Positions 1-34,359 of a stretch of 34,359 nt of DNA are shown in pieces. The stretch covers positions 1 to 34,359 of the forward strand of contig DASTUJ010000098.1 of assembly GCA_035759705.1 (NCBI GenBank). Direction: 5' to 3'. Within the stretch, counting starts at the first letter, position 1, and each line of letters begins with the position of its first letter. The translations under genes were made by a program, and so were the position numbers. The notes below the pieces were generated by a model. The model searched no databases and was not told where the DNA came from. It saw nothing but the letters and a program-made list of their open reading frames with translations. Source of the stretch: Actinomycetota bacterium. Its GTDB lineage: Bacteria > Actinomycetota > CADDZG01 > JAHWKV01.

Positions 1-1
1 C

Positions 2-133
2 GCCGAATCCCCGTGCGGGTACGACGGAGAGCAGGAGTGCCTGGACGCCATAGAGGCGGTTCAGGACCAGGCGGGCGCAGCAGCGATCGTCGACCGCCTG
101 TTCGACCCGACCCCACTGGCGGTGGTCAGGTAG
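2..133 (+). CDS. C-terminal fragment of an unknown protein
   Basis: The frame is open from the first bases of the window to a TAG at 131-133, giving about 43 residues ending in DPTPLAVVR. The piece is acidic and Ala/Glu/Asp-rich, with a likely helix around QDQAGAAAIVDRLF and one visible cysteine pair spaced CGYDGEQEC. That composition looks like a real soluble C-terminus and not a shadow frame, but no family can be recognised from so little. Its stop lies inside the 3' end of the convergent DUF1801 gene, an 8-base tail-to-tail overlap. The start and most of the gene lie outside the window. Confidence 0.45.
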   Translation, partial: AESPCGYDGEQECLDAIEAVQDQAGAAAIVDRLFDPTPLAVVR

Positions 134-539
134 CGGGTTTAGCCGCCTCCGCCACCATCTCTGCCAGAACCTCCAGGTCCAGATCCTCAAGCTTTTTGAA
201 GCTGATCGAGGCCGAGCCCAGCTTTACCTGACCGAGCCTCTCGGCGTACACCTGGCCCAGGTACTGCTTGCCTCGCACCGCATTCACGTACAGGCTGACG
301 TGGGCCTTCTGGTTCGCCAGCCCGATCAGGAACCACTCCACCTTCTCCTTGGCGGAGTTCAGGTAGTCGAAGTGGCCGTAGCCGAGGATCGTCTGGTCGG
401 TGCCGCCCCACATCTTGCCCCGCCAGAGCCACCGATCCAGCCCGGGGGCGGCCGATGCGACCACGTCGTGAACCGCCTCTAGCAACTCACGGCGATCGGC
501 CGGTGCTGCGGCCAGGAACTCAGCTGCTGCGTCGCTCAT
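126..539 (-). CDS. DUF1801-family protein
   Basis: A 137-residue soluble protein without signal peptide or membrane segment. The central part, with a YGHFDYLNSAKEK stretch followed by FLIGLANQKAHVSLYV, is the pattern of DUF1801 (YdhG-like) proteins, small alpha/beta proteins of unknown biochemical role. The ATG at 537-539 is chosen because an AGGA lies 8 bases upstream and the family N-terminus begins there; the longer frame running upstream to 851 overlaps mgtE and is a shadow. It starts 8 bases after the mgtE stop on the same strand, so it is probably the last gene of the mscS-mgtE operon. A functional link to magnesium is not shown by its sequence. Family assignment is fairly secure; function unknown. 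Confidence 0.8.
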   Translation of the reverse strand: MSDAAAEFLAAAPADRRELLEAVHDVVASAAPGLDRWLWRGKMWGGTDQTILGYGHFDYLNSAKEKVEWFLIGLANQKAHVSLYVNAVRGKQYLGQVYAERLGQVKLGSASISFKKLEDLDLEVLAEMVAEAAKPAT

Positions 540-547
540 GCTTCGTC

Positions 548-1855
548 CTAAAGCCGATCGGCGAACAGCGTCGCCAGACCCAAAAAGCTGATGAACCCGA
601 CGATGTCGGTGACGGTCGTCAGAAAGATCGAGGAGGACTGCGCCGGGTCCTGCCCGAAGGCCTTCAGCGCCAGCGGGATCCCGGCCCCCGCCAGCCCGGC
701 CATGGCCATCGATATGACCATGGCAACTGCGATAACCAGGCCCAGCCCGAACGAGCCGCTCCAGACGACGACCCCCAGCCCCGTGACCAGCGCAATCGCC
801 GCACCGTTGACCACTCCGACCATCAGTTCTTTGGACCCCAGCCTGCGCCACTGCGAGATCCTCACCTCGCGCAGCGCCAGGCCGCGCATCGTAACCGCCA
901 GCGCCTGGCTCCCGCTGTTCCCCGACTGTCCGGCCACAATGGGTAGGAGCACCGCCAGCGCGGTCACCTGGGCGATGGTCCCCTCGAAGATCCCCACGAC
1001 CGCCGCCGCCAGGAAGGCGGTGACCAGGTTGATGAACAGCCAGGGAAGCCGCTTGCGCACGGAGAACATCGGCCGGCTGAGCGCCCGCTCCTCGCGGCCG
1101 ACACCGACCATGGCCTGCAGATCGGTGGTGGCCTCCTCCTCTGCCGCAGAGGTCAGCCGGTTGCGGCGGATCAACCCGAGCAGCCTGCCGTCCACATCGA
1201 TCACGCTGATCCCGGACCGGGACCCCAGCCCCACGTCCAGGACCTCGTCCAGGTTCGCAGTCGAGGGCACGGCAATCGGAGGGCTCGCCAGGGTTCCCAC
1301 CGCGGCCTCAGGGTCGGCAGAGATCAGGGACCGAATCGACAGACGGCCGAGAAGCTTCCCCTCGGCGTCGACCACCTGGACGTCCCCGTCCACCTCCCGC
1401 CCCGGCCGGCGTAACGTCGCCAGCACCTCGTCGGCGGTTTCGTCCTCCCGAAAAACCGTGACCCGGGGGTCCATAAGCGACCCCGCCGAGCCTTCCGGAT
1501 AACTCATCAGGTCCTTCAACTCGGAGGCGACCCCGCTGCCGAGTGCCTCGAACTGGGCCGCCTGCTCCTCCGGCTCCATCCGGGCCAGCAGCCCTGCCAG
1601 CAGTTGCAGGTCCAGTTCGCCCGCCACCCGGCCCACCGCCTCAGGCGCCATGTGCAGCAAGAGCTCCACCGCCCGGTCCGGGTTCGTCCTTTCGATGAGG
1701 CCGGCGCCAACCGCGCCCGGCTGCGCGGCGAGAAAGTCTGCCGCCTCCCCGGCGTCGATCTCCTCGAGCAGGTGCGCCGCGTCGGTGGGGTGGCGCTGGA
1801 TGAAGTCGGTGCCGAGGGCTTCGACCAGGTCGCCGGCGCTCGAGCTAACCGGCAT
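548..1855 (-). CDS. mgtE: Magnesium transporter MgtE
   Basis: A 435-residue Mg2+ channel/transporter of the inner membrane, close to the usual MgtE length of about 450. Residues 15-125 form the helical MgtE N domain, 127-245 a CBS pair (begins EGSAGSLMDPR at 121-131), and about 265-435 the five-helix pore domain. Diagnostic pore motifs are PIVAGQSGNSGSQALA (305-320) and DPAQSSSIFLTTVTD (403-417); Asp417 lines up with the pore aspartate of characterised MgtE. In the family, the N and CBS domains bind Mg2+ and close the pore when cytosolic Mg2+ is high. The ATG at 1855 is preferred because GGGGAGG lies just upstream; the longer open frame to 2032 is the shadow of the preceding gene. It overlaps the upstream MgtE-N/CBS gene by 11 bases, indicating coupled translation. 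Confidence 0.95.
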   Translation of the reverse strand: MPVSSSAGDLVEALGTDFIQRHPTDAAHLLEEIDAGEAADFLAAQPGAVGAGLIERTNPDRAVELLLHMAPEAVGRVAGELDLQLLAGLLARMEPEEQAAQFEALGSGVASELKDLMSYPEGSAGSLMDPRVTVFREDETADEVLATLRRPGREVDGDVQVVDAEGKLLGRLSIRSLISADPEAAVGTLASPPIAVPSTANLDEVLDVGLGSRSGISVIDVDGRLLGLIRRNRLTSAAEEEATTDLQAMVGVGREERALSRPMFSVRKRLPWLFINLVTAFLAAAVVGIFEGTIAQVTALAVLLPIVAGQSGNSGSQALAVTMRGLALREVRISQWRRLGSKELMVGVVNGAAIALVTGLGVVVWSGSFGLGLVIAVAMVISMAMAGLAGAGIPLALKAFGQDPAQSSSIFLTTVTDIVGFISFLGLATLFADRL

Positions 1856-2705
1856 CCCGGTCCTCCCCGGCCGGCCTGAACGATCCCGGGGCGGCAACGT
1901 GGCCCATGCCCCGCAGGATCCCCGACAACCCCACCCAGTACAGCTCCCCGAGAGAGGCGGCCAGCGATGCGGACGGCACCTCGGTCCGCGCCTGTCCTTC
2001 CAGCCGCCGCAGGGTCTCGTACCGCAGGGCACCGACGAAGCGGCCCCCTTCGTCTACGACGGGCAATGCGTGGTACTCGGTCCAGCCGGGGTGTACGAGG
2101 ATCGCCTTGCGATCCGCGGTGGCGGCCAGCCGGTCGACGCCGGTGGCCATCATCTCGGTCAGCGGGGTCTCGGGTGCGGCCAGCATCAGCTCCCGCAGGT
2201 TCACCACCCCGCTCAGCCGGGACTCCTCGTCGTAGATGTACAGGTAGTAGATCGCCAGGTGGGGCGCAGCCCGAACGTGCTCCAGGGCCTCCGCCGCAGT
2301 GAGCGTCTCGGGCACCGACAGGACTTTCGGGTCCATCAGCGCTCCGGCGCTTCCCGGCGGGAACGCCAGCACCCGCCGCAGCTGGGCGGCCAGGTCGGGC
2401 GACATCTGGTCCAGTAGGAGGTCCCGTTTCGTGCCGGTGACCCGCCGGAGCAGGGCCGAGACCTGGTCCAGATCCAGCGCCTTGAGAACCGCAGCCCCCC
2501 GGGCCGGCTCCATGGCGGAGACACATTCGGCTGCGACGTGGTCGGACATCGCTGCGACCACCGGGGCGATCCGCTCCAGCGGCACGTCATGGAGCACGGC
2601 GGAGGTCGGCTCTCCGGCGAACCGCTCCATGACCCGGGCGGCATCCACCGGGTGCGTCTCGATGAACCGCCGAACCAGCCGGGCGGCGGCCGGAGATTCG
2701 GTCAC
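1845..2705 (-). CDS. Free-standing MgtE N-domain/CBS-pair protein, no pore
   Basis: A 286-residue cytosolic protein made only of the regulatory half of MgtE. Residues 10-115 are an MgtE N superhelix (HPVDAARVMERF near 18-29), the junction PGSAGALMDP at 117-126 matches the same junction in MgtE, and 127-235 is a CBS pair. After it comes one short hydrophobic helix, GELYWVGLSGILRGMG (253-268), and a polar tail, where the transporter would continue into its membrane domain. The start is GTG at 2705, which overlaps the TGA of the upstream mscS gene as GTGA. It is followed by mgtE with an 11-base overlap. I infer a Mg2+ sensor or partner subunit acting on MgtE or on the MscS-like channel; similar split proteins are annotated in other bacteria, but their role is not established to my knowledge. 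Confidence 0.88.
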   Translation of the reverse strand: MTESPAAARLVRRFIETHPVDAARVMERFAGEPTSAVLHDVPLERIAPVVAAMSDHVAAECVSAMEPARGAAVLKALDLDQVSALLRRVTGTKRDLLLDQMSPDLAAQLRRVLAFPPGSAGALMDPKVLSVPETLTAAEALEHVRAAPHLAIYYLYIYDEESRLSGVVNLRELMLAAPETPLTEMMATGVDRLAATADRKAILVHPGWTEYHALPVVDEGGRFVGALRYETLRRLEGQARTEVPSASLAASLGELYWVGLSGILRGMGHVAAPGSFRPAGEDRDAG

Positions 2706-3553
2706 TGGCTGAGCAGGGTCGCCACCTGCTCGCTGAACTGGCTCGCCGGGATCACCGTGCGGCCCTGGTCGGCCTCGACGATGACCGAGGTCGGGGTGAT
2801 CTCCAGGATCTTGCCCTCGACGTCGCCGATCCGGATCCGGTGGCCGACCTTGAAGGTATCGACCAGGTAATGCGAGGCAAGGATGTTGCTTACCGAGGTC
2901 CGGGCGCCCAGGCCGAACGCCAGGGCGGCGCCACCGAGCATGGCCCCGGCCACCACCGCGACCAGAACGATCAGGAAGGCGACATCCAGCCCGACCTGGT
3001 CCAGGGCGACTATCACCGATATCAGCAGGACCCCGATCCGGGCCATTCTTCCCACGGCCTGGGCGTAGGAGAAGCCGGCGGAGGCCGCAGCCGCAGTGAC
3101 TGCGGTGCGGACCGCCGAGGCGATGAGGGTTCCCAGGAAGACGACGAACAGGGCCCCCAGGATCCGGGGGACGAACCGGACGACCCCGGTCAGCCAGCCG
3201 GAGACGATGTCCAGGCCCAGCGACTCGGTGGCTATTGTCACAAAGACCAGAAAGACGATCCAGAACACCAGCATCTCGGCGCCCCGGGCGACGGAACGGT
3301 TGGCGGAGGTGCTCTGGAGGCCGGCGCGGATCTCCGAGTTCCCCATGATCCGGGCGATGCGCGGCGTGAGCCGCTTGGTCCAGGAGCCGAACATCTTGGC
3401 CGTGACCAGCCGGAGCAGCCGCGCGAGCAGCCAACCGACCAGCAGTATCGCCAGCGCCACCAGGACCCGGGGAGCCCACTCGGCGGTCTGCCGGGCGAGC
3501 TCGTTGACGGTGTCGGTGGGCAGATCCCGCCGGTCTACGGCCAGTATTTCTAT
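2702..3553 (-). CDS. MscS-family mechanosensitive channel (non-canonical start)
   Basis: A small-conductance mechanosensitive ion channel of the inner membrane, which would release solutes on osmotic downshift. The first hydrophobic segment is ALAILLVGWLLARLLRLV, followed by segments around FWIVFLVFV, ILGALFVVFLGTLIASAV and IGVLLISVIVALDQVG, then the Gly/Ala-rich pore helix AGAMLGGAALAFGLGA and a beta domain (SHYLVDTFKVGHRIRIGDVEG, then ILEITPTSVIVEADQGRTVIPASQF). The first canonical start is GTG at 3460, in the middle of the first membrane segment. Family-like sequence (AVDRRDLPTDTVNELARQTA) continues upstream in frame to a stop at 3566-3568 with no ATG, GTG or TTG. I place the start at an ATA (3551-3553) with GAAGGG 8 bases upstream, 283 residues. 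A frameshift or base error joining an ATG at 3588 is the alternative. It is first in the operon with the MgtE genes. Confidence 0.85.
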   Translation of the reverse strand: MEILAVDRRDLPTDTVNELARQTAEWAPRVLVALAILLVGWLLARLLRLVTAKMFGSWTKRLTPRIARIMGNSEIRAGLQSTSANRSVARGAEMLVFWIVFLVFVTIATESLGLDIVSGWLTGVVRFVPRILGALFVVFLGTLIASAVRTAVTAAAASAGFSYAQAVGRMARIGVLLISVIVALDQVGLDVAFLIVLVAVVAGAMLGGAALAFGLGARTSVSNILASHYLVDTFKVGHRIRIGDVEGKILEITPTSVIVEADQGRTVIPASQFSEQVATLLSQ

Positions 3554-3652
3554 GACGGCGACCCTTCATCTGTGGCGAACTCGGCCATGGCGTCGAAGAC
3601 CTAGCCAGCTTACGGCCTCCGGCGGCCCCGGAGGAACTGCGGACCGTTACGT

Positions 3653-3681
3653 TTGACTAGAGTCGGATGGGGAAACATTGT
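3653..3681 (+). promoter_or_regulatory. Weak candidate promoter for the iron permease family gene
   Basis: TTGACT at 3653-3658 is a good -35, but the best -10 at 17-base spacing, CATTGT (3676-3681), matches the consensus at only three positions. It lies about 30 bases before the ATG at 3711, in the divergent gap with the mscS operon. Tentative. Confidence 0.3.
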
Positions 3682-3710
3682 GCCGCAACACGTCCGAAGG
3701 ACCGGAAAAC

Positions 3711-4154
3711 ATGGCAAGCGAAGAGCAGAGCACGCGTGTAACGCGTGCCATCTCGCGGATTGCCGGGTCGCTCGGATCATTCCCAGCCATCCTTTTTGCT
3801 GCGGGCCTCGTCGTCGTCTGGTTGACAATCGGAATGCTATCCGGCAAGTCCCGCACCGACGTCTTCAACATGCTGACCATGGTCGCCACGGTGTCAACTT
3901 TCATCATGGTCTTCATCATCCAGAACACCCAGAATCGCGAGGACCGGGCGACCCAGACCAAGATGGACGCCCAGAACCACGCCCTGCGTCAGATCCTCGA
4001 CCACCTGGAGATTCCTCACGAACATCCCCTCTCCCGTCTTGCCGGCCTGGAGGAAGCTCCGGAGGAGGACATCAAGAAGCAGCAGGAGAACGTCCGCCCA
4101 AAGCCCGGGACGACTTCATCGGACACGGGACCGCACGCAAAACAAGCGGGTTAG
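3711..4154 (+). CDS. Low-affinity iron permease family membrane protein
   Basis: A 147-residue inner-membrane protein with two hydrophobic segments, about 24-45 (AILFAAGLVVVWLTIG) and 52-71. The second contains the family signature FNMLTMVATVSTFIMVFIIQ followed by QNREDRA, which identifies the low-affinity Fe/Cu permease family. The C-terminal third is charged and soluble and ends in a low-complexity tail (KQQENVRPKPGTTSSDT). The ATG at 3711 is preferred over the in-frame codon at 3678: GAAGG is upstream and the homologous part begins near residue 10. Bacterial members are short and have two helices, so metal transport is inherited from the family name and not proven. No iron-responsive operator was recognised upstream. 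Confidence 0.8.
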   Translation: MASEEQSTRVTRAISRIAGSLGSFPAILFAAGLVVVWLTIGMLSGKSRTDVFNMLTMVATVSTFIMVFIIQNTQNREDRATQTKMDAQNHALRQILDHLEIPHEHPLSRLAGLEEAPEEDIKKQQENVRPKPGTTSSDTGPHAKQAG

Positions 4155-4173
4155 AAGTTTTGTCACCCCCTCG

Positions 4174-4189
4174 CGAAATAATCATTTCG
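4174..4189. promoter_or_regulatory. Perfect inverted repeat upstream of the nrdA promoter
   Basis: CGAAAT-AATC-ATTTCG is a perfect 6-base inverted repeat with a 4-base centre, six bases before the candidate -35 of nrdA and 20 bases after the iron permease stop. It resembles a dimeric repressor site. The half-site spacing differs from the actinobacterial LexA box (CGAAC-N4-GTTCG), so I do not call it a LexA site. Confidence 0.4.
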
Positions 4190-4195
4190 TAGACC

Positions 4196-4225
4196 TTGCA
4201 ACCGTAAATAACAGCCGTGTAGTAT
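4196..4225 (+). promoter_or_regulatory. Candidate promoter of nrdA
   Basis: TTGCAA (4196-4201) and TAGTAT (4220-4225) are separated by 18 bases and match sigma-70 elements at most positions. Transcription would begin near 4232, leaving a leader of about 195 bases. The NrdR-like boxes fall right over and after the predicted start, where a repressor would block. Confidence 0.5.
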
Positions 4226-4236
4226 CACGTGGCGCA

Positions 4237-4283
4237 TCACAACATGTGGCCCTGGTGGTTCCCACCCGCACCATATGTAGTGG
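4237..4283 (+). promoter_or_regulatory. Tandem NrdR-like boxes
   Basis: The 16-mer at 4268-4283 (GCACCATATGTAGTGG) matches the NrdR box consensus acaCwAtATaTwGtgt at about 12 positions, including CAC and GTG arms with 8 bases between. A poorer copy at 4237-4252 (TCACAACATGTGGCCC) keeps the left arm and some centre bases. The two start exactly 31 bases apart, three helical turns, the usual geometry for cooperative NrdR binding. NrdR is the ATP/dATP-responsive repressor of ribonucleotide reductase genes, and these boxes lie ahead of such a gene. The nrdR gene itself is not in the window. Confidence 0.6.
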
Positions 4284-4426
4284 AATTACCGCCTGCGCTT
4301 ATGCGTTGTAGTTAGCGGGGGCCGGCTCCGGAAAGGGGCTCGGCTGGACACTTCGATAGTGGGGTACTTGGGTCGCCACCCGGCACCGGTATCGCCCAGA
4401 ACACCTTCCCCAGAAAAGAGGCCTGA

Positions 4427-6907
4427 ATGCTTGTTAAAAAGGGCAATGGAGTCACCGAGCCGTTCCAGGTGTCCAAGCTCCAGAAAATCCTCGACGCCGC
4501 TGCCACCGGGCTTGAGGACGTCGACACCTACTCGGTCCTCGTGGACGTCGAGGTGGGCATCTACGACGGGGTCACCTCCAAGGAGCTCGGCGAGCTGGTC
4601 CTAAGCTCCTGCCTGCAGCACGTTCAGGACGACCCCGGCTACAGCCTTCTGGCCGCGCGGGTCCTTCTTTTCGACCTTTACAAGCGAGCCCTCGGCAAGC
4701 ACTCGTTCGACGACATCAAGGCCGCCCACGTCGCCCGGTTCCCGGACTACATCTCCGAGGGCATCGACCGGAAGCTGCTCTCGGCCAACCTCGCTGAGAA
4801 ATTCGACCTGCAGCGCCTCGCCGAGGCCCTAGAGCCCAGTCGCGACCTGGAGTTCCGCTTCAACGGCCTGTTCGCCCTGAAGGAGCGCTACCTGGTCCAG
4901 GACCTGGAGACCGGCGAGCTTTTCGACACCCCGCAGTACTTCTGGATGCGGGTCGCCATGGGCGTGTGCGTCCAGGAGGACGACCCCACCGCACGGGCCA
5001 TCGACTTCTACCACGCCATGAGCAAGATGGAGTACATCCCGTCAACCCCGACGCTGTTCAACTCGGGCACCCCGTCCAGCCAGCTGTCGTCCTGCTTCCT
5101 CATGGAGGCGCAGGACTCGATGGAGGACATCGGCAAGGCCCTCACCGACATCATGCAGCTGGCCAAGTACGCCGGCGGCATCGGGGCGTCGATCACCAAG
5201 CTGCGGGCCACCGGGTCGGTCATCAAGTCGATCAACGGCCGGAGCTCGGGCCCCATCCCGTTCATCAAGATGATGGATGCCGTGATCTCGGGAATCGACC
5301 AGGGCGGCCGGCGCCGCGGCACCCTGGCCGTCTACTGCGAGCCGTGGCACTACGACATCGAGCGCTTTCTGGACCTCAAGCAGCGGGCCGGAGACGAGTC
5401 GCAGCGGGTCCACACCCTGAACACCGTGCTGTTCCTGAACGACGAGTTCATGAGCCGGGTGGAGAACGACGAGCCGTGGACGCTGTTCGACCCGAACGAG
5501 GTCAAGGACCTGCCCGAGCTGTACGGCCAGGAGTTCAGCGACCGCTACAAGTTCTACGTCGAGGAGGCCCGGGCCGGTCGCATCCGCACCTACCGCACGG
5601 TCAAGGCCCGGCTGCTGTTCCACAAGATGCTGAAGTCCCTGGTCGAGACCAGCCACCCGTGGCTGACTTTCAAGGACTCCGGCAACATCCGGTGCCCCAT
5701 CTCCAACGTGGGCATGGTCCACTCGTCCAACCTGTGCACCGAGATCTTCCTGCCCACGGACAAGCAGAACGTGGCGGTCTGCAACCTGGCCTCCATCGTC
5801 CTGCCCCGGCACCTGGACTCCAACAACCAGATCGACTGGGAGAGCCTCGGGGCAGCCGCCCGCCTGGCCACCCGGCACCTGGACGACGTCATCGACGTCA
5901 ACTTCTACGCCATCCCCGAAGCGCACCGGGCGAACATGAACAGCCGCCCGGTAGGCCTGGGCTTCATGGGCTGGAGCGACCTGCTCGAGCGCATGGGGAT
6001 CCCGTTCGACAGCGCCGAGTCGCTGGAGCTGCTCGACCGCATCGTGGAGTTCATCTCCTACAACGGCATCAGCGCCTCGGCCGACCTGGCCCGGGAGCGG
6101 GGCAGCTTCCCCGCCTTCGAAGGGTCCGACTGGTCCAAGGGCATGGTTCCCATCGACACCCTGGCGCTGCTGGACAAGGAGCGCCCGGAGCCGGTCGACG
6201 TCAACCGGGAGACCCGGTTGGACTGGGAGGCGCTGCGGACCAAGGTCGCCGGCGGGATGCGCAACGGCACGGTGATGGCGGTGGCGCCTACGGCTACCAT
6301 CTCGCTGATCGCCGGGACGTCGCAGTCCATCGAGCCCCCGTTCAGCACGGTCTACGCCCGCAACAACATCGCAGGAAAGTTCCTCGAGGTGAACGAGAAC
6401 CTGGTCACCAGGCTCAAGGACCTGGACCTGTGGGACGACGTGTGCGAGGAGATCCTGCTTCGCCAGGGCGAGCTGAGCGCCATTCCCCAGATCCCGGCCG
6501 AGGTCAGGGAGATCTTCAAGACCGCCTACGAGATCTCGCCGCTGACCCTGGTCCGCCAGGGCTCGGTGGTGCAGAAGTGGGTGGACCAGGGGGCCAGCCG
6601 CAACATCTACCTGACCACCAAGAACGCCGAGGCGCTGAGCAGGGTGTACCTGGAGGCCTGGAAGACCGGGCTCAAGTCCACCTACTACGCCTTCAGCCAG
6701 CCGGGCTCCCGCTCCGAGGCCACCTACGCCTACGACGAGAGCCGGCCCAAGGCCCACATGGAGCGAGGCGGGGGCGAGGCGCAAGCGGCAACGGTGCCCG
6801 TGTCGGCCGGAGGCGGCACGGCGACTGCGGTGTTGGTTGCGCCGGAGATCACGCTGGACGCCCAGGCCTGCTCCATCGACAACCCGGACTGCGAGAGCTG
6901 TCAGTAG
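4427..6907 (+). CDS. nrdA: Class I ribonucleoside-diphosphate reductase, large (alpha) subunit
   Basis: An 826-residue catalytic subunit that reduces ribonucleotides to deoxyribonucleotides. Residues 1-90 are an ATP cone, the allosteric activity site (MLVKKGNGVTEPFQVSKLQ at the start). The barrel carries the redox cysteine Cys223 (SSCF), the active-site NLCTE at 435-439 with thiyl Cys437, and the partner Cys452 (VCNLAS). Tyr753-Tyr754 (STYYAF) is the tyrosine pair of the class I radical pathway, absent from B12-dependent class II enzymes. The C-terminus is a flexible Ala/Gly linker ending in DCESCQ, whose Cys822 and Cys825 would re-reduce the active site. The ATG has AGAGG five bases upstream. 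No nrdB, nrdI or nrdH lies nearby, so the radical-bearing partner must be encoded elsewhere. Upstream NrdR boxes suggest dNTP-dependent repression. Confidence 0.95.
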   Translation: MLVKKGNGVTEPFQVSKLQKILDAAATGLEDVDTYSVLVDVEVGIYDGVTSKELGELVLSSCLQHVQDDPGYSLLAARVLLFDLYKRALGKHSFDDIKAAHVARFPDYISEGIDRKLLSANLAEKFDLQRLAEALEPSRDLEFRFNGLFALKERYLVQDLETGELFDTPQYFWMRVAMGVCVQEDDPTARAIDFYHAMSKMEYIPSTPTLFNSGTPSSQLSSCFLMEAQDSMEDIGKALTDIMQLAKYAGGIGASITKLRATGSVIKSINGRSSGPIPFIKMMDAVISGIDQGGRRRGTLAVYCEPWHYDIERFLDLKQRAGDESQRVHTLNTVLFLNDEFMSRVENDEPWTLFDPNEVKDLPELYGQEFSDRYKFYVEEARAGRIRTYRTVKARLLFHKMLKSLVETSHPWLTFKDSGNIRCPISNVGMVHSSNLCTEIFLPTDKQNVAVCNLASIVLPRHLDSNNQIDWESLGAAARLATRHLDDVIDVNFYAIPEAHRANMNSRPVGLGFMGWSDLLERMGIPFDSAESLELLDRIVEFISYNGISASADLARERGSFPAFEGSDWSKGMVPIDTLALLDKERPEPVDVNRETRLDWEALRTKVAGGMRNGTVMAVAPTATISLIAGTSQSIEPPFSTVYARNNIAGKFLEVNENLVTRLKDLDLWDDVCEEILLRQGELSAIPQIPAEVREIFKTAYEISPLTLVRQGSVVQKWVDQGASRNIYLTTKNAEALSRVYLEAWKTGLKSTYYAFSQPGSRSEATYAYDESRPKAHMERGGGEAQAATVPVSAGGGTATAVLVAPEITLDAQACSIDNPDCESCQ

Positions 6908-6923
6908 CAGCTGGGTCGCAAAC

Positions 6924-6953
6924 AAAGGGCCGCCCCGAGGGGCGGCCCTTTTG
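6924..6953. terminator. Bidirectional rho-independent terminator
   Basis: A perfect 13-base stem (AAAGGGCCGCCCC against its complement) with a GAG loop, followed by TTTTGTTG on the plus strand and TTTGTTTG on the minus strand. It sits between the stops of nrdA and the convergent exported-protein gene and can end both transcripts. Confidence 0.92.
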
Positions 6954-6969
6954 TTGGTGCAGGTGTGGC

Positions 6970-7428
6970 TTAGATGGAGGGAGCTGCGACGCACAGACCG
7001 TCGAGGTAGCGAAGCACGGAGTCGTTCAGGCCCTCGTTGAGGGTGTTCTCGTGCACCTCGTCCACTGCGTCGACCCAGGTGGTGACGTCTTCGCTGTAGG
7101 TCGCTGCGGCGTCCACGAACGTGCCGAGGGTGCCGTCAACGTTGCCATCGCCGTCCAGAGCCTGGATGTAGGCCAGTCCGGTTGCGCCTAGTGCGTCACT
7201 GGATGCGTCCATGTCGGTGCGGGCATCGGCGACGGCGGTTCCCTGCGCCAGGATCGCGGCCAGGGCATCTGCAACCGTGCCCTCCAGAGCGGTGATGGGT
7301 CCGGCGAGGGCATCGCACAGACCGTCCTCCACGCTGACCGGCTCAACTGCTGCTGCGGGCAGAGCGAAAATTCCGACTGCCATTACAGAGGTGAGGCCGC
7401 CTGCGATGATTCGGGTGATCTTGTTCAT
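6970..7428 (-). CDS. Small secreted protein, unknown function
   Basis: A 152-residue protein with a clear Sec signal peptide: NKITR, a hydrophobic core to about residue 25, and likely cleavage after ALPAAA (near 28). The mature part is acidic, Ala/Asp/Thr-rich and probably helical (repeated VADALAA, DARTDMDASSDALGA). It has only two cysteines, one near its start (GLCDAL, 38) and one near its end (GLCVAAPSI, 147), which could form one disulfide closing a helical bundle. The ATG at 7428 has AGGAG 9-10 bases upstream. No family recognised. The next gene upstream on this strand encodes a lipoprotein, so both may be envelope proteins, though 95 bases separate them. Confidence 0.8.
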   Translation of the reverse strand: MNKITRIIAGGLTSVMAVGIFALPAAAVEPVSVEDGLCDALAGPITALEGTVADALAAILAQGTAVADARTDMDASSDALGATGLAYIQALDGDGNVDGTLGTFVDAAATYSEDVTTWVDAVDEVHENTLNEGLNDSVLRYLDGLCVAAPSI

Positions 7429-7451
7429 TTTTTTAGGCTCCTTGGTGTGCC

Positions 7452-7496
7452 TAGGGTGTTGCTTAGCTAGTGGGAAAATTCCTTGGCTAGCTTTGA
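7452..7496. repeat. Imperfect nested inverted repeat between exported-protein genes
   Basis: The arms TTAGCTAG and CTAGCTTT share the exact reverse-complement cores AGCTAG and CTAGCT and enclose GGGAAAATTCC, itself nearly palindromic. It lies in the leader of the secreted-protein gene (or after the lipoprotein gene). There is no T tail, so an operator or leader hairpin is more likely than a terminator. Boundaries are approximate. Confidence 0.35.
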
Positions 7497-7523
7497 ATCC
7501 CGAAGTGAAGCTGCTCCTTCCGA

Positions 7524-7856
7524 CTAAGGTCGTACGCTGATTTCTTCGATCCTGGTGCGAATGAGCTGGCTGATCTCCTCAGAGCTCATCCGTTGATCCT
7601 TCGGACGGTTGATCGCCTCCTGGGTGACCTCGGCGATGATCTGGTTGATCTCTACGAGCCTCCTGGCGTCTTCGCTGGCCCCCTCGGGCAGCTCAATCTC
7701 CGGAATGGCGGTCGATGCTTTTGCCGAGGTTTCGGTCGAACCGGCTGAGGCTGCTGCTTTTGGCGAGTCCGAATCGTCGGCCCCGTCTCCGCAGCCGGCC
7801 AAAGCGGCCATGAGAACTACTGCAATGAGAAACGTGCGGTGGAATCTGGTCGTCAT
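7524..7856 (-). CDS. Small lipoprotein, unknown function
   Basis: A 110-residue protein with a lipoprotein signal: positive start (TTRFHR), hydrophobic core FLIAVVLMAALAG and lipobox LAGC, with Cys22 as the lipidated residue. A disordered Ser/Ala/Thr/Asp linker (about 24-50) leads to a short helical domain (about 58-105; EDARRLVEINQIIAEVTQEA, then MSSEEISQLIRTRIEEI). It would sit on the outer face of the membrane. AAGGGGT lies 5 bases before the ATG at 7856. No family recognised. It is divergent from the ferredoxin gene. Confidence 0.8.
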   Translation of the reverse strand: MTTRFHRTFLIAVVLMAALAGCGDGADDSDSPKAAASAGSTETSAKASTAIPEIELPEGASEDARRLVEINQIIAEVTQEAINRPKDQRMSSEEISQLIRTRIEEISVRP

Positions 7857-7934
7857 CTGTTACCCCTTGGCTATTGCTGTTTCGTGCTGGTCGGGCACTA
7901 CAACCACTTTGGGCGCCCGCCGCCGGGGGACCTA

Positions 7935-7972
7935 GTGCCATACGGCCCCCTACCGGGGGTGCCACTTGGCAC
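7935..7972. repeat. Imperfect nested hairpin in the lipoprotein/ferredoxin divergent region
   Basis: GTGCCA (7935-7940) pairs with TGGCAC (7967-7972), and inside it CCCCC (7946-7950) pairs with GGGGG (7955-7959) across a four-base TACC loop. It lies upstream of both divergent genes and lacks a T-run, so it is not an ordinary terminator. It could be a leader structure of the lipoprotein mRNA. The 275-base gap 7857-8131 also holds the ferredoxin promoter and leader listed separately. Confidence 0.45.
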
Positions 7973-8018
7973 CCTCTTCCTGGCTTTTTCTCGAAGTTTT
8001 TCGATTGTTGCGCAGGGC

Positions 8019-8048
8019 TTGACAGGCTTGTAACTACAGGTGTGTAAT
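8019..8048 (+). promoter_or_regulatory. Strong sigma-70-type promoter of the ferredoxin gene
   Basis: A perfect -35 TTGACA (8019-8024) and a -10 TGTAAT (8043-8048, five of six consensus bases) with 18-base spacing. Transcription would begin near 8055, only a few bases before the leader hairpin. A small inverted repeat, TCGAA-GTTT-TTCGA (7991-8004), lies just upstream of the -35 and may bind a regulator. Confidence 0.75.
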
Positions 8049-8059
8049 TAGAGCCCTAT

Positions 8060-8134
8060 CCCCAAGATGCGGTGTTGACCTCCTGTCGGGACCACCACAT
8101 CTTGGGGAGCCAACTTCGAAACGGAGCCAAGATG
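8060..8134 (+). promoter_or_regulatory. Ferredoxin mRNA leader with two mutually exclusive stems
   Basis: CCCCAAGATG (8060-8069) and CATCTTGGGG (8098-8107) form a perfect 10-base stem, extended inside by GGTG/CACC after one mismatch. The same right arm (CATCTTGG, 8098-8105) is also perfectly complementary to CCAAGATG at 8127-8134, which contains the ferredoxin start codon directly after the CGGAG ribosome site. Pairing there would hide the start; pairing with the 5' arm would leave it free. GGAGCCAA also occurs twice, at 8106-8113 and 8123-8130. The pairings are read directly from the bases; a switch function is inference. It matches no riboswitch class I know. Confidence 0.6.
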
Positions 8135-8440
8135 CTAAAGGTCACTGTGATCGACCAGGGCACGGGCGCGAAGGCACAGTTCGAGGCGTGCGGCGACGAG
8201 CCCCTCTTGGACCAGCTGGAGCGAGAAGCCCCCTTTGCCTTCCCCAACCTGTGCTGGATGGGGGCCTGCGGCACCTGCGCCCTTCGGGTCACCTCGGGGA
8301 TCGAGCACCTCGAGACCGACGGCTTCGGAGTCGGCGCCACCGTCCAGGTGGACCCGGGCTGGGTCCTCCCCTGCGCCACCGGCGCGTGCCAGAAGGCTAT
8401 TGACGACGACAAGCCCCACCACGTCCTCGTAGAGGTGTAG
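8132..8440 (+). CDS. [2Fe-2S] ferredoxin
   Basis: A 102-residue soluble electron carrier of the plant-type ferredoxin fold. The cluster ligands are the CxxxxCxxC run in NLCWMGACGTCALRV (about residues 41-49) and a fourth cysteine in LPCATGAC (about 81 or 86) some 30 residues later, the family spacing. No signal peptide or membrane segment, so cytoplasmic. The ATG at 8132 follows CGGAG closely. It has a near-consensus promoter and a structured leader, which suggests high and regulated expression. Its partner enzyme cannot be read from the sequence; the NarB-like reductase, the FAD oxidoreductases and ribonucleotide reductase in this window are candidates only by proximity. The gene behind it starts 57 bases later. 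Confidence 0.9.
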   Translation: MLKVTVIDQGTGAKAQFEACGDEPLLDQLEREAPFAFPNLCWMGACGTCALRVTSGIEHLETDGFGVGATVQVDPGWVLPCATGACQKAIDDDKPHHVLVEV

Positions 8441-8497
8441 ACGGAGCGCTCAGTCCGGAGCCGCCTCCCGGGCCCCCTGACTCTCGCAGGGTGCTTC

Positions 8498-8989
8498 TTG
8501 ATCCTGGTCGGCGTCTGGCGGTGCATCCACTTCTTCACCTTTGAGATCCCGCCCTACTCTGAGCTTGCCTACAAGGAAGGCTTGTTCCATGTCACAGACC
8601 CGGATCTTGCGTCCGGGTGTCGCGGCGTCTGCTACGACGGCGTCATCATCGTCCTCGCCGGCGCCACCCGGGACGCCTACTACTTCTCAGAGAATGGCGG
8701 CGACGCCGAAGCCCTGGACGAAAAACTGAGCAACGATGTCGAACGGGTCGGCGTTCGGTACTTCCCGGTTCCATCCAGCGAACGGCAAGGAAGGATTCTG
8801 TACGACACCTACGAGGTTGTGGCCGACGGGGAGGTCATCGAGAGCTACGCCGACGTGGCCGACTCCTGGGACAACTCCAATCTCGTCTTCGGCGTGTTGT
8901 GGTTTCTGCTGACCTTTCCGGCCGGTCTGGCCTTGATCTTTCATAAGGCGATAGTTCGGCGAAAGACCGAACATTGGTATCAGAACTGA
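8498..8989 (+). CDS. Unknown membrane protein with two terminal hydrophobic segments
   Basis: About 163 residues from a TTG at 8498. A short hydrophobic start (ILVGVWRCIHFF) is followed by an extracytoplasmic-looking domain of about 110 residues, with two close cysteines (SGCRGVC) and many Asp/Glu/Tyr, then a good membrane segment FGVLWFLLTFPAGLALIFH and a basic end IVRRKTEHWYQN. That suggests an outside domain held by two helices. The start is uncertain: there is no ATG or GTG, and the frame continues upstream (LPGPLTLAGCF) in phase to the ferredoxin TAG at 8438-8440. The true N-terminus may be longer with an unusual start codon. AGGGTG lies before the TTG. G+C is slightly lower than in its neighbours. 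Not recognised. Confidence 0.6.
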   Translation: MILVGVWRCIHFFTFEIPPYSELAYKEGLFHVTDPDLASGCRGVCYDGVIIVLAGATRDAYYFSENGGDAEALDEKLSNDVERVGVRYFPVPSSERQGRILYDTYEVVADGEVIESYADVADSWDNSNLVFGVLWFLLTFPAGLALIFHKAIVRRKTEHWYQN

Positions 8990-9037
8990 CCGGGAACAAA
9001 TCTTTTACTCCGCCGTAACGGCCTCCTCATTGGGGCG

Positions 9038-9060
9038 TAACAACCGGCAAATAGGTTGTT
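9038..9060. promoter_or_regulatory. Inverted repeat upstream of the Rieske-narK genes
   Basis: AACAACC (9039-9045) and GGTTGTT (9054-9060) are perfect complements around the 8-base A/T-rich centre GGCAAATA. It lies about 48 bases before the Rieske start, where an operator is expected. TTTCGTGAAA (9081-9090) is a second small palindrome nearer the gene. It does not match FNR (TTGAT-N4-ATCAA), so the regulator is unknown. Confidence 0.45.
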
Positions 9061-9107
9061 TACATGACTCCAAACGTTCCTTTCGTGAAACGCGCCGGGC
9101 TGGCCGC

Positions 9108-9509
9108 ATGAGCGAGCTCACGACGACAACCTCAGCACCCCCCGGCTTTTTTGCCGTTGCCCGGATTGGGGATGTTCCTTCGGGATGGGTGCTGCGCACC
9201 TCGGCCGGCGGGCGCGACGTCGCCCTGTCGAACGTCGACGGCGAGTTCTACGCCCTCGACAACTCGTGCACCCACGCCGGCGGCCCGCTGGCGCCCAACC
9301 GGCTCAGCCCGGCCTGCACGCTCGAGTGCCCGTGGCACAACTCGATTTTCGATTCCCGCACCGGCGACGTGGTCTCCGGACCGGCGCTAAAGCCGGCCAA
9401 GACCTACCCGGTTGAGGTCCACGAGGGGACGGTTTACGTGTCGGTCGACCTCAAAAAGCCGGCTCCGGTGCCCGCCGGCCCCCCGCCGGTCGCATCCACC
9501 GGCGGATAA
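9108..9509 (+). CDS. Soluble Rieske [2Fe-2S] ferredoxin
   Basis: A 133-residue cytoplasmic protein. After about 13 polar residues comes a Rieske domain with both ligand boxes, CTHAGG (near 58-63) and CPWHNSIFD (near 78-86), giving two Cys and two His for one [2Fe-2S] cluster. The CPWH box without the extra disulfide cysteines marks the low-potential dioxygenase-ferredoxin/NirD type and not the cytochrome bc type. The last 15 residues are a Pro-rich tail. The ATG at 9108 is chosen over an in-frame TTG at 9030, which would add a basic tail before the domain. The next gene is a NarK transporter 58 bases away on the same strand, so a role with nitrite reduction is plausible, but no nirB is present in the window. 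Confidence 0.88.
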   Translation: MSELTTTTSAPPGFFAVARIGDVPSGWVLRTSAGGRDVALSNVDGEFYALDNSCTHAGGPLAPNRLSPACTLECPWHNSIFDSRTGDVVSGPALKPAKTYPVEVHEGTVYVSVDLKKPAPVPAGPPPVASTGG

Positions 9510-9567
9510 CCCACTGCGCCACCGCCCCCGGCGGCCGGCCACAACTTTCGAACTCAGGAGGCTCAAT

Positions 9568-10959
9568 TTGGCGATGAAGAAGACCTGGATAGAGGACTGG
9601 GACCCCGAGGACCAGGTCTTTTGGGAGCAGAAGGGCCGCTTCGTCGCCCGCAGGAACCTGGTCTTCTCGATCTTCGCCGAGTTCCTGGGCTTTTCCATCT
9701 GGGTGCTGTGGAGCATCAGCGCCGCCCACCTGAACCGCGCCGGCTTCAACTTCACCACCAGCCAGCTGTACACGCTGGTCGCAGTGCCGGCGCTGGTCGG
9801 CGCCACCGTGCGCATCCCCTACACGCTGGCCGTCGCCAGGTTCGGGGGCCGGAACTGGACCGTGGCAAGCGCCCTGCTGCTCCTGCTTCCCATCTCGCTG
9901 CACGGCCTGATGGTCACCAACCCCTCCACCCCGTTCTGGCTGTTCCTGATCGGCGGCGCGGTGGCCGGGCTCGGCGGGGGCAACTTCGCCTCGAGCATGT
10001 CGAACATCTCGCACTTCTATCCCGACAGGAAGAAGGGCCTCGCCCTCGGGATCAACGCCGCCGGGGGCAACCTGGGGGTCGCGGTCTCGCAGGGCCTCAC
10101 GCCGCTGGTAATCGGATGGGGGTGGCTCGCGGTCGCCGGCGGGGCCCAGAACTCAAGCGCGCTGTTCCTGCAGAACGCCGGGCTGCTGTGGGTGCCCTTC
10201 ATCCTGGCATCGGCGCTCGGGGCGTGGCTCTTCATGGACAACCTGAGGGTCGCCAAAGCGTCGTTTCGTGAGCAGGTCGGAGTGATGAAACGCAAGAAGA
10301 CGTGGGCGATCACCCTGCTGTACGTGGCGACCTTCGGCTCGTTCGTCGGTTACTCCGCCGGGCTGCCGCTGCTGATGAAGACCGAGTTCCCCGGCGTGAA
10401 CCTGTCGCTCGCCTTCCTGGGGCCGCTGGTCGGCGCGCTGGCCCGGCCCTTGGGAGGCATGCTGGCCGACCGGATGGGCGGGGCCCGCCTCACCTTCCGC
10501 ACGCTGGTTGGAATGCTCCTGGCCACCTGCGGGCTGATCGTGTGCCTGTCGAACAAGACCAGCCCCGACGTCTTTCCGATCTTTCTCGGAATCAGCGTCC
10601 TGCTGTTCGCCTTCACCGGATTGGGCAACGGGGCCGCTTACCAGATGATCCCCACGACGCTCCGGGCGCTCCACCTGAAGAAGGCTCAGGGCGAGGGGCC
10701 GGCCGCCAAGGTGCTGGCGCTCAAGCAGGCGAAGATCGAGACCTCCGCAGCGGTCGGCTTCATCGGAGCGGTCGGCGCCTACGGCGGCTGGATGATCCCG
10801 CAGACCTTCGGCCTATCGATCTCCTTGACCGGGGCGCCCTTCCGGGCGCTCGAGCTGATCATGGGCCTGTATCTCGTCTGCCTCGCAGTCCTGTGGACCG
10901 GCTTCTTGCGTCCCGAGCGGGCACTGGCAAGCGGCCGCCTGGCGGAGGCGGAAGCCTAG
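9568..10959 (+). CDS. narK: NarK-family nitrate/nitrite transporter
   Basis: A 463-residue major facilitator with about 12 membrane segments. The N-terminus WDPEDQVFWEQKGR followed by ARRNLVFSI is typical of NarK. The nitrate signature lies around GLGGGNFASSMSNISHFYP (first half), followed by GLALGINAAGGNLGVAVSQ, and the matching second-half region is FTGLGNGAAYQMIP. These glycine-rich stretches line the nitrate/nitrite path in the family. AGGAGG at 9556-9561 is 6 bases before a TTG at 9568 and 12 before the ATG at 9574; I use the TTG, a two-residue difference. It probably shares a transcript with the Rieske gene. It would import nitrate, or exchange nitrate for nitrite, for the molybdoenzyme encoded about 8 kb downstream. 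Confidence 0.93.
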   Translation: MAMKKTWIEDWDPEDQVFWEQKGRFVARRNLVFSIFAEFLGFSIWVLWSISAAHLNRAGFNFTTSQLYTLVAVPALVGATVRIPYTLAVARFGGRNWTVASALLLLLPISLHGLMVTNPSTPFWLFLIGGAVAGLGGGNFASSMSNISHFYPDRKKGLALGINAAGGNLGVAVSQGLTPLVIGWGWLAVAGGAQNSSALFLQNAGLLWVPFILASALGAWLFMDNLRVAKASFREQVGVMKRKKTWAITLLYVATFGSFVGYSAGLPLLMKTEFPGVNLSLAFLGPLVGALARPLGGMLADRMGGARLTFRTLVGMLLATCGLIVCLSNKTSPDVFPIFLGISVLLFAFTGLGNGAAYQMIPTTLRALHLKKAQGEGPAAKVLALKQAKIETSAAVGFIGAVGAYGGWMIPQTFGLSISLTGAPFRALELIMGLYLVCLAVLWTGFLRPERALASGRLAEAEA

Positions 10960-10969
10960 AAAAAAGCTG

Positions 10970-11003
10970 GGTACTTACGGCCGGCGATCTGAGCCGGAGT
11001 ACC
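10970..11003. repeat. Hairpin after narK
   Basis: GGTACT (10970-10975) pairs with AGTACC (10998-11003), and CCGGC (10981-10985) pairs with GCCGG (10993-10997); a five-base bulge separates the stems on the left. It begins about 10 bases after the narK stop. There is no T-run, so it could be a 3' protective stem, an atypical terminator, or part of the leader of the peptidase gene at 11092. Confidence 0.45.
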
Positions 11004-11091
11004 TATGGCCCTAACGCCCCGGGCCGGATAGTTTCCGCTGTGGGGGACTCGCCTTTCCGCTGGGTGCCCTGCACCGCGAAAGGAGACCCCA

Positions 11092-13365
11092 ATGGCCAAG
11101 ACCCAGGCACCCTCAGAGATCGAAGCTGCCGGAAGCAAGTTCCAAACCGACGCCGTCCCCGATCCATTCGACGAACGGGACCTCGAGTACCGGGCCCGCC
11201 TCCAGCCCCTGCCGCCCTCGCTGGACTGCCGACCGGCGGACCGGGCGGTCATGAAGCAGAAGGGCAGCAGCTGCACCGGTCACGCCCTGGCTGCAGTCAT
11301 CAACTCGGTGTACTCGGCCCCCTGGAGGGACGACCCCCAGCTGGCGGGGAAGCCGCCCCGGGTCAGCCCCTACATGCTGTACCACCTCGCCCGGCGCTAC
11401 GACGAGTTCGACGGTGAGGAGGACATCGGCTCGTCCCTCCGGGGCGCCCTGAAGGGCTGGTTCTACCACGGGGTGGTCCGGGAGTCTAAGTGGCGGAGCC
11501 TCAAAAGCCACAACGCCGCCATGCTGGACGACGAGGACTTCCGCCGCCTGGCCGGCGAGCACCCACTGGGCGCGTTCTACCGGGTGAACGCTTTCCGGCT
11601 TGACGACATGCAGTCCGCCATCAACGAGCTGCAGGGCATCTGCTGCTCGGCCGCGGTCCACAGCGGCTGGAAGGAGCCTCAGCTCCTCAAGCAGGGCGAC
11701 CGAAAGCTGAACGTCATCCTGCGGCCCGGCCGCCTGGACAACCTGGGGGGCCACGCCTTCGCCATAGTCGGCTACAACGAGGTCGGGTTCCTCGTCCAGA
11801 ACTCCTGGGGAACCGAGTGGGGCGCCAAGGGCTTCGCAACCCTCCCCTACGACGACTGGCTCGACTCCGCATGGGACGCCTGGGTCGCCCGGCCCGGTGT
11901 TCCGAAAACCCCCTCCTACCGGGGCCGGACCAACGCGGTGACCACGACCGGCGAGGTCGGCACGGCGCCGGGGCCGGACCTTATTCGCCTGCAAAACCAC
12001 GTTGTCAACATCGGCAACAACGGCCGGCTGTCGGCCCGGGGCAAGTTCGCCAGCACCCCGGAGCAGGTCGACAAGATCTTCAACCACATGAAGGAGCGCC
12101 ACGACCAGTGGCGCAAGGATCGGCCGGCCGAACCGCTGCGGATCGTCTTCTACGCCCACGGGGGCCTCAACAGCGAGTCGACGGGCCTGAAGATCGCAAG
12201 CCAGCACCGGGGGTGGTGGCTGAACAACCACGTTTACCCGGTGTACTTCGCCTGGCAGAGCGGGGCGGTCGAAACCATGCTCAACCAGCTCACCGACCTG
12301 GCCGAAGGCTGGCTCCCGTTCGGGGTCCGGGGCTTCGACGCCCTGGAGGCGTTCGACGCGCTGGTGGAGAGGGGCGCCCGCCGCATCTTCCGGGGGACGT
12401 GGAACGAGATGAAGGAGAACGCCACGATGGCCTCGAGCGGCGAGAAGACCACGAACTACAGGTGGCCTCCCGGCCCGAAGGACTCGGACGCCATGACGCA
12501 GGCGCCGGCGGGAACCCTCACGGTCCACCGGCTGGCCAAGTACATCGGCGATCAAGCCGCCCCGTGCGAGGTGCACCTGGCCGGGCACAGTGCCGGGTCG
12601 ATCTTCCTGGCCGAGTTCCTTCAGCGGCTGGATGCGGCTAAGGTCCCGGTTGCCTCGGTCAACTTCCTGGCGCCGGCTCTTCGGGTCGACGAGTTCAAGA
12701 GGAAGGTGCTCCCGACCATCGGAAAGACGGTCGAACGCCTGACGGTGATCGGCCTGAACAAAGAGGCGGAGCTCGACGACGTCTGCGGCACCGAGAACCA
12801 CGACATCTACCACAAGTCCCTGCTTTACCTGGTCTCGCGTGCGCTTGAGGAGGGTGACGCCGAGGTGCCCCTGCTGGGCATGGAGAAGTTCATGGAAAAG
12901 CCGATCGGGGGCGGCAAGACACTCGAGGAAGCGATCGAGACGAAGGGAGGCGCTTGTATCTTCGCCCCGACGAACGCCGACGCCGCGGAGAACAGCCGGT
13001 CGAACGCCGGCACCCACAGCGGGATGGACGACGACTCGCCCACCATGACCTCCGTCATGTTGCGGGTGCTGAACGCCCAGGTCGCCACCGATGAGATGAA
13101 ATACCGGTCCTCGACGCCGGAGAAGCTGCCGTTGCAGCCGTCCGGCGCGGTGTCGGTGCCCGCAGCGCCGCGGGTCAAAAAGGGAGAGGTTCTGGAGGAG
13201 GCCCAGCCGGCAGCGGCTAACGTCGAGTCGGACGGAGGGGTTCAGGACGTCTCGGTCGCCCCGGCTGGAAAGTTGCAGACACCGAGCCCGGTGGAACTGA
13301 TGCTTGCGAACCTGGGGTGGAGCAGGGCATCGAAGATGGAGGAGAACCCGGCGGTGAAGACCTAA
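11092..13365 (+). CDS. Papain-fold cysteine peptidase fused to an alpha/beta hydrolase
   Basis: A 757-residue protein with two enzyme folds. Residues 35-270 are a C1 (papain) peptidase: nucleophile Cys61 in KQKGSSCTGHALAAV (the usual QGxCGSCWAF is altered), His221 in GGHAFAIVGYNE and Asn237 in QNSWGTEWGAKG. Residues 345-600 form an alpha/beta hydrolase with an oxyanion HGG at 356-358 (FYAHGGLNSES), nucleophile Ser500 in GHSAGS, and a possible His in ENHDIYHKS. From about 615 to 757 it is mostly low-complexity and acidic. There is no signal peptide or membrane segment, so it looks cytosolic or exported by a non-Sec route. GAAAGGAG precedes the ATG. It overlaps the end of the convergent gene by 4 bases. 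Substrate unknown; both active sites look intact. Confidence 0.85.
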   Translation: MAKTQAPSEIEAAGSKFQTDAVPDPFDERDLEYRARLQPLPPSLDCRPADRAVMKQKGSSCTGHALAAVINSVYSAPWRDDPQLAGKPPRVSPYMLYHLARRYDEFDGEEDIGSSLRGALKGWFYHGVVRESKWRSLKSHNAAMLDDEDFRRLAGEHPLGAFYRVNAFRLDDMQSAINELQGICCSAAVHSGWKEPQLLKQGDRKLNVILRPGRLDNLGGHAFAIVGYNEVGFLVQNSWGTEWGAKGFATLPYDDWLDSAWDAWVARPGVPKTPSYRGRTNAVTTTGEVGTAPGPDLIRLQNHVVNIGNNGRLSARGKFASTPEQVDKIFNHMKERHDQWRKDRPAEPLRIVFYAHGGLNSESTGLKIASQHRGWWLNNHVYPVYFAWQSGAVETMLNQLTDLAEGWLPFGVRGFDALEAFDALVERGARRIFRGTWNEMKENATMASSGEKTTNYRWPPGPKDSDAMTQAPAGTLTVHRLAKYIGDQAAPCEVHLAGHSAGSIFLAEFLQRLDAAKVPVASVNFLAPALRVDEFKRKVLPTIGKTVERLTVIGLNKEAELDDVCGTENHDIYHKSLLYLVSRALEEGDAEVPLLGMEKFMEKPIGGGKTLEEAIETKGGACIFAPTNADAAENSRSNAGTHSGMDDDSPTMTSVMLRVLNAQVATDEMKYRSSTPEKLPLQPSGAVSVPAAPRVKKGEVLEEAQPAAANVESDGGVQDVSVAPAGKLQTPSPVELMLANLGWSRASKMEENPAVKT

Positions 13366-13667
13366 CCGGCGGCGCTCTCGTTCGCCAGGGTGGTCAGCGC
13401 GGGGGCAAGCTCGGTTTGCGCCGGCACGGGGATGGCCCGGGAAACGGGGGCCTTCCAGAAACCGATGGCCAGGACGAAGCCGACCATCTGGAACATGAGG
13501 ATCCCGCCGAGGGAGGCGCCTTCGGCCCACGCTTCGATCGCCGTGGTCAGAGCCCAGAGCTCGGCCATGACAATGGTTGCAACCAGGACGATACGGCGGT
13601 CGAGGTGCGCCGCCTCGGCGCGGTAGGCGGCTTCGGGGGTGGTGTGGTCGTCTCTCGAATCGAACAT
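13362..13667 (-). CDS. Small two-helix membrane protein, unknown
   Basis: A 101-residue protein: a charged start (MFDSRDDHTTPEAAYRAEA), two hydrophobic segments (IVLVATIVMAELWALTTAIEA and GGILMFQMVGFVLAIGFW), and an Ala/Pro-rich soluble tail. It resembles small uncharacterised actinobacterial membrane proteins, but I do not recognise a family. The ATG at 13667 is the only good start. Its stop overlaps the end of the peptidase-hydrolase gene tail to tail. The gap 13668-13882 upstream (215 bases) shows short G/C hairpins and a GGTTTAACC palindrome but no promoter I would defend. Confidence 0.65.
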   Translation of the reverse strand: MFDSRDDHTTPEAAYRAEAAHLDRRIVLVATIVMAELWALTTAIEAWAEGASLGGILMFQMVGFVLAIGFWKAPVSRAIPVPAQTELAPALTTLANESAAG

Positions 13668-13882
13668 GTGACCACTATCCGGGGCGCAGGTTGCGGCGAG
13701 GTTTAACCAAGGTTTCGTTCCGGTAACGTTGTTGTTCCCCCGGTTTTTCGCGGGGATTACCCGATATTTGCCGGTGGTTGCTTTCCCTCAACCTTTCGGC
13801 GGCTCGCTTGGGGACCGGCATTGTGGGTATCGAACCAGGGTGATTTCCGAGCGGCGCCGATGCTTAGGAGCGGGGGACCCTG

Positions 13883-14425
13883 ATGGATACCGGTAAGGCG
13901 TTGGTGCAGGCGATGGAACGGATCGAGTCGTCGAGGGGGCTGGATCCGGTGGCCGATCTGATTCGGCTGGGCGTCGACGGCGCCCTGCCCAGGGGGCCGG
14001 TCCGGGACGCGCTGCGGGGCGACTGGCTCGGGCACTCCTTCCACCCGCTGCTCACCGATTTCGTCGAGGGCCCCTGGATGGCCGCCTCGTTCCTGGACCT
14101 GTTCGGCCCGGAGGGCTCGGCACGCCCGGCCCGGCGGCTCCTCGGTTTTGGCTTGCTGGTGGCGATCCCGGCCTACCTGACCGGCCTGCTGGAGTGGGCG
14201 GAGGAGGATCGGGTCGAGCAGCGGCGGGTGGGCCTGGTGCACCTGGCGAGCATCTCTTCGTCGATCGGGCTGTACACCGCCTCCTACCTGCGTCGCCGGG
14301 GCGGGGGCAGCGGGAGCCTCCTTGGAGTGGCGGCCGGCCTGATCGCATTCGCCGACGGTTACGTCGGCGGGCACATGTCCCACGTCCGCGGAGTGGCCGC
14401 CGGCGAGATCGGAACCGGGCAGTGA
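13883..14425 (+). CDS. DUF2231-like predicted membrane protein
   Basis: A 180-residue inner-membrane protein. The stretch GDWLGHSFHPLLTDFVEGPW (about 46-65) matches the histidine-bearing start of DUF2231 proteins, whose role is unknown although related proteins are suspected to bind heme or metal. Hydrophobic segments follow around LLGFGLLVAIPAYLTGLLEW, VHLASISSSIGLYTASYL and LLGVAAGLIAFADGYVGGH. Further His residues in HMSHVRG could be ligands. GGAG precedes the ATG at 13883. It is first of three tightly coupled genes and overlaps the next as GTGA. Confidence 0.7.
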   Translation: MDTGKALVQAMERIESSRGLDPVADLIRLGVDGALPRGPVRDALRGDWLGHSFHPLLTDFVEGPWMAASFLDLFGPEGSARPARRLLGFGLLVAIPAYLTGLLEWAEEDRVEQRRVGLVHLASISSSIGLYTASYLRRRGGGSGSLLGVAAGLIAFADGYVGGHMSHVRGVAAGEIGTGQ

Positions 14426-14805
14426 CCCCCTTCGCCCGCAAGGTCGCCTACGCCCTCGGGCTCAGCCGGGTGGTTATCGGCAGCGCTGCCGTCCTGGCGC
14501 CCGGGCGAGCGATGAACTTCTGGCTGGGGGTCGACCACGAGCCGAAGTCGGTGAAGGCCATGGGGATCGCGATCGGCGCCCGGGACCTGGCCCTCGGAAT
14601 CGGGTCGCTGGTCGCGCTCAGCCGGGACAGCGGCAGCGCGGTGTGGCTGCAGGTCGGCGTCCTTGCCGACACGGCTGACGCCCTGGCTACTGTCCGGGCA
14701 TTCTCGGCCGACCTCCGGAACCCGCGGGTGGCCGTTGCGGCATCGGGGGTCTGCGGCGCAGCGGTCGGTGCCTGGCTGGCGCAGCAGGCGAGCAGCTCGC
14801 GGTGA
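14422..14805 (+). CDS. Small membrane protein (DUF4267-like), unknown
   Basis: A 127-residue protein with about four short hydrophobic segments (YALGLSRVVIGSAAVLAP, AIGARDLALGIGSLVAL, WLQVGVLADTADALATV, VAVAASGVCGAAVGAWLA). The pattern resembles DUF4267 membrane proteins; this is a weak assignment. The start is GTG at 14422, overlapping the preceding TGA as GTGA, and its own TGA overlaps the next GTG in the same way. The three genes are therefore translationally coupled, and the two small membrane proteins may anchor or serve the FAD enzyme that follows. Confidence 0.65.
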   Translation: MTPFARKVAYALGLSRVVIGSAAVLAPGRAMNFWLGVDHEPKSVKAMGIAIGARDLALGIGSLVALSRDSGSAVWLQVGVLADTADALATVRAFSADLRNPRVAVAASGVCGAAVGAWLAQQASSSR

Positions 14806-16460
14806 GCGACCCGGACGCGATAGTCATCGGCGCCGGGCCGAACGGCCTGGTGGCCGCCAACTACCTGGCGGACGAAGGGTGGGACGTGCTGGTCCTGGAG
14901 GCGCAGGCGACCCCTGGAGGGGCGGTCAAGAGCGGCCCCCTGACCGGCAACCCGGCGTTCGTCCACGACCTGTTCAGCGCCTTCTACCCGTTCGCGGTCG
15001 CCTCCCCGGCGATAACCGCCCTGCGACTCGAGGAGCACGGACTCAGGTGGCGGTGCGCCCCGCTGGCGGTCGCCCACCCGATGCTCGACGGCCGGTGCGC
15101 CGTTCTGTCGGACAAGCTGGAGGAGACGGTCGCGTCGCTGGAGTCGTTCGCCGAAGGAGACGGCGAGGCCTGGCGTGGGATGTACCGGGTGTGGGAGGAG
15201 GTGGGCGAGGACCTGGTCCGGATACTGCTCGGCTCGTTCCCCCCGGCCGCCGCCGCCGCCCGCCTGGCCGCCAGGCTCGGGCCCTCCCGGCTGCTCCGCC
15301 AGACCCGCTTCTGGACCCTCCCCATCCGCCGGATGTGCGAGGAGAGCTTCAAGTCGCAGGAGGCAGGCCTGCTTCTGGCAGGCAACGCGCTGCACGCCGA
15401 CATCCCACCGGAGGTGCCGGGAAGCGGCTTCCTGGGGCTGCTGTTGTGCTCCCTGGGCCAGCAGTTCAACTTCCCGGTGCCCGAAGGCGGCGCCGGAAAC
15501 CTCTCCGGGTCGATGGTTCGCCGGCTGGAGGCCCGCGGGGGCCGGGTGGTCTGCAACGCCCGGGCCCACCGGGTCGACATCCGCAAGGGCCGCGCGGTCG
15601 GCGTCACCACCGCCGACGGGACCCGCCACCGCGCCCGCCGGGCGGTCCTGGCCGACGTCGCGGCACCGGCGCTGTACCTCAGCCTGGTCGGCGAGTCGCA
15701 CCTGCCGGCCCAACTGCTGGACGACCTGCACCACTTCCAGTTCGACAATGGGACGGTGAAGGTCGACTGGGCGCTGGACGGACCGATCCCGTGGCGCGCC
15801 GAGCAGGCGAAAAGGGCCGGAACCGTCCACGTCGCCGACGGCATGGACCACCTGACCGAGTCGTCCGCTCAGCTGGCGATGGGCAAGATCCCGGGGCAGC
15901 CATACCTGGTGCTCGGGCAGATGAACGTCGCCGACCCAACCCGGTCGCCCAAGGGCACCGAGACGGTGTGGGCGTACACCCACGTCCCGCAGCAGATCCG
16001 GGGCGACTGCGGAGGCGACATCACCGGAAAGTGGGACGACAACGAAACCCAGCAGTACCTGGAGCGAGTCGAGAACGAGGTGGAGAAACACGCCCCGGGC
16101 TTCCGGGACCGGATAACCGGCACCTTCGTGAGGACCCCTCCGATGTTCGAGCAGGCGAACGAGAACCTGGTCAACGGCGCCCTCGGCGGCGGCACCGCCC
16201 AGCTTCACCAGCAGGTGGTCTTCCGGCCGACGCCCGGCATGGCGGGGGCGCGGACACCGGTCAAGGGGCTGTACCTGGCCTCGGCGTCGGCCCACCCGGG
16301 AGGCGGGGTCCACGGCGCCCCCGGAGCCAACGCGGCAAAAACCGCCCTGCGGGATCACATGGTGAAGAGGCTGGCGCCCTACGGAGCGGCCGGGGTCGGC
16401 GGGGCGGCGGTCAGCCGGCTTTGGCTGCGGACTCGGGGCCCGGGGCGGTCTCCCGGATAA
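14802..16460 (+). CDS. FAD-dependent oxidoreductase, phytoene desaturase (CrtI)/PYROXD2-like
   Basis: A 552-residue flavoprotein. Residues 5-30 are the ADP-binding Rossmann motif (IVIGAGPNGLVAANYLADEG, then VLVLEA), and HPGGGVHGAPGANAAKTAL near the C-terminus is the closing FAD-binding stretch of the CrtI-type family. Members desaturate, isomerise or oxidise lipophilic substrates such as carotenoids and quinone-like compounds; no phytoene synthase or other carotenoid gene is present, so the substrate is open. No membrane segment is obvious. The start is GTG at 14802, overlapping the previous stop. The last 16 codons run antisense to the end of the SRPBCC gene (50-base convergent overlap), and this Arg/Gly-rich tail is probably not part of the fold. 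Confidence 0.85.
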   Translation: MSDPDAIVIGAGPNGLVAANYLADEGWDVLVLEAQATPGGAVKSGPLTGNPAFVHDLFSAFYPFAVASPAITALRLEEHGLRWRCAPLAVAHPMLDGRCAVLSDKLEETVASLESFAEGDGEAWRGMYRVWEEVGEDLVRILLGSFPPAAAAARLAARLGPSRLLRQTRFWTLPIRRMCEESFKSQEAGLLLAGNALHADIPPEVPGSGFLGLLLCSLGQQFNFPVPEGGAGNLSGSMVRRLEARGGRVVCNARAHRVDIRKGRAVGVTTADGTRHRARRAVLADVAAPALYLSLVGESHLPAQLLDDLHHFQFDNGTVKVDWALDGPIPWRAEQAKRAGTVHVADGMDHLTESSAQLAMGKIPGQPYLVLGQMNVADPTRSPKGTETVWAYTHVPQQIRGDCGGDITGKWDDNETQQYLERVENEVEKHAPGFRDRITGTFVRTPPMFEQANENLVNGALGGGTAQLHQQVVFRPTPGMAGARTPVKGLYLASASAHPGGGVHGAPGANAAKTALRDHMVKRLAPYGAAGVGGAAVSRLWLRTRGPGRSPG

Positions 16461-16884
16461 GCTTCTCCAGGCACTGCAGCGACTTTTTGTTTCGCAGGTA
16501 CAGCGCCGGGTCCAGCAGCTTTTTGACCCTGGTCATCTTGGTGCCGGGGGCCGGCGCCTCCCGGATGGTGAACAGCGTGGTCCCCTCGGTCGCACCCCGC
16601 TCCAGCAGCATGCGGATCCGGACGATCCCGAGCGGCCTCAGGTAGGCCTGCAGCACCAGGCTCATCGGCGGGTTCATGGTGACCATCTCGGTCTTGTCCT
16701 TCACCGTCAGCTCGCCGCCGGCGCCGCTGGTGTGGTGGAAGGCCGACCCGGGGCGGGGCCAGTCCGGGTCGATGCCGCGTATGCGCTTCGCTCCCACGAC
16801 CCACTTGGGGAACGAGTAGGGGTCGATCAGGACCCCGAAGACCTGCTCCGGGCTCGCGGGGAGCTCAATTCGGTTGCGTGACAT
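16411..16884 (-). CDS. SRPBCC (START-like) domain protein
   Basis: A 157-residue soluble protein. The beginning RIELPASPEQVFGVLIDPYSF, then PKWVVGAKRIRG, is the first strand and helix of the SRPBCC hydrophobic-pocket fold, and the C-terminal helix carries KKLLDPALYLRNKKSLQCL. Members bind lipids, polyketides or hormones, or act as cyclases. It overlaps the end of the upstream SDR gene by 20 bases and is therefore translated with it, suggesting the pair handles one hydrophobic substrate. Its 3' end is antisense to the FAD oxidoreductase gene. The ligand cannot be read from the sequence. Confidence 0.82.
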   Translation of the reverse strand: MSRNRIELPASPEQVFGVLIDPYSFPKWVVGAKRIRGIDPDWPRPGSAFHHTSGAGGELTVKDKTEMVTMNPPMSLVLQAYLRPLGIVRIRMLLERGATEGTTLFTIREAPAPGTKMTRVKKLLDPALYLRNKKSLQCLEKLIRETAPGPESAAKAG

Positions 16885-17800
16885 GCATCTCCCCCTCTTT
16901 GGCGACCCGGAAGCCGAAGATTGCGAGCCGGCGGGTCTTCACTCCCTCGGTCGACCGGCGCACCGGAGCGAACAGGTTGCCCGGGTCGACCGGTACCCGG
17001 GCCCGGCTGAACAGGGCACGGGGGAAGGCAACCGCCATCACCCGCTCGTAGATGCCCGGCGAGACGTGGTGGCTAAGAAGCTGCAGGCGGCCGGCCTTGC
17101 CGACCCTTCGCTCCCTTCGGGGGTTCCGGATGCTCTTCAGGACAACCTTAGCCACGGCGTCGGGCGACTGGAGCGGGTACAGCGGCCGGACGAACCGGCC
17201 GGAGTAGTTGGCGCACTGCCGGTAGAGGGCGGTGTTCACGCCTCCGGGCAGCACGTTGCAGACCTCGATGCCCTTGGTGCGCCGCAGCTCGGTTCGCAGA
17301 ACCTCCGAAAAGCCCTGGATCGCAAACTTGCTGGTCACGTACGGCGCCATGTCCGGCCCGGTCAGCTTCCCGAGGATCGACGAGACGTTCACCAGGATCC
17401 CCGAGCCCTGCTTGCGAAACTGAGCCAGTGCCGCCCGGGCGCCGTTGACGAAGCCGAAAAGGTTGACGTCGATGACCCTGCGGAAGGACTCGGCCGGGGT
17501 CTGCTCGAAGCTGCCGAAGCTCATGACGGCGGCGTTGTTGACCCAGACGTCCATGCGGCCGAACCGGTCGACGGCCGCATCCACCAGGCGGGGCGCGGTG
17601 GCCGGGTCGGAGACGTCGCACGGGACGGTCACCAGGCGGTCGGGCGTGCCGGCCAGCTGCTCCAGATCGGATAGCCCCTCGACCCCTCGGGCCGCCGCGA
17701 CGACCGAGGCGCCGGCATCCAGCAGGGCGAGGGCTGTCTCCCTGCCGATCCCGCTGGTGGCGCCGGTCACTACGGCCACCGTCTGCGAATTGATTTCCAA
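16865..17800 (-). CDS. Short-chain dehydrogenase/reductase
   Basis: A 311-residue NAD(P)-dependent oxidoreductase of the classical SDR family. It shows the cofactor motif TGATSGIG (12-19), NNAA (88-91), catalytic Ser140/141 in VNVSSILG, and Tyr154/Lys158 in YVTSK. After the usual 250-residue core it has an extra 60-residue tail rich in Arg, with a possible membrane-contacting stretch (YERVMAVAFPRALF), similar to SDRs acting on lipid substrates. The start is TTG at 17800, chosen because GGGAG lies 7 bases upstream and the Rossmann strand begins six residues later. It is followed by the SRPBCC gene with overlapping ends. An operator-like palindrome sits in its promoter. Confidence 0.9.
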   Translation of the reverse strand: MEINSQTVAVVTGATSGIGRETALALLDAGASVVAAARGVEGLSDLEQLAGTPDRLVTVPCDVSDPATAPRLVDAAVDRFGRMDVWVNNAAVMSFGSFEQTPAESFRRVIDVNLFGFVNGARAALAQFRKQGSGILVNVSSILGKLTGPDMAPYVTSKFAIQGFSEVLRTELRRTKGIEVCNVLPGGVNTALYRQCANYSGRFVRPLYPLQSPDAVAKVVLKSIRNPRRERRVGKAGRLQLLSHHVSPGIYERVMAVAFPRALFSRARVPVDPGNLFAPVRRSTEGVKTRRLAIFGFRVAKEGEMHVTQPN

Positions 17801-17844
17801 AAGTTTCTCCCGATGTACCCGCGCTCTGTGCGCGCCTCGGCACC

Positions 17845-17871
17845 TAGTTACCCCGGCAGCCGGGAGGTCAA
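17845..17871 (-). promoter_or_regulatory. Candidate SDR promoter with a palindrome in its spacer
   Basis: On the minus strand TTGACC (17871-17866) serves as -35 and TAACTA or AACTAG (17850-17844) as -10, 15-16 bases apart. The spacer holds CCCGGC-A-GCCGGG (17852-17864), a perfect 6-base inverted repeat, exactly where a TetR-type repressor would bind. The same palindrome is just behind the end of the molybdoenzyme operon, so a 3' hairpin for that transcript is the alternative. Confidence 0.4.
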
Positions 17872-17881
17872 CCGGAGATGC

Positions 17882-18304
17882 CTACTCCTCAGTGCCGACC
17901 GCGTAGACCCCGTCGGCACGTTCCTCCAGCCGGATCTTCGGCAGCGGCCGGGGCGGCGGCCCGGCGACGACCTCCCCGGTGCGCTCGTTGAAGATGCCCT
18001 TGTGGCAGGGGCACTCCAGCACTCCCTCTTCCCGGCGCCAGAGGACGGCGCAGGACAGGTGGGTGCAAACCGACGAGAACGCCACCAGCTCCCCGTCGTT
18101 CAACCGCATGGCGATCACGGGGTCGTCATCGCCCGGGTAGGAGAAGGTCACCATCTTTCCCTTGCCCACCGAGCCGGCCACCAGCTTTGCGGGACCGGCG
18201 CCGGCGCCGTGGCGGCGGAAGACGCCCGATGCCAGCCCTGCGGTCCCGATCAGAAGCCCGCCCGATGCGATCACCAGCATCCGCAGGTAGTCCCGCCGGG
18301 ACAT
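17882..18304 (-). CDS. Tat-exported Rieske [2Fe-2S] protein of cytochrome bc type
   Basis: A 140-residue protein with a twin-arginine start (SRRDYLRMLVIASGG) and one hydrophobic segment to about residue 28, probably uncleaved as a membrane anchor. The Rieske boxes are CTHLSC (80-85) and CPCHKG (98-103): ligands Cys80, His82, Cys98 and His101, with Cys85 and Cys100 as the disulfide found in high-potential quinol-oxidising Rieske proteins. AGGGAGG precedes the ATG at 18304. It is the last gene of the cytochrome b/NarB-like operon, 53 bases after the ferredoxin gene. The Tat signal places its cluster outside the membrane, whereas the catalytic subunit has no export signal. It is quite different from the soluble Rieske protein at 9108. 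Confidence 0.9.
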   Translation of the reverse strand: MSRRDYLRMLVIASGGLLIGTAGLASGVFRRHGAGAGPAKLVAGSVGKGKMVTFSYPGDDDPVIAMRLNDGELVAFSSVCTHLSCAVLWRREEGVLECPCHKGIFNERTGEVVAGPPPRPLPKIRLEERADGVYAVGTEE

Positions 18305-18357
18305 GAGCCCTCCCTCCTTGAGTCGCTTCTCCCGGCTCTCCGGGGGCCGGGTGGCGG

Positions 18358-18957
18358 TCACACCTTCTCCTCGGAAAGAAACTCGTTCCACACGCTGTAG
18401 CCCCCGGGGATCACGTCCTCGCCCCCGGCCGGCGCCACCAGCGCGTTGCCGGTGACCACGCTCTGGTTGCCGAAGTCGAAGACGTCGATCGCCTTGGCCG
18501 ACGGGCGCTTCGCGACCAGCTCGTCGTAGGTGCCGTAGAACAGGGCATCGGTCGGGCAGACCGAAGCGCACATCGGCAGCAGTCCCTGCGAGCTGCGGTC
18601 GTAGCAGAGGTCGCACTTGTACTGGAGCATCTCGGGGATGTCGAGCTTGGGGACCCCGAACGGGCAGGCGTGGACACAGTTGCCGCAGCCGATGCACAGC
18701 TCGGGCGAAGCGGTCCCCACCACCCCGTCGGTGCCGACCGGGATCGCGTCGACCGGGCAGACCTGGGCGCAGGGGGCGACCGGGTCCGAACAGTGCATGC
18801 AGACGGTGGGCATGGCGGCGGCCGAGTTGCCCATGTCGACGTAGTCGAGGTGGATCATCGAGCGGCCTTTGTGGGAGTCGCACTCCCGGCACGCCGCGAC
18901 ACACGCCTGGCACCCGATACACCGGCCCGGGTCGATGAACAGCGCTTTTTTCCTCAT
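18358..18957 (-). CDS. Four-[4Fe-4S] ferredoxin subunit (DmsB/NrfC-like)
   Basis: A 199-residue electron-transfer subunit with no export signal. Four cysteine groups are visible: CIGCQACVAAC (13-23), CMHCSDPVAPCAQVC (from 53), CIGCGNCVHAC (from about 88) and CDLCYDRSSQGLLPMCASVC (from about 116). This is the four-cluster pattern of DmsB, NrfC and formate dehydrogenase beta subunits. It would pass electrons between the membrane cytochrome and the molybdenum subunit. The start ATG at 18957 overlaps the TGA of the catalytic gene as ATGA. About 55 C-terminal residues beyond the last cluster (SAKAIDVFDFGN and onward) have no recognisable motif. Confidence 0.92.
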   Translation of the reverse strand: MRKKALFIDPGRCIGCQACVAACRECDSHKGRSMIHLDYVDMGNSAAAMPTVCMHCSDPVAPCAQVCPVDAIPVGTDGVVGTASPELCIGCGNCVHACPFGVPKLDIPEMLQYKCDLCYDRSSQGLLPMCASVCPTDALFYGTYDELVAKRPSAKAIDVFDFGNQSVVTGNALVAPAGGEDVIPGGYSVWNEFLSEEKV

Positions 18958-21227
18958 CCTCGGCCGGTTCCCCTTCCCTGCGGCGCCGACGGCTGCCGCT
19001 TGTCGAATGCTCCGACCTCCTCGTAGACCTGGCCGCCCGGCGGGACCGGGGGCGCCGGGGGGATGTCGATCTCGGTCCCCATCTCGATCCGGCACGAGCA
19101 CACCTTGAACTCGGGGATTTTCGACGTCGGGTCCAGGGCGTCGACGGTCATCAGGTTGGCCGCCACCCGGCCCGCCCAGTGGTAGGGGATGAAGACGGTG
19201 TCCGGGCGGATGGTCGACACCACCAGGGCCGGGTAGGTCGCCGACCCCCGGCGGGTGCTGACCTTCACCGGGTCCCCGTTGACGTAACCCAGGCTCGGGT
19301 GGACCTCCACCCACGGGCGGGGCGTCTGCTGGACGAGGGCGTCGATCCTGCGGGTCTGGTTGCCCGACAGGTAGTGGGCGACGGTGCGTCCGGTGGTCAG
19401 CTTCAGCGGGTACTTGGAGTCGACCTCCTCCGCCGGCGGGCGCCACTCGACGGCGTGGAATCGGGCCAGGCCGTCCGGGTGGTGGAAGCGCTCCTCGAAG
19501 AGGCGAGGCGTGCCCGGGTGGTCCTCGGAGGGGCATGGCCAGAAGATCCCGCCGGTCTCCTCGATCCGCTCGTAGGTCATGCCCGAGTAGTCGGCCTGGC
19601 CGCCCTTGGAGGCGATCCGCAGCTCCTCGAAGATCTCCCGGGAGCTTTCGAACCCGAACTTGTCGGCGTGGCGGCCCAGGCGCCGCGCGATCTCGCAGAC
19701 GATCCACCAGTCCGGCCTGGCGTCGCCTGGAGGGTCGGAGGCCTTGTTGTACTTGACCACCCGGCCCTCGGCGTTGGTCGAGATGCCCTCGTCCTCGGCC
19801 CACGAGGTGCCGGGGAGCACGACGTCGGCCCGGTCGCAGGTCTCGGAGAGGAAGAAGTCGATCTGGCAGTGGAACTCCAGGCTGTCGAAGCCCCCGGCGA
19901 TGCGGCCGGCGGACGGCATCGACACGATCGGGTTGTTGCAGATGCCGAGCCACCCCTTGATCTCGCCGGCTTCGGCCTGGTGAACCATCTCGACCGCCGA
20001 AGTGCCGGCCCGGGGAAGCTCGTCGTCGGTGATCCCCCACACCTTGCAGATGTGCTCCCGGGCGGCCGGGTCCTCGATCATCCGCTGGCCGGGAAGCTGG
20101 TCCGACTTCTGGCCGTGCTCCCGCCCGCCCTGGCCGTTGCCCTGGCCGGTGATCGTGCCGTAGCCCTTGCCGGGGGCCCCGAACTGGCCGGTGGCCAGGC
20201 ACAGGTTGATGACGGTCAGGCAGTTGTCGACGCCCTGGATGTGGTGCTCGATCCCCCGGGCGTGGAAGGCCATCGCCTTGTTCGCTCGTCCCCAGGTGAG
20301 GCCGACCTTCTCGATGAGCGCCGGGTCCAGCCCGCAGATCTCGCCGGTCTTCTCCGGGGTGTAGAAGGGAAGCCCGGCCTTGACCGCGTCCCAGCCCGTG
20401 GTCCGGGAGCGGATGAACTCGGTGTCGACCAGGCCCTCCCGTGCGATCACGTGCAGCACGCCGTTCAGGAACGCGGCGTCGGTGCCCGGCCGGACCGGGA
20501 CGTGGATGTCGGCGGTGCGGGCGATCGGGGTCTCCCGGGGGTCGACGGTGATCAGCTTGGCTCCTGAGTCGCGGGCCCCCCAGAAGTACTGGGTGGCGAC
20601 CGGGAAGCACTCCCCCACGTTGGCGCCGAGCAGCATGATGACGTCGGCCTCCAGCATGTCGGACCACGGGTTGGCCGCCCGGTCGACGCCGAATGCCTTC
20701 TTGTTGGCGGCGGCGGCCGAGACCATGCAGAGGCGCCCGTTGTAGTCGACGTGTTTGGTCGCCAGCGCCACCCGGGCGAACTTGCCCATCAGGTAGCACT
20801 TCTCGGTGGCCAGGCTGGAGCCGGAGTAGACGGCGAAAGCGTCGTTGCCGTAGGTCTTCTGGATCCGGCGGATTTCGCTGACCACCCGGTCCAGGGCCTC
20901 GTCCCAGGTGACCTCCCGAAGCGGGTCGCCCCGGCGGTCCCGCATCAGGGGCTTGGTCAGCCGGTCCCGGTGGTTGACCTGCTGGTAGGCCGTCACCCCT
21001 TTGGGGCAGAGCTTCAGCTTGTTGATGTCGTGGTTGCGAGGCTCGACGCCGAAAACCTTGCCGTCGGAGGAGACCCTGAGGTACATGCCGCACTGCACGC
21101 CGCAGTAGCAGCAGTGGGTGGCAACCATCGTCTCGCCCCGCTCCGCCGAGACGTAGTTGCCGGGGCGGTTTTTCTCCTTGCGGAAGGCGGCGACCCCGGG
21201 GGCAAGGATCTGCAGTTGTTTTCTCAT
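18954..21227 (-). CDS. NarB/NasA-like molybdopterin oxidoreductase, catalytic subunit
   Basis: A 757-residue bis-MGD enzyme, most likely a nitrate reductase. An N-terminal [4Fe-4S] site is formed by Cys39, Cys42, Cys46 and Cys74 (CCYCGVQCG, then LKLCPKG). Cys167 in GRLCMVSAA lines up with the molybdenum ligand region of NapA/NarB and with the selenocysteine of FdhF. MGD-binding stretches include IMLLGANVGEC and ITVDPRETPIARTADIH. The C-terminal domain has TTGRTVAHYLSGNQTRR and, near the end, DPTSKIPEFKVCSCRIE, close to the assimilatory NarB/NasA pattern. No Tat or Sec signal, so cytoplasmic. A formate dehydrogenase-like activity is the alternative, but narK and the NarB-like C-terminus favour nitrate. 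The ATG at 21227 shares one base with the cytochrome gene's stop (TGATG); an ATGA overlap joins it to the ferredoxin gene. Confidence 0.88.
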   Translation of the reverse strand: MRKQLQILAPGVAAFRKEKNRPGNYVSAERGETMVATHCCYCGVQCGMYLRVSSDGKVFGVEPRNHDINKLKLCPKGVTAYQQVNHRDRLTKPLMRDRRGDPLREVTWDEALDRVVSEIRRIQKTYGNDAFAVYSGSSLATEKCYLMGKFARVALATKHVDYNGRLCMVSAAAANKKAFGVDRAANPWSDMLEADVIMLLGANVGECFPVATQYFWGARDSGAKLITVDPRETPIARTADIHVPVRPGTDAAFLNGVLHVIAREGLVDTEFIRSRTTGWDAVKAGLPFYTPEKTGEICGLDPALIEKVGLTWGRANKAMAFHARGIEHHIQGVDNCLTVINLCLATGQFGAPGKGYGTITGQGNGQGGREHGQKSDQLPGQRMIEDPAAREHICKVWGITDDELPRAGTSAVEMVHQAEAGEIKGWLGICNNPIVSMPSAGRIAGGFDSLEFHCQIDFFLSETCDRADVVLPGTSWAEDEGISTNAEGRVVKYNKASDPPGDARPDWWIVCEIARRLGRHADKFGFESSREIFEELRIASKGGQADYSGMTYERIEETGGIFWPCPSEDHPGTPRLFEERFHHPDGLARFHAVEWRPPAEEVDSKYPLKLTTGRTVAHYLSGNQTRRIDALVQQTPRPWVEVHPSLGYVNGDPVKVSTRRGSATYPALVVSTIRPDTVFIPYHWAGRVAANLMTVDALDPTSKIPEFKVCSCRIEMGTEIDIPPAPPVPPGGQVYEEVGAFDKRQPSAPQGRGTGRG

Positions 21228-22291
21228 CAGAACCCCGCCTTTACCCGGTCTCTGTACTGGGCGCCCCGGGCGATGCGCTTGCACGCCGGGCAGGTTTCGA
21301 CCCAGCCGGCGTAGTCCAGGCCGAGCTCGTTCATGGTCCTCTGGAGGTCGCTCACGAACACGGCGCCCTCGATCCCGGCCCCGCACTCCCGGCATGCGAG
21401 CGCTCCGCCCGAGGCCAGCGACGCCTGCTTGTGCAGGTGGACGCCGATCATCGCCGGGCGCTGGATCGTGTGAAAGAACTTGCCGAACGGGATCCAGACC
21501 AGCGTAAGGACCACGGTGCACATGTGGATGAACGCCAGCGGCTGGTAGGCGAACCCGTCCATCAGCGCGCTGGAAACCGTCAGGAGCAGCCCGGTGACCG
21601 AGATGGCGATCAAAGCCAGCAACGGCAGCAGGTCCCGGCCGAACCGGGTGAGGTTGTTTCCCCGCTCGGTCCAGCGTTTGTGGAGGAACCAGGCCCCGCC
21701 TCCGATGACCAGCACGGCGGAGAAGTTCAGCCCGTGGAACATCATCCAGCCAACGATGCCCAGAGCATCGATCTTGATCGTGCGGACGCCGTTCATGTAG
21801 ATCCAGTAGAGGCTTTCGGTGCCCGCCACCGCCCGGAAGTGGATGAAGCCGAAGGTCAGCGGAAAGGTGATCAGCGTCGCCGATATCACTCCCCAGAACA
21901 GGCCCTGGTGGGCCAGCCAGCGGGCGGTGCTACGTTCGGCGATGAACCGCTGCAGCAGAAGGGTCGACACCACAGTTTTGGGCACCTCGGACTTCGGCAG
22001 GTCGGGGCCGGGCTTGAGAATCGCCTTCCACCCCCGCAGCAGGTAGCGCCGGGCGGCCGGGCTCTGCGCCCAAAGAACCGTGCGGTAGGCGACGCCGAAC
22101 CCCAGGAAGATGGTGCCGATCGCATAGCCGAGCAGGGCGACGTCGAAGTTGTCCAGGTTGCGGCTGCCGGCCAGAATCGCAACCGTCAGAATCAGCGCGG
22201 CGGCGGCTCCCGCGGTCAGGGCACCCCGGTTCCGGGACGGCGCAACCGGGAAGGAGGGGGACGCGGGACGGGAGATCGGGTGGTCGCTCAC
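21227..22291 (-). CDS. Membrane cytochrome b subunit with a C-terminal four-cysteine domain
   Basis: A 354-residue integral protein with about six membrane segments (25-42, 48-70, 128-150, 176-200, 221-242, 250-271). His128, His186, His256 and His274 lie at or near the ends of helices 3, 4 and 6, as expected for two b-type hemes in NarI/DsrM-like quinol oxidoreductase anchors. After the last helix comes a cytoplasmic domain with Cys300-Cys303 (CRECG) and Cys334-Cys337 (CPACK), a CxxC pair of pairs able to hold zinc or an iron-sulfur cluster. The start is GTG at 22291. It opens the operon and would exchange electrons between the quinone pool and the ferredoxin and Rieske subunits. Exact family uncertain. 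Confidence 0.78.
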   Translation of the reverse strand: MSDHPISRPASPSFPVAPSRNRGALTAGAAAALILTVAILAGSRNLDNFDVALLGYAIGTIFLGFGVAYRTVLWAQSPAARRYLLRGWKAILKPGPDLPKSEVPKTVVSTLLLQRFIAERSTARWLAHQGLFWGVISATLITFPLTFGFIHFRAVAGTESLYWIYMNGVRTIKIDALGIVGWMMFHGLNFSAVLVIGGGAWFLHKRWTERGNNLTRFGRDLLPLLALIAISVTGLLLTVSSALMDGFAYQPLAFIHMCTVVLTLVWIPFGKFFHTIQRPAMIGVHLHKQASLASGGALACRECGAGIEGAVFVSDLQRTMNELGLDYAGWVETCPACKRIARGAQYRDRVKAGF

Positions 22292-22382
22292 CCGATCAAG
22301 AGTCCCAGCGGGACATTACGTCGATGTTTCTTCTCAGTTCCCTTCAGGTAAAGTCGCCGTTTTCGCCCAAACGGGTCCCCCG

Positions 22383-22399
22383 CGGAGGGTTACCCTCCG
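22383..22399. promoter_or_regulatory. Perfect palindrome covering the mobA ribosome-binding site
   Basis: CGGAGGG-TTA-CCCTCCG is a perfect 7-base inverted repeat ending three bases before the mobA ATG. Its left arm contains the only Shine-Dalgarno-like sequence (GGAGGG). It could be a repressor operator in the divergent mobA/cytochrome b region, or an mRNA hairpin that hides the ribosome site. Confidence 0.55.
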
Positions 22400-22402
22400 A
22401 AC

Positions 22403-22990
22403 ATGGACAAAGTGACCGGGCCGCACGGCCTTCTGCTGACCGGCGGGACGTCGCGCCGAATGGGCGAGGACAAAGCCCGGTCGGCGGTCGGCGGGGTCCC
22501 CATGGGGACGCTGGCCGGGACGGCCCTGCTGGAAGCGGCCTCCCCGGTGCTTTGCGTGGGACCGGACCCGGGGCTGGGCCTGGAAACCGTCGAGGACGAC
22601 CGCCGGGGTCCCCTGGCTGCGCTGGCGATCGGGATGAGGCGCCTGGCCGGCACAGGATTCGGCGGGCCGGTGCTCCTGGTGGCGTGCGACATGCCCTTTC
22701 TCACCGCCGGCCTGCTGAAGCTGGTGGCATCGGAGCTGGGGGGCGCCCAGGCGGCAGTACCCGTGTCGGGAGGCCGCCTTCAGCCCCTGGCCGCCTGCTA
22801 CGCCGCAAGCGTGCTGCCGCTGGCCGAGAGGCTGGTTGCCGCCGGCCGGCTTTCCATGGGAAGCCTTCTGGACGAGATCGAGGTCAAGGAGGTCGACCAG
22901 CAGAGCTGGAGCCACCTCGCCGGCCCTGCGGCGCTGACCGACGTCGACACCCCGGCCGAACTGCGGGCGGCCAACGAGGCGATCCGTTGA
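22403..22990 (+). CDS. mobA: Molybdenum cofactor guanylyltransferase MobA
   Basis: A 195-residue cytoplasmic enzyme that attaches GMP to molybdopterin, making the MGD form required by the NarB-like enzyme next door. The nucleotide-binding loop is LLTGGTSRRMGEDKA (about 11-25), followed by EDDRRGPLAAL (64-74) and the metal-binding CDMPF (95-99). The C-terminal DVDTPAELRAA is also typical. Length is normal for MobA. It is divergent from the cytochrome b operon and overlaps moeA by four bases (TTGA). The palindrome over its ribosome site suggests control of translation or transcription. Confidence 0.93.
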   Translation: MDKVTGPHGLLLTGGTSRRMGEDKARSAVGGVPMGTLAGTALLEAASPVLCVGPDPGLGLETVEDDRRGPLAALAIGMRRLAGTGFGGPVLLVACDMPFLTAGLLKLVASELGGAQAAVPVSGGRLQPLAACYAASVLPLAERLVAAGRLSMGSLLDEIEVKEVDQQSWSHLAGPAALTDVDTPAELRAANEAIR

Positions 22991-24198
22991 GGCCTCTTCT
23001 TTCGATCGAGCAGTACCGACAGAGCATTCTGGAACGCATCCCGGAGCCCCGGCCGGTAACCGTCCCCCTGGACACGGCATACGGCTGCGTGCTGGCAGGC
23101 CGGCTGGCCTCGCCCCACGACCTGCCCGCTTTCCCCTCCTCTGCGATGGACGGCTACGCCGTGCGAAGCGCGGACATCGCCGCAGCCGCCGAGGGGGTTC
23201 CGGTTTCGCTGCAGATCGAGGGTGAGGTCCGGATGGGGAGCGCCCCACACGCCGAGGTGCTCGAGGGCCGGGCCGTGGCCGTACCGACCGGCGGCATGCT
23301 GCCTGAGGGGGCCGACACCGTCGTCCCGGTCGAGGAGTGCCGGGTCGAGGGGGGCGCCGTATGGTTCTGCGTCCCCTCCCGTCCGGGCCGCAACGTCCGC
23401 CCGGCAGGCGAGGACCTTCTGGCGGGCGAGCTCGTGGTCGAGGCGGGGCGGCGCGTGGAAGCCGCCGACCTCGGCGCCCTGGCCGCGGCGGGGTTCGCAG
23501 AGGTCGCGGTCTACCGCACCCCGAGGGTGGTCGTCTTCTCCACCGGGAACGAGCTGGTGGAGGGCGGCGGGGATACCGGGCCGGGCCAGATCCACGAATC
23601 GAACTCGTTCATGCTGCGGGCACTCGTTCGCCGGGCCGGGTGCGAAGCGACCTACGCCGGGCGGGTGCCGGACGACCCGGGCGCGCTGCTCCGGGCGCTG
23701 GAAGCCGCTCCGCCCGGAGACGTCCTCCTGTGTTCGGGCGGCGTGTCGGCAGGCCGGGATGACCCCGTCCGGCGGGCGTTCGAGGGCAGGGAAGAGGTGG
23801 GCTGCGTGCAGGTTTCAGTCCAGCCCGGCCGCCCGCAGGCGTTCGGAGTATTCCGTGACAAGCCGTTCTTCGGCCTGCCGGGCAACCCGATGGCGTCGCT
23901 GGTGTCCTTCGAGCTGTTCGTCCGTCCCGCCCTGAAGAAGATGATGGGCCTCCCACCAACGGTCGACTACCTGAACGCCACCCTGGACGGCGCCCTGGAG
24001 GCTGCGCCGGCATCCGTGCGGTTCGTGCCGGTACGGCTGACGGAGTCCGGACCACAACTGATTGCGTGCAGCAGGGAGCAGCGCCGCTCCAATCAGCTGG
24101 CAAAGCTGGCGCAGTCCGACGGCATGGCCGAGGTGCCGCCGGGCGCCGGGCTGAACGCAGGAGAGCCGGTGAGAGTACTCTCGATTCGAGAGTGGTAA
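22987..24198 (+). CDS. moeA: Molybdopterin molybdenumtransferase MoeA
   Basis: A 403-residue enzyme that inserts molybdate into adenylylated molybdopterin. MoeA marks are SSAMDGYAV (51-59), VVFSTGNELV followed by GQIHESNS, the loop CSGGVSAGRDD, and FFGLPGNPMASLVSFELF. The start is taken as TTG at 22987, overlapping the mobA TGA; this gives the family length, and the sequence RPLLSIEQYRQSIL is a normal MoeA beginning. No fused MogA domain. With MobA it supplies cofactor to the divergently encoded molybdoenzyme. A short hairpin (24190-24212) overlaps the stop but has no T-run. Confidence 0.94.
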   Translation: MRPLLSIEQYRQSILERIPEPRPVTVPLDTAYGCVLAGRLASPHDLPAFPSSAMDGYAVRSADIAAAAEGVPVSLQIEGEVRMGSAPHAEVLEGRAVAVPTGGMLPEGADTVVPVEECRVEGGAVWFCVPSRPGRNVRPAGEDLLAGELVVEAGRRVEAADLGALAAAGFAEVAVYRTPRVVVFSTGNELVEGGGDTGPGQIHESNSFMLRALVRRAGCEATYAGRVPDDPGALLRALEAAPPGDVLLCSGGVSAGRDDPVRRAFEGREEVGCVQVSVQPGRPQAFGVFRDKPFFGLPGNPMASLVSFELFVRPALKKMMGLPPTVDYLNATLDGALEAAPASVRFVPVRLTESGPQLIACSREQRRSNQLAKLAQSDGMAEVPPGAGLNAGEPVRVLSIREW

Positions 24199-24261
24199 CC
24201 CGCTCCCCACTCCGGACCCGGTGAACTTCGAGCTTTAAGATCCTACGAAGCGGGGAAAAGA

Positions 24262-24918
24262 GTGCCCACAATGAAGATACGACGAACCCTTTCGCAACGA
24301 TTCGCCACTACGGTCCTTCTGGCCGGCATGTTCCTGGCGTCGCTCACCGGCACCGCCGCGGCTGCCGACGGAATCGGGTCCCTCGACATCCTTGGACTGC
24401 TCGGCTTGAAGCCGCCCCCTGTAGCCCAGGCTTCAGCTCCTGCGCCGCCCCCGCCCGGCGACGTCCCACCCCCTCCCGCAGCCGCCGCCGCACCTGCGGC
24501 GACGCTGGACGCCTCGTCGATACCGGCCAACTCCGGCGCCGGCAGGAGGGTCGTCTACTCGGTCAGCCAGCAGAGGGTTTGGCTGGTCAACGAGGACGGT
24601 TCGCTGCACGGCACCTGGCTGGTCTCCGGCCGCGCCGGCGAGCCCAACCCCGGCTCCTACTCGGTCTTCTCCCGTTCCCGCCACGCCCGCGCCCAGCGGC
24701 CGGGCATCACCATGGAGTACATGGTCCGGTTCGTCCGCACCGCCGGTCTTCCCATCGGCTTCCACTCGATCCCGGTCAACCGCCGGGGCGCCAAGATTCA
24801 AAGCATCGAGCAGCTGGGCACCTATCAGAGCCTCGGCTGCGTCCGCCAGAGATACGAGGACGCGGTGGTGATGTGGGAGTTCGCGCAGATCGGCACTCCG
24901 GTAATCGTCCCGAACTAG
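24262..24918 (+). CDS. Exported L,D-transpeptidase (YkuD domain)
   Basis: A 218-residue cell-wall enzyme. The signal peptide ends near TGTAAAAD (about 36), a Pro/Ala-rich linker (52-80) spans the wall, and residues 95-218 form the catalytic domain: SVSQQRVWLV at the start, His168 in GFHSIPV and catalytic Cys193 in QSLGCVRQ (the SxGCxR box). Family members make 3-3 cross-links in peptidoglycan or attach proteins to it. GTG at 24262 is preferred because GGGG lies 6 bases before it; the ATG at 24271 is too far from that site. It is a single-domain enzyme without the Ig-like domains of mycobacterial LdtMt proteins. Confidence 0.9.
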   Translation: MPTMKIRRTLSQRFATTVLLAGMFLASLTGTAAAADGIGSLDILGLLGLKPPPVAQASAPAPPPPGDVPPPPAAAAAPAATLDASSIPANSGAGRRVVYSVSQQRVWLVNEDGSLHGTWLVSGRAGEPNPGSYSVFSRSRHARAQRPGITMEYMVRFVRTAGLPIGFHSIPVNRRGAKIQSIEQLGTYQSLGCVRQRYEDAVVMWEFAQIGTPVIVPN

Positions 24919-24984
24919 GCGTAAACCGGCCGCGGGGTAGGATGGTCAGCGCGCAAATTCTTTCCAAGTCGGCTGGGAGGCCCC

Positions 24985-25320
24985 ATGTCTGAAGACACCA
25001 CGCAGGTAGAAGAAATCGACGAGGACCTCGAAGAAGGCACCGAGGCCGCTGCTGAGGCTGCGAAGATGCGTTCGTCGGACTCGAAGATCAAGGCCAAGCC
25101 GGTCAAGGGTGACGTGGAGGTCGACTTCACCGACATCAGCCGGGAGACTCTGAAGCCCCGAATCGCTCGGGACCAGAAGGTCTTCACCAACGGCTTCAAG
25201 ATTCCCGGCTTCTCCGGTTACACCGACGTCCCGGGCAAGATCTGCGTCGACTGCGGCTGGCGTGCGATGAAGTTCTCCAAGCAGTGCGCCAAGTGCGGCG
25301 GGGAGCTTCGCCCCGAGTAA
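24985..25320 (+). CDS. Small acidic zinc-ribbon-like protein, unknown
   Basis: A 111-residue cytoplasmic protein. The first 30 residues are strongly acidic (EEIDEDLEEGTEAAAEAA), the middle is basic and polar, and the C-terminus has CVDCGW and CAKCGG, a CxxC-x(n)-CxxC zinc ribbon. GGGAGG lies four bases before the ATG at 24985. No family recognised; the acidic arm plus zinc ribbon could fit an RNA polymerase, ribosome or nucleic-acid partner, but that is a guess. It ends 7 bases from the convergent ABC permease gene. Confidence 0.7.
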   Translation: MSEDTTQVEEIDEDLEEGTEAAAEAAKMRSSDSKIKAKPVKGDVEVDFTDISRETLKPRIARDQKVFTNGFKIPGFSGYTDVPGKICVDCGWRAMKFSKQCAKCGGELRPE

Positions 25321-25327
25321 AGCCTGT

Positions 25328-26101
25328 TTACCGGCGGGGCTCCCAGGAGAACCGCCGGATGGCAACCAGCAGTCCCAACCCGCCCCAGGCAGCCAGAACC
25401 GCCAGGTGGGTCAGCGCAAACCCTCCGGACCCCGCGGAAGGGAAGAACACCTCCTGCATCGCCTCGCTGAAATGCCGGACGGGGAAAATTTTTCCGGCCA
25501 TGTCCAGCCAGGCCGGCGGATCCTGCAGCGGGATGAACACGTCCGAGACGAACAGCAGCGGCAGGATCGTCGCATTGACGATGGCCGGGGCGGCGTCGGC
25601 GTTCGGCACGATCGTCGTCACCGCCATCCCCAGCGCCGAGAAGCAGGCGGCGCCGACCGCCAGCGTGACGATGAACGCCGGGATCGAGCTGCCGGGAAGC
25701 TCGGCGTCGTAGAGCAGCATCCCGAACACCAGGCAGATAGCCACCAGCAGGATCGCTATGCCGACTGCGTGGAGCATGCGGGCGACCAGGTAGGCCCAAC
25801 CCGGCAGCGGGGTCCCCTTCACGCGCTTTAGCACCCCGAGGTCCCGGGCGAAGGTCAGGCTCATCGCAATGTTCGTGTAGCAGGCGGTGATCACCGAGAA
25901 AGCCGCAATCCCGGTGATGTAGAAGGTGGCGACGCTGACGTCGTGGCCGTTGATGGTGATGTCCGCCGAACCGAACAGGGTAGTGAAGATCACCAGGAAC
26001 AAAAGCGGGAAGGCGAAGGTGAAGAAGGCGGCGGCAGGGTTGCGCCAGAACGCCTTGTTGGTGAACCGGACCTGCCGCAGGACCAGAGCCGCGCTGCTCA
26101 C
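25328..26101 (-). CDS. ABC-2 type exporter permease
   Basis: A 257-residue membrane component with six likely helices, typical of DrrB-like ABC-2 permeases. The first helix region is FFTFAFPLLFLVIFTTLFG, and the last part contains VSDVFIPLQDPPAWL, followed by FPVRHFSEAMQEVFF, a typical ABC-2 stretch. The start is GTG at 26101, overlapping the ATPase TGA as GTGA. With the ATPase it forms an exporter for drugs, lipids or cell-surface material; substrate unknown. No regulator is adjacent. Confidence 0.9.
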   Translation of the reverse strand: MSSAALVLRQVRFTNKAFWRNPAAAFFTFAFPLLFLVIFTTLFGSADITINGHDVSVATFYITGIAAFSVITACYTNIAMSLTFARDLGVLKRVKGTPLPGWAYLVARMLHAVGIAILLVAICLVFGMLLYDAELPGSSIPAFIVTLAVGAACFSALGMAVTTIVPNADAAPAIVNATILPLLFVSDVFIPLQDPPAWLDMAGKIFPVRHFSEAMQEVFFPSAGSGGFALTHLAVLAAWGGLGLLVAIRRFSWEPRR

Positions 26102-27021
26102 TCGACCTCCTCGTCAACCGGCGCTTCCGCCCCGGTGAGCTCCAGGTACACGTCCTCCAGGCTGGGACGGTTGACCTCCAGCCCCTCGAGCGACACCTTG
26201 TGGGCCAGCGCCCACCCGGTCAGCTCGTGCAGGAAGTGCACCGGGTTGGCGGTGGAGAACTCCAGGAAGTCGCCCGACTCCCGGGCCGTCGCCCGCACCG
26301 GGCCCGGCAGTGCGGCGCCGTCGGCCAGCTTGAAGCGGATGATCGTGGCGCCCGCGTCCCGGCCCGCCAGTGACTCCGGCGATCCCTGGGCGATGATCCG
26401 CCCCGCGGAGATGATCGCCACCCGGTCGGCCAGGTACTGGGCCTCGTCCATGAAGTGGGTGGTCAAAAAGATGGTCTTCCCGATGTCCGCCAGGCCCTTG
26501 ATCATCTCCCATGCGCTGCGCCGGGCGCCGGGGTCGAAGCCGGTGGTCGGCTCGTCCAGGAACAGCAGGTCCGGGTCGCCGGCGAGGCCCACGCCGACGT
26601 CGAGCCGCCGCTGCTGCCCGCCGGAAAGTTTGGTGACCCGGACGTCGGCCTTCTCGGTCAGCCCTACCAGCTCCATGATCTCCTCGGGCGACCTGGGGTT
26701 GGGGTAGTAGCCCCCGAACAGCTCCAGGGTCTCGGCGACCGTGAGGTAGGGGTCCATGCCGGTCGACTGCAGGACGATCCCGATCCGGGACTTGAAAGCC
26801 GGGTCCGCGTCCCGGGGGTCGTGGCCGAGGACGCTGACCTCCCCGGAGTCCCGGCTGCGGAATCCCTCGAGGATCTCGACGATGGTGGTCTTGCCGGCGC
26901 CGTTGGGGCCCAGGAGGGCAAAGACCTCGCCCTCGGCGACCTCCAGGTCTACGCCTCGAACCGCCTTGAGCCCTCCGTAGGACTTGTGCAGCCCGCTGAT
27001 TTCAATCGCTGGATCGGCCGT
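26098..27021 (-). CDS. ABC exporter ATPase (non-canonical start)
   Basis: An ATP-binding subunit of about 307 residues. Walker A is GPNGAGKTT (38-46), signature LSGGQQRR about 132-139, Walker B LLFLDEP about 152-158 and the H-loop His near 189 (TTHFMDEA); a DrrA-like C-terminal domain follows. The first ATG in frame (26757) would remove Walker A, so it cannot be the real start. Upstream the frame stays open to a TGA at 27040-27042 without any ATG, GTG or TTG. I place the start at ACG (27021-27019), 7 bases after GGGAG, giving an N-terminus ADPAIEISGLHKSYGG; ATT at 27006 is the alternative, and a base error is possible. It is coupled to the permease gene by a GTGA overlap. Confidence 0.88.
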   Translation of the reverse strand, partial: TADPAIEISGLHKSYGGLKAVRGVDLEVAEGEVFALLGPNGAGKTTIVEILEGFRSRDSGEVSVLGHDPRDADPAFKSRIGIVLQSTGMDPYLTVAETLELFGGYYPNPRSPEEIMELVGLTEKADVRVTKLSGGQQRRLDVGVGLAGDPDLLFLDEPTTGFDPGARRSAWEMIKGLADIGKTIFLTTHFMDEAQYLADRVAIISAGRIIAQGSPESLAGRDAGATIIRFKLADGAALPGPVRATARESGDFLEFSTANPVHFLHELTGWALAHKVSLEGLEVNRPSLEDVYLELTGAEAPVDEEVE

Positions 27022-27255
27022 TTGAGTTCTCCCGCCCGCTCAAAGGGTGAATTGTCAGTCTACCCACGATGGGGCCCGCTCCCGCGCATTCGCCCGGCTC
27101 TGAAAAACCAATCCTTAGAATTCGAATAGAGAGGCTTGAATGTAAGCCGGCAAGGGCATACGTTGTACGCAAGTCGTCCGGAACGGGCGATCTCATTCGT
27201 CATTAAGAATCAACCGGCGCTCAAGCCCCGGGACGCCCCCTAGCTAGGAGTTGCC

Positions 27256-27948
27256 ATGCACAGATTCGGGCAGTATCTGAAGTTGGCAGTGATGATGGCG
27301 ATGCTGGCCATGCTGCTGGTGCCGACGGCATCGGCGGAGAACAACTGCGACGCCAACGGCCCGGGCCCGGACGAAACGGCCTGCACTCAGGAGTTCGACC
27401 TGACCAGCGGTGAAACCGGCGAATCGGGAGCCACCGGCGACGGAGGCGAAGGCGGAGCTTCCGGCGACGGCGGCGAAGGCGGTGACGGCGGCGGGAGTGG
27501 TGCCGCAACCGGTGGAAGCGGTGACGGCGGCGGGGGCGGAGCAGGCGCAGGTGGCGCAGGCGGCTCCGGCGGCGGTAACGGCGGGGCAGGCGGCGGCGGC
27601 GGTGCCGCAGGTGGGAGCGGCGCATTTGCCGGCGCAACCACAGGCGGCGGCGACGGCGGCGGCGGAGCGGGCGGAGCGGGCGGAGACGGCGCCTGTGACG
27701 GCAGCGGCGATAACAGCGGCGGCTGCAACGGCGGCTCCGGCGGTAACGGCACCGGCGGGACCGGCGGCGACGGACACGGCGGGAACGCCGAGTCGGGCGA
27801 CGGCGGCGAAGGCGGCGAAGGCGGCGAGTCCGGCGACGGCGGCAACGGTGGACGCAGCGGCAACAGCGGAGACACGGGCGACAGCGGCAACGTATGCGCG
27901 GACGCCGACAACAACAACAACTGCGACAGCGGTGGCGGCGACGAGTGA
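27256..27948 (+). CDS. Glycine-rich secreted repeat protein
   Basis: A 230-residue exported protein. The signal peptide (FGQYLKLAVMMAMLAMLLVPTASA, about 4-27) is clear. The mature protein is over half glycine in short repeats such as GDGGEGG, GGAGGGG and SGDGGNGG, with acidic residues and almost no hydrophobic ones. Cysteines occur near both ends (ENNC, ETAC; CADADNNNNC) and in the middle (GACDG, GGCNG). AGGAG lies 5 bases before the ATG. Composition recalls mycobacterial PGRS and other wall-associated glycine-rich proteins, but there is no PE domain. The Arg/Pro-rich ORFs on other frames here are composition shadows. Role unknown, perhaps surface matrix. The 234-base upstream gap holds GGCTT-GAATGT-AAGCC (27132-27147) but no sure promoter. 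Confidence 0.78.
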   Translation: MHRFGQYLKLAVMMAMLAMLLVPTASAENNCDANGPGPDETACTQEFDLTSGETGESGATGDGGEGGASGDGGEGGDGGGSGAATGGSGDGGGGGAGAGGAGGSGGGNGGAGGGGGAAGGSGAFAGATTGGGDGGGGAGGAGGDGACDGSGDNSGGCNGGSGGNGTGGTGGDGHGGNAESGDGGEGGEGGESGDGGNGGRSGNSGDTGDSGNVCADADNNNNCDSGGGDE

Positions 27949-28033
27949 CCTCGTTACGATCTGTCAAATCTCAGCGGCAGGCATCGCGACCACCGACGAT
28001 CGGACACGCCGGGACCAAATAGCGACTGCATGA

Positions 28034-28067
28034 CAAAACTGGCCCCTTAGGGGCCAGTTTTGTTTTT
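28034..28067. terminator. Bidirectional rho-independent terminator
   Basis: CAAAACTGGCCCC (28034-28046) and its exact complement (28050-28062) form a 13-base stem with a TTA loop, followed by TTTTT on the plus strand. It ends the glycine-rich protein transcript. The minus-strand stem is followed by a shorter U-containing sequence, and the phosphatase gene stop lies at its edge, so it can serve both convergent genes. Confidence 0.93.
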
Positions 28068-29250
28068 ACGGCAGTTCTGGAACCTGAAGGGCAACGACCA
28101 CGATGTCGTCGCGGGGCAAGCCATCCTGGAACGCCAGCACCGCGTCGAGGATTCCGTCGGTGAGGCCCATCGCGGAGCCGGCGTGGCGCTCCACCGCCTC
28201 CTCCAGGCGCTCCTCGCCGAAGAAGTCCTCGGTGCCTCTCGCTTCGGTAACCCCATCCGTATAGAGGACCAGGGCATCCCCGGGCGCCAGGGTGAAGTCC
28301 CGATCGTGGAGCTTTGGCGCCTCGAAGTCGCCCAGCAGCAAGCCGAAAACTCCGACCGGCTCCGCCGGGCCTCCGCTTCTGGCCCGCAGCGGCAGGGGGT
28401 GGCCTCCGCAGCTGACGGCTCCCAACCAGGAGCCATCCTGCTGCTGTTTCAGCCGCACCAGCGACACCGTGCAGAATCGGTCGGACGCGTGCCTAATGAG
28501 AACGTCGTTCAAGAGACCCAGGACCTCGGACGGCTTTTCGAGGGAAACCGCTCCCGCCCGAATCGTGTAACGCGCTAGGGCAGTCACCACCGCGGCGTCC
28601 ACGCCCTTGCCCCTCACATCTCCGACCGCGATCACCCAGTCTCCCGGCCCTATCTGGAACACGTCGTAGAAGTCGCCGCCGACCTCGTCGCCGGTACCCG
28701 CCGGCCGGTAGGCAGCACACACGTCAAGGCCGGGAATCTCCGGTGGTTCGGGCGGTATGAGCGTCTGCTGCAGCGTCTGTACCAGGAGCCTGGCCTTTCG
28801 CTCGGACTCCTCCGCGCGATCCTTCGCCTTCAACAGCTCCTGCTCGTACTTTCGCCGTTCGGTGGCGTCGAAGACTGCGGTTCTAACCACCACGGGGGCG
28901 CCCGCCGAGTCCCTCTCGAGCACCGAGTTCAACAACGCCGGAATTCGCCTGCCGTCCACCGTCAGGATCTCGAGCGCAATCTCACGAACCGACCCCTGCA
29001 TCTGCAACATCGGCGCGTAGTGGGTCTCGTGGTAGATCCGGCCGCCGGGGGTCAGCAGGTCCGATAGGCAACGCCGGCCGACCAGGTCGTCCCGCCGGTA
29101 CCCCGTCCAGGTGAGAAAGGTCTGGTTGACCTTGATGATGGTGCCGTCGGGCGCGGTCGTCAGGTAGCCGCAGGGGGCCCGGTCGTAGAGCTCCTCGGCG
29201 TCGTCTATCAGCGCTCCGTAAAAGGCTTTTAGTGCCTCCTCGGCGCTCAT
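28066..29250 (-). CDS. rsbP: PAS-PP2C (SpoIIE-type) phosphatase, RsbP-like
   Basis: A protein of about 394 residues. A PAS domain (from APCGYLTTAPDGTI to about RTAVFDATERRKYE), a coiled coil (EQELLKAKDRAEESERKARLL), then a PP2C-type phosphatase with the metal-binding GDEVGGDFYD, GDVRGKGVDAAVV, YTDGVTEAR and RDDIVVV. In Bacillus subtilis, RsbP dephosphorylates the anti-anti-sigma factor RsbV under energy stress and needs RsbQ; the RsbQ-like gene is directly upstream here. The ATG at 29250 has GGGGGAG immediately before it, rather close; a TTG at 29283 inside the rsbQ end is the alternative and would add 11 residues. No anti-sigma, RsbV or sigma gene is in the window, so the target is unknown. 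Confidence 0.85.
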   Translation of the reverse strand: MSAEEALKAFYGALIDDAEELYDRAPCGYLTTAPDGTIIKVNQTFLTWTGYRRDDLVGRRCLSDLLTPGGRIYHETHYAPMLQMQGSVREIALEILTVDGRRIPALLNSVLERDSAGAPVVVRTAVFDATERRKYEQELLKAKDRAEESERKARLLVQTLQQTLIPPEPPEIPGLDVCAAYRPAGTGDEVGGDFYDVFQIGPGDWVIAVGDVRGKGVDAAVVTALARYTIRAGAVSLEKPSEVLGLLNDVLIRHASDRFCTVSLVRLKQQQDGSWLGAVSCGGHPLPLRARSGGPAEPVGVFGLLLGDFEAPKLHDRDFTLAPGDALVLYTDGVTEARGTEDFFGEERLEEAVERHAGSAMGLTDGILDAVLAFQDGLPRDDIVVVALQVPELP

Positions 29251-29272
29251 CTCCCCCGATGCGGGCTTGGTG

Positions 29273-30070
29273 TCAGCCGTCAACGAACTCTGAGATCGCT
29301 TCAGCGGTCTCTTTGGGCATGCTGAGGTGCGGGCAGTGACCGGTGGCATTCAAGAGCACGTAGGACGACAGCGGGAGCGAGTCCCTCACGTACTCCCCGA
29401 CCCCTACGGGCGCAATGGCGTCGCTGCGGCACTGTAGGACCAAGGTCGGAACCTTGACCTGGGCCAGGTCCGCCCGGTTGTCCGCCATGAACGTGATGCG
29501 GGCAAAGTCCCGGGCTATCTTCGGGTCGGTTCGGCAAAAGCTGGCCTCCAGCTCCCTGCCCAGCTCAGGCCGGTCGGGGTTGCCCATGATGACGGGAGCC
29601 ATGGCGCTGGACCATCCGAGGTAGTTGCTCTCGAGCGACTCCAACAACTCCAGGATGTCCGCCTCGCCGAACCCACCGGTGTAGTCGCCGTCGTTGATGT
29701 AACGAGGCGAGGGGCAAACCATCACCAGCTTGTCGAATATCTCCGGCTGCCTGTTGACGGCGAGCACGCCGATCATCGAAGAAACCGAGTGGCCGGTGAG
29801 CACCACGTTGTCCAGCTCCAGGCTCCGGCAGATCTCGAGCACGTCGTCGGCGTAGCTGCCCAGAGACGAATACCGGACCGGGTCGTACGAGCCCACATCC
29901 GAACGGCCGGCGCCGACGTAGTCGAACAGGACGACCTTGTACCGGTCTTCGAATGCCGGAACCACGAAGCGCCACATGTTCTGGTCGCAGCCGTATCCGT
30001 GGGCAAACACGATCGGCTGGCCGTCGGGGGCGCCTGAGACTTTGACGTTGTACTTTTCGATCACGCCCAT
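29273..30070 (-). CDS. rsbQ: Alpha/beta hydrolase, RsbQ-like partner of RsbP
   Basis: A 265-residue hydrolase with a strong RsbQ pattern along its length: HGYGCDQNMWRFVVPAFED, VVLFDYVGAGRSD, VMVCPSPRYINDGDYTGGF, CRTDPKIARDFA and TGHCPHLSMP. The triad is Ser95 (TGHSVSS), Asp216 (CRSDAIAP) and His244. RsbQ is thought to supply a small hydrophobic ligand to the RsbP PAS domain, and the plant karrikin/strigolactone receptors KAI2 and D14 belong to the same family. The usual residue after GHSV is Gly; here it is Ser. The ATG at 30070 is used; AGAGAGG lies about 13 bases upstream. The phosphatase gene follows within about 22 bases, or overlaps if its TTG is used. Confidence 0.9.
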   Translation of the reverse strand: MGVIEKYNVKVSGAPDGQPIVFAHGYGCDQNMWRFVVPAFEDRYKVVLFDYVGAGRSDVGSYDPVRYSSLGSYADDVLEICRSLELDNVVLTGHSVSSMIGVLAVNRQPEIFDKLVMVCPSPRYINDGDYTGGFGEADILELLESLESNYLGWSSAMAPVIMGNPDRPELGRELEASFCRTDPKIARDFARITFMADNRADLAQVKVPTLVLQCRSDAIAPVGVGEYVRDSLPLSSYVLLNATGHCPHLSMPKETAEAISEFVDG

Positions 30071-30161
30071 CGTTGTTGAATTGCCTCTCTAGGTCCCGGC
30101 CCGGGGGGGCCGCCTCCCCTGGGTCGACCGGTGAGGTGGGTCGTGAACGATTCGAGGGCGG

Positions 30162-30611
30162 TTAGCTTGCCAGCTGGCCTCGGACGGCGCCGTCGGGATA
30201 CTGCTCCGAGTGGACGTTGACGTAGAAGTTCGCCGGCTCCTCCGAGATGTCTTCGAGGTCGGACTCGCTGACCCCGTCGACGCACTTGTCGGCACCGTCG
30301 TCCTCACCCTCGGGATACTCCAGGTTGACCAGAACGGGTCCTGCTTCGCCCTCCTCGCCGGAATGGATGTGGGCGGCCTGCACGTTCTGGACCCCCTCGA
30401 GGGAGATGTCGTAGCAGATCTGGTTTTCGTCGGAGTTGATCTCGATCTCGGCTTCGCCGGTGCCGTCGCCGCCGCACGTGTCGCCGTCACAAACTTCCTC
30501 GGCGCCGGTCAGCTGAATGTCGAATTCGCCGCCTTCGTCGTCACCCGGGTTGCAGGAAGCCAGCAACAAGGCGGCCACCAGGGCCAGGGCCAGTATCGAA
30601 AATCTCTTCAT
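30162..30611 (-). CDS. CHRD-domain lipoprotein
   Basis: A 149-residue lipoprotein. The signal LALALVAALLLASC ends in lipobox LASC with Cys20 as lipid site. Residues 32-149 form a CHRD domain: start LTGAEEV, middle AAHIHSGEEGEAGPVLVNL and end FYVNVHSEQYPDGAVRGQL. CHRD domains occur in chordin and in many bacterial exported proteins; their bacterial role is unknown. The rest is very acidic, with four further cysteines that may pair. AAAGAGG lies 6 bases before the ATG. The 91-base gap to the rsbQ start holds a G/C-rich run without a T tail. Confidence 0.88.
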   Translation of the reverse strand: MKRFSILALALVAALLLASCNPGDDEGGEFDIQLTGAEEVCDGDTCGGDGTGEAEIEINSDENQICYDISLEGVQNVQAAHIHSGEEGEAGPVLVNLEYPEGEDDGADKCVDGVSESDLEDISEEPANFYVNVHSEQYPDGAVRGQLAS

Positions 30612-30726
30612 GGCGAACCTCTTTCTTCTCGGGTGACGATCAAGTCATCTCTCCCCGGAGAACGCTGCCGCCAAACGGAGAGACCTTCACAGGTTATGCC
30701 AGCAAGGTTATCAAGCGGGGACCGGC

Positions 30727-31290
30727 TCAGGCGGCCCGCCCGGCCTTTCTCTTCAGGACGTATCCGACGGCCAGCGCGACGCCGAGCGTAAGGGCAAAGA
30801 TGAGGCCCTTCGTGGCCTGGCTCGGCCCCTCGTTGGGGACGGAGTTAGCATCTTCGCTCGGCGGGTCGACCTGTTCGCCGGCGCCCCTGGTTGAGCTGTC
30901 GAGCGAGCGGGCGTTCTCCAGCCCGGGCGAGTACTCCTGGGTGGCGGTGCAGGCGTTGTCCTCGAAGGGCGGCGCCTCGTTTATCGGCACGAACAGGTAC
31001 TTGTCCCCCTTCACAAACGACCGGTCGACCGAGGTGATGCTTTGAGGGTCGCCCGGGCCGCCCCGGACCTCCACCTGCTCGGGAAGGTCTCCGCCCTTCC
31101 ACACCTCGTCGACCAGGACGGTGGCGATGCGGTCTCCGCCGGCCACCGACACCACCGTTCCGGTGAACACCACGCTGGAGGCGGCGAGGCTCTCGCTCAA
31201 CGGAAGCTGGACCGCGCACGATGCGTGGGCCGCCACCGGCAGGAGGAGGACCGCCAGAAGGCCGAGCAGGACGAGGAGGGTTGTTTTCAT
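30727..31290 (-). CDS. Secreted protein with C-terminal membrane anchor, unknown
   Basis: A 187-residue protein. Signal peptide to about HASC (24); the mature protein starts with a cysteine. The core SSVVFTGTVVSVAGG followed by ATVLVDEVWKG looks like a small beta-barrel of the TIMP/netrin-like (OB) type seen in other bacterial exported proteins starting with Cys; this is a tentative likeness. A polar, Ser/Glu-rich linker (about 125-160) leads to a membrane segment GLIFALTLGVALAVGYVL and a basic end KRKAGRAA. There is no LPxTG motif, so anchoring is by the helix. It starts 16 bases after the HxlR/SCP2 gene, likely on the same transcript. Confidence 0.75.
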   Translation of the reverse strand: MKTTLLVLLGLLAVLLLPVAAHASCAVQLPLSESLAASSVVFTGTVVSVAGGDRIATVLVDEVWKGGDLPEQVEVRGGPGDPQSITSVDRSFVKGDKYLFVPINEAPPFEDNACTATQEYSPGLENARSLDSSTRGAGEQVDPPSEDANSVPNEGPSQATKGLIFALTLGVALAVGYVLKRKAGRAA

Positions 31291-31306
31291 AGCTCTTTGA
31301 CGGATG

Positions 31307-32314
31307 CTAACCCGTCCCCGGTTCCCGGTTGGAGAAACCGAAGATCTCGATGCAACGGATCGCGGCGGCGATGTTCCCGTCCACCCGGGCGACGCCCGAG
31401 ACGATCACGTCCAGCGGGTTCGCCTGGCCGGCGGCGATCGCCAGGAAGGTCCTAACGTCGGTGGTCAGGGTGAACGCCGGGTCGGCTGCCCACCCCTGGG
31501 CAGTTTCGACGGTCCCATCGGCGACGGTGACGCTGAAGACCTCCCCGTCGATGTCCATCTGGTAGGTCTCCTTGACGCCCCGCGCCAGCTCGGGCCGGAA
31601 GGTCGCCCGCATCGCCAGTGCTCCCCAGCCCGGCGCCCGGGTGCCTTCGGCTTCCTCCGGCTCGGGCCGCGGGAACCCGAAGATCTCGACGCAGCGCAGG
31701 CCCGCCTCCTCGCTTCCCTGGATCACGGCCTTTCCCTGAGCCGCCGCCTCGGCCGGGCTGATCTGGCGGGCGCCCATCGCCATCAGGGTTTCCACATCGG
31801 TGGAGATCACCAGGTCGGGCTGCCCGACGGCGCCCTGGTAGGTCTGCAGGGTTCCGTCCTCTACCTTGAGCTGGAAGGTGTCGTCGTCGATGCGGAACTC
31901 GTAGATTTCCCGCACGCCGGCGGCCGCCTGGGCATTGAAGGTCGAGCGCATGGCGAGAACCCCCCAGCCGGGCCGGAGAACGTCCTCGGCAGCCGGCGAG
32001 TCCATGGTCTCCATCCCCCACCGGGCCAGCTCCAGTAGCGCCGGCTCGAGCTTGATCCCACGGTCGGTCAGCTCGTAGACCACGGCTCCCGAGGGCGGGG
32101 GCATCTGTCGTTTGCGGACCAGCCCGGCCGCCTCCAGGTCCTGCAGCCGCTTGGCAAGCAGGTTGGTCCCGATGCCGGGCAGGCCGTCGAGCAGGTCCTT
32201 GTACCGGCGGGGGCCCAGCATGAGCTCACGGATCAGAAGCAGGGTCCAGCGTTCTCCTACGAGGTCCAGGGCGCGGGCAAGGCTTTCGAACTGTCCGTAC
32301 GTTCGTTTCCCCAT
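31307..32314 (-). CDS. HxlR-type winged-helix regulator fused to two SCP2 domains
   Basis: A 335-residue transcription factor. Residues 8-95 are an HxlR winged helix (LDLVGERWTLLLIRELMLG; then NLLAKRLQDLEAAGLVRK). Two copies of an SCP2 sterol-carrier-like domain follow, about 113-215 and 227-328, which align with each other: PGWGVLAMRSTF/PGWGALAMRATF, REIYEFRIDDDTF/KETYQMDIDGEVF, and RCVEIFGF/RCIEIFGF at the ends. SCP2 domains bind lipids, so I infer a regulator that senses a hydrophobic molecule. The ATG at 32314 is the natural start; a TAAACT 13 bases upstream could be the -10 of a leaderless transcript. The neighbouring upstream fusion enzyme may make or remove its ligand. Confidence 0.9.
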   Translation of the reverse strand: MGKRTYGQFESLARALDLVGERWTLLLIRELMLGPRRYKDLLDGLPGIGTNLLAKRLQDLEAAGLVRKRQMPPPSGAVVYELTDRGIKLEPALLELARWGMETMDSPAAEDVLRPGWGVLAMRSTFNAQAAAGVREIYEFRIDDDTFQLKVEDGTLQTYQGAVGQPDLVISTDVETLMAMGARQISPAEAAAQGKAVIQGSEEAGLRCVEIFGFPRPEPEEAEGTRAPGWGALAMRATFRPELARGVKETYQMDIDGEVFSVTVADGTVETAQGWAADPAFTLTTDVRTFLAIAAGQANPLDVIVSGVARVDGNIAAAIRCIEIFGFSNREPGTG

Positions 32315-32364
32315 GACCGAGCCCAGTTTAGACCCCACCCGCACCACCTTCGGCCGGGCTCCGG

Positions 32365-34359
32365 TCAGCTGCGGGCCACCGGGAAGCTCTCCTTCATTGC
32401 CTCGGAAAGGAAGGGGATGAGCGCGTCTTTCACTGCCTCCGGGTTGTCGACGAAGGGCCAGTGACCGCTCTTTTCGAGCACCACGACCCGTGCGTTGGGG
32501 AAGGTGACCTTCTGGCCCTCGGCGAACTGGTACCCGAGGTAGGGGTCCTTCTTCCCCCAGATCACCAGCACCGGACGCTCGATCTTGCCGAGAACCGCCC
32601 GCAGCTGCTGCGACGGCGTGTTCACGTCCCGGGTAGCGCGATAGAGCTTCAGCACCGCCCGCTTGGTGCCGCGGTCGAAGTCTTCGTACATGCGGTCGAG
32701 GAACGGCCGGGGGAGGCCGCCGGAGTTCCCGTGGCGGAGCAGGAGACGGAATGCGGGCGCAGTCGACATGGCGGTGAACAGCTCCCCCACCACCGGCGTC
32801 TGCCAGATCTTCGCCAGGTAGTGCCAGCGGTAGCCGAGCAGCACGCCGGTGTCGATCAGCGTGGCGCTGGCGTACGCCTCGGGGTTGGCGGCCGCCCAGG
32901 CAAGCGCCCACGGTCCACCGAAGTCGTGGGCCACCAGGTGCGCCCGGTCGATGCCAAGCTGGTCCAGCATCTTGCCCAGGTGGGCGGCGTAACCCTCGAC
33001 CGTGTAGTCGAAGCCGGCCGGTTTGCCGGCCTTGCCGAACCCGGGCATGTCCATGGCGACGGCGCGGCCGAGCTTGCCCGCCTCGGCGACCAGTCTGGTG
33101 TAGTCCTCGGAAGAGCCGGGGTTCCCGTGGACGAACACCACGGCCTCCCGCGCCCCGTCGGGACCGGACTCGATGACCGGCGACTCGATACCGGCAACCT
33201 CAATCGTCCTCCGCCTAAGGCCCGGCTCGTCCGGCGGGCTCATGACCCGGCTCGCCTGGATCCGGTTGCGTGCGGTCAGCTCCTTGTCGGACCGGGAGCG
33301 CAGGTTGACGAGCGCCGCGCGGCCCATCGTCACGGGCGACACCAGCTTGCTCACGGGGATGACCCGGCCCCCGAAGTCGTGGATGACGTTCGCCAGCTTG
33401 GCGTCCTTGGCGCCGGCCGAGAACAGCAGCTTCTCGGCCGGGTTGTAACGGCGGTTGAGGCTGTACTCGTTGACCATCAGGTAGTGCGCCAGGAGCTCCC
33501 TCCGAACCCTCCGGCGGTAGGCGGTCACGGCATCCTTCAGCTCCTCGCGGCTGCCCAGGTGCCCGGCGGTGCACTCCACCAGCCACTCGGCCTCCTGGAA
33601 CGCCCACCCGCACCCGACACCGAACAGCGGGTCGGAGGCGACCATGGCGTCGCCGGTAAATGCGAGGCCTTCGGGGGGCGAGTTCCGCCAGAAGTTCGGC
33701 AGGTCGACCGCTCCGATGACCTTGGAGACCTGCTTGGCGTTGCTGAGGTCCGGCCCGTCGGGGAGGCGCTCGAACGTGCGCCGGATGTTGCCGGCCAGGT
33801 CCTTGCGGAACCAGTCAAGCTTCTCCTTGCGGCCGAACATGCAGGCCAGGATGCTAATGCCGTCCTCGTTCGGGAAGACGTAGGCGACGTCGGGGTCGAG
33901 GAACCAGGTCCGGGCGGCGTTCCGCGGGTTGGGGATGCCTTCGTAGTAGGCGAAGTATCCGGAACGCTTGTTGGGAAGCTTCTTGGCCCCCACGCCGGCG
34001 AGCTCGGCGAGCCTCGAGTGACGCCCGTCGGCCGCCACCACCAGCGCGGCAGAGATCGACGAGACGTTTCCGTCGGGGTCGCGGACCTCGACGCCGATTA
34101 CCCGGGAGCCGTCCCGGACCAGCCCGGTGGCGGTCCGGCCGGGCAGGTAGGTCACGCCCGGCGTCTCTGCGGCAGTCGCACGCAGGATCGGGTCGAGAGC
34201 CTCCCGGCGGAGGCTGTAGCCGTATGCTGCGTCGCCCTCGGGCCGGCGGATCCAGCCCCATCGGTTCCACATCTCCAGCGAGTTGCGGACGGCGCCGGCC
34301 TCCTCCAGCTTCTCGGCGACGCCCAGGCGCTGAATGGTCGGGGTGGCGGAGGGCTGGAT
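32365..34359 (-). CDS. FAD-dependent monooxygenase fused to an alpha/beta hydrolase (incomplete)
   Basis: 664 residues are visible; the N-terminus with the first FAD motif lies beyond the right edge. In the numbering from the first visible ATG (34272), residues 1-300 resemble PHBH-type FAD oxygenases: LVVAADGRHSRLAELAGV (78-95) and FTGDAMVASDPLFGVG (205-220), the GD box that contacts the FAD ribose. After a link region, residues 355-625 form an alpha/beta hydrolase with HGNP (382-385), nucleophile Asp450 in AHDFGGPW, acid Asp576 in GKKDPYL and His604 in SGHWPF. An Asp nucleophile in an HDxGG box marks haloalkane dehalogenase and epoxide hydrolase relatives, not serine esterases. No stop or start divides the two parts. 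It ends 51 bases before the HxlR/SCP2 gene on the same strand. Substrate unknown. Confidence 0.85.
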   Translation of the reverse strand: MQPSATPTIQRLGVAEKLEEAGAVRNSLEMWNRWGWIRRPEGDAAYGYSLRREALDPILRATAAETPGVTYLPGRTATGLVRDGSRVIGVEVRDPDGNVSSISAALVVAADGRHSRLAELAGVGAKKLPNKRSGYFAYYEGIPNPRNAARTWFLDPDVAYVFPNEDGISILACMFGRKEKLDWFRKDLAGNIRRTFERLPDGPDLSNAKQVSKVIGAVDLPNFWRNSPPEGLAFTGDAMVASDPLFGVGCGWAFQEAEWLVECTAGHLGSREELKDAVTAYRRRVRRELLAHYLMVNEYSLNRRYNPAEKLLFSAGAKDAKLANVIHDFGGRVIPVSKLVSPVTMGRAALVNLRSRSDKELTARNRIQASRVMSPPDEPGLRRRTIEVAGIESPVIESGPDGAREAVVFVHGNPGSSEDYTRLVAEAGKLGRAVAMDMPGFGKAGKPAGFDYTVEGYAAHLGKMLDQLGIDRAHLVAHDFGGPWALAWAAANPEAYASATLIDTGVLLGYRWHYLAKIWQTPVVGELFTAMSTAPAFRLLLRHGNSGGLPRPFLDRMYEDFDRGTKRAVLKLYRATRDVNTPSQQLRAVLGKIERPVLVIWGKKDPYLGYQFAEGQKVTFPNARVVVLEKSGHWPFVDNPEAVKDALIPFLSEAMKESFPVARS

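Follow-up and report, generated by a model that had tools for sequence, protein, structure and literature searches.

A four-gene operon of an actinobacterial contig raises the question of how a cytochrome b, a molybdoenzyme, a four-cluster ferredoxin and a Tat-signalled Rieske protein could work as one enzyme, and what that enzyme would reduce. The window (the whole stretch of DNA analysed, 34 359 nucleotides) comes from a 3.0 Mb genome in 225 contigs, the nearest named relatives of which are uncultured Actinomycetota. The original prediction, made from the sequence alone, proposed a nitrate reductase coupled to the membrane, possibly an undescribed quinol:nitrate oxidoreductase design.

Locus and gene set

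The features of the window are listed in Table 1. The four coupled genes span 17882–22291 on the minus strand, as originally predicted, with stop–start overlaps of 1–4 bases: the end of the cytochrome b gene and the start of nas share base 21227, nas ends at 18954 and fdx starts at 18957, and fdx ends at 18358 with the Rieske frame starting at GTG 18361 (alternative start ATG 18304).

Table 1. Features of the window, with strand and basis of identification.
Feature	Position	Strand	Description
Soluble Rieske-type ferredoxin	9030–9509	+	HcaC/NirD-like; beside NarK
NarK-type nitrate/nitrite transporter	9574–10959	+	NarU model 405 bits, TIGR00886 287 bits, both below cut-off
Two-helix membrane protein	13362–13667	−	DUF6755-like by similarity; no Pfam match in the window
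Rieske	17882–18361	−	Tat-signalled disulfide-type Rieske [2Fe-2S] protein
fdx	18358–18957	−	Ferredoxin-type, four [4Fe-4S] motifs, no signal peptide
nas	18954–21227	−	NasC-like Mo-bisPGD catalytic subunit of nitrate reductase, no signal peptide
Cytochrome b	21227–22291	−	Membrane subunit with six helices and two predicted b haems; probable remote NarI relative; CxxC...CxxC tail predicted inside
MobA-like gene	22403–22990	+	Molybdenum cofactor gene, divergent from the operon; named from sequence
MoeA molybdenum insertase	22987–24198 (start approximate)	+	MoeA_N, MoCF_biosynth and MoeA_C domains

Conservation and distribution

In a sample of the phylum the cytochrome b was encoded in 22 of 397 Actinomycetota genomes (15 of 237 genera). 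The order cytochrome b–nas–fdx–Rieske was found in 21 of the 22 loci from the 21 other genomes of this sample; in the remaining one (L036) a contig end truncates the locus. Frame breaks were present in one locus of the sample (L046). A named collection of 84 980 species genomes was also scanned and gave 394 relatives, the best 80 of which were examined as loci; 71 of these 80 were Streptomyces or [Kitasatospora] records. The gene order was kept in 77 of the best 80, the remaining three (L058, L068 and L133) ending early. In both samples the order is kept in every locus with a long enough contig. Among 72 556 plasmids the cytochrome b was encoded in four, all from Deinococcus; all four hold the full cassette with NarK beside it. 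The cytochrome b of these plasmids is annotated as an MFS transporter (L134 7820–8932, L139 6820–7932, L158 5705–6817 and L159 5820–6932).

Each of the four proteins gives a tree that divides in the same way into two types, and the Deinococcus sequences fall next to the second. A genome from the window's genus (G104) carries one complete cassette of each type (L032 and L053); its second cassette groups with the Deinococcus type and has HPP downstream. The four-gene arrangement is not due to chance: the order recurs down to about 40–55% protein identity. The gene-order search proposed with the original prediction thus found the order kept in Actinomycetota and Deinococcus alike, and the Rieske gene is conserved with the other three; given the common split in all four trees and the kept order, it belongs to the unit.

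Catalytic subunit

The best NCBIfam model for the catalytic subunit was NasC, with 792 bits (765–792 bits among cassette members), which is below the 1100-bit equivalog cut-off. The Fdh-alpha model TIGR01591 gave 599 bits, and formate dehydrogenases were the top matches among PDB sequences. The subunit is neither of the NarG type (TIGR01580, 46 bits against a cut-off of 1084) nor an AioA (TIGR02693, 159 bits against a cut-off of 359).

Because formate dehydrogenases head the PDB matches, the active-site residues were compared. The window's protein has the molybdenum ligand Cys167 followed by Met168, and Thr-Gly-Gln; all 16 aligned members have NGR(L/M)CM at the molybdenum ligand and TGQ...GGRE at the position of the catalytic arginine of formate dehydrogenase. 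Cys-Met together with Thr-Gly-Gln is common to cassette members, NapA, NasA and NasC in the alignment, whereas the four formate dehydrogenases aligned have CH or CQ with RGQ or RGH, the formate dehydrogenase motifs being CQ/RGH and CH/RGQ-H (PMC8808070). In the tree the cassette members form one clade (100/99) that is sister to NirB-linked NasC (100/100), with formate dehydrogenases apart (100/100) and Nap likewise outside this grouping. Identity as a formate dehydrogenase was rejected on the active-site residues and the tree, despite the strong HMM and PDB matches. The predicted nitrate reductase identity was borne out by the same two lines of evidence, and the suggested tree placed the subunit next to NirB-linked NasC with no grouping with formate dehydrogenases. 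Only one other PF00384 protein was found in the window's genome, and it has residues of the formate dehydrogenase type; judged by sequence, the cassette is thus the only evident nitrate reductase of the PF00384 superfamily in this genome.

No twin-arginine (Tat) signal was found in the sequence of the catalytic subunit. Cysteine content was tried as a marker of localization and gave no decision; the exported NapA and AioA also have 4–9 non-cluster cysteines.

Cytochrome b subunit

The cytochrome b has the predicted six hydrophobic segments, which the helices of the AlphaFold model match (mean pLDDT 78), and the predicted four-cysteine tail (CxxC...CxxC), which is invariant. His128, His256 and His274 are invariant and His186 is present in 21 of 23 sequences. 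In the other two (L038 and L047), which have otherwise intact operons, position 186 of the window numbering, the proposed outer haem ligand, is Arg, and a haem may be lost or altered there. Positive charge lies at the N-terminus, in the helix 2–3 loop and in the C-terminal tail; the two termini are accordingly predicted to be inside.

Profile alignment (hhalign) with Escherichia coli NarI paired His256 and His274 with NarI His187 and His205 (E = 6.8e-5, one pair), which have haem roles in NarI; NarI His66 has no counterpart. A profile search of PDB sequences returned NarI alone (E = 0.005). PF02665 (NarI-type) had no Pfam match in the window, and the Deinococcus proteins reached E = 6e-4, below the cut-off. 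With the model, Foldseek returned nothing below E = 0.001, the best match being EtfD (E = 0.02) and NarI scoring E = 0.29. A bc-type cytochrome b was rejected: PF00033 matches only contigs C138 and C19 of the genome and not the window. By these sequence comparisons the subunit is probably a remote NarI relative, and it is not of the bc type. The resemblance to a bc complex suggested in the original prediction accordingly stands for the Rieske protein alone; the cytochrome b is NarI-like and not a homologue of the bc subunit (PF00033).

Ferredoxin and Rieske subunits

The ferredoxin subunit has the 16 cluster cysteines of the predicted four clusters and is FDH-beta/DmsB/HybA-like. Of 76 loci, 74 encode a Rieske protein with RRDY as its twin-arginine motif and the other two have RRGF. 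The ligands Cys99, His101, Cys117 and His120 and the disulfide pair Cys104/Cys119 are invariant in 14 sequences. The box reads CPCHxGxF in place of CPCHGSxY, so its Ser and Tyr are missing. The effects of both residues on the potential of the Rieske cluster are known, and a potential lower than that of the mitochondrial Rieske protein would be expected from the sequence. The prediction of a high-potential, disulfide-bearing protein therefore holds for the Tat signal and the disulfide; for the potential it probably needs correction. The sequences support an outward Rieske protein and a catalytic subunit with no Tat signal, as predicted. In a fold comparison of the Rieske model (pLDDT 85), AioB accounted for ten of the top 11 matches (E = 2e-8 to 5e-8); by sequence, Thermus Rieske and AioB were level.

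Gene neighbourhood and a probable fifth part

In all 54 full-length Streptomyces loci and all four Deinococcus plasmids the gene directly 3′ of the Rieske gene encodes a small two-helix protein. It is DUF6755 (PF20540; Pfam or RefSeq) in Deinococcus, and its Pfam score in Streptomyces is below the cut-off. The DUF6755-like frame of the window is separated from the Rieske gene by other genes. The DUF6755-like protein is probably a fifth part. A different small two-helix protein takes its place after the Rieske gene in at least one type-B locus (L052 5688–5897). In the window a CrtO/CrtI-like carotenoid oxidoreductase (14802–16460) lies between the operon and the probable fifth gene, and a frame of 757 residues with a weak papain-type peptidase match (11092–13365) lies between NarK and the DUF6755-like gene.

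Of the 22 sampled Actinomycetota loci, 17 have NarK or HPP nearby, and all four Deinococcus loci have NarK nearby. Among the full-length Streptomyces loci NarK is present in 26–27 of 54, depending on the setting, and 27 of 54 have no NarK within about 9 kb. NirB is within reach in 10 or 11 of these 54, and some Streptomyces loci contain NirB–NirD as well as NarK. In three loci of the window's genus the cassette adjoins a gene for a NirA-like sirohaem protein; in same-genus genomes the HcaC/NirD-like ferredoxin gene is next to a NirA-like gene, and in the window's genome the NirA-like protein is on another contig, with a Rieske-type partner. HPP, identified by Pfam, is 3′ of the operon in many loci; PMC7438415, citing Maeda 2014, describes HPP as a nitrite transporter. 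The MobA-like gene is kept beside the operon in four related genomes.

In 27 of 54 full-length Streptomyces loci (for example L086 5626–8839) the genes directly upstream of the cassette encode pyruvate formate-lyase and its activating enzyme, which hints that these aerobes use the cassette in a programme for oxygen limitation.

Proposed function

The cassette is probably a membrane-bound quinol:nitrate oxidoreductase with the molybdenum site inside, electrons crossing the membrane through the b haems and the Rieske protein outside. The gene set and its conservation, the type of active site, the topology signals, the pattern of haem ligands and the neighbours can be read from the sequences; quinol as the donor, the electron path and energy conservation are what we infer. 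Menaquinol would be oxidized close to the outer surface of the NarI-like cytochrome b, and its electrons would cross the membrane by an outer (His186/His256) and an inner (His128/His274) b haem. The four ferredoxin clusters would then relay them to the NasC-like subunit with its [4Fe-4S] cluster and Mo-bisPGD, where nitrate would be reduced to nitrite in the cytoplasm. With protons released outside and electrons moving inwards, energy would be conserved by analogy with NarGHI. NarK or HPP would carry nitrate and nitrite, and nitrite would be reduced to ammonium by NirBD or NirA-like enzymes. The Rieske protein, anchored by its Tat signal, would lie outside by the quinol site, where it could take part in quinol oxidation or serve as a second point of electron entry or exit; alternatively, it may be a structural or regulatory partner. 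Its role is the least certain element of the model, and one that we infer throughout.

The active site, the tree and the NarK/HPP and nitrite reductase neighbours argue for a nitrate reductase, the adjacent MoeA and MobA-like genes were counted in favour of a nitrate oxidoreductase, and the NarI similarity, with matching ligands and inside-positive loops, in favour of the role given to the cytochrome b. Against the model count the remoteness of the NarI similarity, the absent counterpart of NarI His66, the Arg at position 186 in two of 23 sequences and the 27 of 54 Streptomyces loci in which NarK is missing. NarGHI, moreover, functions with no Rieske protein, so its presence here needs a separate reason. 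A less probable reading is a quinol oxidase that bifurcates on a NarI-type scaffold, in which one electron of each quinol goes to the outer Rieske protein and one through the b haems to the inner NasC-type reductase; a split like that of the bc complex would then have evolved separately from the bc cytochrome b.

A different topology was considered, in which the catalytic subunit and ferredoxin are exported on the Tat signal of the Rieske protein as in AioAB, so that nitrate reduction takes place outside and HPP or NarK brings the nitrite in. The Rieske fold is closest to AioB, and in two AioAB loci the twin-arginine motif is on AioB with none on AioA; as only the Rieske subunit is Tat-signalled there, the catalytic part here could also be outside. 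The HPP gene 3′ of the operon in many loci, described as encoding a nitrite transporter (PMC7438415), would suit such import. This arrangement is nevertheless unlikely: the bulky positive regions of the cytochrome b, its inner haem ligands and a conserved IPFGKxFH..QRP motif are on the predicted inside, as in NarI, the partner of which, NarH, is inside, and the NasC relatives are cytoplasmic.

Electrons might instead come from the outer side, where the bc complex or a c-type or copper protein would reduce the Rieske cluster and this in turn the outer b haem, with quinol oxidized elsewhere. The outward position and likely intermediate potential of the Rieske protein would fit, separate bc complexes are encoded in the window's genome, and a Rieske/cytochrome b route to nitrate reductase has been proposed for archaea (PMC4683180). 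We consider this route improbable, as NarI-like subunits are quinol oxidases and incidental inspection of the examined loci revealed no gene for a cytochrome c or cupredoxin. A formate dehydrogenase or related enzyme, which the Fdh-alpha score, the PDB matches and the pyruvate formate-lyase genes adjoining half of the Streptomyces operons would favour, is highly improbable, since Met and Thr replace its His and Arg in every aligned member, the tree sets it apart with full support and the neighbours are NarK and nitrite reductase.

If the quinol:nitrate oxidoreductase reading is right, a way of reducing nitrate with an assimilatory-type enzyme, probably with energy conservation, has been overlooked in many Streptomyces and other soil actinobacteria, and the line between nitrate assimilation and respiration is blurred. 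The cassette genes have so far been annotated generically. The pairing of a Rieske protein with a NarI-type cytochrome b would make it possible to test whether quinol can be bifurcated away from the bc scaffold, and with culturable hosts, including Deinococcus with plasmid-borne genes, the reading is testable now.

Comparison with known systems

The cassette shares a Tat-signalled disulfide-type Rieske protein with the cytochrome bc complex but has no bc-type cytochrome b (PF00033). Arsenite oxidase (AioAB) resembles it in having the closest Rieske fold, the Tat signal on the Rieske subunit and the same enzyme superfamily; AioA, however, has no Cys ligand, and AioAB is an oxidase outside the membrane with neither a cytochrome b nor a four-cluster subunit.

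A Rieske protein and a cytochrome b beside nitrate reductase genes are not new: haloarchaeal nar operons encode the Rieske protein NarB and the cytochrome b NarC, for which a Q-cycle was proposed (PMC2483277), as in pNar of Haloferax mediterranei, where they accompany NarGH. NarC, with nine helices, is not homologous to NarI, and NarB was not co-purified with NarGH (PMC7754194). The NarG of pNar is exported with a Tat signal of its own, whereas the cassette catalyst is NasC-type with no RR motif, and the membrane families differ. No description of the present gene combination was found in the literature searched, mostly outside subscription journals; any novelty of design, as suggested in the original prediction, would lie in this combination and not in the pairing of Rieske protein and cytochrome b.

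With NasC/NasA/NarB (Bacillus NasC; Paracoccus NasC–NasG–NasB) the cassette has in common the catalytic family, the active site, the lack of a signal peptide and the NarK and NirBD/NirA neighbours. Known Nas donors are NADH via NasB/NasG, ferredoxin or flavodoxin (PMC2483277, PMC3475470); in Paracoccus, NasC works with the Rieske-type NasG and the NADH-linked NasB (PMC3475470). In the cassette a cytochrome b, a four-cluster subunit and a Tat-signalled Rieske protein replace the soluble partner.

NarGHI differs in its catalyst, NarG standing in the place of a NasC-type subunit with a Cys ligand; the cassette also has a CxxC tail on the anchor and an added Rieske and DUF6755-like protein, and no narJ was noticed near the operon. 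In the proposed model the two have in common the wiring, a NarI-like di-b-haem anchor, a four-cluster relay and a molybdenum site predicted to be inside.
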